Below are positions 1 through 53,605 of a DNA stretch of 53,605 nucleotides, one piece after another. Position numbers and translations under genes: made by a program. The stretch comes from an uncultured Neglectibacter sp. GTDB taxonomy: Bacteria; Bacillota; Clostridia; Oscillospirales; Acutalibacteraceae. The stretch lies in the NCBI GenBank assembly GCA_947647615.1, contig CANSKS010000014.1, forward strand, positions 1 through 53,605, written 5' to 3'. The first letter of the stretch is position 1. Every line of letters begins with the position of its first letter. Below the pieces are notes generated by a model. It did no database searches and was not told the origin of the DNA. It saw nothing but the letters and a program-made list of their open reading frames with translations.

Positions 1-51
1 GGCCAATGGAAGGGCTGGGACCCCCTTTTTGACCTGCCGGAGGAGCTTTAA
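1..51 (+). CDS. C-terminal end of an unidentified protein (partial)
   Basis: The first frame is open from the window edge to a TAA at 49-51 and would encode a 16-residue tail ending in DLPEEL. The gene body lies outside the window, so no function can be given. It converges with the peptidase gene that ends at 93. The call rests only on the open frame and its position. Confidence 0.35.
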   Translation, partial: GQWKGWDPLFDLPEEL

Positions 52-92
52 AGGCCTTTACCCCCGAAGGCTGGGCGGTTCCTCTTCCCGCC

Positions 93-899
93 CTAAGCTC
101 CGGGGAAGACAGCTATGGCTTGGCTGCCCAAGCCTTCATAGGCCAAGGCCACCGCGTCTTTGGGATACGCTACGTTTTTTCCGGCCAGGGGATCGTTGAA
201 GTAATAGGAAGTCTGGTCCCGGCCGGTGAGCAGAGCGCAGTGCAGGGGAGAAATCCAGCGGAAGGTTTCCCCGGAATCCTCTATTTGGAAGGTGACATCT
301 TCTTCCGGCGGGACCATATCAATGGTCACCCATAAAAGCAGGGGGATGCCCTTTTCCAGGTAGCTTTCGCACAGCTCCTCCAAGGGGACGCCGGAAAGCT
401 CCTCTACGGTAAGCTCCGGGGCGGCCTCCCGCAGCGCCTTTCCAATTACCGGGGCATAACAGCCCCAGCCTGTCTCCTTCCTGGGATCTCCCGGAAAGGC
501 CTCCCGAGGGTCGCATCCCACAAGCCTTCCGGCCTCGTCCCGGTGGGGGGCGGTGCCCAGGGGCAAATAGCCCTCTACAAACTCTTCCGGGGTCATGGCC
601 ACTCCCGCGTATTGCAGCGCCATAACAGCGCTGACGCTTTCGCAGCCGGTAGGGAAATTAGGCCGTTGATCCAGGAAGGGCGCGTCGAGCAGGAAAGAGT
701 CTTCGGCAGGCGTGGAGCCGAGCCTGGAAACAAAAGCCTTCCCCAAAAGCCCCTTTCCCCGCAGGGTCTCTCCCCCAAAACACCAAAGTCCCGAAAGGGA
801 CAAAATCGTACCCAAAAAGGCCAGAAAAACCCGGCCGGCAGTTCTTTGCTTGGCCCGACGAATCCGGCGGGCCCTTCTTTTTACGGCGGAAACAGTCAT
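93..899 (-). CDS. C39-like papain-fold cysteine peptidase, membrane-anchored
   Basis: The 268-residue protein starts with a very basic stretch (residues 1-20) and one hydrophobic segment (about 22-41), so it is probably exported and membrane-anchored. The core matches the C39_2-type peptidase fold: a PTGCES motif places the nucleophile at Cys86, SPLHCALLTG gives the histidine (His220), and FNDPL gives an acidic residue near 236. This family includes uncharacterised cell-surface hydrolases of Gram-positive bacteria; unlike bacteriocin-processing C39 domains, no ABC transporter is attached. The ATG at 899 is preceded by GGAGGGAGG. Substrate unknown. Confidence 0.75.
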   Translation of the reverse strand: MTVSAVKRRARRIRRAKQRTAGRVFLAFLGTILSLSGLWCFGGETLRGKGLLGKAFVSRLGSTPAEDSFLLDAPFLDQRPNFPTGCESVSAVMALQYAGVAMTPEEFVEGYLPLGTAPHRDEAGRLVGCDPREAFPGDPRKETGWGCYAPVIGKALREAAPELTVEELSGVPLEELCESYLEKGIPLLLWVTIDMVPPEEDVTFQIEDSGETFRWISPLHCALLTGRDQTSYYFNDPLAGKNVAYPKDAVALAYEGLGSQAIAVFPGA

Positions 900-1068
900 G
901 AGTCCTCCCTCCTTCTAGGGAGAGTATCTCATAGAGGCAGGCAGGAAGTCCGCCGAAATTTGCAAAAGAATTGTAAAAACTCAATTTTCTTACCAGGAAA
1001 ATTCCTGTGGGACATCCGGGCCGCGCCCCTCCAAAGCTCTCCCCTCAGGAAAGCGGTAACCTTTCTCC

Positions 1069-1097
1069 TTGATTTTTGGCAGAAAACTTGCTACTAT
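1069..1097 (+). promoter_or_regulatory. Sigma-A-like promoter for fucO
   Basis: TTGATT (1069-1074) and TACTAT (1092-1097) are separated by 17 bases and lie about 80 bases upstream of the fucO start. The 900-1176 interval holds nothing else I recognise. Confidence 0.55.
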
Positions 1098-1176
1098 AGG
1101 AAGCAGAAGCTTCCCGGGCAGTTCTCCCCCGGAAAACCGGACCTTATTTTTAAAAAAGAAAGGACTTTGAAGCAGC

Positions 1177-2325
1177 ATGGCAAACAGATTCATTTTAAAC
1201 GAAACCTCCTATCACGGTAAGGGCGCAATGGAAAATATCGCCCCGGAAATGAAAGGCAGAGGGTTCCAAAAAGCCTTTGTGTGTTCCGACCCCGACCTGC
1301 TGAAATTCGGCGTCACCAAAAAGGTCACCGATGTGCTGGAAGCTGCCGGTATCCCCTATGAAATTTACTCCAACATCAAGGCTAACCCCACCATAGAAAA
1401 CGTGCAGACCGGTGTGGCCGCTTTTGAAAAATCCGGCGCCGACTGCCTGGTGGCCATTGGCGGCGGCTCCTCTATGGATACGGCCAAGGCCATTGGCATC
1501 ATTGCCGCCAACCCGGAATTTGCCGACGTGCGCAGCCTGGAGGGCGTAGCCAATACCAAGCACCCCTCGAAGCCCATTTTGGCTGTTCCCACCACTGCCG
1601 GCACCGCCGCCGAGGTGACCATTAACTACGTGATTACCGACGCGGAAAAGAACCGGAAAATGGTGTGTGTAGACCCTCACGATATTCCCGTAGTGGCCTT
1701 TATCGATCCCGATATGATGTCTACCATGCCGAGAGGCCTTACCGCTGCCACCGGTATGGACGCCCTGACCCATGCCATTGAAGGCTATACCACCCTGGGC
1801 GCTTGGGAGCTTTCCGACATGTTCCATCTGAAAGCCATCGAGATCATCGCCCGTTCCCTGCGGGGCGCGGTGGAAAACACCGCCGAGGGCCGGGAAGGCA
1901 TGGCCTTGGGCCAGTATGTGGCCGGTATGGGCTTTTCCAATGTAGGCCTGGGCATTGTCCACTCCATGGCCCACCCCCTGGGCGCTTTGTACGACACTCC
2001 CCACGGTGTGGCCAACGCTATCATTTTGCCCACTGTCATGGAATATAACGCCCCTGCCACCGGGGAGAAATACCGGGAAATTGCCCGGGCTATGGGAGTT
2101 TCCGGTGTAGACGCCATGAGCCAGGAGGAATACCGCAAAGCCGCTGTGGATGCGGTGAAGCAGCTTTCCCAGGATGTGGGCATCCCTGCCGACCTGAAGG
2201 AGATTGTAAAAGCCGAAGATATCCCCTTCCTGGCCCAGTCGGCCTATGACGACGCCTGCCGCCCCGGCAACCCCAGGGAGACCAGTGTGGAAGAAATCGC
2301 GGAGCTTTACAAGTCCCTGCTCTAA
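1177..2325 (+). CDS. fucO: Lactaldehyde reductase / 1,2-propanediol oxidoreductase (iron-dependent alcohol dehydrogenase)
   Basis: At 382 residues the protein aligns end to end with E. coli FucO, beginning MANRFILNET and sharing long blocks such as GTAAEVTINYVITD and GQYVAGMGFSNVGLG. The group III alcohol dehydrogenase metal ligands are visible as Asp195 and His199 (GMDALTH), His262 (IVHSMAH) and His276 (TPHG); GGGS near residue 96 binds the dinucleotide. The cytosolic enzyme reduces L-lactaldehyde from fucose or rhamnose breakdown to 1,2-propanediol, regenerating NAD+. The start follows GAAAGGA. No other fucose or rhamnose gene is adjacent, so it may serve pathways encoded elsewhere. A terminator follows directly. 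Confidence 0.93.
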   Translation: MANRFILNETSYHGKGAMENIAPEMKGRGFQKAFVCSDPDLLKFGVTKKVTDVLEAAGIPYEIYSNIKANPTIENVQTGVAAFEKSGADCLVAIGGGSSMDTAKAIGIIAANPEFADVRSLEGVANTKHPSKPILAVPTTAGTAAEVTINYVITDAEKNRKMVCVDPHDIPVVAFIDPDMMSTMPRGLTAATGMDALTHAIEGYTTLGAWELSDMFHLKAIEIIARSLRGAVENTAEGREGMALGQYVAGMGFSNVGLGIVHSMAHPLGALYDTPHGVANAIILPTVMEYNAPATGEKYREIARAMGVSGVDAMSQEEYRKAAVDAVKQLSQDVGIPADLKEIVKAEDIPFLAQSAYDDACRPGNPRETSVEEIAELYKSLL

Positions 2326-2350
2326 GCCCGGGTTTTCAAAAAAAGAAAAA

Positions 2351-2390
2351 GGCGTGCGGCTCTCAAAATGCTGAGAGCCGCATGCCTTTT
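2351..2390. terminator. Rho-independent terminator between fucO and yicI
   Basis: A 15-bp stem (2351-2365 with 2372-2386, one G-T pair) with a 6-base loop is followed by TTTT. An A-rich stretch on the other side means it could also serve the convergent glycosidase gene. Confidence 0.85.
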
Positions 2391-2422
2391 GCATATTTTA
2401 AAAAGAGAATGAAAAGTTGTAA

Positions 2423-4738
2423 TCAAAGGGTAAAGGTCACAGGGGAAAGGGCTTCGTTTACCTGCAGCAGGGTCCCCAGCTCCGTCTCTTGGGCCTGGGC
2501 GCCGGAAAGGTTGGAAATACCCTTCACGTTGCGCAGCAGCACCTTCAGGCCCTGGGCCTTCCCGGTAAAGGAAAGGGTTACCTTGCCGCCTTCGTTTTTG
2601 GCGCAGGCCTTTAGCAGGTCGTTTCCGTACATGTCTTTTACATCGGCCTGGGCCTCTGTCTTCAGGGCAAACACATGCAGGGTCAAATCCTTCCCATAGT
2701 CGTACTCTACATTTTCTTCGTCGGCGCCTACGGCGATCATAGAATTTTCCCGAGCCATCAGGGGCAGACTCATGAAATCGTGGACCTCATGGAGCCATTT
2801 TCCGCCTTCCACCACCTGGTTGGAAAGGAAGTTGGTCCAGGTACCCTCCGGCAGGTAATAATCGACATCGCCGCTTTCTGTGAACACAGGAGCTACCATG
2901 AGGCTCTCCCCCAGCATATACTGGCGATCCAAATCGGAACAGGGGATATCCTCGGGGAATTCCAGCACCATGGCCCGCATGGTGGGAACACCGGTTTGGT
3001 GGGTGTAAACGGCGTTAGAAAACAGGTAAGGCATCAAGGAGCACTTTAAGTTGGTGAACCTGCGCACCACATCTACCGCCTCTTCCCCAAAGAGCCAGGG
3101 CACCCGGTAGGAATTGGAACCATGGAGCCGGGAATGGGTGGAAAGCAGGCCAAAGGCAGCCCAACGCTTGTAAACATCGGCCGGAGCCGTGCCCTCAAAG
3201 CCGCTGATATCGTGGCTCCAGAAGCCGAAGCCGGAAAGGCACAGGGAAAGCCCGGCCCGCAGAGACTCGCTCATGGAAAGGTAATTGGAGGAACAGTCGC
3301 CGCCCCAGTGCACAGGGAACCGCTGGCCTCCCGCGGTGGCGCTGCGGGCAAAGAGGCAGGCCCCGTTCTTGCCCTTATACTCTTCTAACAGGTCGAACAC
3401 GCACTTGTTGTACAGGTGGGTATAGTAGTTGTGCATAAGCTCCGGGTCGCTGCCGTCGTAATAGACCACGTCGGTGGGGATTCTCTCGCCGAAGTCGGTT
3501 TTAAAGCAATCGACGCCCATATCCAAAAGGCTGCGCAGCTTCCCCTGGTACCATTTCCAGGCCTGGGGATTGGTGAAATCCACTACAGCCAGGCCGCCCT
3601 GCCACAGGTCCCACTGCCAAACGTCCCCATTGGGGCGCTTTAACAGGTAGCCGTTTTTCATACCTTCTTTGAACAGGGGGGATTTTTGGCTGATATAGGG
3701 GTTAATCCACACGCAGATCTTCAGCTTTTTATCGTTCTTCATGCGGGAAAGCATGCCCGGCACATCGTCGAACATAGCCTTATCCCAGTCGAAGTTGCAC
3801 CATTCGTTTTCCTTCATCCAGTAGCAGTCGAAGTGGAACACATGGAGGGGCAGCCTCCGCTGGGCCATGCCATCCACAAAGCTGGTGACGGTTTTTTCGT
3901 CGTAAGAGGTGGTAAAGGAGGTGGTGAGCCACAAACCGAAGCTCCAGGCAGGGGGCAAGGCCGGCCTGCCGGTAAGGGCCGTATAGTTTTGCAGCACGGT
4001 TTTCCCGTCGCCGCCGCCCACCAGCATAAAATCCAGCTTTTCGCCGGGTACGGAGAACTGCACCCGGGTGACCACCTCGGAGCAGATCTCGTAAGAAACC
4101 TTTCCGCTGGTGTTCACAAAAACGCCGTAACCCTTGTTGGTCAGGTAGAAGGGAATGTTTTTATAGGCGATTTCGGAACAGGTGCCGCCGTCTTCGTTCC
4201 ACATATCTACCACCTGGCCATTTTTCACAAAGGGGGTGAACCGTTCGCCCAGGCCGTAAACCTTTTCGCCCAGGTCCAGGTCCATTTGACAGCGCATAAA
4301 GGGGCCTTCCGGAGTCTTCATGGTGCTGATCATGGCATGGCCGAACCGGTCGCCAATATTTGCCAGCTTCTTCCCCTCGTAATAATAAACGAAGGAAGCC
4401 GGGTTTTTGGTAATGCGCAGCTCGGTTTTCCCGCTTTTAATAGAAAGGGAGCCGGGCGTTTCTTCCACTTCCAAAGGAAGCTCTTCCATGTCCATTTCAA
4501 ACTGGGGCTCTTTTTTCGCGCTGCCCATAAAGTGGTAGGCCTGAGTGCGCAGAATGTCTTTTTTCGGGGAGGTGATGAACAGCTCCATCACCGGTCCATC
4601 CATGGCCCGCACGTCTTCCCGGTAGGGCACCGAATACAGGTATACCTGGTTTTGCTCCACCTTCACCTCGCGGATCTGCACCACATCCGCCGCTTGTACG
4701 CCGGGGCGGTTCATCCAATAGCCCTTGGTAAATTTCAT
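2423..4738 (-). CDS. yicI: GH31 alpha-xylosidase
   Basis: A glycoside hydrolase family 31 enzyme of 771 residues that aligns along its length with E. coli YicI. It should release alpha-xylose from the non-reducing end of xyloglucan oligosaccharides (isoprimeverose units) in the cytosol, as no signal peptide is seen. The nucleophile is Asp415 in KTDFGERIPT and the acid/base is Asp481 in HWGGDC, matching Asp416 and Asp482 of YicI. The ATG at 4738 was chosen over an upstream in-frame start at 4861 because AAGAAAGGA precedes it and homology begins at MKFTKGYW. It is divergent from an AraC regulator that probably controls it. Confidence 0.93.
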   Translation of the reverse strand: MKFTKGYWMNRPGVQAADVVQIREVKVEQNQVYLYSVPYREDVRAMDGPVMELFITSPKKDILRTQAYHFMGSAKKEPQFEMDMEELPLEVEETPGSLSIKSGKTELRITKNPASFVYYYEGKKLANIGDRFGHAMISTMKTPEGPFMRCQMDLDLGEKVYGLGERFTPFVKNGQVVDMWNEDGGTCSEIAYKNIPFYLTNKGYGVFVNTSGKVSYEICSEVVTRVQFSVPGEKLDFMLVGGGDGKTVLQNYTALTGRPALPPAWSFGLWLTTSFTTSYDEKTVTSFVDGMAQRRLPLHVFHFDCYWMKENEWCNFDWDKAMFDDVPGMLSRMKNDKKLKICVWINPYISQKSPLFKEGMKNGYLLKRPNGDVWQWDLWQGGLAVVDFTNPQAWKWYQGKLRSLLDMGVDCFKTDFGERIPTDVVYYDGSDPELMHNYYTHLYNKCVFDLLEEYKGKNGACLFARSATAGGQRFPVHWGGDCSSNYLSMSESLRAGLSLCLSGFGFWSHDISGFEGTAPADVYKRWAAFGLLSTHSRLHGSNSYRVPWLFGEEAVDVVRRFTNLKCSLMPYLFSNAVYTHQTGVPTMRAMVLEFPEDIPCSDLDRQYMLGESLMVAPVFTESGDVDYYLPEGTWTNFLSNQVVEGGKWLHEVHDFMSLPLMARENSMIAVGADEENVEYDYGKDLTLHVFALKTEAQADVKDMYGNDLLKACAKNEGGKVTLSFTGKAQGLKVLLRNVKGISNLSGAQAQETELGTLLQVNEALSPVTFTL

Positions 4739-5014
4739 CCTTTGCCATCCTTTCTTGCTTTTCCAGTAATTTTTCCAATGCGGTTGAAAAACCTTATTCC
4801 GTGAGATACAATAAAAGAGACTTGGCCTGCCGGAAAACGGGATTCCCCTCCCCAGGGCCAAAACCTCAACAGACCAAAACTGTACAGTTCTATTATAAAT
4901 AAAAAAACAAAAAACTCTTGAGGAAAAGCGGCAATTTATTGCATTATTTTGACCATTTTTCTTTATTTAAAGCAAATCCTTACAATCCAAAGAAGTCAGA
5001 AGGAAGGCGAGCCC
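4739..5014. promoter_or_regulatory. Divergent control region between yicI and the AraC regulator
   Basis: This AT-rich 276-base interval must hold the promoters of both divergent genes. A TATAAT-type -10 box for the minus strand lies at 4892-4897, but no good -35 box stands 17 bases upstream of it. That would suit activator-dependent transcription by the adjacent AraC protein. The operator sequence is not evident by eye. Confidence 0.4.
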
Positions 5015-5932
5015 ATGAAAGACAGGGCATTGAAAGAGCAGCGGAAGCACGGCGAGCCTGGCCTGCCGGTGAGCTGTTACCGCATACGGCCCCCCTACTA
5101 CAATATGGTCCAGCTGGAATGCCACTGGCACGACGAAATAGAGCTCTTTGAGGTCAGCCGGGGCACCGCCCGCATCCAGTGCGGCAGCAGCCACTTTACG
5201 GCCCGGGAAGGGGACCTGGTGCTTTTTAACAGCGGAGAGCTTCATGCTGCCCAGCCCCTGGACCATGGGGGAATGGAGTTCCAGGCTGTGGTGTTCGGCC
5301 CGGAAATGCTCTGCGGGGATGAAAGCGACGTTTCCCGAGCCCGCTATGTGACTCCCTTGCTGGACGGCCGCCTGCAGGTGCCCCGGGTCATCCGCCGGGA
5401 GGCCGGGAAAGAACCCCTGGAAAAGTTCGGAGAGATCTTAGAGCTGCTGGAACGCCGGACGCCCGCCTATGAGCTTCGGGTACGGGCCCGGCTGTTAGAT
5501 ATTTTCGCCTATTTTGCCGCTGCCGGGGAGCTGCGGGGCGAAACGGGAGAAGCCGCCTCCTGCCAGGCGGTGAAATCGGCCATCGATTACATTCACAGCC
5601 ACTACCAGCGGCAAATCACCATTACAGAGCTGGCTCAGCTCTGCCACATGAGCGGCGGCCATTTTTGCCGCATGTTCAAAAAGTACACCTTAAAAACGCC
5701 GGTACAATACATCAACAGCGTGCGGCTTTCTTCCGCTATGGAGCTGCTGTCCCATACCGACCGGAAGGTGCTGGACATCGCCATGGACACAGGCTTTAAC
5801 AGCCTCAGCTATTTTATTGGAGTATTTAAAGAAAGCTTTGGCTGCACTCCCACTCAGTTCCGGAAGCCAAAGGCCTTTTCCCAGCCGGATATTTCCCTGC
5901 CGGAAAAGGAGGAATCTCCTGGAACCCTGTAA
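5015..5932 (+). CDS. AraC-family transcriptional regulator (cupin sensor plus HTH_18)
   Basis: The 305-residue protein has an N-terminal cupin-like sugar-sensing domain (about 20-150; HWHDEIELFEVSRG and NSGELHAAQP are typical) and a C-terminal AraC DNA-binding domain (about 195-290) with both helix-turn-helix units, ITELAQLCHMSGGHFCRMFK and DIAMDTGFNSLSYFIGVFK. The start at 5015 follows AGAAGGAAGG; an upstream in-frame start at 4949 lacks a ribosome-binding site. Its divergent position next to yicI suggests it activates the alpha-xylosidase in response to a xylose-containing sugar. That link is inference from gene order. Confidence 0.88.
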   Translation: MKDRALKEQRKHGEPGLPVSCYRIRPPYYNMVQLECHWHDEIELFEVSRGTARIQCGSSHFTAREGDLVLFNSGELHAAQPLDHGGMEFQAVVFGPEMLCGDESDVSRARYVTPLLDGRLQVPRVIRREAGKEPLEKFGEILELLERRTPAYELRVRARLLDIFAYFAAAGELRGETGEAASCQAVKSAIDYIHSHYQRQITITELAQLCHMSGGHFCRMFKKYTLKTPVQYINSVRLSSAMELLSHTDRKVLDIAMDTGFNSLSYFIGVFKESFGCTPTQFRKPKAFSQPDISLPEKEESPGTL

Positions 5933-6011
5933 GATTTTGGTAAAAATGCGCTAAAATAGGGTTTGTTTCCTGTATTATCCTTGGAAACTACTGGTTCTTC
6001 TCAATTTCTGC

Positions 6012-6039
6012 TTGACCTGTCAAAAAATTTTAGTATAAT
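6012..6039 (+). promoter_or_regulatory. Orphan sigma-A promoter
   Basis: TTGACC (6012-6017) and a perfect TATAAT (6034-6039) are separated by 16 bases. No protein gene follows on this strand before the terminator at 6101-6151, so it appears to drive a short RNA. Confidence 0.6.
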
Positions 6040-6045
6040 AGAGTA

Positions 6046-6151
6046 AGGAAAGCACTTACGAACATTGTAAGTCCTTTCTATGGGGTTATCAATAAATCAT
6101 AAAAGAACAAAGCGCCTGGCTGTTTTGCGGTCAAGCGCTTTGTTCTTTTTT
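6046..6151 (+). ncRNA. Candidate small RNA of about 105 nt
   Basis: The expected transcript runs from just after the orphan promoter to the terminator. Its 5' part can fold through ACTTAC (around 6053) pairing with GTAAGT (around 6068), flanked by AGGA/TCCT complementarity. The 3' end is a strong hairpin followed by six T residues. No ORF with a convincing ribosome-binding site fits inside. It could instead be a read-through region of the AraC gene that shares the terminator. I do not recognise the RNA as a known family. Confidence 0.4.
6101..6151. terminator. Terminator hairpin shared by converging genes
   Basis: A 15-bp stem (6101-6115 with 6135-6149) encloses a 19-base loop and is followed on the plus strand by T6. 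On the minus strand the T-run is four bases, so it may also end the ATP-grasp transcript that comes from the right. Confidence 0.8.
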
Positions 6152-6183
6152 CCTCCAAAGGGCCGGATGCCACACCGGGCCCC

Positions 6184-7242
6184 CTAGTTTTTCGAAAGCT
6201 CCGGCAGCATTTTTTTGTAATAGGGCCAAAGGCCAATATGGTCCGGCGTGTGCTCCGGCTGCTGCCAGAAATCGTAGCCCGGGTAATCGTTGCCCTCAAT
6301 AATGGCGGGCCCCTTGGGGGTTATGCATACGTCCCACCCCACCAGCCGCATGCGGGGCTCTTTTAAAGCAGCCCTTTTGCAAAGCTCTACCGCTTCTTTG
6401 GCAAAAGGAATCCGGTACCCTATTAAGGGGATCTTCGTTACGGGATGCACTTCAATTGTCTCTAAGGCGGAGGTATGGCCCACTCCGGTAAGCTTTCCCG
6501 TTTCCAAATCTACGGGACAGAACATGCCGCCGTTTTCCAGGTTATCCACAAACTTCCCGCCATTGCCGATCTTTTGCACCGCGTAAACACAGTGAGAAAC
6601 CCATTCCCCTTTTTCGCCCTTTGTGAGCAGCGTCACCACCCGCATGGAATTCACGCTCAGGGGGTACAGCTTTGAAAGGGCCTCATGCTGAACCAGCGCC
6701 TCCTCCACAGTACCAAAGCCATGCTTTTTCACATAAGCATACAAAGCGGAGGGGCTTTCGAAATCGGAAACCTTTAGCTTTTCAATGCCCTTTCCGCTTT
6801 CTCCTACGTCAGGTTTCGCGAACAGAGTATCTTTCCCTTCCAAAAACCGCAAAAAATCCTTTTCCCCGGCTTCCGCCATCACCAGGAATTCCCGGTTCAA
6901 AAATTCCCGGAACTTGGGGTAGAATAAGGTTTTTTGGTCAAAGCTATCGGCGGCCTGAGGATCGTTGAGCAGGGTGATGAGCCTTTTGTTTTTCACCCTG
7001 GTCACGTAGCTGGCCCTTTGCCTGGGGTTCATATTATAAAAAGCAAACATCACATAGTCGTGATACCCCGCGCCGTAACGGGCCGCACACCAAAGCATAT
7101 CGAAAAACAAAAAGGCCTTGTTTTTCCCGGACCGTTTTTTGCCCTTTTCCAGGGCCTTTCCCAGTTCCTCCAGGCGAACGCCCCGGAGGATTCGGCTGAT
7201 GTAAGAAAGCTTGCTGAAAACACCGGTATTCTTTTCACTCAT
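6184..7242 (-). CDS. Sugar-transfer-associated ATP-grasp family protein
   Basis: The 352-residue protein resembles the ATPgrasp_ST family (PF14397). Visible features are FAKPDVGESGKGIEKL (about 140-155), which fits a nucleotide-binding loop, NSMRVVTLL, a metal-site-like VGWDVCITPKGPAIIEGND near 310-330, and a C-terminus typical of this group. Members are ATP-dependent ligases often found near polysaccharide genes; their substrates are unknown. The start at 7242 is preceded by GGGAGAGA. The upstream in-frame extension to 7452 is AT-rich leader containing the promoter and a hairpin, so it was not used. It lies alone between two convergent or separate units. Confidence 0.72.
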   Translation of the reverse strand: MSEKNTGVFSKLSYISRILRGVRLEELGKALEKGKKRSGKNKAFLFFDMLWCAARYGAGYHDYVMFAFYNMNPRQRASYVTRVKNKRLITLLNDPQAADSFDQKTLFYPKFREFLNREFLVMAEAGEKDFLRFLEGKDTLFAKPDVGESGKGIEKLKVSDFESPSALYAYVKKHGFGTVEEALVQHEALSKLYPLSVNSMRVVTLLTKGEKGEWVSHCVYAVQKIGNGGKFVDNLENGGMFCPVDLETGKLTGVGHTSALETIEVHPVTKIPLIGYRIPFAKEAVELCKRAALKEPRMRLVGWDVCITPKGPAIIEGNDYPGYDFWQQPEHTPDHIGLWPYYKKMLPELSKN

Positions 7243-7272
7243 AAGAAGAATCTCTCCCGCAAAAAAAAGCTG

Positions 7273-7302
7273 TTTCGTCGGGAGCGACAGCCCCCGACGA
7301 AA
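7273..7302 (-). other. Leader hairpin upstream of the ATP-grasp gene
   Basis: A 10-bp inverted repeat (TTTCGTCGGG at 7273-7282 with its complement at 7293-7302) lies between the promoter and the ribosome-binding site. It may stabilise the mRNA or regulate it; no known riboswitch is recognised. Confidence 0.45.
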
Positions 7303-7323
7303 TCCTGTTCCTCTTAATTTTAT

Positions 7324-7352
7324 ATTATACCACAGCTTTGCAGTTCTTGCAA
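7324..7352 (-). promoter_or_regulatory. Sigma-A promoter for the ATP-grasp gene
   Basis: Read on the minus strand, TTGCAA (7352-7347) and TATAAT (7329-7324) are 17 bases apart, about 80 bases before the start codon. Confidence 0.7.
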
Positions 7353-7525
7353 CCGCTTCCTTACGAAAGGAGAGGCCAGCCGCTTTCCCTTTTCCCTGGC
7401 CGTTTTCGGCGGACAGCCATCTCCCCATGCTCCGGGCTTCAACCGCCGCCATAAGCGGCCTTTTTTTAAAAGCCCTTGTATGTTAAAACAACCCCAATGT
7501 GATTTGCGCCTTGCCCCAAGGGCCC

Positions 7526-8575
7526 TTATTCGCCCCGCAGCCGGCGCAGCAGCTTGTTGGCTGCCAAATAGCGCGGGGCGCTTACGTAGTTGGGAATAGA
7601 ATTTCCGCTGCCAATAGCCACCCCGTGGCCCTTTTTTTCGCACACCCGGTAAGCCTGTTCCGTGTACTCCTCTACATCGCAGGGGTTCACGTCGCACAGG
7701 GCGTCGGTGTCTAAGCCGCCGAAGTTTCCAATTCTGTCGCCATACTCCTCAATCCATTTACTGTAGGGGGAAATGGCGTCTTCGTTAGAATGCTTCGCGT
7801 CTATTTGAGCCACAGAAATAATATCGTCCATCACGCCGAAAATGCAGCCGCAGGAATGGAGCAGGAAGGGCTTTCCGGCTTTGTGAATTACCTCCACAAT
7901 CCGCTTATATTGGGGGATAATCAAATCCCGCACATCCTGCTCATGCAATAACGTGGCCGACTTAAAGCCCAGGTCATCGCCAAAGCGGCACACACAGTAC
8001 ATGTCACCAAAATCCCTCAGGAACTCCGTCCAAATCTCCACCAGAATATCTCCAACCTTTTGGAACATGTCCCGGTAAAGGTCTTCGTCGTCTGCCTTCA
8101 TGTAGCAAAGGTCCTCCAGGCCCACCAAATCCTGGACAAACTCAAACACGCCGTTTCCCACGCCGCCTACGGCCCGCATGCCTTCGGGCAGGGTTTCTCT
8201 CAGGGCCTTAAAATCGCTGGTAAAAGTGGTGAAGTACAAATCCCGCAGGCTGTCCCAGGGGTATTTTTCAAAATCCTCCCGGGTTTGTATGACGCCCTTT
8301 TTGTGGCCGCCCAAAGCACCGCCGCCCGGCAAAATGGACGTCATACAGCACTCGAAAGACACTGTGTCGTAGCCCATTTCCCGCCAAAAAGCGTTATAAT
8401 GCCGGAAGAACTCCACCTTATCCTTTTCCGAGCCCTGGTACAGGTGGGCAAATTTTTCCCCGGTGATCCGCTCCATAAACTCCGGCGCAATGAGGTGCTC
8501 ATACAGGGGAATACGGGCACTGGGCAAATTTTTCGCCGCGTTCTCCAAGTTTTTATAATCGGGCACAAACCCCAT
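7526..8575 (-). CDS. Uroporphyrinogen decarboxylase (UroD)-family protein, methyltransferase-like
   Basis: This 349-residue protein has the UroD/MtaA-type TIM-barrel pattern, but it lacks the N-terminal substrate-binding RQAGR motif of true HemE. Near residue 242 it has LLHSCGC, giving a His-x-Cys pair like the zinc site of the corrinoid methyltransferases MtaA and MtbA; GSGNSIPNY near the end matches the family's last barrel strand. It is therefore more likely a corrinoid- or cobamide-linked methyltransferase of unknown substrate than a haem enzyme. It follows another family member by 55 bases in the same operon. The start follows AAGGAGC. Confidence 0.78.
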   Translation of the reverse strand: MGFVPDYKNLENAAKNLPSARIPLYEHLIAPEFMERITGEKFAHLYQGSEKDKVEFFRHYNAFWREMGYDTVSFECCMTSILPGGGALGGHKKGVIQTREDFEKYPWDSLRDLYFTTFTSDFKALRETLPEGMRAVGGVGNGVFEFVQDLVGLEDLCYMKADDEDLYRDMFQKVGDILVEIWTEFLRDFGDMYCVCRFGDDLGFKSATLLHEQDVRDLIIPQYKRIVEVIHKAGKPFLLHSCGCIFGVMDDIISVAQIDAKHSNEDAISPYSKWIEEYGDRIGNFGGLDTDALCDVNPCDVEEYTEQAYRVCEKKGHGVAIGSGNSIPNYVSAPRYLAANKLLRRLRGE

Positions 8576-8630
8576 TTGACACAGCTCCTTTTTCCTTTTC
8601 TTCTTTTCCTTTCCTAAAAAGACCAGAACC

Positions 8631-9650
8631 TTATTTTCTGGTCAGCTTCTCCCATTCGTCGAAAGCAGCGTACACGTTTTCCGGTTTGGCGCCGGCGCCG
8701 AACTCCATTTGCGCAATACAGCCGCCGTCCTTCCAAAGGGTGTGATACACCTTGCGGACAGCCTCGCGGATCTCCTCTTCCGTGCCGTAAGGCAGCAGGT
8801 TTTGCCGGTCGATCTCGCCCCAGAAGGTGATCTTTCCCCGGAACTGTTCCAGGTTTTCCGGCCCTATGCAGAAGATTTGGCTGTTAAAGGCATCCAGCCC
8901 CAGCTCGATGAGCTCCGGGTAAATATCTAAGGTAAAGCCGTCGGAGTGCATGAAGATCTTCTTCCCATGGCTGTGGGCAATATCAATATAATCTTTATAT
9001 TTTGGCTTGAAATACTTCTTCCACAGCTGAGGGCTGATCAAAAGGCTGCGTTGGGAGCCCCAGTCGTCCATCATATTCAGGCAGTCCACATCGGTTTTCG
9101 CCCACTTTTCCAGCAGCTGGCAGTAGAACTGGTGCATACGCTCCATGAACTCCAGCATTTTCGGAGGCGGATCCATCAAGTCGATATAAAGGTTTTCGGT
9201 ACCCCGAATAAATTGCAGCTGTTCAAAAGGCCTTGGGCAGCAGCCGCAGCCCACAAACTTGTCGCTTGCGGCGCAGTTCCTGTTCACCTGTTCCACAGAA
9301 AAGCTCAGCTGCTCTGTGGGAATATGAATTTTATCTACCCCGGCCCATTCCTCATCTTCCGTGGGGATCAGGGGATTTTTTACCTCGCCGATCACGCCCG
9401 GCTGAATGTTCTCGAACTCACAGCCCCAAGGGTCGATATAAGTCCCTATCTCATAAGCGTTCCCCTGTTCAATTCCTTTTTCCTCATAAACAGCGCCCGC
9501 GCCGCCAAAATCCGAAGGGAAATCCTCTTGGATCTTTTTCAGTTCCTTAGGGTAATGCTCGTGTGCCCAGGGCAGTGTCCACAGATCTCTGGGAGCCCTG
9601 TCGGGCGATTTATTTTCCAGGGCGGCATATACCCTTTCCCGCGATGTCAT
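8631..9650 (-). CDS. UroD-family protein (paralog, methyltransferase-like)
   Basis: A 339-residue UroD-superfamily protein beginning TSRERVYAALENKSPDR, the usual N-terminus of the MtaA/UroD-like group. The HemE substrate-binding motif is absent. At the position of the methyltransferase zinc site it reads MHSDGF, so the Cys of the His-x-Cys pair is Asp; it may not bind zinc in the same way as its operon partner. The ATG at 9650 is preferred over a TTG six bases upstream because GAAAGGAAG sits seven bases before it. It is the promoter-proximal member of a two-gene operon. Substrate unknown. Confidence 0.76.
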   Translation of the reverse strand: MTSRERVYAALENKSPDRAPRDLWTLPWAHEHYPKELKKIQEDFPSDFGGAGAVYEEKGIEQGNAYEIGTYIDPWGCEFENIQPGVIGEVKNPLIPTEDEEWAGVDKIHIPTEQLSFSVEQVNRNCAASDKFVGCGCCPRPFEQLQFIRGTENLYIDLMDPPPKMLEFMERMHQFYCQLLEKWAKTDVDCLNMMDDWGSQRSLLISPQLWKKYFKPKYKDYIDIAHSHGKKIFMHSDGFTLDIYPELIELGLDAFNSQIFCIGPENLEQFRGKITFWGEIDRQNLLPYGTEEEIREAVRKVYHTLWKDGGCIAQMEFGAGAKPENVYAAFDEWEKLTRK

Positions 9651-9691
9651 AGGCAATCTTCCTTTCTTTTTTTTAAGTATTGCTTTTCCTT

Positions 9692-9700
9692 AGTATAACA
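9692..9700 (-). promoter_or_regulatory. Extended -10 promoter for the UroD pair
   Basis: On the minus strand TGTTATACT (9700-9692) gives an extended -10 element (TG-N-TATACT). No good -35 box is seen at the usual distance. It lies about 45 bases upstream of the start at 9650. Confidence 0.45.
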
Positions 9701-9764
9701 TGCTCTTTTTTCCCACGCATTTGTTTTCGGGCTTTGCAAAAATTTAAACCTATGGAGGCCTCTT

Positions 9765-11423
9765 TCAAAGGCCTGCTTTCCCTCGAAAGACCACCGCTTC
9801 ATAGGGCCTGAAATTGGCCCCGCCATACCCGCCTTCCCGGTCGTAAGAAGAAAGCAGCACTTCCCCGGCCTTTTTCAGCAGGTTTTCGGGGAACCGGCGC
9901 CCCTGCCGCGAGAAGTTGAAGCAGAACAGCAAAGTTTCTTCCCCGGCCCTTCTGGTCCAGGCGATCAGTTCTTCGCTGCCGGTTTCTAAAAAAGCCAAAT
10001 CTCCCCGGGAGAGAGCCCGGCTCTTTTTTCGCAGGGCAATGAGCCTTTGGTAACAGTGGTAAACGGAATACCGGTCCTGCCGCTGGGCCTCTACATTGAT
10101 CCTTTCCGTGTTGGGGTTCACCTGTAACCAGGGGATACCGGCGGTAAACCCGGCTTTTGGGGAACCGTCCCACTGCATGGGGGTCCTGGCGTTGTCCCGG
10201 CTTTCCAGCTGGGCCCGAGCCAGGGCAGCCTCCGGCTCCATACCGGAAAGCACCAACTGGCGGTAACGGTTTTGAGTGTCCGGGTCGTTATAGTCCTCTA
10301 TGGCGGGAAGGCCCAGGTTGGTCATGCCGATCTCCTCGCCCTGGTACACAAAGGGCGTGCCGGGCAAGCCATGGAGAAACATGGCCAAAAGCTTGGCGGA
10401 AGCCTCCCAATATTCGCCGCTGTCCCCGTAAAGAGACACCTGCCGGGGCTTATCGTGGTTGCTGAAAAAGTTTGCCCACCAGCCTTCTTCTTTCAGGGCC
10501 CGGTACCTCTCCCAAATGTCCCGCTTCAGCTTTCCGGGAGACCAGGTGTCTATTTCCACCATAGGGGGCACGAAGGGAATGGCCATGTCAAACTCCTGCC
10601 GGCCGGTCTTCACGTAATTGCCCAATTCTTCCACCGTAGGGGCCGAAACCTCTCCCACTGTAAGCACATTGCGTGGAGCAAAAACCCTGCGATTCATTTC
10701 CCGAATATAGGCATGGGTGCCGGGCCTCCCGGCCAACCCCTGGGGGTAGGCGAAGCCGTCCGGTTGAGGGGGCAAGGGGGAATTGGGAAAATCCCGGGGC
10801 TTGTCCAGATAACTGATGGCGTCTACCCGGAAGCCATCCACCCCTTTTTCCACCCACCAGTCCATCATTTGAAAAATCTCTTCCCGAAGCTGCCGGCAGG
10901 CCCAATTCAAATCCGGCTGCTTTTTGCCAAAGTAATGGAAATAATATTGGCCCCGCCGGGGCTCGTATTCCCAGGCGCTGCCTCCAAAAACCGAAGCCCA
11001 GTTGTTGGGCTCCTTTCCCATTACCGGGTCCCGCCAAATGTAGTACTCGTTTTTTCCGTTTTCTTTGGAGGCCCGGGATTCCACAAACCAGGGGTGTTCG
11101 TCGGAGGAATGGTTCACAACCAGATCCATGATCAGGCGGATCCCCCTTTCGTGGCAGCCATCCCGCAGGCGCTCCCAGTCTTCCATGGTGCCAAACTCCG
11201 CCATGATCTCCCGGTAACCGGAAATATCGTAGCCGTTATCGGCATTGGGGGAGCGGTACACCGGCGAAAGCCACAGGGCGTTTATTCCCAGCTCCTCCAG
11301 GTAATCCAGCTTTTGCGAAATCCCGGGCAGGTCTCCAATCCCGTCCCCGTTGGAATCGCAAAAGCTCCGGGGATAAATTTGGTAGACCACCAGGTCCTTG
11401 ATCCAATCCTTTTCCTGTACCAT
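9765..11423 (-). CDS. GH13 alpha-glucosidase (oligo-1,6-glucosidase / maltase type)
   Basis: A 552-residue family GH13 enzyme related to MalL and oligo-1,6-glucosidases. It begins DWIKDLVVYQIYPRSFCDSN and carries the catalytic triad as Asp201 (GFRVDAIS), Glu258 (VGEVSAP) and Asp324 (SNHDKPR). It hydrolyses terminal alpha-glucosides in the cytosol. The residue after the nucleophile is Ala202; in this subfamily Val is linked to alpha-1,6 and Ala to alpha-1,4 specificity, so maltose-type substrates are more likely. That is inference from family knowledge. The start follows AGGTG. No transporter is adjacent. Confidence 0.9.
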   Translation of the reverse strand: MVQEKDWIKDLVVYQIYPRSFCDSNGDGIGDLPGISQKLDYLEELGINALWLSPVYRSPNADNGYDISGYREIMAEFGTMEDWERLRDGCHERGIRLIMDLVVNHSSDEHPWFVESRASKENGKNEYYIWRDPVMGKEPNNWASVFGGSAWEYEPRRGQYYFHYFGKKQPDLNWACRQLREEIFQMMDWWVEKGVDGFRVDAISYLDKPRDFPNSPLPPQPDGFAYPQGLAGRPGTHAYIREMNRRVFAPRNVLTVGEVSAPTVEELGNYVKTGRQEFDMAIPFVPPMVEIDTWSPGKLKRDIWERYRALKEEGWWANFFSNHDKPRQVSLYGDSGEYWEASAKLLAMFLHGLPGTPFVYQGEEIGMTNLGLPAIEDYNDPDTQNRYRQLVLSGMEPEAALARAQLESRDNARTPMQWDGSPKAGFTAGIPWLQVNPNTERINVEAQRQDRYSVYHCYQRLIALRKKSRALSRGDLAFLETGSEELIAWTRRAGEETLLFCFNFSRQGRRFPENLLKKAGEVLLSSYDREGGYGGANFRPYEAVVFRGKAGL

Positions 11424-11596
11424 GGCAAAGCACCTGTTCCTTTCGGCTGTATTTTTTCAAATTTTACCATAATCCTTTGCCCTCGTCCATACCAAAAGCC
11501 GCCTCTGTTTCCCGGGGAGCAAGCCTGCGCTTAGGGCTGTTTGCACAGCGGCAGAAAGGGGCCGCCTCCCAATGAAAAATAAAAATAGAAATAAAA

Positions 11597-11663
11597 ATGT
11601 AAAACAAACTTGACATGCGGTTTTCCGGATGTTATACTGAAAACGTAAAGCAAGCTTTACATT
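11597..11663 (+). promoter_or_regulatory. Consensus promoter flanked by two related operator-like sequences
   Basis: TTGACA (11610-11615) and TATACT (11633-11638) are 17 bases apart. Two 21-base sequences at 11597-11617 and 11643-11663 match at 16 positions; the second contains a perfect 7-bp inverted repeat (GTAAAGC/GCTTTAC with AA between). One overlaps the -35 box and the other lies just past the -10 box. This arrangement fits repression, probably by the XRE protein encoded immediately downstream. Confidence 0.65.
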
Positions 11664-11683
11664 TATAAAATCGAGGTGACCCT

Positions 11684-11884
11684 GTGACAAACCGAATTGC
11701 CCAGCTTCGAAAGGAACGAAAGATCTCTCAAGCGGAACTGGCCAACGCTTTAGAGGTGACCCGCCAGACCATTATTTCCCTGGAAAGCGGGCGGTACAAC
11801 GCGTCCCTGCTGCTGGCCCATAAAATCGCGAACTATTTTGGGCAGACAATCGAAGACATTTTTCTTTTTGAGGAGGAACCATAA
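11684..11884 (+). CDS. XRE-family helix-turn-helix regulator
   Basis: A 66-residue protein that is almost entirely one Cro/C1-type helix-turn-helix: RIAQLRKERKISQAELANAL, then VTRQTIISLESGRYNASLLL, and an acidic tail. It resembles the short YozG/YvaO-type regulators of Firmicutes. It starts at a GTG with GAGGTGA upstream. Its stop is directly followed by the start of a small membrane protein gene, a common pairing for these regulators. The twin operator-like repeats in its promoter suggest autorepression. Confidence 0.88.
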   Translation: MTNRIAQLRKERKISQAELANALEVTRQTIISLESGRYNASLLLAHKIANYFGQTIEDIFLFEEEP

Positions 11885-12013
11885 ATGCTTCTAAAAAGTT
11901 TATTTACCTACGGTAATTACGAAAAATCCCTGCGCCGGCGCCGCTGGCTGGCCCTCGCCCTGTTATGCGTGGCCTTCGTCATCGCGCTTCAGGTTTTGGA
12001 AAGGCGGCTTTAA
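11885..12013 (+). CDS. Small membrane protein (42 residues)
   Basis: The ATG at 11885 begins directly after the TAA of the XRE gene, with GAGGAGGAA just upstream. The product has a basic N-terminal half ending in RRRR and one predicted membrane helix (about residues 21-37, WLALALLCVAFVIALQV). Its role is unknown. Tight coupling to the regulator suggests the pair works together, perhaps with the membrane protein affecting regulator activity; this is inference. Confidence 0.65.
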   Translation: MLLKSLFTYGNYEKSLRRRRWLALALLCVAFVIALQVLERRL

Positions 12014-12058
12014 GGCAACCCTGCCGCCTCATTTTTAAAAAGTTAGGGGAGAGCAACC

Positions 12059-12970
12059 ATGGATGCTATTCTTGCGGAGGAACTGTTTTCGCTGTACCGG
12101 CGTAATTTCCCTTTTCTGGTGCGGGAAGAAAAAACCGTACGGAAAATTCTTACCGGGGAAGCCAACACAGTAATCGAAAAAAGAGACGCCCGGCACAAAT
12201 TGGTGGGCGCTTCCGTTCTTCACCAAAACACCATATTATTGCTTTGTGTAGAGAAGGCCTTTCGGAACCAGGGGATTGGCTCCTGGTTACTGGCGGCCTC
12301 CGAAGAAGCCATTCAAAAGGCCGGGTACCCGGAGGCCGTGGTGGGGGCCGGGTACGACTATATCGCCCCTGGAGTTCCCACCTCAAAGCGATATTTTCCC
12401 GCAGAAAACGAGGCCCTTTCTCCTGGCCTCGACGAAACCGCCAGCAGCTTTTTCACGAAAAGAGGGTACTGCCATTCCTGGGACTGCAACTGCTTTGACA
12501 TGCGGTTTCCTCTTTCCCAATTTAAAGACGGGAGCTTGCGCATAGGGGACACTGCAGCAGGAATTGTTTACCGGTGGGCAGGTTTGGAAGACCTGGAAAC
12601 CGTCTGCGCCTGTACCGACGATGCCTGGCCGGAATTCACCCAGTTTTACCGGCCCAAAGAGCTGTACCAAAAAAGCGGCGTTTCCCGGGTTTTGGCGGCC
12701 TTTTCCGGCAGGGAGGCGGCAGGGGCCTTAATTGTGCAGCTTTCCGAAGGCGGAACCCTGGGCAGCGTGGGATGTACCGCTGTGAGAAAGGCTTACCGGG
12801 GCAGGCACATTGCGGTAAACCTGGTCACGCTGGGTACCCAATATTTAAAGGAATCCGGCGCTGGGGAAGCCTTTTTGGGTTATACCTACTCAGGCCTGGA
12901 TCACCTGTACGGCTACGCCGGGTACAAAATATGCTGTTACTACATGATGGCCGTTAAAAAATGGAAGTAG
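12059..12970 (+). CDS. GNAT-family acetyltransferase with two GNAT domains
   Basis: This 303-residue protein contains two GNAT folds. The acetyl-CoA-binding R/Q-x-x-G-x-G/A signatures are RNQGIGSWLL (about residue 71) and YRGRHIAVNL (about 245). Such tandem proteins often keep only one active domain; here the first matches the consensus better. The acceptor is unknown. The ATG at 12059 follows AGGGGAGAG. It lies 45 bases after the small membrane protein and could be its operon partner. Confidence 0.8.
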   Translation: MDAILAEELFSLYRRNFPFLVREEKTVRKILTGEANTVIEKRDARHKLVGASVLHQNTILLLCVEKAFRNQGIGSWLLAASEEAIQKAGYPEAVVGAGYDYIAPGVPTSKRYFPAENEALSPGLDETASSFFTKRGYCHSWDCNCFDMRFPLSQFKDGSLRIGDTAAGIVYRWAGLEDLETVCACTDDAWPEFTQFYRPKELYQKSGVSRVLAAFSGREAAGALIVQLSEGGTLGSVGCTAVRKAYRGRHIAVNLVTLGTQYLKESGAGEAFLGYTYSGLDHLYGYAGYKICCYYMMAVKKWK

Positions 12971-12982
12971 CGGGCCGCACTG

Positions 12983-13750
12983 CTATTTCAGCCAATAGGC
13001 GCTGCAGTCCCGCTCCCGGTCCAGCCAGCCATATTCCACCAAATAACGGCGCAGGGTGGCGAAATCTTCGTAAATGCCGGAGAGGATCTGGTTTACCTCC
13101 AGCTCGGAATACCGCCTTCCCGGCTGGAACTCCTGGGCAATGCGTTTTAAAATTACAATTTTCTTTTTTTCCTTTCGAGAAAAAATTTTAAGCCTTAAGG
13201 GTTCGAAAGAAGCAAAAGCCCCCTTTAAAATTTTTTGTTCTTCGTCCTGGGTAATCTCGTAGCGTTCATCCAACATTTTCGCGCCTCCATGAATGGCGAT
13301 CAGCGCCTCTGAGTCGCTTTTCTTATTTTTATTTTTTTCCCCTTGCTCTGCGGCCAGCTCCAGCAGGGCCAAGGTCATGCGGGCGGTTTTGGCCTTTTCC
13401 CGGAATTGGAACCGCTGGTGGCGCACCGTAGAGGGAGAGGTTCCCAACCGGGCAGCCACCTCCCCATCGGAAAGGCCTTGGGAAAACAGCAGCAGCAGTT
13501 CTTTTTGGTTTTCTGTGAAAGGGCAGTACCTGTTTTCTTGGGAAAGGAGCAGCTCCAACCGGCTGCCGTGAGCAGATTCCATATGCCGGATGCAGGCAGC
13601 CTTGGCAGAGAAAAACCGCCCCTCCATGGGGAAAATTTCTTCCTCCGAAAATGGTTGGCCGCAGGCCAGGCAGAGAAAGGCCTTTTCTTCCGGCACATAT
13701 CGCCAACCAGATTTTAGCTCTTCCAAAGAGATGGGTTCTATTTGTTCCAT
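12983..13750 (-). CDS. Zinc-finger / LuxR-type HTH / DUF2087 transcriptional regulator
   Basis: Three parts can be seen in the 255 residues. Residues about 22-65 have a Cys-x2-Cys (CLAC) and a His-x4-His (HMESAH) pair, a C2H2-like zinc site. Residues about 75-125 form a LuxR/GerE-type helix-turn-helix (LLFSQGLSDGEVAARLGTS). The last 75 residues match DUF2087 (RIAQEFQPGRRYSELEVNQI), a domain found in Firmicute regulators. It probably binds DNA; the effector is unknown. The start follows AAAGGAGG. It converges with the acetyltransferase gene with only 12 bases between them. Confidence 0.75.
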   Translation of the reverse strand: MEQIEPISLEELKSGWRYVPEEKAFLCLACGQPFSEEEIFPMEGRFFSAKAACIRHMESAHGSRLELLLSQENRYCPFTENQKELLLLFSQGLSDGEVAARLGTSPSTVRHQRFQFREKAKTARMTLALLELAAEQGEKNKNKKSDSEALIAIHGGAKMLDERYEITQDEEQKILKGAFASFEPLRLKIFSRKEKKKIVILKRIAQEFQPGRRYSELEVNQILSGIYEDFATLRRYLVEYGWLDRERDCSAYWLK

Positions 13751-13771
13751 TGCAGCGCCTCCTTTTTCTTT

Positions 13772-13801
13772 ATGCTACCATAGGTTTATTATATTTGTCA
13801 A
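13772..13801 (-). promoter_or_regulatory. Promoter for the DUF2087 regulator
   Basis: On the minus strand TTGACA (13801-13796) and TAGCAT (13777-13772) are 18 bases apart, 21 bases before the start codon, so the 5' leader is very short. Confidence 0.6.
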
Positions 13802-13837
13802 CAAATTTTATTTTTGTTTATGAATTTTAATTTTTAC

Positions 13838-13872
13838 AAAAAAAGAGAGCAAAGGAAAAGCCCTTTGCTCTC
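13838..13872 (-). terminator. Terminator of the fructokinase gene
   Basis: An 11-bp perfect stem (13845-13855 with 13862-13872) has a six-base loop and is followed on the minus strand by a run of seven T. It lies 46 bases past the fructokinase stop. Confidence 0.85.
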
Positions 13873-13917
13873 TCCCTGAGGACGGCAGAAAAACAGGAAC
13901 GCCCTCCGGTCTTCCGG

Positions 13918-14883
13918 TTATTTCAACAGCGGAACGGTTTTTTGGCAGGCCTCAATGGCCTCCCCCGTAGGCAAGGCGGGAATGCCGCCGGTTTTGGTTG
14001 CGCACATGGCCCCTGCGGCGTTGGCGAAATCTGCATACTCCCGCAGCTCCTCTGAGGTCAACTGGGAAGGGGCCTTGCCGGACTGGACAATTTTGGTGAG
14101 CAGGGCGCCAAAAAAGCTGTCGCCGGAGCCGGTGGTATCTTTCACCTGGGTGTCGTAGGTGGGCATTTCTAAAGAGAACTCCCTTGTAAACAGAGCGCAG
14201 CCCTTGGGCCCCAGGGTTACGGCCACAAGGTTGGGGCCCTGCTCCAGCAGGCAGGCGGCCCCTTCCGCCAGGCCGGGCTTTTCCGTAAGCAGCGCCAGCT
14301 CCTCTTCCGAAACCTTCATAATATCGGCCTTGGGCACAAGGCTCTTCATAGAGGCGATGCCAAGGGCTTTCTCTTTCCACAGAGGCGGCCGCCAGTTGGG
14401 GTCGTAGGCGGTAAGCTTCCCCTGGGCTCTGGCGTAATCTATCAGCTTTGGCACCGAAGAGCGGGCGGGCTCCGCCGTCAGCAGCAGGGAACCAAAGCAC
14501 AGCATTTTACAACGGTCCACCAGGGAAAGGTCGGTGCGCTGAAAATCCAAACGGGTATCGGCTCCGGGGCTGCGGTAAAAGCTGAAATCCCGGTCGCCGG
14601 AGGCGTTCAGCTGTACAAAGGCCAGGGAGGTGGCCTCCTCCTCCAAGGTCAGTCCGGCGGTATCTACGCCGCAGCCCACCAGGGTATCCCGCAAAAAGGC
14701 GCCGAACATATCGTTTCCCACGCACCCCAAAAACCCGGCGCTGACCCCGGCCCGTACCGCCTGCACCGCCAAATTGGCGGGAGCTCCGCCGGGATTTCTG
14801 GCAAACAAAAGCCTGCCGTCTTCCGTTTCCCCTACCGGGGTAAAATCGATGAGCAGCTCACCCATAGATAAAATATCTGCCAT
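13918..14883 (-). CDS. scrK: Fructokinase (PfkB family)
   Basis: The 321-residue PfkB-family sugar kinase carries the N-terminal signature GGAPANLAVQAVRAG (about 31-45) and the C-terminal KDTTGSGDSFFGAL with the catalytic Asp in TGSGD. Overall similarity is to bacterial fructokinases (GELLIDFTP start; ARNPGGAPANLA), which convert fructose to fructose 6-phosphate. No sucrose hydrolase or fructose transporter is adjacent, so the exact sugar is not proven. The ATG at 14883 is chosen over a GTG six bases upstream because GGAAG then sits eight bases before it. Confidence 0.85.
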   Translation of the reverse strand: MADILSMGELLIDFTPVGETEDGRLLFARNPGGAPANLAVQAVRAGVSAGFLGCVGNDMFGAFLRDTLVGCGVDTAGLTLEEEATSLAFVQLNASGDRDFSFYRSPGADTRLDFQRTDLSLVDRCKMLCFGSLLLTAEPARSSVPKLIDYARAQGKLTAYDPNWRPPLWKEKALGIASMKSLVPKADIMKVSEEELALLTEKPGLAEGAACLLEQGPNLVAVTLGPKGCALFTREFSLEMPTYDTQVKDTTGSGDSFFGALLTKIVQSGKAPSQLTSEELREYADFANAAGAMCATKTGGIPALPTGEAIEACQKTVPLLK

Positions 14884-14945
14884 ATGCACGCTTCCTTTCT
14901 CCTATAAGCTTTATTTCCCTTACGAAATACCATGACTTTTGCCTT

Positions 14946-14974
14946 ATCATACCAGATCCGGAAGGGCTTCGCAA
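14946..14974 (-). promoter_or_regulatory. Promoter for the fructokinase gene
   Basis: On the minus strand TTGCGA (14974-14969) and TATGAT (14951-14946) are 17 bases apart, with TG one base before the -10 box. Confidence 0.6.
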
Positions 14975-14990
14975 CTTTTATTCCAACGCC

Positions 14991-16499
14991 TCACAGCGCC
15001 AGCAGGGGCTCCAGCTCAATACCCTCCCGGTGAGAAAGCAGAAAGGCTTTGAGCCGCTGGGCAATTTGCGCAACGCCGCCCTCTGTGTTGCTTTCCAGGT
15101 TAATGGGCAAAATGGGGTCGTGTACGGAGAGGCGCAAAAGGAACCAGCCATCCCCCTGGCCCTTGGGAAAGGAGACCCGAATGCCCTCCCGGTTGTCGGG
15201 GGCAATGTTCCAGCCCTGTTCCCTGGCGTAGGTCTCCAGCTGGGAAATGAGCAGCTCGCCCCGGGACCGGAAATCGGCCTCTGTAATGGGCAGGCGAGCC
15301 TCGGCAGCTTCCCTGGGCTCCTTTAGGGGGGCCAGCAGCTCCTCCAGGGATTTTCCTTCTTTGCGTAAAGCCGCCATTTTTATAAGAATTTTTGTGACCA
15401 AATAGGCCCCGTCATCCAGGAAGTGGTTTTCCCGCATGGCGGCGTGGCCGCTGGTCTCAATAGCCAGAGGGCAGTCGATGCCCTGGCTGTTCAGCCGTTG
15501 GGCTTCGTCGATCACATTTTTATAGCCCCGCTTAAAGCGGTGGTGCACGCCTCCCAGGGTCCCTTCCAGGTAGGCCTTTAAGCCGTCGGAGGTGATGGAA
15601 TCGGTGACGATGGTAGCGCCCGGGTGCCCTTCCAAAGCAATGGCCGAAGCCAGGGCCACCAGCCGGTTCCGGTTGATCTCCCGGCCCTGGGCATCCACCG
15701 CCCCGCCCCGGTCCACATCGGTGTCGAAAATAACGCCCAGGTCGGCTTTGGCGTCCAGAACCGCCTGACAAACCGAAGCCATGGCCTCCGGGTTTTCCGG
15801 GTTGGGAATATGGTTTGGAAACCTGCCGTCGGGCTCTAAAAATTGGCTGCCGGAAATATCGGCCCCCAAGGGCGCCAACACCTCGGTAGCATAAAAACCC
15901 CCGGCTCCATTGCCCGCGTCCACCACCACGCGAAACCCGGCCAGGGGCTTGGCGTAATCTGCCGCGTTTACTCCTTGCCGTATCATTTCCCGCAGCTGGG
16001 CGGCGTAGTCTGCCATGTGGTCCGCCGCTTCCAGGGTTCCTTCCCGGGAAACGTCAGGAGCAAGGCCCTTTTGGGCCCCCTCCAAAATCTCTCCGATATG
16101 GGCGCCGTCCAGGCCTCCCTCTTTCAAGAAGAACTTCAGGCCGTTCCGGTACCAGGGGTGGTGGCTGGCGGTAATTTGAACCGAGGCATCACAGGGCAGG
16201 TCCAGCACCGCCAGGAACATAGAGGGGGTGGTGGCCAAACCACAGTCTATCACATGGACGCCATACCGCAGGAATACCCGCTGCAGGCAGGCGGTGATTC
16301 GCCCGGCAGAAAGCCGGGAATCGTGGCCCAGGGCCACGCGCAGTCCGCCGCTTTTCTTTTGTAGCTTCTTTTCGCACCAAACCAGGAAAGAAGCCCCAAT
16401 GGCCTCTATCACTTCATCGGTAAGGGAAACCGGCTCCGGCGCCCCTTCCGAGGCCACGCCCCGAATATCGGTGCCGCTTTTGAGTTTTTGATATTCCAC
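14991..16499 (-). CDS. Phosphomannomutase / phosphoglucomutase
   Basis: A 502-residue alpha-D-phosphohexomutase. Domain 1 has TASHHP, whose Ser is phosphorylated in the cycle; domain 2 has the Mg2+ loop FDTDVDRG; domain 3 has the sugar loop ETSGHAAM; the C-terminal domain ends with a phosphate-binding loop near NREGIRVSF. It interconverts hexose 1- and 6-phosphates for sugar-nucleotide synthesis. The usual DGDADR is DTDVDR here, which retains the three metal-binding aspartates. The GTG at 16499 follows AAAGGAGC and homology starts there; an upstream in-frame extension lacks support. Confidence 0.85.
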   Translation of the reverse strand: MEYQKLKSGTDIRGVASEGAPEPVSLTDEVIEAIGASFLVWCEKKLQKKSGGLRVALGHDSRLSAGRITACLQRVFLRYGVHVIDCGLATTPSMFLAVLDLPCDASVQITASHHPWYRNGLKFFLKEGGLDGAHIGEILEGAQKGLAPDVSREGTLEAADHMADYAAQLREMIRQGVNAADYAKPLAGFRVVVDAGNGAGGFYATEVLAPLGADISGSQFLEPDGRFPNHIPNPENPEAMASVCQAVLDAKADLGVIFDTDVDRGGAVDAQGREINRNRLVALASAIALEGHPGATIVTDSITSDGLKAYLEGTLGGVHHRFKRGYKNVIDEAQRLNSQGIDCPLAIETSGHAAMRENHFLDDGAYLVTKILIKMAALRKEGKSLEELLAPLKEPREAAEARLPITEADFRSRGELLISQLETYAREQGWNIAPDNREGIRVSFPKGQGDGWFLLRLSVHDPILPINLESNTEGGVAQIAQRLKAFLLSHREGIELEPLLAL

Positions 16500-16551
16500 G
16501 CTGTCGCGCTCCTTTCTTTTGTCTGTTTTGAAAATAAAATTTTCCATTTCC

Positions 16552-16580
16552 ATCTTAGCAGAAAAGCTCCGAAGATTCAA
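16552..16580 (-). promoter_or_regulatory. Promoter for the phosphohexomutase gene
   Basis: On the minus strand TTGAAT (16580-16575) and TAAGAT (16557-16552) are 17 bases apart, about 55 bases before the GTG start. Confidence 0.55.
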
Positions 16581-16647
16581 CTGGAGAATGTCATTGGGGG
16601 CAGGGCAGGAAGCACGGGAGAAGGGGGAACCCGTCTTCGCAAAAGAG

Positions 16648-16693
16648 GCAAGTCCCCCTTCCGGCCCTTTGGCCGGAAGGGGGACTTGCTTTT
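16648..16693 (-). terminator. Terminator of the mazG-like gene
   Basis: A perfect 19-bp inverted repeat (16648-16666 with 16671-16689) has a four-base loop. On the minus strand it is followed by CTCTTTT, and on the plus strand by TTTT. It lies between the mazG-like stop and the promoter of the next gene. Confidence 0.85.
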
Positions 16694-16732
16694 GGATGGG
16701 CCGGAGCATTTTGCGGCATTTGAGCGGATGAG

Positions 16733-17062
16733 TCACCACCTGGTCATATTCCGCTCCTGCTTTTTCCGGTAAACCCGGCTTAGCTCCTCTGCGGAAATGT
16801 CATAACAGAGCATGACATCGTTATAGTACATGAGCACATCGGCCAGTTCCTCTATGAAATGCTCCCGCACCTCTTTTTTCTCCATTACCCGTTCGTGGCC
16901 TTCTTTTTTTACGATATCGGCCGCTTCGCCCAGCTCGATCATCAGCCACAGGAGCTGGTTTTTCCCGTTTTCCGGGCATAAGGGTTCCCAAATCTCCTTG
17001 TATTTTTCCTGTAAGCGAACCTGCAGCTGCTGCATTTCTAAAAAGCCAAAGTCTTCCGCCAT
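16733..17062 (-). CDS. MazG-like nucleotide pyrophosphohydrolase
   Basis: A 109-residue all-alpha protein matching the MazG/dUTPase-like superfamily. The metal-binding helices show as IELGEAADIVKK (E-x-x-E/D type) and FIEELADVLMYYNDVM (EExxD type). Members hydrolyse non-canonical or excess nucleoside triphosphates; the substrate is not predictable from sequence. The ATG at 17062 follows GGAGG with a nine-base spacer; an upstream in-frame start at 17101 has none. It forms a single-gene unit with its own terminator. Confidence 0.78.
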   Translation of the reverse strand: MAEDFGFLEMQQLQVRLQEKYKEIWEPLCPENGKNQLLWLMIELGEAADIVKKEGHERVMEKKEVREHFIEELADVLMYYNDVMLCYDISAEELSRVYRKKQERNMTRW

Positions 17063-17189
17063 TGCGCCATTCCTCCTGTTCCTCACGGTTTTTCCTTGCA
17101 CCCCTTCCCTTTTTGCGGGGAAAAGGGGGTTTTATTCAGTGTAGCATATTCCAAATGGAAGCACCAGAAAAATTTTCGCTTTCCCGAGC

Positions 17190-17224
17190 AAAAAAGCCGC
17201 CGGGCTCCCAGGGAGCCGGCGGCT
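17190..17224 (-). terminator. Terminator of the sugar ABC transporter operon
   Basis: A GC-rich stem (AGCCGCCGG-CTCCC type, one bulged base) is followed on the minus strand by six T residues. It lies 22 bases past the last permease stop. Confidence 0.85.
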
Positions 17225-17245
17225 GGTGAGAAAGTCTTTTCCCTT

Positions 17246-18127
17246 TTATTCCTTCACCGCGCCCATTACAATGCCGGTGACAAAATACTTCTGTAGGAAG
17301 GGGTAAATAGCCAAAATGGGGATCATGGAAACAAAAGCCTTTGCCGAGTTGAAGGTGATGTTGGAAACCTCCATTTTCCGAATGATTTCATCCGGAGTCA
17401 TGTTGGCCATAGCCTGAGGGCTCAGCTGTACGGTAAGGGCCTGTATGTAGGTTTGCAGGGGCTGCTTTGCCGGAGTGTTAATGTAAATTTTGCCGTCAAA
17501 GAAAGCGTTCCAGTGGTTTACAATGGCAAACAGCGCGATGGTGGCAATGGAGGGCTTTGCCAGGGGAATAATCACCCGCAGCAAAATGGTCCAGGGGCCT
17601 GCGCCGTCCACTCTGGCAGCCTCTTCCAGAGCGCTGGGAATGCCCTTATAGAAGTTCATGAGAATAATGGTGTTGAACACGTTTACAGCGCCCGGCAGCA
17701 CCAGAGCCCAAATGGTATCGATGAGCTGCAGCTGGTTGATCACCAGGAAGGTGGGGACCAGGCCGCCGTTGAACATCATGGTGAATACCAAAATCCACAT
17801 GTAGATATTGCGGCATCCAAACTCTTTTTTGCTTTTGGAAAGCGGATATGCCATGAAAATGCTGAAGATCAAATTCAGGGAGGTGCCCAGCAGCACCCTG
17901 AACACGGAAACGCCAAAGGCCGTAAAGAACCGGTTATCCTGGAACATTTCCTGGTAGGCGGCGGTAGTGAAATTTACCGGGAGGAAGGTTACCTTACCCA
18001 GAGCGGCGCTGGTTTTGTCGCTAAAGGACATGGCCAGGGTATTTAAGATGGGTACAAGACAGCTAAAGGTAAGCAGCAGCAGGAAAATAATAATGATATA
18101 ATCTACCACATTGAGTTTGCGTTTCAT
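17246..18127 (-). CDS. Carbohydrate ABC transporter permease, LplC/YtcP type
   Basis: A 293-residue inner-membrane permease with six predicted helices and the binding-protein-dependent transport motif EAARVDGAGPWTILLRVIIP (about 190-210), the contact site for the ATPase. It belongs to the CUT1 oligosaccharide transporters related to LplC. It is the last gene of the operon, 14 bases after its partner permease. No ATPase gene is present; CUT1 systems commonly share an MsmK-type ATPase encoded elsewhere. Confidence 0.9.
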   Translation of the reverse strand: MKRKLNVVDYIIIIFLLLLTFSCLVPILNTLAMSFSDKTSAALGKVTFLPVNFTTAAYQEMFQDNRFFTAFGVSVFRVLLGTSLNLIFSIFMAYPLSKSKKEFGCRNIYMWILVFTMMFNGGLVPTFLVINQLQLIDTIWALVLPGAVNVFNTIILMNFYKGIPSALEEAARVDGAGPWTILLRVIIPLAKPSIATIALFAIVNHWNAFFDGKIYINTPAKQPLQTYIQALTVQLSPQAMANMTPDEIIRKMEVSNITFNSAKAFVSMIPILAIYPFLQKYFVTGIVMGAVKE

Positions 18128-18141
18128 AATTTCCTACCCCC

Positions 18142-19032
18142 TTAAAAGATCCGGTACCCGGCAAATTTATCGGCCAGCTTGTAAGAAGAGACGATCAATA
18201 CAAAGCTTACCACCGATTTGAAAAGGCCTACGGCAGTGCCCATGCTGTATTGCAGCTTCTCCAAGCCCATGCGGTAAACGTAAGTATCAATAATGTCACC
18301 GGTTTCATAAACCAAGGGAGAATACATGTTGAAGATCTGGTCAAAGCCAGCGTTCAAAATATTGCCCAAAGCCAGGGTGGACATAAGCACAATAGTGCCC
18401 TTCAAGGCCGGCAGGGTAATATGAATCATCTTGTCCCAGCGGTTGGCGCCGTCAATTTCTCCCGCCTCATAAAGCTGAGGGTCAATGCCCGTAATGGTGG
18501 CAAGGTAAATTACCGCGCTGTAGCCAAAGTTTTTCCAAACGTCGGTAAGAATAATGATAGGCCGGAAATAGGTATTGCTAATCAGGTACATAACAGGCTC
18601 GCCCCCAAAGGCGGTGACCAGCTGGTTAATCATACCCGTGTAGGAAAACATGTTCTGGAACATCATGGCCAAAATAACCCAGGAAAGGAAGTAGGGCAAA
18701 TAAACAATGGTCTGCATGGTGCGCTTTAATCCCGCATTTCGCACCTCGTTGAGCAAAACGGCAAAAACAACCGGCACAATAATGCCCAACACCAGCTTGG
18801 CGATGGCTATGACCAAAGTGTTGATGATAACGTTCCTGACATCGGGATATTTCATCAATATCTCAAAGTTTTTCAGGCCCACCCATTCCGAGCCAAAAAT
18901 GCCCTTGGCAGGCATATATTTTTGGAACGCCATTACAATGCCTACCATGGGCAGCAGGCTGAAAATAGCCACAAGCACCATACCGGGCAGCAGCATGATG
19001 TGGTAAGAAATCTGGTCTTTCCGGTTTCTCAC
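18142..19032 (-). CDS. Carbohydrate ABC transporter permease, LplB/YteP type
   Basis: The 296-residue permease starts MRNRKDQISYHIMLLPGMVL, typical of LplB proteins, with six predicted membrane helices. Its ATPase-contact motif is YEAGEIDGANRWDKMIHITL. Together with the next gene it forms the heterodimeric channel for the two solute-binding proteins encoded upstream. The gene follows the nearer binding-protein gene by 92 bases, an interval that contains a stable hairpin. Confidence 0.9.
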   Translation of the reverse strand: MRNRKDQISYHIMLLPGMVLVAIFSLLPMVGIVMAFQKYMPAKGIFGSEWVGLKNFEILMKYPDVRNVIINTLVIAIAKLVLGIIVPVVFAVLLNEVRNAGLKRTMQTIVYLPYFLSWVILAMMFQNMFSYTGMINQLVTAFGGEPVMYLISNTYFRPIIILTDVWKNFGYSAVIYLATITGIDPQLYEAGEIDGANRWDKMIHITLPALKGTIVLMSTLALGNILNAGFDQIFNMYSPLVYETGDIIDTYVYRMGLEKLQYSMGTAVGLFKSVVSFVLIVSSYKLADKFAGYRIF

Positions 19033-19081
19033 AATAGCCTCCTCCTCTTTATTTTTGAAAAATTTAGTTGATAAGAAATTA

Positions 19082-19106
19082 CTGCCGGGAGACGGCCTCC
19101 CGGCAG
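19082..19106 (-). other. Intergenic hairpin between binding protein and permeases
   Basis: A perfect 10-bp stem (CTGCCGGGAG at 19082-19091 with 19097-19106) lies between the first solute-binding gene and the permease genes. The T-run after it is weak. It probably slows or partly stops transcription, or protects the upstream mRNA, so the binding protein is made in excess. The same stem follows the second binding-protein gene. Confidence 0.6.
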
Positions 19107-19124
19107 TAAAGAGACACCCGTTTT

Positions 19125-20876
19125 TTATCCAACCAAAGCCCGAACCTCATCGGTCATAGTTTGGCCGCCCTGAGCGTACCAGTCTGTTACGAACTGGTCA
19201 AAGCTGTCTACCGGCTGTTCGCCCATCACGATCTTCAGGAAGGTGGTCCTTTCCAAGGTATCCAGGTTGGGCTTCAAATCCGCCATGGAATCGGTAGTAT
19301 AAGCATAAGCGGGCATGGTGAGCTCCACCTCGGGAGTTGCCAAAATATTGGAAGCCAGGTAACGGCCGTAATATTCGGTCCAGCCGCCGGTGGTAATGTC
19401 GCCGGTATCGGCATAGTACTTGGCCTGGCGAGCCATAATTCTTTCCTGTTCGGTGGTGCCTTCTACGCCTTCTTCCACACCCTTGTCAATGAGGTTCCGA
19501 CAAAGAAGCCCGCAATCGGGAACAACGGTCATACGTTCAAAGTTTACACCGCTGGTGGGGAACAGGTAAGTCCAGCTGGCGCCGTTCTCGCGGGTTTCCC
19601 GAATAAGCTCGGCGGCTTCCTCTTTGTAGCCGCGCCACATATCGAACTCGCAGTTCATCACCTTGGCCACTGCCTCGGGATGCTCATAGCCTTTGCGCAC
19701 TACCAGCACTTCGCCGGCAGGGGCAGGCCCGTTGGCGTGGAACTTTCCTTCGGAATCCAAAGGAGCGTTTACAGGCACCAGGTCGGCGTCGGGGTTGTTG
19801 GCAGGCAGGTCGTTAATATTGTAGGTGACCCACCAGGGAGCAAAGAAAGCGCCTGTCTGGCCGCCGGTGATCACAGCATCCATAGCGCCCAAAGCGCTGC
19901 GGGTGGCAAACTGAGGATCGATAAGGCCCTTCTGGTACCAATCGGCCAGAACCCGCAGGCCTTCCTTCATTTCGGGCATGGTAGAGCCCCAAACAATTTC
20001 GCCGTCGGCGTTCTTTACCCACATTCTGGGGGTAGCCCCAAAGCAGGAGAACAGGGGGTTGGCCCCGTAGCCGTTGTTGTAGTCGGTAGCCACATCCTGG
20101 TAGTGGAGCAGCATACCCACGTTATTGCCGCCGGGGTTCTTCTCTTTAAAGGCAGTCAAGATCGCTTCAATGTCTTCCACGGTCTTGGGCAGCTCGGTAA
20201 TGCCGCACTCGTCCAGCCAGTCTTTCCGGAGCCAGAGAATGTTGTGCTCGTAAGCATACTGGCCGCCGGCAATGCCGTAAAGCTTGCCATCCTGCATAAA
20301 GGGCTCCTGGGCGGTACCGTTATAAGATTCCACAGTAGCCTGCAGCTCAGGCTTTAAAACCTTGCTGTAAACATCGCCCAATTCCTCCAGCATATCGTTA
20401 TCCAGCAGCTGGCGGAACAGGAGGTAATCGCTGGTGCCCAGGGTGAACATATCGGGCAGGCTGCCGGAGGCCATCATCAAGGCCAGCTTGTTGGGGAACT
20501 CGGTACTTTCCACTTCCCAATCGGTAATGGTCTGCACGTTTACTGTGTCCAAAATGTACCTGGTCATAACATTGTCATCCACCGTGTCGCCAGGCAGGAG
20601 CTTCGGCGCGGAAGAGCTGCGCTTGGCGGTGTGGATCTCTACGGTTTCCGCGTATTTGCCATAGGGCGTCCAAATGTCATCGTCACCAGTGGGCTCCGCT
20701 TCCGCGGAAGATTCGGAATCTGCCTTGCTCTCGACGGAAGCTTCGCTCTTCGAGGATTCTGGCTTGGAAGCGCTGGAATTTTCCGCCGGCTGTCCACAGG
20801 CGGAAAGCAAGCTGATGATCATCAGCATCGCCAGCACCATGGCCAGAAACTTTGTGGTAAGCTGTGCTCTCTTCAT
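19125..20876 (-). CDS. Extracellular solute-binding lipoprotein of sugar ABC transporter (paralog A)
   Basis: The 583-residue protein has a lipoprotein signal (hydrophobic segment then LLSACG, lipidated Cys about 27), a Ser/Glu-rich linker (about 30-63), and an LplA-type solute-binding fold. Such proteins capture oligosaccharides at the outer face of the membrane. The start at 20876 has a perfect AGGAGG. It is a close paralog of the gene at 21249-22988; a 474-base stretch (19840-20313) is identical between them while flanks differ. The specific sugar is unknown. Confidence 0.9.
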   Translation of the reverse strand: MKRAQLTTKFLAMVLAMLMIISLLSACGQPAENSSASKPESSKSEASVESKADSESSAEAEPTGDDDIWTPYGKYAETVEIHTAKRSSSAPKLLPGDTVDDNVMTRYILDTVNVQTITDWEVESTEFPNKLALMMASGSLPDMFTLGTSDYLLFRQLLDNDMLEELGDVYSKVLKPELQATVESYNGTAQEPFMQDGKLYGIAGGQYAYEHNILWLRKDWLDECGITELPKTVEDIEAILTAFKEKNPGGNNVGMLLHYQDVATDYNNGYGANPLFSCFGATPRMWVKNADGEIVWGSTMPEMKEGLRVLADWYQKGLIDPQFATRSALGAMDAVITGGQTGAFFAPWWVTYNINDLPANNPDADLVPVNAPLDSEGKFHANGPAPAGEVLVVRKGYEHPEAVAKVMNCEFDMWRGYKEEAAELIRETRENGASWTYLFPTSGVNFERMTVVPDCGLLCRNLIDKGVEEGVEGTTEQERIMARQAKYYADTGDITTGGWTEYYGRYLASNILATPEVELTMPAYAYTTDSMADLKPNLDTLERTTFLKIVMGEQPVDSFDQFVTDWYAQGGQTMTDEVRALVG

Positions 20877-21020
20877 AAAAAAACCTCCTAAATAAAATGT
20901 GGGAATCAACGGTATCCTATAAAATCATCCATGGAAGCCTTCCCGGAAGAATACCCAAAAAAAGCAACAAAACGAGAAATGACTTTTAAGCTAAAGGCAA
21001 TTTATCTACCTTTGCCTTTC

Positions 21021-21043
21021 AGTATATAATAAATTCCAACAAC
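21021..21043 (-). promoter_or_regulatory. Promoter element of binding-protein paralog A
   Basis: On the minus strand the element reads GTTGTTG (21043-21037), then a spacer containing ATTTA, and TATACT (21026-21021). The same 23-base architecture is found upstream of paralog B. No standard -35 box is present, which suits an activator-dependent promoter. Confidence 0.5.
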
Positions 21044-21205
21044 TCGCTTTTATTTTTGCGTATTGCTCCTTCTGTGAATTGCATAATTTTAAAGATTCCG
21101 TTACATTTCTTTAATTTCTGTACTATTTTATTTAGGAGAACGCGTTACTGCTTTAAAAACCAATCTGCTTTACAAAAAAGCCATTCAGCATTTTGGGAGA
21201 AATTA

Positions 21206-21230
21206 CTGCCGGGAGAGGGCCTCCCGGCAG
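21206..21230 (-). other. Hairpin downstream of binding-protein paralog B
   Basis: The stem CTGCCGGGAG (21206-21215 with 21221-21230) is the same as the one after paralog A. It probably acts as a terminator or mRNA-stabilising element. Confidence 0.6.
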
Positions 21231-21248
21231 TAAAGAGATACCCGTCAA

Positions 21249-22988
21249 TTATCCAACCAAAGCCCGAACTTCGTCTGTCATGGTCTGGCCGCCCTGGGCG
21301 TACCAATCGGTTACAAACTGGTCGAAGCTGTCTACCGGCTGTTCGCCCATCACGATCTTCAGGAAGGTGGTGCGCTCCAGAGTATCCAGGTTGGGCTTCA
21401 AGTCCGCCATGGAATCGGTAGTGTAAGAATAGGCGGGCATAACAAGCTCCACCTCGGGATTTGTCAAAATGGAAGAAGCCAAATAACGGCCATAATATTC
21501 GGTCCAGCCGCCGGTGGTAATGTCGCCGGTATCGGCATAATACTTGGCCTGGCGAGCCATAATTCTATCCTGCTCGGTAGCGGTAGGCACGCCTTCCTCT
21601 ACGCCGTTGTCAATGAGGTTCCGGCAAAGAACGCTCACGTCGGGTACCACGGTCATATAGGTGAAGTTTACACCGCTGGTGGGGAACAGGTAAGTCCAGC
21701 TCACACCGTTTTCGCGGGTTTCCTGAATAAGATCGGCAGCCTCCTGCTTCAAGCCCAGCCACATGTCGAACTCGCAGTTCATCACCTTGGCCAAGGCTTC
21801 GGGATGCTCATAGCCCTTGCGAACCACAGCCACTTCACCGGCAGGAGCGGGGCCATTGGCATAGAACTTGCCTTCGGAGGACAAAGGAGCGTTTACAGGC
21901 ACCAGGTCGGCGTCGGGGTTATTGGCGGGCAAGTCGTTGATGCTGTAAACAACCCACCAGGGGGCAAAGAAAGCGCCTGTCTGGCCGCCGGTGATCACAG
22001 CATCCATAGCGCCCAAAGCGCTGCGGGTGGCAAACTGAGGATCGATAAGGCCCTTCTGGTACCAATCGGCCAGAACCCGCAGGCCTTCCTTCATTTCGGG
22101 CATGGTAGAGCCCCAAACAATTTCGCCGTCGGCGTTCTTTACCCACATTCTGGGGGTAGCCCCAAAGCAGGAGAACAGGGGGTTGGCCCCGTAGCCGTTG
22201 TTGTAGTCGGTAGCCACATCCTGGTAGTGGAGCAGCATACCCACGTTATTGCCGCCGGGGTTCTTCTCTTTAAAGGCAGTCAAGATCGCTTCAATGTCTT
22301 CCACGGTCTTGGGCAGCTCGGTAATGCCGCACTCGTCCAGCCAGTCTTTCCGGAGCCAGAGAATGTTGTGCTCGTAAGCATACTGGCCGCCGGCAATGCC
22401 GTAAAGCTTGCCATCCTGCATAAAGGGCTCCTGGGCGCTGCCGCCGTAGGAATCTACCGTGCCCTTCAGGTGGTCGTTCATCACCTTGCTGTAAACGTCG
22501 GTCAAGTCTTCCAGCATGTCGTTCTCCACCAGCTGGCGGAACAAGAGGTAATCGCTGGGCCCCAGGGTGAACATATCGGGCAGGCTGTTAGAAGCCATCA
22601 TCAAGGCCAGCTTGTTGGGGAACTCGGTGCTTTCCGCTTCCCAATCGGTAACCGTCTTTACATTCACTGTGTCCAGGATGTACTGGGTCATGGGGTTTTC
22701 GTCTACCGTATCGCCGGGCAGCAGCTTGGGAGCAGAAGCGCTGCGCTTGGCAGTGTGGAGCTCTACGGTTTCGGGATACTTGCCGTAGGGTGACCAAATG
22801 TCATCGTCACCGGTGGGCTCTGCTTCCGCGGAAGATTCGGAATCCGCCTTGCTTTCGGCGGAAGACTGGCTCTTAGAGGATTCCGGCGCGGAAGAACTGG
22901 AGCTGCTGGCTGTATCTCCGCAAGCGGAAAACAGGCTGACTACCATCAGCATGGCCAGCAGCAAAGAAAGAACCTTTGCTTTTTTCAT
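21249..22988 (-). CDS. Extracellular solute-binding lipoprotein of sugar ABC transporter (paralog B)
   Basis: The 579-residue LplA-type lipoprotein begins with a signal ending LFSACGD (lipidated Cys about 24) and an acidic/Ser linker. The mature domain is very similar to paralog A, and the C-terminal tail (FDQFVTDWYAQGGQTMTDEV) is identical. A perfect AGGAGG precedes the ATG at 22988. It is the first gene of the cluster, divergent from an AraC regulator across a 570-base region. Two binding proteins sharing one permease pair would allow two ligands or dosage control; that is inference. Confidence 0.9.
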   Translation of the reverse strand: MKKAKVLSLLLAMLMVVSLFSACGDTASSSSSSAPESSKSQSSAESKADSESSAEAEPTGDDDIWSPYGKYPETVELHTAKRSASAPKLLPGDTVDENPMTQYILDTVNVKTVTDWEAESTEFPNKLALMMASNSLPDMFTLGPSDYLLFRQLVENDMLEDLTDVYSKVMNDHLKGTVDSYGGSAQEPFMQDGKLYGIAGGQYAYEHNILWLRKDWLDECGITELPKTVEDIEAILTAFKEKNPGGNNVGMLLHYQDVATDYNNGYGANPLFSCFGATPRMWVKNADGEIVWGSTMPEMKEGLRVLADWYQKGLIDPQFATRSALGAMDAVITGGQTGAFFAPWWVVYSINDLPANNPDADLVPVNAPLSSEGKFYANGPAPAGEVAVVRKGYEHPEALAKVMNCEFDMWLGLKQEAADLIQETRENGVSWTYLFPTSGVNFTYMTVVPDVSVLCRNLIDNGVEEGVPTATEQDRIMARQAKYYADTGDITTGGWTEYYGRYLASSILTNPEVELVMPAYSYTTDSMADLKPNLDTLERTTFLKIVMGEQPVDSFDQFVTDWYAQGGQTMTDEVRALVG

Positions 22989-23558
22989 AATAGAACCTCC
23001 TAAATAAATATGAACTTGTGGTATTCTATTCCACTCACCCAAAAAAGCTTTCCTGGGTGAGTATCCAAAAATTTGGAAAACGGAAAACAGAATCCTCTAG
23101 TCCAAGGGACAATTTTCCCAGCTTTTAAGCTAAGTATATATTAAATCACAACAACCGGCTTTTCATCTTCCGCATTGCGCAATTTTGAAAGCGGTCTTCT
23201 GTTTTCCTTTTTCCTTTTTTTGAGAGCCTCTCTCTTTTCAAAACTTAATGTCTCTAAAGAAAGAAGTCGCAAAAGGTCAATTTCCACAAGTTTTGAAATA
23301 AAGTATAGCACCTCGTTCCCTGTTTCGCTTTCTCTTTTCTGTCTTGCAAAATTTTAAAGATTTCTGTGAAAAGGCCCCTTTAAGGCTTTCTAAAAAAAGA
23401 AAAATGTGATATGATATTTTATATTAAGGTTCTTTCCCTGCCGAAAAAAGGAAAGAGCTGCCCTCAAAGAAAAGGAAAGCCCGGTGGTTCGCCGGACTTT
23501 CTTTGAAAGGCCATCATGTGCCGCTGCACGAGATACCGGAAAGGAGGCCTGCTAAATT
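22989..23558. promoter_or_regulatory. Divergent control region between sugar transporter and AraC regulator
   Basis: The 570-base AT-rich interval contains no gene. On the minus strand it holds the promoter element at 23133-23155. On the plus side, a hairpin with a 9-bp outer stem (23464-23472 with 23498-23506) lies in the leader of the AraC gene. The spacing fits an activator protein binding upstream of the transporter promoter. The operator itself is not evident. Confidence 0.5.
23133..23155 (-). promoter_or_regulatory. Promoter element of binding-protein paralog B
   Basis: On the minus strand GTTGTTG (23155-23149) precedes TATACT (23138-23133) with the same spacing as upstream of paralog A. 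CTTTTAAGCTAA lies just past the -10 box in both copies. Confidence 0.5.
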
Positions 23559-24416
23559 ATGGATGGGCTCGACTATTCTCAAGATAAGATCACCATGGAA
23601 AAGCCTTACCTCAGCGTTCTTGGGCTGGATTGCTTTGGCCACGCCAAGTTCCACCGGGCGGCCGATCCTTTATCCACCCATTTCCACGAAAACTGTGTGG
23701 AAATTGTTTTCGTGCTGAAGGGACAGCAGATCTACCACATTGGAGAAACTGCATATACTGTGGATGGCGGCGAGGCTTTCTTTTCTTTTCTGGAACAACC
23801 CCACAGCAGCGACGGCGACGGCCAGGGCGTAGGGGAATTTTATTGGATGCAGCTAAACCTTTCCCGGCCCGAAAGCTTTTTGGGGCTGAACCGGGAGCTT
23901 TCCCTGGATTTGACAGAAAAGCTCCGTGCCATAGACCGGCACGTCTTTCGTTTTCAGCCACCCAAAGAGATAAAGCTTCTTTTGGAAGAAGCTTTCACCG
24001 AATTCCTGGAATTCGGCACAACGCCTCTCGCTATTTCTTACCTTTCTCTGCTCTTGCAGCTCATGCTCAGCAACATGCAGGAAAACCGGTTGGAAAAGAA
24101 CCGGTTTTCCGAATTGGAAAAATATATTGACGCTCACCTTGGGGAGACCCTTCGCATCGAAGATCTCAGCGCCGCCTGCCACCTTTCTCCCTCTACCCTT
24201 CAGCACAAATTCAAGGATTATTTTGGACGCACTCCGGCAGAATATGTCAACTACCGGAAAATCCAGCGGGCCAAGGAACTGCTTTTGGATGGCAAAACCA
24301 TTACAGAAACCGCCATGCTGCTGGATTTTAACACCAGCGACTATTTTTCTACCGTCTTCCGAAAATTCAACGGCATCAGTCCCTCCTCCTGGCTTTTCAA
24401 AAAACGAAATCCGTAG
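23559..24416 (+). CDS. AraC-family regulator of the sugar transporter locus
   Basis: The 285-residue protein has an N-terminal cupin sensor domain (HFHENCVEIVFVLKGQQIYH near 40-60) and a C-terminal AraC domain with two helix-turn-helix units: IEDLSAACHLSPSTLQHKFK and TAMLLDFNTSDYFSTVFRKF. The start follows AAAGGAGG with a long 11-base spacer. Its divergent position makes it the likely activator of the solute-binding and permease genes, whose promoters lack a -35 box. The inducer is presumably the imported oligosaccharide. Confidence 0.88.
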   Translation: MDGLDYSQDKITMEKPYLSVLGLDCFGHAKFHRAADPLSTHFHENCVEIVFVLKGQQIYHIGETAYTVDGGEAFFSFLEQPHSSDGDGQGVGEFYWMQLNLSRPESFLGLNRELSLDLTEKLRAIDRHVFRFQPPKEIKLLLEEAFTEFLEFGTTPLAISYLSLLLQLMLSNMQENRLEKNRFSELEKYIDAHLGETLRIEDLSAACHLSPSTLQHKFKDYFGRTPAEYVNYRKIQRAKELLLDGKTITETAMLLDFNTSDYFSTVFRKFNGISPSSWLFKKRNP

Positions 24417-24473
24417 CCCGGGAGCCGGGCAAAGCAGGTTGCGCTTTTTTCCCGGCATTCCCCAAAGCCGGCC

Positions 24474-25769
24474 CTATTCCTTTAGGAAATACCGGATGCG
24501 CCGCCCGCTGCCTTCCTGACGTATGGCGCCTTTGGCCAGCATCTGCTTTAGGAGGCGGTTAGATGTGGCCTGGCTGACGTCCAGCAGTGCGTCCACCTCT
24601 TTCCGCGTGATTTGCCCATGGGTTTTCAAATATTCGATGACCCCCTGTTCCTGCCCATTGGGAACAGGGCTTTTTGCAGTATACCCATTACAGTTCGGCA
24701 GCGTGATCTTAAACGCATTGCCGGTAACCTCAATTTTCGGCTTCCTCTCACAGGCTTGATAAGCCCTCATAATTTTGGGCATTCCGGTTCCATAGGCCTC
24801 GATGAGCTTTAAACGGTAAAACACAGCTGCCAGCTTGGGATTACGGCAGATGGAAAACCCCAGCATAATATCGTCTGTCCCCACCCCGTCCGGCAGGCCC
24901 CCAATAGAGACAAATTCCATGCGGTCGTCATAGACGCTGATCAGCGTGCTGGCCCGGTAGGAATAATCCCGATGGACCAAGCAGTTCATCAACGCCTCGC
25001 GTAAGGCCACCTCCGGGTAATCTCTGCTATCGATCCGGTACAGGCCTTCAAAGGTTGCCTTAGTCTGGTTGCGCAGGTCAAGATAGGCATAGACCTCCTC
25101 CATCTGCTGAAAAAGCGAACCTTGAAACTCCCGCCGGTCTTGAAAAACATTCTGGTCGGTCCCGGAAAAGGCGGCCGTTTTTATCGTACCGGGGCACTGG
25201 TCCGAAAGCAGCAGCCCCAAATTGGAATAAATCCCGTCCGCAGTCCGCAGCCCCAATGTGTGCATTCTGGGCCGGTCAAAGGCAACCTCCCGCTGCCGGA
25301 AGATTTTTTCCGCAGCGGAAAAGGTGAGCTCCTGCTCCAGTGAGCGCATTTCTTCAAAGCTGTCGCCGTCTGTCTCCTTGATCATTTTCCGGATAGCCGT
25401 GTCTGTAGACGGGTCGGCAGAGGTGCCGTTTCGCACATACACACCGCTGGGCTTCAGGCCTTTTTCCGCCAGGTAATAAGGCCGGTCGGTGCCCCTCTGA
25501 ACTGTGGCGGCGATCACCTTTTTCCCCTCTGCCTCCAGCACCTGGTACCGGACGAACATGGTGACATCCGGCTTGATAGAATCCCTCACCATGTTGTTCA
25601 GCCGCAGCAAGACGGCATCTGCGGCTTCCACCCCAACCACAGCTCCATCGTCTGCAATCCCCACATACAACGTACCGCCGCGGCTGTTGGCAAAAGCGAC
25701 GATTTCTTTGCAAATGTCGCTCACAAGCTCGGCTTTCAGTTCCACCGTCTCGCTTTCTCTATAAATCAT
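24474..25769 (-). CDS. AlbA_2 (Schlafen-like) domain and ATPase-domain regulator
   Basis: The 431-residue protein starts with an AlbA_2/Schlafen-like domain (ESETVELKAEL and ANSRGGTLYVGIADDG within the first 50 residues), followed by a GHKL-type ATPase region (about 240-340; REALMNCLVHRDYS as the N box) and a winged helix at the C-terminus (ITRKEVDALLDVSQATSNRL). These proteins are widespread putative DNA- or RNA-binding regulators in Clostridia; some lie in defence loci, but no defence gene is adjacent here. The start follows GGAGG and a consensus promoter. Function unknown. Confidence 0.82.
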   Translation of the reverse strand: MIYRESETVELKAELVSDICKEIVAFANSRGGTLYVGIADDGAVVGVEAADAVLLRLNNMVRDSIKPDVTMFVRYQVLEAEGKKVIAATVQRGTDRPYYLAEKGLKPSGVYVRNGTSADPSTDTAIRKMIKETDGDSFEEMRSLEQELTFSAAEKIFRQREVAFDRPRMHTLGLRTADGIYSNLGLLLSDQCPGTIKTAAFSGTDQNVFQDRREFQGSLFQQMEEVYAYLDLRNQTKATFEGLYRIDSRDYPEVALREALMNCLVHRDYSYRASTLISVYDDRMEFVSIGGLPDGVGTDDIMLGFSICRNPKLAAVFYRLKLIEAYGTGMPKIMRAYQACERKPKIEVTGNAFKITLPNCNGYTAKSPVPNGQEQGVIEYLKTHGQITRKEVDALLDVSQATSNRLLKQMLAKGAIRQEGSGRRIRYFLKE

Positions 25770-25795
25770 AACCGGCGCCTCCGTTTCTAATCATC

Positions 25796-25824
25796 ATTGT
25801 AATCATTATAATCAATCTTGTCAA
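25796..25824 (-). promoter_or_regulatory. Consensus promoter of the AlbA_2 regulator gene
   Basis: On the minus strand TTGACA (25824-25819) and TACAAT (25801-25796) are 17 bases apart. The region carries repeated ATGATTA-type sequences between and after the boxes, which could be an operator. Confidence 0.65.
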
Positions 25825-26028
25825 TATCTTGTGATTTTCTTGTCATTCTAACCTTTCCGGTGCATCCACGGGTAGCCTGGGAGCCCAGCGAGAGCAAAAC
25901 CCAAACCATACGGGCTTGTCCTGCCCCGAAAAAGTGTAGGGCATAATTTTGGGGCTAGACCTTCTTTCGGCTTTGCGCTATATTTAAAAACGAAATCTAC
26001 GCTAAAGCCTAAATGAGGAGGAACGTCT

Positions 26029-26940
26029 ATGACAGAAAAAGAATGTCTTCAATGTGTTTTACAGGGAACCATCCCCGAAAAGGTTCCCCATTTTGAATTG
26101 GATTTCCAAATTTCCCAGCAGGTGTTCGGCGAAAAGCTGCCCAGCATCTACAAATTCAACATGGAGCAGGCGGAGCCTTTCCGGAAGGCCTATATAGAAG
26201 GCTGGGAACGAATTTTGGACAAGTACCACTGGGCCGCCATTCCCGTAAATTGCGACCCCCTTATCCCCGAAATGAAACGCCGGTTTGGCGACCGGGCCCT
26301 CATCTTGTGCTTTAATGGAGACGGCACCTTTTGGATGCCTTCCGGCAGCGAGATCATGCAGTTTACCATTGACCTTTACGAACACCCGGAGGAGCTGCAT
26401 GAGCGGGCCAAGGTAAAATGCAAAACAGCCATAGAGCTTGCCAAGGAGCAGGCCGATATGGGCGCCGATTTCATTTGCCTCAACAGCGATTTCGGCTTTA
26501 ACGACGGCCCCTTTATCAGCCCTGCCATGTTCGCCGAGTTCGTCACTCCCTACCTTACAGAGGTGGTGGGAGCCATTCACGACCTGGGCCTGAAGGCCAT
26601 TCTCCATTCCGACGGCGACCTTCGCAAAATTTTGGACCAGCTGGTGGGAAGCGGCATCGACGGTTACCAGTCTATTGACCCTCAGGGTCACATGGACATT
26701 CGGGAAGTAAAAGCCCAATACGGCGACAGGCTTATCCTCATGGGCAACGTGATGTCCTCCGCCCTGCAGGAGACCAACCCGGAGGAGATCCGCCAGGGCG
26801 TGCGCTACGCTATGGAAAACGGTATGCCCGGCGGAAAATACATTTTCTCCACCTCCAACTGCATTTTTGACGGCATGCCCCCGGAAAGCTACCATATCAT
26901 GCTGGAAGAGTACGAAAAGCTGGCTTACTACAAGCAATAA
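26029..26940 (+). CDS. UroD-family protein (short paralog, methyltransferase-like)
   Basis: A 303-residue UroD-superfamily protein without the HemE substrate-binding motif. Family landmarks are GADFICLNSDFGFNDGPFIS (about 142-161), ILHSDGDLRKIL (about 187) and FSTSNCIFDGMPPESY near the end. The methyltransferase His-x-Cys position reads HSD, but a cysteine is present in the TSNCIF loop where MtaA-type enzymes have their last zinc ligand. The start follows GAGGAGGAA. It is the first of a two-gene operon. Substrate unknown. Confidence 0.76.
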   Translation: MTEKECLQCVLQGTIPEKVPHFELDFQISQQVFGEKLPSIYKFNMEQAEPFRKAYIEGWERILDKYHWAAIPVNCDPLIPEMKRRFGDRALILCFNGDGTFWMPSGSEIMQFTIDLYEHPEELHERAKVKCKTAIELAKEQADMGADFICLNSDFGFNDGPFISPAMFAEFVTPYLTEVVGAIHDLGLKAILHSDGDLRKILDQLVGSGIDGYQSIDPQGHMDIREVKAQYGDRLILMGNVMSSALQETNPEEIRQGVRYAMENGMPGGKYIFSTSNCIFDGMPPESYHIMLEEYEKLAYYKQ

Positions 26941-26954
26941 GGAGGAATTACACC

Positions 26955-28067
26955 ATGACAGAACGGGAACGCGTGCTTGCTATTTTAAACCATACCCAGC
27001 CCGACCAGCTGCCCTGGCTGGCAGACCTGGCTTACTATGTAGATGCCTTAAAAACTACCGGCGACTATCCCAAGGAATATGAAAATACCCAGTGGGATAA
27101 CGGCCTGCAAAAAATGCACCGGGATTACGGCCCCGGCTTTTACCTGCAGGGCTACCACCCCTTTTTCACCGACGCCCACGGCTGGGAAAAATCCGTAGAG
27201 AAAAAAGGCAACGTCACGGTTACCACCCTTACCACCCCGGTGGGGACACTGCGGCAGGTGGCGGAATACAGCCCCCAAAGCTTCAGTACCGGCATTCTGG
27301 AGCATTTTGTGAAAGGCATTGAAGACCTGAAAATTTACCTGTGGCTGGCCCAGCACAGCAGCTTCCGGCCCAATTACGAGCTGGCCTCCCACCGTTACGA
27401 AACCGTGGGAGACCACGGGGTAGTGCTCTGCTACACCCCCAAAAGCCCCTTGATGGATCTTTTGGCCCTTTACGCCGGCTTGGAAAACCTCACCTACATC
27501 CGCATGGACGAAGAGGAAGCCTTTTCCGCCATTTTGGAAGAGCTGGAGGAGCTCTATACCGAGCCCTGTGAGATCTCCATTCAAAGCCCTGCGGAATGCA
27601 TCATGATTCCGGAAAACATCTCTTCGGAATGCGCGGCCTCTTTTTATGACCCCTATATGAAGCGCTACCACCAAAAATGGACCGGGGCCATACGCCAGTT
27701 GGGCAAGCATTCCTTTGTCCACCAAGACGGCACCGTACGGGGACTCATTGGCCGGCTTTCCAAAGAATCCGGCTTCGACGTCATCGAGGCTGTCACGCCC
27801 TTGCCCGTAGGCGACGTGGAAATTGGAGAGGTGGCCTCCCTCATCGACGACCGCACCATCGTTTGGGGCGGTATTCCCGGCGGCATGTTCCATGAGCTCA
27901 GCTGCTCCGACGAGGAATTCGACCGCCATGTGCTCCATTGCATCGAAGTGATGACCAGCGCCCCCCGCTACGTGCTGGGTGTGGCCGACCAGGTGGTTCC
28001 CGGTTCCTCCGTTCGCCGCATTAAGCGCGTGCGGGAGCTGGTGGACCAATACGGAAAATACCGCTGA
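26955..28067 (+). CDS. UroD-family protein (paralog, methyltransferase-like)
   Basis: The 370-residue protein starts MTERERVLAILNHTQPDQLP, the usual N-terminus of MtaA/UroD-like proteins, and has the barrel strand SFVHQDGTVRGLIG at about residue 255. The HemE motif and a His-x-Cys zinc pair are both absent, and VVWGGIPGG-type glycine loops follow. It begins 14 bases after its partner, with AAGGAGG, so the two are translated together. Similar pairs occur at 7526-9650. The biochemical role is unknown; a one-carbon or methyl transfer role is inferred from the family only. Confidence 0.76.
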   Translation: MTERERVLAILNHTQPDQLPWLADLAYYVDALKTTGDYPKEYENTQWDNGLQKMHRDYGPGFYLQGYHPFFTDAHGWEKSVEKKGNVTVTTLTTPVGTLRQVAEYSPQSFSTGILEHFVKGIEDLKIYLWLAQHSSFRPNYELASHRYETVGDHGVVLCYTPKSPLMDLLALYAGLENLTYIRMDEEEAFSAILEELEELYTEPCEISIQSPAECIMIPENISSECAASFYDPYMKRYHQKWTGAIRQLGKHSFVHQDGTVRGLIGRLSKESGFDVIEAVTPLPVGDVEIGEVASLIDDRTIVWGGIPGGMFHELSCSDEEFDRHVLHCIEVMTSAPRYVLGVADQVVPGSSVRRIKRVRELVDQYGKYR

Positions 28068-28100
28068 GCTCCTTTGTTCCGCCCCTTTCCGGAATATAGA

Positions 28101-28129
28101 AGCGGCCCCCTGGACGGAGGCCGCTTTTT
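28101..28129 (+). terminator. Terminator of the second UroD-family operon
   Basis: The stem AGCGGCC (28101-28107) pairs with GGCCGCT (28119-28125) and is followed by four T. It lies 33 bases after the stop codon. Confidence 0.8.
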
Positions 28130-28147
28130 CATGGTCTTTTTCGCTGT

Positions 28148-29506
28148 TTATTTGGCAAATTCTTTTAGGGCCGCCACGATCTCGTCGGTTTTCATGCCCC
28201 GGGAGCCCTTTACCAGCACGCCGTCGCCGGGGCCCAATGCCTCCTTCAAATAGGCTGCCGCCTCTTCCCGGGAGGGGAACCACCGGGCCCCTTCCCCAAA
28301 GCCCGCGGCAATCTCCTTGGACAAGGGACCTATGGCCGCCAGCAAATCTACGCCCTTTTCCCTGGCGTACCGGCCCACTTCCAAATGGGCCGCTTGGGCC
28401 TGCTTCCCCAGCTCCAGCATATCGGCCAGCACTGCCACCCTTTTCCCGGGCAGCTTCAAGCCCGCCAGAATATCCAGGGCCCCCTTCATGGAATCGGGGC
28501 TGGCGTTATAGCTGTCGTCTATGATGGTCAGGCCGCCCACCTGGGAAATCTCCTGGCGCATGGCCGGGGGCTTATAGGCTTCAATGGCCCTGGCAGCCTC
28601 TTCCAGGGATTCCCCCAAATGCCTGGCCACCGCCACGGCGGCCAGGGCATTGCGTACATTGTGCAAACCCGGGGCAGGCACGAAAATTCCGGTTTCCTCT
28701 CCCAGCTTGGACCGGCAAATAAAAAAGGTGCCCTTTTCTGTCTGGTTCAGCTCAACCGCCCGCCAATCGCAAAGGGGGCCTAAGCCAAAGGTAACCACTT
28801 TATGGCGGCAGGTCTCTTTTAAGCCGGGCAGCAGGTCGTCATCCCCATTGACGAACAGCACGCCATCTTCCCCTAAATAATCGGCAATATGGAGCTTTTC
28901 TGCCATGATGTTTTCCCTGGTCTTTAAATATTCCAGGTGGGAAACGCCAATGTTGGTCATCACCGCGCAAGTGGGCTTGACCACCGCCGCAATTCTGGCC
29001 ATTTCCCCCGGCATACTCACGCCCATTTCCACTACTGCGGCGGTGTGCTCTTTCCGAAGGCCGCACACGGTAAGGGGAACGCCCACCTGGCTGTTCTGGT
29101 TCCCGGCGGTTTTCATCACCCGGAACCGGGAAGAAAGAGCCTGGGCAATCATCTCCTTGGAGGTAGTTTTTCCCACGCTGCCGGTCACTCCTACAACAGG
29201 CAGGGAAAACTGGCTCCGGTAACAGGCCGCGGCCTTCTGTAAGGCCAGGCGGCAATCGCTTACCAGCACCAAAGGCTGGTCACGCAGTGGAATTTCGTGG
29301 TCGGTAAAGGCGGCGGAGCCCCCTGCCTCAAACACAGCGTCTATGTACTGGTGGGCGTCTGTCTTTTCCCCCCGAATGGGCACAAACATCGCCCCGGGCT
29401 TTACCGCCCGGCTGTCGGTAGAAAAGGAGGTAATTACCGTTTCCGGATCACCGCAAAGGAGCTTCCCCCCCGCGGCCTCTGCAATTTCCGAAATTTTCAA
29501 GCGCAT
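28148..29506 (-). CDS. murF: UDP-N-acetylmuramoyl-tripeptide--D-alanyl-D-alanine ligase
   Basis: A 452-residue Mur ligase. Its N-terminal domain starts LKISEIAEAAGGKLLCG, the ATP-binding P-loop is GVTGSVGKTTSKEM (about 104), and the C-terminal domain contains DDSYNASPDSMKGAL. It adds D-Ala-D-Ala to the UDP-MurNAc tripeptide in the cytosol, completing the peptidoglycan precursor. The start at 29506 is chosen by homology; an ATG at 29530 lacks a ribosome-binding site. It follows murE in the same direction, but a 388-base hairpin-rich spacer separates them, unlike the usual tight murE-murF arrangement. Confidence 0.94.
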   Translation of the reverse strand: MRLKISEIAEAAGGKLLCGDPETVITSFSTDSRAVKPGAMFVPIRGEKTDAHQYIDAVFEAGGSAAFTDHEIPLRDQPLVLVSDCRLALQKAAACYRSQFSLPVVGVTGSVGKTTSKEMIAQALSSRFRVMKTAGNQNSQVGVPLTVCGLRKEHTAAVVEMGVSMPGEMARIAAVVKPTCAVMTNIGVSHLEYLKTRENIMAEKLHIADYLGEDGVLFVNGDDDLLPGLKETCRHKVVTFGLGPLCDWRAVELNQTEKGTFFICRSKLGEETGIFVPAPGLHNVRNALAAVAVARHLGESLEEAARAIEAYKPPAMRQEISQVGGLTIIDDSYNASPDSMKGALDILAGLKLPGKRVAVLADMLELGKQAQAAHLEVGRYAREKGVDLLAAIGPLSKEIAAGFGEGARWFPSREEAAAYLKEALGPGDGVLVKGSRGMKTDEIVAALKEFAK

Positions 29507-29894
29507 AAAAGACCATCTGCTTCCTGTCATAAAATAAAAAGCTGTTTGCTACAGCGGGCCGGGGCGCTTTGCTTTTCCCCGGCTCTTTCTAAGAAAAACA
29601 AGGAAAGCTTTCCTCAATAAAATTCACCGCAAGGTGAATTTCGTAGACGAAAGCGGACCCCCGCTTTCGTCTTCTCCTTACTACCCCCGCTTTTGGGGCA
29701 GCTACCCTCTATTAAATTTGCCCAAGCAGGGCTTGGGGCGGCAGCCCCAAAAAGGTAATTTTAAAAACGCCAGTTTTTAAATTCCCTCGCGCAACGACGG
29801 GGCCAAGGAGAGCGAGATTTGGAGCCGCTTCCCGCAATAAAATTTGCCAAAGCGGGGCTTGGGGCGGGAACGGCAAGGGCTAAAGGGGGGCCGT
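29507..29894. repeat. Hairpin-rich spacer between murE and murF
   Basis: Four perfect inverted repeats lie in a row: 29620-29641 (9-bp stem, GCAA loop), 29646-29671 (11 bp), 29733-29750 (7 bp) and 29760-29781 (9 bp). A roughly 30-base sequence starting AAATTTGCC and containing GGGCTTGGGGCGG occurs at 29714 and again at 29840. No ORF is evident. The spacer looks like one or more small palindromic dispersed elements inserted between two genes that are normally adjacent. Confidence 0.55.
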
Positions 29895-31349
29895 TCAGGC
29901 CATCTCCTCTAAAAGCTCCTTGATGACCACCCGTTCGTCAAAGGGATATTTCTTCCCTTCTATTTCCTGGTAATCCTCGTGGCCCTTTCCGGCCAGCACC
30001 ACAATATCCCCTTCCCCGGCGTTTTTCAAACACCAGCGAATGGCCTCCCGCCGGTCGGGGATCACCAAATATTCCCCGTCGGTCTTTTTCATGCCGGTTT
30101 TAATATCTTCTATGATATCCATCACATTTTCGAAACGGGAATTATCGGCCGTAATCACGGAAAGATCTGCCAGCCTTCCGCTTACCTCCCCCATTTCATA
30201 GCGGCGCACCTTGGGCCGGTTCCCCCCTGCGCCAAACAGGCAGATCAGCCGTTTGGGATGGTATTCCCGCAGGGTGGTAAGCAGGCTTTCCATGCTCAAG
30301 GCATTGTGGGCGTAATCTAAAAGCAGGGTGAAATTCCCCGGAACCGGTACGGGCTCTACCCTTCCCTTCACCTTCACCTCACGAAGGCCCTTTTGCATGG
30401 CCTCCAAGGGAATGCCCAGCACTTGGCAGCAGCCTATGGCGGCCAGGGCGTTATAGGCGTTGAACCTGCCGGGAATGCCCACCTCTATGGTGGCGGAAAG
30501 AGCCCCATGGGTTTCAAAGGCAATGCCCAAAAGGCCGGGCCTTGTCAAGTGGCGGCAGTCTTTCCCCTGCAGCCACACCCCAGCCCCAAAGCCATAGGTT
30601 TTTACCTCACAGGTGCTTTGTGCCAAAAGCCCCGGAAGGTTTGGGTCGTCCCCGTTGACCACGCCGGTTTTGCAAAGAGAAAAAAGCCTGGCTTTGCTTT
30701 CCAAATATTCCTGCATGTCCTTGTGCTCCACCCCGCCGATATGGTCCTCGGAAAAATTGGTGAACACACCTACCTCAAAGGGAAAACCGTAAACCCGGTA
30801 ATCCTTCAAGCCAATGGAAGAGGCCTCCATCACGCAGTACTCACAGCCCGCGTCCGCCATAGCCCGCAGGTATTTCTGCACCTCATAGCTGATGGGGGTG
30901 GTGTTGTCCAGAGGCGTGGACTCTTCCCCAATGAGCACGCCAATGGTGCCCATAACCCCGGTTTTGTGCCCCGCCGCTTCCAGCATGGCCCGCAGCATAT
31001 AGGCCGTGGTGGTTTTCCCCTTGGTGCCGGTAACGCCAATCACCTTGATATCTCCCTGGGCCGGTTTTCCAAAATAGGCGGCGCTCAGCAGGGCCAGGGC
31101 CTTACGGGTGTCTTCCACTGTCACCACCTGGGCGCCGGGGGCCTCTACCGGCTCTTCGGCCACCACCGCAACGGCTCCGGCCCGGACCGCGGCCTCCGCG
31201 TACCTGTGCCCGTCGGAGGCGGAACCCCGAATGCACACAAACAGGCTGCCCGGCTTTGCCCTGCGGGAGTCATATACAATATCGCCAATCTCCTCTTCCC
31301 GGAATCCCTCTGAAATTCCCAAGGAAGCCAAAAGCTTTAATAATTTCAC
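29895..31349 (-). CDS. murE: UDP-N-acetylmuramoyl-dipeptide amino-acid ligase (tripeptide synthetase)
   Basis: A 484-residue Mur ligase with the P-loop GVTGTKGKTTTAYML (about 108), SEDHIGGVEH and DYAHNALSMESLL motifs. It adds the third amino acid to UDP-MurNAc-dipeptide. The specificity loop reads DNSRFE, where meso-diaminopimelate enzymes have DNPR and lysine enzymes DNPA; the retained Arg favours diaminopimelate, but the Pro-to-Ser change and unusual following sequence (NVMDIIEDI) leave doubt. It has a consensus promoter. It could be a paralog of the main MurE, as some Clostridia carry two. Confidence 0.88.
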   Translation of the reverse strand: MKLLKLLASLGISEGFREEEIGDIVYDSRRAKPGSLFVCIRGSASDGHRYAEAAVRAGAVAVVAEEPVEAPGAQVVTVEDTRKALALLSAAYFGKPAQGDIKVIGVTGTKGKTTTAYMLRAMLEAAGHKTGVMGTIGVLIGEESTPLDNTTPISYEVQKYLRAMADAGCEYCVMEASSIGLKDYRVYGFPFEVGVFTNFSEDHIGGVEHKDMQEYLESKARLFSLCKTGVVNGDDPNLPGLLAQSTCEVKTYGFGAGVWLQGKDCRHLTRPGLLGIAFETHGALSATIEVGIPGRFNAYNALAAIGCCQVLGIPLEAMQKGLREVKVKGRVEPVPVPGNFTLLLDYAHNALSMESLLTTLREYHPKRLICLFGAGGNRPKVRRYEMGEVSGRLADLSVITADNSRFENVMDIIEDIKTGMKKTDGEYLVIPDRREAIRWCLKNAGEGDIVVLAGKGHEDYQEIEGKKYPFDERVVIKELLEEMA

Positions 31350-31388
31350 AGCACCGCCCCGCCTTTCTCCCGCTTTAAACTGCTCTTC

Positions 31389-31417
31389 ATCATACTCTTT
31401 CCCAGCCTTAATGTCAA
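31389..31417 (-). promoter_or_regulatory. Promoter for murE
   Basis: On the minus strand TTGACA (31417-31412) and TATGAT (31394-31389) are separated by 17 bases, about 40 bases before the start. Confidence 0.7.
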
Positions 31418-31456
31418 ATATTCCTCTAAGCTTTATGCGCGTTCCCCAGTGGGTAT

Positions 31457-31954
31457 TCAGTAAATTTTAGAAAAGGACGAATTGTGCTCCCCCACCAGCT
31501 TTTCCATCCAGATCATATGGTACCAGCGGCCGAATTTATAGCCGCACAGGTGGAATTCCCCCACCTTCCGAAAGCCCAAATGGGCATGGAATTCCGCGCT
31601 GTTCCGAGTGAGGTACTCATCTTCCTCCTCCGGGTAGCCAATGCAGGCGTACAGGTTCAAAAAGCCCATGTCCCGGAGCCGGGCTTCCAGGGCTTCGTAC
31701 AGCCTCCGTCCCAGGCCCTGCTTCTGAGCGGCGGGAGACAGGTAAATGCTCAGCTCACAGCAGCGGCTGTAGGCCGCCCTTTGGTGGAAGGGCCCGGCAT
31801 AGGCATAACCCAGCGCCGCGCCCTCCCGCTCCGCCACACAGCTTAACACGCGCCTTTCCAAGCTCCGAATTACTTGTGGTACGCTTTGTTCCGTTGGTCC
31901 CGAATGGGGCCGCTCCAGTTGAGGCCAAAGCCAAAATCGTAGGTGTTGCCGCAT
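31457..31954 (-). pseudogene. 5'-truncated phosphinothricin-acetyltransferase-type GNAT
   Basis: From about residue 40 to the end, this 165-residue frame matches the phosphinothricin N-acetyltransferase group: GYAYAGPFHQRAAYSRCCEL, then the acetyl-CoA loop KQGLGRRLYEAL, and the diagnostic tail GEFHLCGYKFGRWYHMIWME. The first about 45 residues of the family are missing. In their place is an unrelated Arg/Trp-rich sequence, and the next gene begins only 44 bases further, so no room is left for the lost part. The start has no clear ribosome-binding site. It is probably inactive, though a short protein could still be made. Confidence 0.6.
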
Positions 31955-31997
31955 TGGTCGGTTTCTTTTTCATGGGATAACCGCTTTTCTTATGCTT

Positions 31998-32810
31998 TCA
32001 CGGCTGCATGGCAAGCAGCCCCCGGGCATAATCCAAGCTGAGCTTTAAATCTTCAAAGCTGTCCCGCTCATAGGCCAGGTCGTGGTCGATCACAAACCAT
32101 TCCGGGCTGCACCGAAGGCACAGGGGCATCAGCTTGGGAAGGTTCAGCACCCCGTAACCCGTAGGCCGGAATTCAAAAAACCCCTGTTCCGCTGTGCCTC
32201 TGGCTGGAAGGAATTCCCGTACCCGGCCCAGCTTACCGTTATCGGAGGCGTAGTAATCTTTCAAGTGGATCACAGGGCAGCGGTCCGCATATTTTGTCAG
32301 GTACTCCGCGCAGCTCCCGCCGCCGATCTCCATCCAGCCTAAATCGGGCTCAAAAGAAAGAGATTCCGGCTTTGTGCCGTCTAAAATATAGGCCAGGTTT
32401 TCTTTCCCGCCGGTTTTTTCCAAGAGCTCCTGGTCGTGGTTATGGTACAGCAGCTTTATGCCCTTTCCAGCGGCCTTTTGGGCCAAACTGTCAATTTCCG
32501 CGGAAACTGCCGTGAAATCTTCCAGGGGCAGCTCCGAAACCGTAAGGTAAGAGCAGCCCACAGCCTGGTGGAAGCTTAAGACGCCCTCGGCATCTTCCGT
32601 TAGCTCCCGAAAGGGGACGTGGTTTCCCAAGGCCGCAAGGCCGTTTTCCCGAAGCATTTCCCTTACCTCTTGGGCGCTGTGCCCGAAAAATCCCAGAAAT
32701 TCAATCCCCTCAAAGCCCAATTCCGCCAGCCTTTTTAACACCGCGGCCAGGTTCTGCTCACACTGGTCCCGCAAAATGTACAAGGGCGAGGCCATCCTAA
32801 TTTTTTTCAT
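31998..32810 (-). CDS. Sugar phosphate isomerase/epimerase family protein (TIM barrel)
   Basis: A 270-residue AP-endonuclease-2-type TIM barrel related to xylose isomerase-like epimerases. Landmarks are GFEGIEFLGFFG (about 30), LLYHNHDQEL (about 125), LSFEPDLGWMEIGG (about 155) and PVIHLKDYYAS (about 185), which together supply the usual metal-binding Glu, His and Asp residues. Members isomerise or epimerise sugars, inositols or hydroxypyruvate. The substrate is unknown. The ATG at 32810 follows GGGAG; the in-frame extension to 32924 runs into the next gene's end and lacks a ribosome-binding site. Confidence 0.82.
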   Translation of the reverse strand: MKKIRMASPLYILRDQCEQNLAAVLKRLAELGFEGIEFLGFFGHSAQEVREMLRENGLAALGNHVPFRELTEDAEGVLSFHQAVGCSYLTVSELPLEDFTAVSAEIDSLAQKAAGKGIKLLYHNHDQELLEKTGGKENLAYILDGTKPESLSFEPDLGWMEIGGGSCAEYLTKYADRCPVIHLKDYYASDNGKLGRVREFLPARGTAEQGFFEFRPTGYGVLNLPKLMPLCLRCSPEWFVIDHDLAYERDSFEDLKLSLDYARGLLAMQP

Positions 32811-32913
32811 CCCCTTCGAACTCCCTTCTTCCGCCTTGGCGGTTTGTCTCTTTCTGTTTTCCGGCCGCTGTGCGGCTCTTTTTAAAGCGCAAGGAACACC
32901 GGAGCCTAAATTT

Positions 32914-33843
32914 TTACTCCGCAAACATGGGCGTGGAAAGGTAGCGCTCCCCCGTGTCGGGCAGAAGGGCTACAATAAGCTTTCCCTTGTTTTCCGGCCG
33001 CCTGGCAAGCTCTGCGGCTGCGAATACCGCCGCGCCGGAAGAAATTCCCACCAGCACCCCTTCCCTTCTGGCCAGGAAACGGCCTGTTTCGTAGGCCTCC
33101 TGGTCCTTTACGGCAATGACCTCGTCACAAACATCCCTATTGAGGGTGGAGGGCACGAAGCCGGCGCCAATGCCTTGAAGGCCGTGAGGGCCTGCCCGGC
33201 CTCCCGAAAGCACCGGGGAAGAGGCAGGCTCCACCGCTGCCACCTGTACCTTGGGATTTTTCTCCTTGAGATATTCTCCCACACCGGAAATGGTTCCTCC
33301 GGTGCCCACACCGGCCACAAAAATATCTACCCGGCCGTCGGTATCTTCCCATATTTCCGGGCCGGTGGAAGCCCGGTGGGCGGCGGGGTTCTGGGGGTTT
33401 TCAAACTGGCTTGGAATAAAGCTGCCCGGAGTTTCCGCAGCCAGCTCCCGGGCCTTTTCAATGGCTCCGGCCATGCCTTTGGCCCCCTCGGTGAGCACAA
33501 TTTCCGCGCCGTAGGCTTTTAACAGGTTTCGCCGCTCCACGCTCATGGTGTCCGGCATGGTCAGGACTACCCGGTAGCCCCTGGCGGCAGCTACCGCTGC
33601 CAGGCCTATGCCGGTATTGCCGCTGGTAGGCTCTATGAGCAGAGCCCCCGGCCGCAAAAGCCCCTTCTCTTCCGCGTCCTCTATCATAGCCTTGGCAATG
33701 CGGTCCTTGGCACTGCCTGCAGGGTTAAAATATTCCAGCTTCCCGTAAACCTCCGCTTCCAGGCCCATGGCTTCCATGTAATTGCCCAGCCTCAGAAGCG
33801 GCGTCCTGCCAATGAGATCTGTAATCTTTTCAAATACTTTCAT
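32914..33843 (-). CDS. cysK: Cysteine synthase (O-acetylserine sulfhydrylase)
   Basis: A 309-residue fold-type II pyridoxal-phosphate enzyme. The cofactor Lys47 lies in [11 protein letters not shown], the substrate loop is [10 protein letters not shown] (about 69), and the phosphate-binding loop is [12 protein letters not shown] (about 175). It condenses O-acetylserine with sulfide to give cysteine. The length and these motifs fit CysK rather than cystathionine beta-synthase. The ATG at 33843 follows AAAGGGGGAG. No serine acetyltransferase gene is adjacent. Confidence 0.92.
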
Positions 33844-34016
33844 GAGAGCTCCCCCTTTACTGCGCAAAGCGATTTGGTGTTTTGGCCCCTTCTTAAGTTA
33901 TTGCGGCAAACTCCAGGTTATAACCTTTCCGGCCTGCTTCACCTTGTTGTACTTTTCCCCGGTTTGCCAACGAATTTCACTGCGCCGTACAACATTTTCG
34001 TAAGCGCGGCCTCCCT

Positions 34017-35501
34017 TTATTTGTGGTACAGCTTTTTGCTTTGGTACTGGGGCTCACAGGTGAGATTCAAGCCCAGCTTTCGGAAAGTTTCTTCATCTAC
34101 CCGAGAGAGGATCACCGTGGAATGAGCGTCGCAGCCCCGCAGCTTGGGCAGCTGGCGCAGGGCCAGCTCGGCGGTGGGATTGGTGGCGGCGCTAATAGAA
34201 AGGGCCACCAGGATTTCGTCGGTATGCAGCCGGGGATTCCGGTTGCCAAGGTGCTTGGTTTTCAGGTTTTGAATGGGTTCAATGACAATGGGAGAAATGA
34301 GGTGAATATCCTTTTGAATCCCTCCCAGAGCCTTTAAAGCATTGAGCAGCACTGCGGCAGAAGCCCCCAGCAAGGAAGAGGTTTTCCCGGTGATAACACG
34401 CCCGTCGGCAAGCTGAATGGCTGCGGCAGGTAAGCCGGTTTGTTCCCCGCGTTCCAGGGCGCTGAGGATCACAGGCCGGTTCTCCGGGGAAAGCTCTGCC
34501 TGGTTCATGAGCAGCTGTAACTTATAAACCTCGTCCTCGGCCATGGGAGCACCCTGGCGCTGCTCGCACATGGCGTTGTAGTACCGGCGGATGATCTCCT
34601 GCCGGGCCGCTTCCCGGCAGACTTCGTCATCAATAATGCAATCCCCCGCCATATTTACCCCCATATCGGTAGGAGAGCGGTAGGGAGAGGCACCGGCAAT
34701 TTTTTCGAATATGGCATTGAGCACCGGGAATACCTCTACATCCCGGTTGTAGTTTACGGCGGTAATATCGTAGGCCTCCAGGTGGAACGGATCTATCATA
34801 TTCACATCGCTCAGGTCTGCGGTGGCGGCCTCATAGGCCAGGTTCACCGGATGCTTTAAGGGCAGGTTCCAAATGGGGAAGGTCTCGAATTTGGCGTAGC
34901 CCGCCTTCACCCCCCGCTTATATTCGTGGTAGAGCTGGCTCAGGCAGGTGGCCATTTTCCCGCTGCCCGGGCCGGGAGCCGTCACCACTACCAGGGAACG
35001 GGAGGTGACGATATATTCGTTTTTCCCAAAGCCTTCGTCGCTGACGATGAAGGGGATGTTGGAGGGGTAGCCGGGAATGGTGTAGTGGCGGTACACCTTG
35101 ACCCCCAGGGCTTCCAGCCGGTTCTGGAAGGCTTCCGCGGCGGCCTGGGCGTTATATTGAGCCAGCACCACACTGCCCACATACAGGCCGATTTCCCGGA
35201 AAGCGTCGATCAGCCGGAGCACGTCGGCATCGTAGGTAATACCCAAGTCGCCCCGCACCTTGTTCTTTTCAATGTCGGAGGCATTGATCACAATAACGAT
35301 CTCCGCCTGGTCCCCCAGCTGGCGCAGCATGTTGATCTTACTGTCCGGCTGGAAACCGGGAAGCACCCGGGAAGCGTGGTAGTCGTCGAACAGCTTCCCG
35401 CCGAATTCCAGGTACAGCTTCCCGCCGAACCGGGAAATTCTCTCCCGGATTTCCCGCGACTGTGTTTGCAGGTACTTTTCGTTATCGAACCCAATTTTCA
35501 T
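34017..35501 (-). CDS. DUF1846 family protein
   Basis: A 494-residue protein that matches DUF1846 over its full length: it starts [17 protein letters not shown], has [20 protein letters not shown] (about 72-91), a glycine-rich [19 protein letters not shown] (about 180-200) and [20 protein letters not shown] (about 300). The family is widespread in Firmicutes and predicted to bind nucleotide through the PGPGSGK loop; its function is not established. The ATG at 35501 follows GAGGGGGA. The upstream in-frame extension contains a hairpin and the promoter, so it was not used. Confidence 0.88.
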
Positions 35502-35828
35502 ATGCTCATCCCCCTCAAAACCGAAGTGGCGAAACACGGTGGACCATAAAAGAAAAGTCGGGCGAAAAACGCCCGAAAGGCCGGCTGCCACATCTTTGTT
35601 ACAGTATACCATAAAAATATTCGGGAATCTACAAAAACTTCACGGGAAATAACCTGCGCGGAAAAAGTCTCCCTCTGTGGCCCCACGCACGTTGGATGCC
35701 ACCTCTCCCCGCTGCCCTGTGTTCCTCTTAGAGGGGGCTGGAGAAAGAGCCGCGGTTGGGACAGATGTAGTGATTTGAAGAAGCATCGCAAAACAGTTTG
35801 TTTTGCGATGCTTCTTTTTTGCGCTTAC
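35502..35828 (-). other. Gene-free interval upstream of the DUF1846 gene
   Basis: This 327-base stretch has an extended -10 box for the DUF1846 gene (TGGTATACT, minus strand, 35611-35603) and a leader hairpin with 7-bp stem (35558-35564 with 35570-35576) followed by a T-rich run on the minus strand, which looks like an attenuator. At its right end is the FGGY kinase hairpin. About 130 bases in the middle (35640-35775) show nothing I recognise. Confidence 0.5.
35778..35820. terminator. Terminator hairpin after the FGGY kinase gene
   Basis: A 15-bp stem (35778-35792 with 35800-35814) is followed on the plus strand by T6 and preceded on the minus strand by A6. It lies just past the FGGY stop and ends the four-gene operon. 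Confidence 0.75.
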
Positions 35829-37349
35829 TTATTGGTATAATTGATCATTAGCAATTTTGTAACAATATTCCCAACGGCGAAAAGCTTTTTGATATGCCTC
35901 CACATTTTCGGGGATAGGTTCATATGTTTTGCTGACAAAAACACACTTTTCAATGGCCTCCGATACATTGGAATACAACCCTGCCCCTACTCCGGCGCAC
36001 ATTGCAGCACCCAAACATCCCAACTCCGACACCGCCGTAAGCTCTACGGGCCTTTGCAAAATATCGGCAAACATTTGGCACCACAAGGGGCTTTTTGTAA
36101 CACCGCCGCACAGCCGAATATTTTTGATGTTACCGGAAAGCTCCTCGTTCATGGCAAAAATATCTTTCATTTCAAAGCAGATCCCCTCCAAAATTGCCTC
36201 AGCGATATCTGCCTTCTTCGTCCCCAAGTTAATTCCTAAAAATGTTCCCCTGGCTTTCTCGTTCTTTTTCCGAGTATGTGACCCCTGCATACAGGTAAGG
36301 GCCGTGACCCCGTTGGCCCCCGGTTTGCTGTTGGAGGCTGTAGCCGTGATGATGTCGTAGGGGTCTACTCCCATTAAATTACCAGTGGCTACTTCCATTG
36401 CGCAAATTTCGTCACGGAACCACCGGAATGCGGAAGCACCGGTATTTGTCATAATATAGAACTGCCAGTTTCCCAGACCTGGGTTACTTCTTACGGTAAT
36501 CCTCCCATTAGGGTCGAAGGTCTTTTTTTCTGCAACCAGTAGGGAAACTCCCGCCGTCCCCATGATTAGGACTTGAGTTCCTGCGTCTTTGGCTCCGGCT
36601 CCCAAAGAATTACAGTTTGTATCAAGCCCACCCAGGCACACCTTACAGCCTACGGGCAACCCCGTTTTTTCGGCCACAGTTTCTGTCACATGGCCCACCA
36701 CCGTTCCGGGTGTGTGGCAAACCTTAGGAAGCATGTCTTCTTTTACATGATAAACATCCATTAACCGTTTATCCCATTCGTTGTCTTCCACACGGGCCAT
36801 ACTCAAAAAGTTTGTGCAGCCTTCGTCGATGTAGAACCCCTCTGCTCCATACTGCCGCAGGAAATAATCTTGGTGGGAACAAATACGTCGCACTTTTTTC
36901 CAAACCTCCGGCCGATTTTTTTGGAGCCATCGCAGAACCGGAATGTTATATGTGCCAAATTTCATACCGCTGAGCTTCCAATATTCCTCTAAATCCAATT
37001 CAGATTCAAGCTCTGGCAGCATATCTACATAGCGCAAATCCTGCCAGCCAATGGTGTTCTCCATTACTGGTTTTTCGTTTTCATCCAAAAGTACCATGGT
37101 AATTCCCTGGTTTGAATGACTGATCCCCAAAATATCTTTGGGGTCCACTTTCGATTTCTCTATGGTCTCCTTACATGCGCTGAACACACAGTCCCTAATC
37201 TCTTCTATCTTTTGCTCTACCCAACCGGGATGGGGGTAATAGCTGGGATACTCTCTAGCTGAGGAAGCCACCAATTCCCCTTTTTCTGTAAAAAGACAGG
37301 CTTTACAACCTGTAGTGCCCTCATCAATTCCCATCAAATATGCAGCCAT
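35829..37349 (-). CDS. FGGY-family carbohydrate (polyol/sugar) kinase
   Basis: A 506-residue FGGY kinase. The N-terminal phosphate loop is GIDEGTTGCKACLF, the first FGGY-type region includes QGITMVLLDEN and IGWQDLR (about 80-105), and the second domain has GLDTNCNSLGAGAKDAGT with the probable catalytic Asp, then MGTAGVSLL. It phosphorylates a sugar or polyol such as xylulose, ribulose, ribitol or glycerol; sequence alone does not decide which. Its start overlaps the end of the IspD-like gene region by spacing of one base (TAA-T-ATG), so the kinase and nucleotidyltransferase are translationally coupled. This suggests the phosphorylated product is then activated to a nucleotide derivative. Confidence 0.85.
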   Translation of the reverse strand: MAAYLMGIDEGTTGCKACLFTEKGELVASSAREYPSYYPHPGWVEQKIEEIRDCVFSACKETIEKSKVDPKDILGISHSNQGITMVLLDENEKPVMENTIGWQDLRYVDMLPELESELDLEEYWKLSGMKFGTYNIPVLRWLQKNRPEVWKKVRRICSHQDYFLRQYGAEGFYIDEGCTNFLSMARVEDNEWDKRLMDVYHVKEDMLPKVCHTPGTVVGHVTETVAEKTGLPVGCKVCLGGLDTNCNSLGAGAKDAGTQVLIMGTAGVSLLVAEKKTFDPNGRITVRSNPGLGNWQFYIMTNTGASAFRWFRDEICAMEVATGNLMGVDPYDIITATASNSKPGANGVTALTCMQGSHTRKKNEKARGTFLGINLGTKKADIAEAILEGICFEMKDIFAMNEELSGNIKNIRLCGGVTKSPLWCQMFADILQRPVELTAVSELGCLGAAMCAGVGAGLYSNVSEAIEKCVFVSKTYEPIPENVEAYQKAFRRWEYCYKIANDQLYQ

Positions 37350-37350
37350 A

Positions 37351-38061
37351 TTATAACTTCCTTTCCCATGCTAAGCATGCGGTAATAATGTCCAGATCGT
37401 CTTGCGTGGAAACATGCAGCTTGTTTTTTGGCGTGTCTTTCGATAAATACAGCGTTTCACCCATGGCTAAAAACAAGGTGGGTACATAAGACGCCGCCGA
37501 CATTTCAATACCTTCTTTATCGGCTTTTCGGAATAGCCTGTCAAAAGTACCGAAGGGCGCTGTCCAAGGCAGGTTCAAGGTTCTATGAGTCTCTTTAAAA
37601 TGAATGTTTCCGGACCTTAGCCCGTCAAAGGTCTCTGCATTATTATAAATACACTGCATCGCTGCAAAAGCATTGCCATGCTCCCGGCACACTCGGAAAG
37701 AATCTTCCATAATCTCTTCACTTACAAAAACGCTGGTGCTCATATTGAACATTAGAATATCCTCATCACGGCAAATTCCCTCCAGTTGAAAAATGCCGTT
37801 GCGTGCAGATTCTTGGCAGCTATCGCCTCCGGGAACCACCCATTTCAATTTTGAAATTCCATATTCTTCTGTGTATTTTTTTACCGCCTCTATGTATTCG
37901 GGAACACAAACAACCTCAATAGCGTCAATAAGCGGGGATTTTTCATAAATTTCCAAAGCGTAAACCATTAGGGGTTTCCCAAATACTTCTACAAACTGCT
38001 TTGGAATTCCCGCGCCAAGCCGCTGCCCGGTGCCACCTGCCAATAGAACTACCACATTCAC
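37351..38061 (-). CDS. IspD/TarI-like nucleotidyltransferase (divergent)
   Basis: A 236-residue GT-A-type nucleotidyltransferase with the signature LLAGGTGQRLGAGIPKQF at the N-terminus, PLMVYALEIYEKSPLIDAI, and a C-terminal dimer arm, all as in IspD and the TarI/Bcs1 CDP-polyol synthases. Two conserved places are altered. The IspD HDAARP-type loop, which holds metal and triphosphate, reads FNMSTSVF, and the GGxxR loop reads GGDSCQES. A changed donor or acceptor is possible, as is an inactive copy. The GTG at 38061 is preferred because AAGGGG lies eight bases upstream; a GTG at 38070 is the alternative. It lies between the CysC-like and FGGY genes. Confidence 0.78.
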   Translation of the reverse strand: MNVVVLLAGGTGQRLGAGIPKQFVEVFGKPLMVYALEIYEKSPLIDAIEVVCVPEYIEAVKKYTEEYGISKLKWVVPGGDSCQESARNGIFQLEGICRDEDILMFNMSTSVFVSEEIMEDSFRVCREHGNAFAAMQCIYNNAETFDGLRSGNIHFKETHRTLNLPWTAPFGTFDRLFRKADKEGIEMSAASYVPTLFLAMGETLYLSKDTPKNKLHVSTQDDLDIITACLAWERKL

Positions 38062-38079
38062 CCTTTTCACCCCTTGTTT

Positions 38080-38577
38080 CTATTTTCCGGCTCCCAATAG
38101 CCACTCTACAATAGCCTCGGGAAATTCACTTCCATCGTTTTCAATTACAATATCCGGCGCTTGTGGTTCATCGAAGGGCAAATCCAACCCAACCACATTT
38201 TTCCCAGAGGTATATAGCCCTTTTTGGTTTCGTTTCAGCAGCGTTTCCTTGCTGGCCTTTACATAGATCTCTTTATAATTTTCAATGTGTTCCCGGTTCC
38301 ACTCACGTACCCGGGAATACATGGAAATACTACAAATCACCACATCAATGCCCTGGTCTGCCAACAGCTTGCACAGCCGAAAGGCACGTTTGGCCCCTTT
38401 CATGCGGTCTTCATCGGAATATCCAATGTCTTCGCAAAACACCGTTCGTATTTGGTCGCCGTCAAACAAAGCAACATTCGACTTTGTTTCTTTCAAGCGC
38501 CGGTAAAACAGCCCTCCAATGGTGGTTTTGCCTGCGCCGGAAAGGCCGGTGAAGAAATATACAGTACCTTTTTCCAT
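38080..38577 (-). CDS. Adenylylsulfate kinase (CysC)-like kinase
   Basis: The 165-residue P-loop kinase has GLSGAGKTTIGG (about 13-24), then LFDGDQIRTVFCEDIGYS, as in APS kinases. The usual ISPxRxxR loop is replaced by ISMYSRVREWNRE, and the region after it reads HIENYKEIYVK. From memory this variant resembles CysC-like proteins of capsule loci such as Campylobacter Cj1415, which phosphorylate the 3'-OH of a CDP-linked donor rather than APS. No ATP sulfurylase gene occurs in the window. It is the second gene of the operon, ending a few bases before the nucleotidyltransferase gene. Start follows AGAAAGGA. Confidence 0.8.
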   Translation of the reverse strand: MEKGTVYFFTGLSGAGKTTIGGLFYRRLKETKSNVALFDGDQIRTVFCEDIGYSDEDRMKGAKRAFRLCKLLADQGIDVVICSISMYSRVREWNREHIENYKEIYVKASKETLLKRNQKGLYTSGKNVVGLDLPFDEPQAPDIVIENDGSEFPEAIVEWLLGAGK

Positions 38578-38596
38578 TTGTTTATCCTTTCTGCCG

Positions 38597-40606
38597 TCAG
38601 TGGTATAGGGGCTGTTCCAAGAGATCCGGGTCTAACTGCAGCTTAGGCATCATTTGCAGGGGCTGGCCGTTTTCGTTCACAAAACGCAGGCCGCGCATTA
38701 AAATATTGGTGACCTCAACCCGGTTTTCATGGTATTCCTTCAAACGTTTCTCCAGCATTTCCTGGCGAATCCATTCCGTCTCTTCCTGGGAAGCCTCCTG
38801 GCCATTGCGCTGCACTTCTACTGTGCTATATACGTTCTTCCAAGTCTCCCGCACATAGCGGTCTAAGGTTGTGAAATCCTCTATCAGCCCCATGATTTTT
38901 TCCTTATCCATCTCTTCGCCGTCATAATAATGAAAATCGTAGCCATAGAAGGCATACACGTCGCGCATAAAATATTCAATGTATTTTCGCTCACTGTCGT
39001 TGACATACTCGTCGTAGGTCCGGTAAACCGTAGCCGTGTCAAATCCCACAGCGTTCTTTATGCCGTAAACAGTCTGCGTTGGGTCGGTTTTTCCGTCTTC
39101 GGAGCAGTAGGTCAGGCTCTCCGTGTAGGGCAAATCTAAAAACGCCGCCAGCGCGGTAAAGGTGGCCTTGGGGTTCAATTTGCCGTCTTCAAAACGAACT
39201 AAAATACTGTCGTGGTAAAGGCGGTCTTCAGGGTCTAACATGAAGCTGCGGTTCAGTACCCTGTCTATCACCACGTTTCGCATGAGAAGGCTCTTCCCAT
39301 CCTCCTGCTCTGTAGCACTTTTATACATAAAACGCATAGACGCCCCGTGGCTGGTGGTGGGCCGGCGCATGGGAGTGAAGGTTTTGATATACTTAAACCC
39401 TTGGAAGATCGGGGAGCTGCGCACGTTGTCGTGCTCTTCCGAATGCAGCACGGCCCGGCCAGCCCGGTCTACATGCAGGTTATAGATGATGTTGTGAAAG
39501 TGAGGCTGGAAAAACAGCGCGGGGACAATCCGCGCGGCCTTGTCTGTATGTGTCGTCCCGCCCCTCTGGTTCAGGTATATGGCCACAAAATAGTCCTTGT
39601 CGCTGGGATCACGCATACTGTAGAGCTCCGCCACCAGCCGGGGATTCCAATCCACAAACATCTTAATCGCGTTTTGTAGGTTCCCCGCTTTTTTCAAATC
39701 TGACTTTAGTTTTTCCACCACCTCACCCACGCTGGACAGCATGACGGATGGCAGCGCTACCAGGTTGGGGTGGGCGTCGAATATTTCGTTGAAAAAGTCA
39801 CCGCCATTATGGCTGGAAAGCTGGGTGTGCCAAATAAGCCGGTTATATTCGCTGAGTGCCACCGGCCGAACCGGGAACTGGCTGTAATCAATGCCAAAAC
39901 GCTCCTTAAAATCGATAGGATACTGGGAAAGCTCGTCCTCTATGAGAAATACCACTTTGTCATTTTCCAGGAAAGGCTTCACATTCAGCACCTGAAGCCA
40001 CGCGCAAAAGGTTTCCCAGTTGGTATAGTGCAGGTAAACATGGTTTTCCCGGCCAACATCTTCACTTCTTCTCACGTTGTCGTTGAGATATTCCAGTTCA
40101 TACTGGGAGAATACATCCTTTGCCAGTATGGGCTTTTCTAAATCTCGGAAGAAATTGCGGCTGATTATCGTATCCCGTACATTCACGAATTCTTCAAACC
40201 GGCCCTCCGCCACATGGAACGGAAGGTAACCATGGTGGTCGTCATAAGGGAAAAACCGGATGGGAAGGTCTTCAAAATCAGGAAAATCCTTCCGGAACAA
40301 ATAGGGGTACTGCTCCAAACGCTTGCAATTCCGTTCATACCGGTTTTTCAAAAGCTGCGCGTTGGGTTCGTAAAAGGCCTGGGTCACAAGGGAAAGCATG
40401 TCTTCCCTGCAAAAGCCCTGGCGGTAAAGCTCTAAAAAGGTGGTATAGGATATACGGTAATCTCCGTTATTTTGCAGAATATAAAGGGCCGCTTCCAATT
40501 TTTCTTCCGGCCCTTCTTCCTGGTGAACGGCCAGACTGTAGGCCTTTAGGGCATCTTCTGTTTGGTTCAGGCCCGCCAAGCTGCGGGCGATTTCTAGGGA
40601 AGTCAT
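38597..40606 (-). CDS. Sulfotransferase-like protein with N-terminal helical region, next to flagellin
   Basis: A 669-residue protein. The first about 60 residues look helical and repeat-like (TPR-type), followed by a domain I do not recognise (about 85-230). From about 255 there is a sulfotransferase-like pattern: LSSHNGGDFFNEIFDAHPNL (about 263-282) resembles the donor-phosphate loop of the form RSGTTxxxxLLxxHP, and ILVRFEDGKLNPKATFTALA (about 468-487) matches the sulfotransferase VRYEDLxxxP element. No signal peptide or membrane helix is seen. It is first in the operon and transcribed after flagellin, so I infer that it transfers an activated group to flagellin or a surface glycan. The ATG at 40606 follows AAAGGAAC. 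Confidence 0.65.
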   Translation of the reverse strand: MTSLEIARSLAGLNQTEDALKAYSLAVHQEEGPEEKLEAALYILQNNGDYRISYTTFLELYRQGFCREDMLSLVTQAFYEPNAQLLKNRYERNCKRLEQYPYLFRKDFPDFEDLPIRFFPYDDHHGYLPFHVAEGRFEEFVNVRDTIISRNFFRDLEKPILAKDVFSQYELEYLNDNVRRSEDVGRENHVYLHYTNWETFCAWLQVLNVKPFLENDKVVFLIEDELSQYPIDFKERFGIDYSQFPVRPVALSEYNRLIWHTQLSSHNGGDFFNEIFDAHPNLVALPSVMLSSVGEVVEKLKSDLKKAGNLQNAIKMFVDWNPRLVAELYSMRDPSDKDYFVAIYLNQRGGTTHTDKAARIVPALFFQPHFHNIIYNLHVDRAGRAVLHSEEHDNVRSSPIFQGFKYIKTFTPMRRPTTSHGASMRFMYKSATEQEDGKSLLMRNVVIDRVLNRSFMLDPEDRLYHDSILVRFEDGKLNPKATFTALAAFLDLPYTESLTYCSEDGKTDPTQTVYGIKNAVGFDTATVYRTYDEYVNDSERKYIEYFMRDVYAFYGYDFHYYDGEEMDKEKIMGLIEDFTTLDRYVRETWKNVYSTVEVQRNGQEASQEETEWIRQEMLEKRLKEYHENRVEVTNILMRGLRFVNENGQPLQMMPKLQLDPDLLEQPLYH

Positions 40607-40645
40607 AAGGTTGGGTTCCTTTCTTCCTGGGTAAAATGGAAAGGA

Positions 40646-40664
40646 GCCGGGCACTGTGCCCGGC
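40646..40664 (-). other. GC-rich hairpin upstream of the modification operon
   Basis: A perfect 8-bp stem with three-base loop (GCCGGGCA/TGCCCGGC) lies 40 bases before the first gene of the operon. It could end flagellin-derived transcripts or form part of the leader; the following T-run is weak. Confidence 0.45.
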
Positions 40665-40706
40665 CCCCGTAAAATTGTGTGCTTTGGGTCGTAAAATTTG
40701 ATGAGC

Positions 40707-40755
40707 TTACTGGAGGAGCTGCAACACGCCTTGAGGCACCTGGTTCGCCTGGGCC
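40707..40755 (-). pseudogene. Isolated flagellin 3' end (fragment 1)
   Basis: On the minus strand this 49-base sequence encodes [15 protein letters not shown] and a stop, identical in protein to the end of the flagellin at 41062-42777. It differs from that gene by six bases, all at third codon positions and all silent. It is followed by a palindrome and has no gene body. The silent pattern suggests it came from a separate, once functional flagellin gene. Confidence 0.75.
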
Positions 40756-40763
40756 TCGTTCTC

Positions 40764-40792
40764 TCCCCACAGGAACTTCGTTCCTGTGGGGA
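40764..40792. repeat. Palindrome next to flagellin fragment 1
   Basis: A perfect 13-bp inverted repeat (TCCCCACAGGAAC with its complement, loop TTC). A nearly identical palindrome lies at 40977-41005. It is followed at 40798-40811 by a 14-base piece of flagellin coding sequence in the opposite orientation. Confidence 0.75.
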
Positions 40793-40848
40793 CCCCAGCC
40801 ATGCTGGCCCAAGCTAGGCAGCTACAGCAGTATTTGGAAGCTCATCAA

Positions 40849-40897
40849 TTACTGGAGGAGCTGTAATACACCCTGGGGAACCTGGTTCGCCTGGGCC
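40849..40897 (-). pseudogene. Isolated flagellin 3' end (fragment 2)
   Basis: On the minus strand this 49-base sequence is identical to the last 49 bases of the flagellin gene at 41062-42777, again coding [15 protein letters not shown] and stop. Homology to the flagellin ends abruptly after GGGCC, at the same point as in fragment 1. An unrelated 75-base sequence and then the second palindrome follow. Confidence 0.8.
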
Positions 40898-41061
40898 TCG
40901 TCGGAACGCGCCCTTGGGAACTCGCTGGGCCTTGCTTGCGCAAAGCCCGGCTTCGTTTTACGGGCGGTTCCTCCTCTCCCCACAGGAACTTCGTTCCCGC
41001 GGGGACCCCGGCCATGCTGGCCCAGGTTAAGCAGCCACTACAGCATTCTTAGCTTCTATAA
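40898..41061. repeat. Palindromic spacer between flagellin and fragment 2
   Basis: The spacer contains a 13-bp imperfect palindrome (40977-40989 with 40993-41005), a smaller stem around GGGCTTTGCGCAAGCAAGGCCC (minus strand, about 40917-40938), and an inverted 15-base flagellin piece at 41011-41025 that is the exact complement of 41104-41118 inside the flagellin gene. No ORF is evident. Confidence 0.6.
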
Positions 41062-42777
41062 TTACTGGAGGAGCTGTAATACACCCTGGGGAACCTGGTT
41101 CGCCTGGGCCAGCATGGCTTGGGCGGACTGGATGAGGATGTTGTTCTTGGTGTAGGCCATCATTTCCTGGGCGATATCGGTATCGCGGATGGAAGACTCG
41201 GCGTCGGTGATATTCTCGGCCATGACGCTCAAGTTGTTGGCGGTGTGGTCCAAACGGTTCTGGGTAGCGCCCAAGGTACCGCGAATGGAGGAAACCGTGT
41301 TGATAGCTGTCTTAATGGTATTTACTGCGGCAGCGGCTCCAGCCTGAGTGCCAATGTCAATGGCATCAATCTTCAAAGCGGCGCAGTGAATGTCGCCAAT
41401 AGAGACCTTCAGCTGGTTGTACGGGTCGGAGGTATCGCCGATCTGCAGGGTCAAGCCGCCGTTGCCAGCCTTAGCAGGAGTAGAATAACCCAGAGAAGCC
41501 TTAATGCCCTCTTCGGTGCGCAGGTCGAAATCGTTCTTGTTATCGAAGGTCTTGCCGGCGGTGTAGTAACCGGTAGCACGGGTTGCCTTTTCGGTAACAG
41601 TGAAGGTGTCGCCGCCATCATGACCTACGGTGTAGATGGTATTGCCAACAGCGGCCTTAGTCAGGCGCTCGAGAACATCGGAGATATAGGTGTCGCTGTT
41701 CTCGTCTAAGCCGGTCAGATCCACCTTGCCGGTGCCGGTCTCCTTGGCAAAGGTATAGGTGTCTTTGCCAATGCGGATGGAATTGCCTTCCGCGATCATG
41801 TCTTTGGTCACGGTGACGCGGGTGCTGGCCAGACGGGCGTCGTTGGCTGCATCTCCCTTCGTCTGAATGTTGGTGGTAGACACGTTGTAATCTGCCTGCA
41901 CAAAGCTGTCGTCGGCAGTGGTGGCATCTACAGCGTCGGCAGCAGTAACAGCGTCTTTGCCTGCGGTTTTCTCAGTGAGCGTTAAGCCTGCTACAGTTGG
42001 CGCGGTGGCCACAGCACCAGCGGTAGTCTTAGTATAGGTGATGGTGAACGTACCAGCCTGTGTTCCGGCGGCAATCCCTCCGGTATATCCCGTGAGAGCG
42101 GGTGCGTTCTTAGTTGCTGCATCTACCGCGGCTTTTGCAGCAGTCGCACCCGCAGCAGTGCTGGCAGTAAGTGTAACAGAAGCAACCGCCACACCGCCGA
42201 TCTTCAGGGTATATTTGCTACCAGCAGTCAGATTCCCTTCATAGGTCACAGCTAGGTTCTTGGCCTCATATACAGCGTTCACAGCAGCAGCGGAAGCCAC
42301 AGCAGCCTTACCGCCCTTCAAGCCGGTGATCTCTACTTTCATGTCACCCTTGACAATGGCGTCCGCTGCGTTGGTCTGGGTGAAGGTTAAGGTGGAACCA
42401 GTGCCGCTCAAGGTAAACTCTACGCCGCCGATGGTGGCCTTGCCTGCGGTCATAGCGTTGCCGTCAGCATCCTTAAATTTACCGTCCTTAAAAGCCTTAA
42501 CGATGTCAGAGGCAGACATTTTGGTGCCTGCGGCAACTGTGCCCGCACCGGCCTGATAGGTGAACTCGTCGTCGCCAATTTTGATCTTCAAACCAGTGCC
42601 GGTAGCATTGGCAAAGCCCTGGTTGTGCAGTTCAACGGAGAAGATGGTCTTGGAAGCCACAGTGCCGGCATCCTTATGGAGCACTGTGTCGGTGCCCAGG
42701 GTCTGGCCTACTGCGGGCAGGTCAGAGAAGCTGCTGTTAACAGCGGCAACGCCGTCGGCGGAAAGAGAGCCGTCCAA
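41062..42777 (-). CDS. Flagellin lacking the conserved N-terminal domain
   Basis: The 571-residue frame has the complete flagellin C-terminal domain ([37 protein letters not shown] and the end [13 protein letters not shown]) and a long, Ala/Thr/Gly-rich surface domain. The usual D0/D1 N-terminus (about the first 115 residues) is absent. The frame begins right after a TAA, in KLLDGS, which normally follows that N-terminus. The only start is a TTG with no ribosome-binding site. Upstream DNA belongs to a divergent gene. It cannot polymerise normally. It is either a pseudogene, a silent donor cassette, or an assembly artefact at a repeated flagellin 5' end. Confidence 0.8.
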
Positions 42778-42821
42778 CAGCTTTTAGAAATAGAGCTGTA
42801 ATTTCCCCCTTGGCCCCAGTG

Positions 42822-42850
42822 TTTACAAGGAAGGTTCCCTGTGTTATACT
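42822..42850 (+). promoter_or_regulatory. Promoter of the DHHW/MBOAT operon
   Basis: TTTACA (42822-42827) and TATACT (42845-42850) are 17 bases apart, 40 bases upstream of the GTG start. Confidence 0.7.
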
Positions 42851-42889
42851 TAAAAAACACATTCTTTTTGGAAAGGTGGAAAGCGTTCT

Positions 42890-44065
42890 GTGAAAAGGGA
42901 AATATTCAGCCGGGCCTGTGTCCTCCTCCTTCTGGCGGTATTGTTAGTTGGGCTTGGGAGAACCCTCTTTTTTCCAAAAACCACAAACTACTACGAAAAC
43001 CGCCTGGCGAACCAAGTCCCTCCCTTTACTCCTTCTGCCTATTTGGACACCAGCTTCCAGAACGGCGTAGAAGACGCCCTGCTGGACCAGGTCAATTTTG
43101 CCTCCAGCGCCAAAAAGCTTTACAATAACATTTCCTCTTCCCTGCTTTACAGCTGCCTGCGAGGCCTCCTGGGAGAAACTCCCGGCCGTTATGTCCATTT
43201 TTTAAACATGGAGGTTTTTAACTGGGAATACCTGCTTTATTCCCCCCGCTCCCTGTCCCAGTTCGAAGAGGGGCTGCGGGAAAAGGCCGCCAATTACAAC
43301 GAATACTTTTCCAAATACCCGGAGCTGGAATTTTACCTCTATTATGTAGAAAAAGATACGGACATCAATTTTGAAACCGGGGAAAAGAGCCGGTTGTTCC
43401 CGTTTTTCCAGGAACAGCTGGACTTGCCCCAAAACCGTACCGCCTGCTTTGAGGTAAACAGCTTTGAAGAGTTTTCCCAGTGGTTTTTTAAAACCGACCA
43501 TCACTGGAACCATAAGGGCTCCTATTTGGGCTACCAACAGGTGGCCGGGCTTTTGGGCGTTCCGGAAGAGGAGCTGCTCCCGGTTCTGGAGGAGGTGGAC
43601 CTGCACCAAAGCTTTTCCGGTTCCAAGGCCAGTACGGTGGGCACCGAAATCTTTTTCGACGAGTTTTTTGCCTTCCGGTTTTCCTTTCCCAACATGACGG
43701 TGACCATCAACGGCGCCCCCGGGAGCGATTACGGAAGCCAGGAAGCCTACTTTTCCGGCACGGCAACAGCGCCTATTAACTATGGGAACTTCTACGGCGG
43801 CGATTACGGCGAAACCATTCTCGACACCCAAAGCCCGGAAAAAGAAAACCTGCTGGTCTTGGGCGATTCTTACGATAACGCCCTGTTAAAGCTCTTGGCC
43901 TCTCACTTTGGAAAAACCTGCGCGGTAGACCTGCGCTATTACGAGCACAGCCTTGGGAAGCCCTTCTGTTTTTCCCAGTATGTGAAGGAGCACCAAATTA
44001 CCAAGGTGCTCCTTGTGGTCGACATCGAAAATTGTTTTTTACCGGATTTCTTATTGGAGGGCTGA
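42890..44065 (+). CDS. DHHW-motif protein, AlgJ/AlgX-like O-acetylation partner
   Basis: The 391-residue protein has one N-terminal membrane helix (about 8-26) and an extracellular SGNH-like domain. The name-giving DHHW occurs in FKTDHHWNHKGSYLG (about 197-211), and LLVLGDSYDNALLKLL (about 320-335) supplies the GDS nucleophile element. Proteins of this type accept acyl groups from a membrane MBOAT protein and pass them to extracellular polysaccharides. The GTG start follows AAAGGTGG. The stop is three bases before the start of the MBOAT gene, so the pair is co-translated. The polymer that is acylated is unknown. Confidence 0.8.
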   Translation: MKREIFSRACVLLLLAVLLVGLGRTLFFPKTTNYYENRLANQVPPFTPSAYLDTSFQNGVEDALLDQVNFASSAKKLYNNISSSLLYSCLRGLLGETPGRYVHFLNMEVFNWEYLLYSPRSLSQFEEGLREKAANYNEYFSKYPELEFYLYYVEKDTDINFETGEKSRLFPFFQEQLDLPQNRTACFEVNSFEEFSQWFFKTDHHWNHKGSYLGYQQVAGLLGVPEEELLPVLEEVDLHQSFSGSKASTVGTEIFFDEFFAFRFSFPNMTVTINGAPGSDYGSQEAYFSGTATAPINYGNFYGGDYGETILDTQSPEKENLLVLGDSYDNALLKLLASHFGKTCAVDLRYYEHSLGKPFCFSQYVKEHQITKVLLVVDIENCFLPDFLLEG

Positions 44066-44068
44066 CCT

Positions 44069-45481
44069 TTGGTTTTTAGCAGCTTGACGTTTCTTTACGG
44101 GTTTTTGCCCCTTGTGATGGTCTTCTATTTTCTGTGGAAAAACAGGACCTACCGCAACATGGTGCTTCTTGTTTTTTCCCTGTGCTTCTATTCCTGGGGC
44201 GAACCCCGGCACATTTTTTTGATGCTTCTGGCCTCCGGCATCGCTTACCTGGGAGGCCTGCTCCTCCACCGGCTGCGGGAAAAAAGGAGGGCAAAAAAAT
44301 GCGTCTTCACCGTCACTGTGGCTTTGCTGGTGCTGAACCTGGTCTATTTCAAATACTTCAATTTTCTGGCAGAAAACCTTTCCCGGCTGTTTTCCAAAAG
44401 CTTTTCCCTGCAGGATATCGCCCTGCCCATCGGCATCAGCTTTTACACCTTTCAAATCCTCTCTTATGTGATCGATCTGTACCGCGGGGAAATTGAGGTA
44501 CAGAAGAACTACCTTTCCCTCACCCTGTATGTCAGCTTTTTCCCCCAGCTCATCGCCGGGCCCATTGTGCGGTACCAAACCATAGAAGAAGCCCTTTCCC
44601 GGCGGCAGGAATCTTGGGAAGGGGTGGTTTCCGGTTTTCGCCGGTTTACCGTAGGCCTGGCAAAAAAGGTGATCCTGGCCAACAACATCGCCCTTGTGGC
44701 CACCACCGTTTACAGCGGAGATTCCTCTGTTTACGGCACGGCCTTTTATTGGCTGGCCGCTCTGGCCTATGCCATGCAGATCTATTTTGACTTTTCCGGG
44801 TACAGCGACATGGCCATTGGCCTTGGAAAAATCTTTGGCTTCCAGTTCCTGGAAAACTTTAACTACCCCTACCTTGCCCTTTCTATCACCGATTTTTGGC
44901 GCAGGTGGCACATCTCCCTTTCCACCTGGTTCCGGGATTACATTTATATTCCCCTGGGAGGAAACCGGGTGGGAAAATGGAAGCAGGCCCGCAACCTGCT
45001 CCTTGTTTGGGGGCTTACCGGCTTTTGGCACGGCGCCCAGTGGAATTTTCTTTTATGGGGCCTTTACTACGGCGTGCTCTTGCTGCTGGAAAAGTTTGTA
45101 TGGGGGAGGCTTTTGGAAAAGCTCCCCAAGGCCCTGCAGTGGTGTTACGCCTTTTTCTTAGTGCTGCTGGGGTGGGTGCTTTTCAATTTTACAGAGCTCC
45201 CCCAGCTTTTTGGGGCCTTACAGGTCATGTTTTCCTTCCAGCCCACCCAGTGGATGCAAATCCTCACCAGAAGCTCCTCCTTGCTCCAGGCAATGTTCTA
45301 CCTGCCCTTGGGCCTTTGCTTCCTGTTTCCCGTTTTCAAAAAAGGGCTGCAGCGGTTCCCCTGGAAAAACACACTGGCCCTTTCCCTGCTGCGGGATTTG
45401 GGATATTTGGCCCTTTTCGCCCTCTGTGTTCTATATATCATCAGCTCTACCTATAACCCCTTTATCTATTTCCGGTTTTAA
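44069..45481 (+). CDS. MBOAT-family membrane O-acyltransferase (AlgI/DltB-like)
   Basis: A 470-residue polytopic membrane protein with about ten predicted helices. It has the MBOAT/AlgI landmarks FSLQDIALPIGISFYTFQIL, FPQLIAGPIVRY, DFWRRWHISLSTWFRDYIYI and the invariant His in GLTGFWHGAQWNF. It moves an acyl (usually acetyl) group across the membrane to its DHHW partner. The TTG start at 44069 follows GGAGG. Similarity is to the alginate-type O-acetylation branch more than to DltB, as no dltA or dltC is present. Confidence 0.88.
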   Translation: MVFSSLTFLYGFLPLVMVFYFLWKNRTYRNMVLLVFSLCFYSWGEPRHIFLMLLASGIAYLGGLLLHRLREKRRAKKCVFTVTVALLVLNLVYFKYFNFLAENLSRLFSKSFSLQDIALPIGISFYTFQILSYVIDLYRGEIEVQKNYLSLTLYVSFFPQLIAGPIVRYQTIEEALSRRQESWEGVVSGFRRFTVGLAKKVILANNIALVATTVYSGDSSVYGTAFYWLAALAYAMQIYFDFSGYSDMAIGLGKIFGFQFLENFNYPYLALSITDFWRRWHISLSTWFRDYIYIPLGGNRVGKWKQARNLLLVWGLTGFWHGAQWNFLLWGLYYGVLLLLEKFVWGRLLEKLPKALQWCYAFFLVLLGWVLFNFTELPQLFGALQVMFSFQPTQWMQILTRSSSLLQAMFYLPLGLCFLFPVFKKGLQRFPWKNTLALSLLRDLGYLALFALCVLYIISSTYNPFIYFRF

Positions 45482-45529
45482 AATTTTAGAAAATGCCCGG
45501 GCTCCAAAAGCCCTTTTCCCAAAAAAGAA

Positions 45530-45558
45530 AGAGGGCGTTGCTTTTCACAACGCCCTCT
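45530..45558. terminator. Bidirectional terminator after the MBOAT gene
   Basis: An 11-bp perfect stem (45530-45540 with 45548-45558) has a seven-base loop. On the minus strand it is followed by CTTTCTTTTTT, so it most clearly ends the SPFH/RHH operon; it may also end the MBOAT transcript. Confidence 0.75.
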
Positions 45559-45609
45559 TCTCTGTTTCTTCCCTGGGTTTTCCGGCAAGCCAGGGGAAGG
45601 CCTGGGCCG

Positions 45610-45795
45610 TCACTCCTTTTGGCCAGGCTCCGCTGGTTTCCCCTTTTTTCGTTTTTTCACACATTCTGTGAGCAGGTATTCTATTTGGCCGTTGATAGAG
45701 CGGAAGTCGTCTTCCGCCCAGGCGGCCAGGTCCTGCCATAGGCTGGGGGAGATCCGCAAGAGGATCTGTTTTTTCTCTTTTTCCTTCTGCTCCAT
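45610..45795 (-). CDS. Small ribbon-helix-helix (Arc-like) DNA-binding protein
   Basis: A 61-residue basic protein with a ribbon-helix-helix pattern: KKQILLRISPSLWQDLAAWA, then DDFRSINGQIEYLLTECV, a beta-strand and two helices as in Arc and MetJ. It should bind DNA as a dimer of dimers. The ATG at 45795 follows GGGAA; an upstream TTG at 45807 has no ribosome-binding site. It begins 20 bases after the SPFH stop and so belongs to the same operon. The palindrome over that operon's promoter is its probable operator. Confidence 0.75.
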   Translation of the reverse strand: MEQKEKEKKQILLRISPSLWQDLAAWAEDDFRSINGQIEYLLTECVKKRKKGKPAEPGQKE

Positions 45796-45814
45796 AACTT
45801 TTCCCAACTGTTTT

Positions 45815-46813
45815 TTAATAAATGGAACCGCTGTTCACAATGGGCTGGGCGTCTTTATTGCCGCAAAGCACCACCAGCAGGTTGCTCACCATGGCCGCCT
45901 TCCGCTCCTCATCCAGGTTTACCGTGCGCTTTTCGTCCAGCTGCTCCAGGGCCATTTCTACCATGCCCACAGCACCCTCCACAATCTTCTTCCGGGCGGC
46001 CACCACGGCCTCGGCCTGCTGGCGCTGCAGCATGGCGGCGGCAATTTCGGGAGCATAGGACAAGTGGGTGATGCGCACCTCCAGCACCTCCAGGCCCGCC
46101 ATGGCCACCCGCTCCTGCAAATCCTGCTTCATCATATCGGCGATTTCCTGGCTGCTGCCCCGCAAGGTCTTTTCTCCCACGCTGTCTTCCTCCATGAGGT
46201 CGTAGGGGTACATGCGGGCAATGTTCCGGGTGGCGGAATCGCATTGCGTGGAAAGGAAGGTCTTGTAATTCTGCACGTTGAACACGGCCTTTGTGGTATC
46301 TACCACCCGCCAAATCACAATGGTGCCAATGATGATGGGGTTGCCCCGCTCGTCGTTCACCGTTTGTTTTTCGTTATTCAGCGTCATGGCCTTTAACGAA
46401 ACCTTGCTGGCGCCGCCTCCCAGGGTGATGTTGGCGCCGCCGGACCCCAAAGACACGGAAGTCCGTTCAGAGCCGGGGTTCACACTGGCGCAAAAAGGGT
46501 TGGTCCAAAAGAAGCCGTCTTCTTTTATGGTGCCGTAATATTTGCCGAACAAGGTAAGCACTGCCGCCTCGTTGGGGTTCAGCACCCGAAAGCCCGGCAA
46601 AAGGAAAATAGCCGCCAACAGGAGTAAAATACCTCCCAGCAGCAAAACAAGGCCCAAAGCGATTTCTGTCTCTCCGGCCAAAAAAATACACCCGAACACA
46701 ATTCCGGCAACGCTGGCCAAAAACAGCAGAATATCTGCCAGGAGCATAGCATACCCGCCACAATGCTTGGCCTGCTTTTCTTCGTACCGGTTTACAATTC
46801 TCTCCTCATTCAT
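45815..46813 (-). CDS. SPFH-domain (band 7/flotillin-like) membrane protein
   Basis: The 332-residue protein has two N-terminal membrane helices (about 20-42 and 48-70), then an SPFH domain: [20 protein letters not shown], the [16 protein letters not shown] core and the C-terminal coiled-coil [24 protein letters not shown] proteins form oligomeric scaffolds in the membrane and control proteases or lipid domains. The ATG at 46813 follows AAGGAGG; a GTG two codons upstream is too close. In Clostridia this type is often paired with an Arc-like protein, as here. No NfeD partner is seen. Confidence 0.87.
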
Positions 46814-46837
46814 CTTCACAAAGCCTCCTTGCAGCTT

Positions 46838-46880
46838 TTCGATTTGATATCATTATAATATCAAATCGAAAGTTTGTCAA
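46838..46880 (-). promoter_or_regulatory. Consensus promoter overlapped by a 13-bp palindrome
   Basis: On the minus strand TTGACA (46880-46875) and TATAAT (46857-46852) are exactly 17 bases apart. A perfect 13-bp inverted repeat (TTCGATTTGATAT at 46838-46850 with its complement at 46858-46870) has the -10 box in its centre. A regulator bound here would block RNA polymerase. The ribbon-helix-helix protein of the same operon is the obvious candidate. Confidence 0.8.
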
Positions 46881-46895
46881 GCAGCCTGGAAAAAA

Positions 46896-47711
46896 TTACG
46901 CCAGCAGCCAGTCCAGCTCCAAAGGCCAGGCCGCCAGGGCAATCTCGGGCTTTACCCGTTCCCCGTGGAAATCGCTGCCGCCGGTAACCCCCAGCCGGTA
47001 CTTTTTCGCCAGGCCAAGGTAAAAATCTGTTTGCTCCCCGGTGTGGCGGGGGTAATAGCACTCCAGCCCGTCCAGGCCTGCCTTTTTTAGCCCGGCCACT
47101 GCCTGCTCCAGCTCCTCCGCCGGAAGGCCCAGCTGGTAAGGATGGGCCAGCACGGCTTTTCCCCCGGCGCTGTGAATGGCGGCAATACACTCTTTTGCTC
47201 CGGCCTTGAACCGTTCCAGCCTCTGGTATTCTTCGGTATCTAAATAACGGTCAAAGGCCTCCCGGGTGGTTTTTACATACCCGGCTTCCACCATAGCTCG
47301 GGCAAAATGGGGCCTGGCAATTACGTTTCCCCCTGCCATAGCCTCTACCGCCTCTAAGGCAACGGGAACGCCCTTTTCCTGCAAAAAGGCCAAAATGCGG
47401 TATTTCCGCTCATCCCGGCTTTTGCGAAGCTTTTCGCACAGGGAAGAAAGCTCTCCCCTGTGGGGCTGGAACCCATACCCCAGAATGTGCAGGTACCGGT
47501 GTTCTTTCGCCCCCAGTTCTATGCCCCGCAGCACCAAAAGCCCCAAGGCTTCCCCTGCGGCAAGGGCTTCCTCTGCCCCTTCTTCGGTATCGTGGTCGGT
47601 AACGGCCAGGCACTCCACCCCTGCGGCCTTGGCCTTTTCCACCAAAGCCTTTGGGGAATACTGGCCGTCGGAGGCCGTGGTGTGAGTGTGTAAATCGGAA
47701 AAATATTTCAT
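46896..47711 (-). CDS. PHP-domain phosphoesterase (RNase AM / nucleoside bisphosphatase-like)
   Basis: The 271-residue protein has the four PHP motifs: DLHTHTTASDG at residue 5, TDHDTEE near 40, ARPHFARAMV near 130 and GGSDFHGE near 240, which provide the trinuclear metal site. The architecture is that of the YciV/RnmA group, which removes phosphate or nucleotides from the 5' end of short RNAs or hydrolyses 3',5'-nucleoside bisphosphates. The ATG at 47711 follows GGAAAGG. It is a separate unit upstream of the SPFH operon. If the CysC-like operon yields 3'-phosphonucleotide by-products, such an enzyme could recycle them; this is speculation. Confidence 0.82.
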   Translation of the reverse strand: MKYFSDLHTHTTASDGQYSPKALVEKAKAAGVECLAVTDHDTEEGAEEALAAGEALGLLVLRGIELGAKEHRYLHILGYGFQPHRGELSSLCEKLRKSRDERKYRILAFLQEKGVPVALEAVEAMAGGNVIARPHFARAMVEAGYVKTTREAFDRYLDTEEYQRLERFKAGAKECIAAIHSAGGKAVLAHPYQLGLPAEELEQAVAGLKKAGLDGLECYYPRHTGEQTDFYLGLAKKYRLGVTGGSDFHGERVKPEIALAAWPLELDWLLA

Positions 47712-47851
47712 CCTTTCCTGCTCCTTTCCTGTTGGCTTATCGGGCATTTGCCATGGCAAAATTGACGAGCCCAATAAAAAGACATGAAAATCAGTTTGTG
47801 TGTCGAATTGTCACAGGATGTGTGCTGTGATTCCCTGATTTCTTATGATAG

Positions 47852-48543
<692 letters not shown>

Positions 48544-48545
<2 letters not shown>

Positions 48546-49017
48546 ATGTCCCCCGTTCCAGGGCGATAACGCCGGTGCGGGCAATTTCCCGTATGCCATA
48601 GGGACGCAGCAGGCCGCAGAGGGTTTCGCATTTTTCGTGTTCCCCCGCAAACTTCAAGGTCACGGCGGAACGGGACACATCCTCCACTTCCGCCTTCATC
48701 ATGGTGGCGATTTGATGGATTTCTCCAAAATTCTGAGGCTCGCATCCCACCTTTATCAAAAGAAGCTCGGCGCTGACAGAACCCGCCCCCAAAGAGCGCA
48801 CCTTAATCACCGGGATCATCTTATTCAGCTGCTTTTCTACCTGCTCCAAAATACGGTCGTCCCCCTGGCCCACTATGGTCATGCGGGAAACGGCAGGGTC
48901 TTCCGTGGTGCCCACCGCTAAGCTGTCGATGTTATAGCCCCGCCGGGAAAACAGCGAAACCACCTTGGAAAGCACACCGGGCTGGTTTTCCACCAGCACA
49001 GAAAGGGTATATTTCAT
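48544..49017 (-). CDS. ilvN: Acetolactate synthase small (regulatory) subunit
   Basis: The 157-residue protein has an N-terminal ACT domain (TLSVLVENQPGVLSKVVSLF, then RGYNIDSLAVG), which binds valine for feedback control of the catalytic subunit, and a C-terminal regulatory domain (RSAVTLKFAGEHEKCETL). The length fits IlvN/IlvH. It lies 15 bases after ilvB and is co-transcribed with it. The start follows AAAGGA. Confidence 0.93.
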
Positions 49018-49032
49018 AAAGAGAACATCCTT

Positions 49033-50652
49033 TCACAGAGAAGGCGTTTCCGGGTCTACCCGGCACACCAACACATAGGGCGTTTTGCAGGAAAGCATTT
49101 CTGCCGCCAGTTCCCTCGCCCTTTCATTGTTTTCCGCCAAGGCACAGGGAATGCCGTAGGCCTTACACAGCAGCACGAAATTCGGGTTTCCAGCCATGTG
49201 AGTGCCGATGTGCCTGCCGCGGTACCTTTTATTTTGGTATTCCCGCACCATGCCCAGCCTGCGGTTATCGAACACGATCACCTTTAGGGGAACATGGGTC
49301 GCCTGCACGGTGGCTAACTCGCACATGCTCATTTGAAAGGCGCCGTCCCCACACACCGCCACCACCTGCCTGCCGGGTTTTGCCAGCTTTGCCCCTAAAG
49401 CCGCCGGCAAAGCGTAACCCATGGTGCCCAGGCCTCCGCTGGTGAGAAAACGGCCCTCCCGCTGGGAAAAATTCACCGCCGCCCAAATTTGGCTCTGGCC
49501 CGGATCTGCCGCCAAAACGGCGTCCGGCTCCATCTGCGCGGAAAGGTCCCGCAGGAAAGCCCGGGGCTCTACGAAATCGGCCCGAGGTTCGCCCCTGGGC
49601 ACAAATTCACTTTTATAGCGCCGGACCTGGCGGGCCCATTCCTCACAATTCGCGGGTTCCACCTTTTCCGCCAAAGCGGAAAGGAGGGTTTTGATATCCC
49701 CTACAATGGGAATATCTACCCGCATGTTTTTCCCGATCTCCGCCGGGTCAATATCGATATGAATGACCTTGGCCTGCTCCGCAATTTGGTTGGGCGCCGA
49801 GATAGCCCTATCCCCTACCCGGGCGCCGCAAAGCAGGATCAAGTCCGCCTCGCCGATGGCCCGGTTGGCGCAGCTTCTGCCAAAGTTCCCGATCATGCCC
49901 AGGTAAAGGGGGTCTTCCATAGGCGCAACACCGGTGCCCATCATGGTGGAAACAACGGGGATACCGCTGGCCTTGGCAAACGCCAGCAGCTCTTCCCTGG
50001 CGTTTGCCAGCACCACCCCGCCCCCGCAGCAGATTACAGGCCGCCGGGCGGTCTCAATGGCCTCCAGGGCCCGTTTCACCTGCATGGGGTGGCCGGCCGT
50101 GCGGGGCTTGTAACTGCGGATCTCCACTCTTTCCGGGTAAAGAAAGGCGGGCAGCCTTTGCTCTTGAATGTCCTGGGGCACATCGATGAGCACCGGGCCC
50201 GGCCGCCCTGTAGCGGCGATATGAAAAGCCTCCTTTAAAACCCGGGGCAGGTCCTCCGCCGCTTTTACCAAATAGCTGTGTTTGGTAAAAGATTCGCAGG
50301 CGCCGGTGATATCGGCCTCCTGGAACACATCCCTGCCCAACTGCTCCAAATTCACCTGGCCGGTGATGGCCACAAGGGGAATGGAATCCATATAGGCTGT
50401 GGCGATCCCCGTGATCAGGTTGGTGGCGCCGGGACCCGAAGTGGCCACACATACCCCCGGCCTGCCGGAAACCCGGGCATATCCGCTGGCCATATGGGCG
50501 GCGTTTTGTTCTGTCCGCACCAGCACATTGCGGATGGGGGAATCGTAAAGGGCGTCATAAAAAGGGCAAATAGCCACGCCGGGGTAACCGAAGACGATCT
50601 CCACCCCTTCGGCCTCCAAGCATTTCACGATGATTTCCGCACCGGTAACCAT
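49033..50652 (-). CDS. ilvB: Acetolactate synthase large (catalytic) subunit
   Basis: A 539-residue thiamine-diphosphate enzyme. The N-terminal domain has FGYPGVAICPFYDAL and the catalytic Glu in VRTEQNAAHMASGYAR (about 47); the C-terminal domain has GDGAFQMSMCELATVQ (about 430), which binds the cofactor with Mg2+. It condenses pyruvate with pyruvate or 2-oxobutyrate, the first step of valine, leucine and isoleucine synthesis. Start follows AAGGAGG. No T-box leader is present upstream, as the lipoprotein gene is only 12 bases away, so transcription probably starts further upstream. Confidence 0.94.
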   Translation of the reverse strand: MVTGAEIIVKCLEAEGVEIVFGYPGVAICPFYDALYDSPIRNVLVRTEQNAAHMASGYARVSGRPGVCVATSGPGATNLITGIATAYMDSIPLVAITGQVNLEQLGRDVFQEADITGACESFTKHSYLVKAAEDLPRVLKEAFHIAATGRPGPVLIDVPQDIQEQRLPAFLYPERVEIRSYKPRTAGHPMQVKRALEAIETARRPVICCGGGVVLANAREELLAFAKASGIPVVSTMMGTGVAPMEDPLYLGMIGNFGRSCANRAIGEADLILLCGARVGDRAISAPNQIAEQAKVIHIDIDPAEIGKNMRVDIPIVGDIKTLLSALAEKVEPANCEEWARQVRRYKSEFVPRGEPRADFVEPRAFLRDLSAQMEPDAVLAADPGQSQIWAAVNFSQREGRFLTSGGLGTMGYALPAALGAKLAKPGRQVVAVCGDGAFQMSMCELATVQATHVPLKVIVFDNRRLGMVREYQNKRYRGRHIGTHMAGNPNFVLLCKAYGIPCALAENNERARELAAEMLSCKTPYVLVCRVDPETPSL

Positions 50653-50664
50653 GGCTTTTCCTCC

Positions 50665-51180
50665 TTACTCTGCCGTTTCCCGGAAGAGCGCCCCTTCGAA
50701 GGTAACGCCCAAATCCTCCCCGGTATAGGTCATGCCCTCTTCTCCCAGGACCAGCCAAAACTCACTGAGGCTGCTTCCCACCGCCCCTTCCGGCGCGGTG
50801 CTGGTTTTGGGGGTAAAGCAGTAATCCTCCCCTTCCTGCCGGTAGGTGCCCTCAAGAACTACCACCCCATCGTAGCAATAGGCGGAAAATTCAAAGCTGC
50901 CGTCCTCCAGCAGGCGAATGGTGGGCTCGTAGCCCTCTTCGGCACTGGAATTCTGCTGAACAAACCATTTTCCAGCCGGTGACGGCATTTCTTCCCGGCT
51001 GTCTTGGGCCGAGACACTCTCCCTTTCCTCTTCCCGGCTCGAAAAGGCCTCCGAACTTTCGGCCGGCCGGCTTTGGGAAGAGAGGATGCTTTCCTCCCGG
51101 GGTTCCTCCTGCTTGGAACAGGCCCCCAACAGGAACACTGCCAGAGCGCAGCATGCAGCGATCACAAAGCGAAACTTCAT
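50665..51180 (-). CDS. Uncharacterised lipoprotein
   Basis: The 171-residue protein has a short lipoprotein signal ending LLGACSK (lipidated Cys about 21), a Ser/Glu-rich linker (about 23-68) and a small beta-rich domain (about 69-160: GKWFVQQ, IRLLEDGSFEFSAYCYDGVV, LEGTYRQEGEDYCF) that looks like a lipocalin/META-type fold. The function is unknown. It is probably anchored on the outer face of the membrane. It lies between tsaD and ilvB with short gaps in the same direction. Confidence 0.7.
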   Translation of the reverse strand: MKFRFVIAACCALAVFLLGACSKQEEPREESILSSQSRPAESSEAFSSREEERESVSAQDSREEMPSPAGKWFVQQNSSAEEGYEPTIRLLEDGSFEFSAYCYDGVVVLEGTYRQEGEDYCFTPKTSTAPEGAVGSSLSEFWLVLGEEGMTYTGEDLGVTFEGALFRETAE

Positions 51181-51231
51181 AAAAACAATTTCCTTTCTTG
51201 CATCATAACATTTGGAAGGTTCAAAGGCCGG

Positions 51232-52242
51232 CTATCCCAGGTCAATGGACCGCTGGGCACAGGCGTTCAGGTCCATACCTGCCGTGTTTCCTGCCAAAAA
51301 TTCATAATATCCCTGTGAAGCGATCATGGCGGCGTTATCGCCGCACAGGCTTAGCTGGGGAAGGAACAATTCCCGCCGGGTTTCCCGGCTTAAGCCTTCC
51401 AGTTTACGGCGCAAAAGCCGGTTGGCAGAAACTCCCCCGGCTGCCGCCAGCTGCCGGGCCCCGGTTTCCTGGACTGCCTTGGAAAAATTCTCTATGAGGC
51501 ATTCCACCACCGCTTTGCGGTAAGAGGCACAAAGGTCCGGAATCTTTATCTCCTGCCCCTTTTGCCTGGCATTGTGCAGCAGGTTGATCACCGCCGTTTT
51601 CAAGCCGGAAAAGCTGAAGTCCAAGGGCGCCCCTTCCACCCGGGGCCTGGGCAGGGAGTAGGCGTTTTCGTCCCCTTCCTCCGCAAGGCGGTCCAGCTCT
51701 ACTCCGCCGGGGTAAGGAATGCCCATAGCTCTGGCGGCCTTATCGAAGGCTTCTCCCGCCGCGTCATCCCTGGTTTTTCCCAGCACCCTGAGAGAGGTGT
51801 AGTCCTGCACCTCCACAATATGGGAATGGCCGCCAGATACCACTAGGCACAAAAACGGCGGCTCCAACTGGGGATGGGTTAAATAATTCGAGGCGATATG
51901 TCCCCGCAGGTGATGTACCGGGATGAGCGGCAGCCCCGTGGAAAGGGCCAGGCCCTTGGCAAAATTCACACCCACCAGCAGCGCCCCGATCAACCCGGGG
52001 GCATAGGTGACGGCAATGCCATCCAGCTGGGAAAGGCTTTTGCCGCTTTCTGCCAGGGCCTGCTCTACCACCCCTACAATGGCCTCGCTGTGCCGCCGGG
52101 AAGCAATTTCCGGTACCACACCGCCATAAATTTTATGCTCCTCCACCTGAGAAGCGATCACCGAGGCCAAAACTCTTCTGCCGTCTTCCACCACGGCGGC
52201 AGCCGTTTCATCACAGGAGCTTTCAATTCCCAACAGGAGCAT
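51232..52242 (-). CDS. tsaD: tRNA N6-adenosine threonylcarbamoyltransferase
   Basis: A 336-residue ASKHA-fold protein with the TsaD/Kae1 signature HHLRGHIASN (about 107-116), whose two His bind metal, together with GIESSCDETAAAVVEDG at the N-terminus and GGVSANRLLRRKLE near 265. With TsaB and TsaE it makes t6A at position 37 of ANN-decoding tRNAs. The ATG at 52242 follows GGAAGG. The gene overlaps the end of rimI by 20 bases. TsaB and TsaE are not in the window. Confidence 0.95.
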   Translation of the reverse strand: MLLLGIESSCDETAAAVVEDGRRVLASVIASQVEEHKIYGGVVPEIASRRHSEAIVGVVEQALAESGKSLSQLDGIAVTYAPGLIGALLVGVNFAKGLALSTGLPLIPVHHLRGHIASNYLTHPQLEPPFLCLVVSGGHSHIVEVQDYTSLRVLGKTRDDAAGEAFDKAARAMGIPYPGGVELDRLAEEGDENAYSLPRPRVEGAPLDFSFSGLKTAVINLLHNARQKGQEIKIPDLCASYRKAVVECLIENFSKAVQETGARQLAAAGGVSANRLLRRKLEGLSRETRRELFLPQLSLCGDNAAMIASQGYYEFLAGNTAGMDLNACAQRSIDLG

Positions 52243-52735
52243 GGTTTTCCGCCTTCCCTTCTGCATATTTCAAGCAAGCTCCGGGCCCATCTAAAGGAAT
52301 TTCCCGCTTTGTCAAAATGAGAGCGTCCTCCAAGGGGTCCCGGTAAAAATTTTTTCTTCGGCCCTCTTCCAAAAAGCCCAGACGCCGGTAAAGCCCCAGG
52401 GCCTGCCGGTTAGAAGGGCGAACCTCCAGAGAAAGGAATTCCCCCTTTTGCCTCTGCGCTTCTTCCCAAAGGGCAGATACCAGGGCCGTGCCCACGCCTT
52501 TCCCCCGGCAGCAGCCGAACACCGCCAGGTTATCCATATAAAATTCCCCGCAGGCGCTGTGCATGCCTCCATAACCCAGGACCTGGCCTTCTTCCCCCAA
52601 GGCAGTGAAAAAGCAAGCGGCAGGATTATCCACTTCGGCCTCCAAAGCTTTTTGGCTCCATGGGTGGGCAAAGCATTGCCTTTCCAGCTCTGCCAAAGGC
52701 CCGGTATGTTCTTTTCGCATTTTAACAATCTTCAT
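52223..52735 (-). CDS. rimI: Ribosomal-protein-alanine N-acetyltransferase
   Basis: The 170-residue GNAT protein starts KIVKMRKEHTGPLAELERQC and has the CoA-binding CRGKGVGTALVSALWE (about 73-88), VRPSNRQALGLYRRLGF (about 105-121) and the family ending. RimI acetylates the N-terminus of ribosomal protein S18 and related substrates. It is placed next to tsaD, the usual bacterial arrangement. The ATG at 52735 follows AGGGAAG. The ends overlap with both neighbours: four bases with the phosphatase gene and 20 with tsaD. Confidence 0.9.
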   Translation of the reverse strand: MKIVKMRKEHTGPLAELERQCFAHPWSQKALEAEVDNPAACFFTALGEEGQVLGYGGMHSACGEFYMDNLAVFGCCRGKGVGTALVSALWEEAQRQKGEFLSLEVRPSNRQALGLYRRLGFLEEGRRKNFYRDPLEDALILTKREIPLDGPGACLKYAEGKAENHAPVGN

Positions 52736-53211
52736 ATGGCCGCTTCCCTGCCCGCTTCCAAAAGTTCCGCGAAAGACTCTCCCATTCTGGCGGCCACATG
52801 ATGGTAAAAAATTTCCAGCTCCTCTTCCAGCTTTTTGCGGCACCGCCGGTAGACCTCCGTACTCTGGCCGAAGGGGTCTTCAATATAACTCGGCACATAA
52901 ATCTTCTGCATAGGCACCCCGGCTTGCTCCAAAATATAGCCGTGCGTTTTCGACATGGTAAAGTACAAGTCCCAAACCGGAATTTCTTCTCCGGTAAGCC
53001 GCCGGGCCACATGCCCGCCAATTTCCACGCCGATCTCCCGGCAGACCTCCACCGCCTGGGGCGAAACAGGGCTGCCCTCCACCGCGGAAAGCCCCGCGCT
53101 TTGGCACAGCACTTTTTCTTCCATGCCTTTCTCCAGCATCATTTTGCGGAATATCCCTTCCGCCATGGGGCTTCTGCAGGTATTGCCCGTACATATAAAA
53201 AGTACTTTCAT
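52732..53211 (-). CDS. Low-molecular-weight protein phosphatase, YwlE (arginine phosphatase) type
   Basis: The 159-residue protein has the active-site loop CTGNTCRSPM at residues 7-16 and the C-terminal catalytic Asp in YIEDPFGQ. In this superfamily a Thr at the fifth loop position (CTGNTCRS) marks the protein-arginine phosphatase YwlE, whereas tyrosine phosphatases usually have Ile. It therefore probably removes McsB-type arginine phosphates. The ATG at 53211 follows AAGGAGAC. Its ATGA overlaps the rimI start, so it is the first gene of an operon with rimI and tsaD. Confidence 0.88.
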   Translation of the reverse strand: MKVLFICTGNTCRSPMAEGIFRKMMLEKGMEEKVLCQSAGLSAVEGSPVSPQAVEVCREIGVEIGGHVARRLTGEEIPVWDLYFTMSKTHGYILEQAGVPMQKIYVPSYIEDPFGQSTEVYRRCRKKLEEELEIFYHHVAARMGESFAELLEAGREAAI

Positions 53212-53605
53212 ACATTGTCTCCTTACCGATCTTTCCAGACCGCGCATTTCTGGCGTTCCGGGGTTTATTGTACCATATCGGCGTGAGCCTTTCCATGACT
53301 AAACTGCAAATTTTTTTCTTTCCCTTCCCTCCCGCCTCCAAAAACCGGCAAAAAAGCGCCTCCCCTTTTTTCCGGTGCTTCGTGAAACAAGGAAACCGGC
53401 CTATGATCGCAGTCATAGGTCGGTTTCCCTGTTATGTTATACACCGCCGCGGCAGCGCCCAAGGCCCCACAATCCATCCGTCACGGCTGCGCCCAAGGCT
53501 CCCTTGTGTAAAGGGAGCCTTGGGTACTGCGCAAAAGCCCAGACTGCACGGCACACCCATGTCATGAAAGCCGCGTGAAGGTACTGTGTGCCTTCCGGTA
53601 GGCGT
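53212..53605. repeat. Gene-free, palindrome-rich right end
   Basis: An extended -10 box for the phosphatase operon (TGGTACAAT, minus strand, about 53275-53267) is followed by a 16-bp stem with a six-base loop (53391-53406 with 53413-53428) and a 13-bp stem (53492-53504 with 53512-53524, CCCAAGGCTCCCT type). The second resembles dispersed palindromic repeats I associate with gut Clostridia. No gene is seen here. Confidence 0.5.

Follow-up and report, generated by a model that had tools for sequence, protein, structure and literature searches.

A flagellin-linked locus in an uncultured Neglectibacter species, with a putative sulfotransferase-like protein and a CysC-like kinase beside interchangeable donor genes

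The O-methyl phosphoramidate (MeOPN) pathway of Campylobacter includes a CysC homolog, Cj1415. In Campylobacter jejuni, Cj1415-Cj1418 make CDP-phosphoramidate 3'-phosphate, called the likely donor in the part of the account drawn on here (PMC11800397), and in a literature search this was the only system for which a 3'-phosphorylated CDP donor was found to be documented. The pathway as a whole (Cj1415-Cj1422, same source) resembles the locus described below in its described CDP-linked donor with a 3'-phosphate; however, it acts on capsule, whereas the present system is linked to flagellin and keeps a 669-residue protein (here ‘ST669’) and a CysC-like kinase constant while other donor genes occupy other cassettes. 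PAPS sulfation clusters (for example cluster VI of C. jejuni HS:19, in the excerpt used of PMC8743553) find a counterpart in the ATP sulfurylase and Pro-type APS kinase that follow ST669 in three of the 34 distinct loci compared here, but differ in that the remaining 31 cassettes, some of them cut short, showed no sulfurylase and in that ST669 scores below sulfotransferase cut-offs.

PntC phosphonyl tailoring (PMC6697681, main text) provides a parallel in the activation of phosphonates with CMP, and in the fusion of PEP mutase to PF01467, or to PF12804 plus PF01467; that main text does not mention CysC, APS kinase, kinase or ‘flagell-’, and gives LicD-like phosphotransferases and glycosyltransferases as PntC neighbours. 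The type A modification of Clostridioides difficile (CD0240-CD0244) likewise places a phosphodiester-linked small molecule on flagellin from a proposed CDP-linked donor, but does so on the GlcNAc of FliC through a proposed TagF-like transferase, and the portions of the two reports consulted describe neither a nucleotide kinase step nor swappable cassettes (PMC10714395, PMC8861647); the second, in the same portion, also records 2-aminoethylphosphonate on C. difficile flagellin, its origin there being unsettled. Finally, Caulobacter FlmG joins a flagellin-binding TPR N-terminus to a C-terminal transferase, which according to the excerpted text is, in contrast, a GT-B glycosyltransferase adding pseudaminic acid (PMC7591256). 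The PMC open set yielded no paper combining CysC, flagellin, cytidylyltransferase and sulfotransferase and, judged mostly from titles and the starts of abstracts, no description of such a system. The initial annotation of the locus knew of none with exactly its four-gene set.

The window, a 53,605-nucleotide stretch of DNA from an uncultured Neglectibacter sp. (contig CANSKS010000014.1), carries ST669, the CysC-like kinase, an IspD-like nucleotidyltransferase and an FGGY kinase in one tight operon, as the initial annotation had stated: all four reading frames lie on the minus strand at 35829-40606, separated by gaps of 19, 9 and 1 bp (Table 1). The open frame of ST669 extends beyond its ATG to a GTG at 40654. 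Our favoured reading, held at a probability of roughly 0.6, takes this locus as one form of a modular system for modifying flagellin, in which ST669 would transfer an acidic group from a 3'-phosphonucleotide donor.

Table 1. Positions of the operon and associated features in the window
Feature	Coordinates	Strand	Description
ST669 gene	38597..40606	-	669 aa from ATG; TPR-like helices N-terminal, then putative sulfotransferase-like domain; constant gene
CysC-like kinase	38080..38577	-	165 aa; APS-kinase family; ‘ISMY’ replaces ‘ISPY’; constant gene
IspD-like nucleotidyltransferase	37351..38070	-	239 aa, GTG start; variable cassette; nucleotide-binding signature kept, HDxxRP lost
FGGY carbohydrate/polyol kinase	35829..37349	-	506 aa; variable cassette; GGLD motif
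Flagellin without about 134 N-terminal residues	41062..42783	-	Presumed acceptor family
Repeat copies of flagellin 3' end and following spacer	40707..41110	-	Between flagellin and ST669
PHP-family phosphoesterase	46899..47702	-	Homolog of cassette-linked PHP gene; 6-7 kb upstream of operon

The conserved core order is flagellin, ST669, CysC-like kinase. Flagellin, the presumed acceptor of ST669, stands directly upstream at every one of the 30 scored loci whose upstream flank is uncut, which bears out the expected proximity in other genomes, and CysC follows ST669 at a distance of 8-40 bp in 29 of the 32 loci scored for it. Because CysC comes after ST669 in 33 of the 34 distinct loci (once with one gene between), this adjacency is not a matter of chance; in a complete genome where ST669 lacks an adjacent CysC, a CysC-IspD-SDR set is found elsewhere. 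The initial annotation placed the operon just after flagellin, and flagellin sequence does stand directly upstream, although the window copy starts at about residue 135 of full flagellin and the conserved N-terminus was not found within the window; this break may reflect misassembly around a repeated gene. The supposition that all four genes form a conserved unit did not hold: the exact set occurs only in the window and in L008 (2/34 loci; L008 identity 66% for IspD and 70% for FGGY), so that co-occurrence extends to the flagellin, ST669 and CysC core while IspD and FGGY constitute an interchangeable part. The count of 34 leaves out duplicates (L062 = L003, L064 = L010, L072 = L005), short views of counted loci (L001, L002, L015-L027, L041-L061) and L068, a 30% identical fragment for which no flagellin was found; its members are not all independent, L028/L071 and L030/L031/L069 being near relatives.

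What follows CysC varies from locus to locus (labels of neighbouring genes come from BLAST comparison with reference proteins, and part of the reading frames were put to Pfam or NCBIfam). An ATP sulfurylase comes directly after CysC in the three loci mentioned above; that of L037 passes NF003166 (418.1 over 387 bits) and narrowly misses TIGR00339 (307.1 under 322.95), and that of L007 is split across two frames. Phosphonate sets of the PEP mutase/cytidylyltransferase type occupy the position in four of 34 loci: PEP mutase exceeds its cut-off in L006, L009 and L073, phosphonopyruvate decarboxylase does so in L009 and L073 and AEP aminotransferase in L063, and all four have nucleotidyltransferase-type domains. 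IspD with SDR is found in 11/34 loci (two cut short), IspD-like genes with or without FGGY in three loci, counting the window, and CysC-methyltransferase fusions in six, the remaining loci being of other kinds; BLAST revealed no reference nucleotidyltransferase in the cassettes of the six fusion loci or L067. The cassette of L032 encodes a PEP-synthase-like protein, a LicC-like nucleotidyltransferase and a methyltransferase, a set that we take to resemble that of Campylobacter MeOPN. L029 continues into an epimerase and a sugar-type NTP transferase, and L095 into what appear, by eye, to be sugar genes. The presence elsewhere of PEP mutase/cytidylyltransferase or ATP sulfurylase genes in the same slot strengthens the proposed 3'-phosphonucleotide donor logic.

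The kinases divide by linkage to a sulfurylase. The window protein scores 108.8 bits against PF01583 (cut-off 21.1) and carries the P-loop GAGKTT; it passes NF004041 ‘adenylyl-sulfate kinase’ (159.2 bits over 127) and misses the equivalog TIGR00455 (117 versus 138.7 bits), a model that does not discriminate, since the sulfurylase-linked kinase of L037 misses it too (123.6), together with NF004041 (101.5). A single residue, counted in 24 of 33 kinases, separates the two groups: the proline of the APS-kinase ‘ISP’ is replaced by methionine in all 21 aligned non-sulfurylase kinases, including that of the window (ISM), and is kept in the sulfurylase-linked ones (ISP or IAP, 3/3) and in six aligned solved APS-kinase chains (five proteins), whose (I/V)SP motif the window kinase lacks. 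On the CysC tree (32/34 loci; L065 is not included and L070 has no CysC nearby) the sulfurylase-linked kinases form one clade with support of 100/100, and the window kinase lies outside it. This kinase is unlike the APS kinases compared, a point in favour of the initial interpretation. It is proposed, on these sequence grounds, as the 3'-kinase of a cytidine-linked donor. Its genome encodes only two close CysC homologs, each beside an ST669, and two further marginal PF01583 matches (E 6e-4 and 9e-4).

The ST669 tree (30/34 loci; L011, L013, L040 and L073 left out, L008 and L039 partial) tells a different story, in that the sulfurylase loci are split in three, all three forced by well-supported branches, and never unite in trees of four ST669 sub-regions. 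This three-way split against a single CysC clade indicates that donor genes have been swapped under one transferase family. Cassette classes are nonetheless non-random on the ST669 tree (16 changes versus 18.7 when shuffled), and the class labelled C is clustered (5 changes versus a shuffled mean of 8.6). The four phosphonate kinases fall at several points of the CysC tree (their 4 rows need 4 changes, of which at least 3 are forced); as judged from these sequences, the kinase matches sulfate versus non-sulfate donors, not every donor.

The IspD-like protein of the window, which had been taken to make a CDP-polyol, retains the family resemblance (PF01128, 45 bits; cut-off 27) and the AGG-x-G-x-R...PKQ nucleotide-binding signature, LLAGGTGQRLGAGIPKQF, and stays below NCBIfam cut-offs (best 73.8 versus 253 bits). 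HDxxRP is taken as the catalytic motif of IspD, with a role for its Asp. At that position, nine sequences of the class-C type (from eight loci and L095) read HDAIRP or HDGIRP and the Asp is kept in L012 (QDAVRP) and L004 (LDAVQP), but the window and L013 read FNMSTS and L008 FGMSTS; because of this loss, a plain IspD/TarI reaction is uncertain for the window protein. The FGGY kinase exceeds both Pfam cut-offs (PF00370 159.5 bits, PF02782 97.6 bits) and meets no specific equivalog among xylulokinase, gluconokinase and glycerol kinase (best XylB, 283.5 versus 380.25 bits).

ST669 itself was described as sulfotransferase-like, and here the resemblance is faint: neither Pfam nor NCBIfam recognises it as a sulfotransferase at their cut-offs, and the window member matches no Pfam family above cut-off and neither PF13469 nor PF00685 in profile searches, while Sulfotransfer_3 (PF13469) matches five of 30 members with E values no higher than 0.5 (the lowest being 0.0044, 17.7 bits; cut-off 27) and PF00685 matches two of 30 (best E 0.014, below the curated cut-off). 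The 5'-PSB loop motif of sulfotransferases is (K/R)SGT. These canonical letters are absent from ST669, which has HNGGDFFNE in nearly all members and HNCINFFAE in L032, its placement as the 5'-PSB loop resting on a low-stringency alignment. The segment VRFEDGKLNP aligns with the C-terminal R-x-E-D motif region of TEG12 (E about 1) and, by hhalign, with 14 sulfotransferases (P 0.0025, probability 12%); five of those 14 gave the best score among 12 profiles (P 0.012; runner-up 0.053). Two AlphaFold models are poor (mean pLDDT 57.4 and 49.7), and fold searches returned nothing significant, tyrosylprotein sulfotransferase 3ap3/3ap1 being among the non-significant matches. No ST669 residue follows the sulfate donor beyond background. 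ST669 is best termed a putative sulfotransferase-like transferase, the profile matches being weak and the models poor.

Plain sulfation would make the CysC-like protein an APS kinase and ST669 a sulfotransferase that uses PAPS, and would leave the IspD-like and FGGY proteins to a separate glycan pathway. The kinase scores given above, the three sister loci with ATP sulfurylase after ST669 and CysC, and the presence of PF01507 members in 10 of 16 ST669 genomes searched (so that a CysD-type sulfurylase is possible in those 10) all fit such a scheme. However, the window's own genome (G000, 94.8% complete) is not among the 10: profile searches found in it neither PF01747 (ATP sulfurylase) nor PF01507 (CysD/PAPS reductase family), the same searches being positive in 5/14 and 14/14 control genomes. 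Moreover, the window kinase is Met-type and outside the sulfurylase-linked clade, and phosphonate and cytidylyltransferase genes fill the sulfurylase slot in other loci. The pairing of ATP sulfurylase with a PAPS-type kinase, named at the outset as the mark of plain sulfation, is true of three sister loci and not of the window locus, for which we consider this account highly improbable.

It is also unlikely, if less remotely so, that the locus is a glycosylation island, with ST669 a glycosyltransferase-like or other transferase, the CDP donor used directly or by another enzyme, and the CysC-like kinase acting on some other small molecule. Such an arrangement would suit the lack of a recognised fold in ST669, the epimerase and sugar-type NTP transferase of L029, the sugar-like genes seen by eye in L095, and a TPR-plus-transferase architecture like that of the flagellin glycosyltransferase FlmG, as excerpted (PMC7591256); it sits poorly with CysC as the sole gene kept beside ST669 whatever comes next, with an ATP sulfurylase that implies PAPS, which sulfotransferases use, and with the weak but repeated sulfotransferase matches. 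A decayed or non-functional locus, as the missing flagellin N-terminus, the tail repeats and the lost HDxxRP might imply, is distinctly unlikely: the same change in the IspD-like proteins of L008 and L013 (66 and 81% identity) points to selection and not to decay, the frames of ST669, CysC and FGGY are open over their full length, and the flagellin break has the possible technical origin noted above.

In the favoured modular system, the TPR-like N-terminal part of ST669 would bind flagellin, and the protein would move a sulfo, phosphono or phospho group onto it by sulfotransferase-like chemistry, the CysC-like kinase having added a 3'-phosphate to the donor ribose. Sulfurylase cassettes would supply APS and then PAPS as sulfate donor, phosphonate cassettes a CMP-phosphonate by way of PEP mutase and cytidylyltransferase, and IspD-type cassettes with kinases or dehydrogenases CDP-linked phospho-polyols or sugars. 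In the window, the FGGY kinase would phosphorylate a sugar or polyol, the IspD-like protein would couple the product to CMP, the CysC-like kinase would add the 3'-phosphate to the CDP-linked donor, and ST669 would transfer the phospho-sugar or phospho-polyol to flagellin with release of 3',5'-cytidine bisphosphate. What finds support in the order first proposed is its general logic, in which a sulfotransferase-like enzyme would draw on a 3'-phosphonucleotide donor, and the modular reading generalises that idea; its IspD step is uncertain and the sulfotransferase fold of its last enzyme weakly indicated. The by-product would perhaps be recycled by a PHP phosphatase, and 18 of the 34 loci have a PHP gene within the cassette or following it. 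The window homolog, outside the operon, scores best against NF041577 (3',5'-nucleoside bisphosphate phosphatase), yet below its cut-off (178.2 versus 400 bits) and almost tied with the RNase RNM model (174.7; cut-off 375), and has 2yb1 among four solved homologs, not as the nearest; by sequence it is a candidate for hydrolysing the 3',5'-bisphosphonucleotide.

Since donor cassettes are interchangeable beside a constant ST669 and CysC, it is probable that one sulfotransferase-like chemistry attaches acidic groups of different kinds to the flagellum. A broader proposal, which we hold tentatively and with slightly more doubt than belief, is that one flagellin-locus transferase family uses donors of differing kind (sulfate, phosphonate, phospho-sugar and possibly methyl-phosphoramidate-like) by way of a common 3'-phosphonucleotide handle provided by a nucleotide-matched CysC-type kinase. 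The 3'-phospho-CDP logic seems common to sulfate, phosphonate and phospho-sugar donors, and the gene of the presumed acceptor adjoins. If true, this would amount to a general ‘PAPS-like’ donor logic for phosphorus groups, diversifying flagellin in gut bacteria, and would provide a route to phosphonate on flagellin.

The four-gene operon proposed in the initial annotation is real, with all four open reading frames on the minus strand and separated by intergenic gaps of only 19, 9 and 1 bp; its G+C content (0.44-0.50, as compared to 0.537 for the window) marks it as A+T-richer than the whole stretch. Its first product, the 669-residue putative transferase (‘ST669’), belongs to no family in Pfam or NCBIfam. 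The upstream flagellin spans a full flagellin from approximately residue 135 onward, and its missing N-terminus was not found elsewhere in the window by tblastn; this may reflect either a rearrangement or an assembly fault at a repeated gene. A second ST669 copy (58% identical) in the same genome is preceded by a flagellin and followed by a CysC-methyltransferase fusion.

Homologs of ST669 were found in 9 of 29 sampled whole genomes of the genus, 8/398 of the family, 12/394 of the order (two by fragments, of which one is a distant 30% match and one is truncated at the end of its contig) and 1/391 of the class, namely the window's own. A species collection yielded 11 loci, and removal of duplicates left 34, window included. 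Around the L068 ORF (see table), no flagellin or CysC match was found in 9 kb of sequence.

Comparison of these loci indicates that the system extends beyond the original set: flagellin, ST669 and CysC make up a constant core, and the donor genes that accompany it can be exchanged. A same-strand flagellin lies at most 460 bp upstream of ST669 in all 30 scored loci with an uncut flank (a count that leaves aside L011 and L039, which are both cut at a contig end, and L040 and L073, which retain only the ST669 tail). CysC starts 8-40 bp past ST669 in 29 of 32 scored loci, and is again the next gene in the two tail-only loci; it begins after 201 bp in L011, is separated by an inserted FkbM-type gene in L004, and is absent near ST669 in L070. 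In that complete genome (G790; L070/L095), flagellin, ST669 and a PHP phosphoesterase gene lie together at 177 kb, and an unlinked CysC-IspD-SDR group lies 1.25 Mb away, at 1.43 Mb. No description of such a system was found in the PMC open-set literature, judged largely by titles and abstract openings.

Coordinates of features in the window and in ST669 loci of other genomes
Locus	Position	Feature
Window	35829-40606	Operon: ST669; CysC-like kinase (PF01583); IspD-like protein (PF01128); FGGY kinase (PF00370/PF02782)
Window	40707-41110	Between flagellin and ST669: imperfect repeat copies of flagellin 3' end and its spacer
Window	41062-42783	Flagellin, N-terminal ~134 residues missing
L034	1429-3576 and 12193-14400	Two flagellin genes in tandem and two FkbM-type genes in tandem, each pair equal in length and start
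L068 (G932)	2551-3090	Short ORF ~30% identical to ST669 C-terminal region
L007	12035-16961	PF00999-type transporter and pyruvate-kinase-barrel gene
L037	5677-10717	PF00999-type transporter and pyruvate-kinase-barrel gene
L032	5027-10985	After CysC: methyltransferase, PEP-synthase-like protein, LicC-like nucleotidyltransferase
L073	4980-6437	Inside phosphonate cassette: fusion of a cytidylyltransferase-like domain with a radical-SAM-like domain (the latter below cut-offs)

The four families do not form a conserved set: of the 34 loci, only the window and L008 have a window-type IspD-like gene together with FGGY. L013 shares the window-type IspD-like gene (n = 3), its contig ending ~190 bp beyond. 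Nine loci carry IspD with an SDR gene (11 when L030 and L031, which are cut inside IspD, are counted with them), six a CysC-methyltransferase fusion (L003, L010, L014, L033, L065, L066), and five are single forms (L004, L012, L035, L040, L070). No reference nucleotidyltransferase was found adjoining the fusions, whose second domain is a SAM methyltransferase. Four cassettes are of phosphonate type: PEP mutase scored above cut-off in L006, L009 and L073 (that of L063, cut by a contig end, scored below), phosphonopyruvate decarboxylase in L009 and L073, and AEP aminotransferase in L063; the iron alcohol dehydrogenase of L009 fell below the cut-off of all its models. L067, with a phosphonopyruvate-decarboxylase relative upstream of flagellin, was counted apart. 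The single cassette of L032, whose PEP-synthase-like protein matched NF004508 (908 bits; cut-off 501), presumably resembles the Campylobacter glutamine-kinase set, and by that likeness is possibly a phosphoramidate cassette. Three loci (L007, L037, L039) carry an ATP sulfurylase, that of L037 passing NF003166 and narrowly missing TIGR00339. The extra genes in two of these three might possibly serve sulfate uptake; C. jejuni HS:19 cluster VI likewise has an anion permease (PMC8743553, in excerpt).

On a tree of 30 ST669 sequences, sulfurylase loci fall in three separate places, all forced by well-supported branches, and the fusion class requires six changes, five of them forced. L003, at 76% the closest relative of the window, has a different cassette. 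In four sub-region trees the sulfurylase rows never unite (L039 being present in only two). The cassettes are not all shuffled: the 10 rows of one IspD cassette class (‘class C’) cluster, with 5 changes where shuffling gives a mean of 8.6, and the full set of classes requires 16 changes versus a shuffled mean of 18.7. On the CysC tree (12 changes over all classes versus 19.8), the kinase tracks sulfate versus the rest, rather than each donor, because the sulfurylase-linked kinases form one long-branched clade (100/100), whereas the four phosphonate kinases lie apart from one another and require 4 changes. A residue split agrees: ISP or IAP occurs in 3/3 sulfurylase-linked kinases and Met in all 21 others aligned, with SP in all printed alignments of six solved APS-kinase chains (five proteins).

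A sulfurylase with a normal APS kinase would be expected to yield PAPS, for which ST669 would be the nearest candidate user; by parsimony, the remaining cassettes would make donors bearing the same handle. Campylobacter Cj1415-Cj1418, which make CDP-phosphoramidate 3'-phosphate, offer a precedent (PMC11800397, in excerpt). The expected by-product would be a 3',5'-bisphosphonucleotide, and its removal would suit the PHP gene that lies downstream on the same strand in L040 and in 17 of the 32 loci scored. The window's PHP gene, 6-7 kb upstream of the operon, may be unrelated to it; its top NCBIfam model is 3',5'-nucleoside bisphosphate phosphatase, with a score far under the cut-off and RNase RNM close behind. 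The IspD-like protein, to which the CDP-activation step was assigned earlier, keeps its nucleotide-binding signature, but HDxxRP, retained in nine class-C-type sequences, is lost in the window, L008 and L013; linkage of CMP to the FGGY product is therefore the least certain step in the window.

Plain sulfation in the window's genome would call for an ATP sulfurylase; neither this nor the PAPS-reductase/CysD family was found there, by searches that matched in 5/14 and 14/14 control genomes, respectively. The absence is strong, although not absolute, because the genome is 94.8% complete. Sulfurylase occurs in 3 of 16 ST669 genomes searched, each time inside the ST669 cassette; PF01507 occurs in 10 of the 16, so that a CysD-type sulfurylase is possible in those.

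For ST669 as a sulfotransferase there are weak profile matches, and they point one way. Against 177,635 solved sequences its profile matched only two, both TEG12 sulfotransferases (E ~1); Sulfotransfer_3 was the family matched by most members (5/30, all weakly); and in hhalign a profile of five sulfotransferases ranked best of 12 (P 0.012; flagellin second, 0.053), with 14 giving P 0.0025 and a probability of 12%. Both structure models were poor, and fold searches with them gave no significant match. The N-terminal 140 residues are modeled as mostly helices (pLDDT ~77-89), and many TPR proteins are among the fold matches listed for this model, although no match reaches significance; in FlmG, the TPR part binds flagellin (PMC7591256, in excerpt).

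The principle first proposed, of kinase, activation, 3'-phosphorylation and transfer, thus appears sound, but belongs to a system in which donor genes are exchanged around a constant core.
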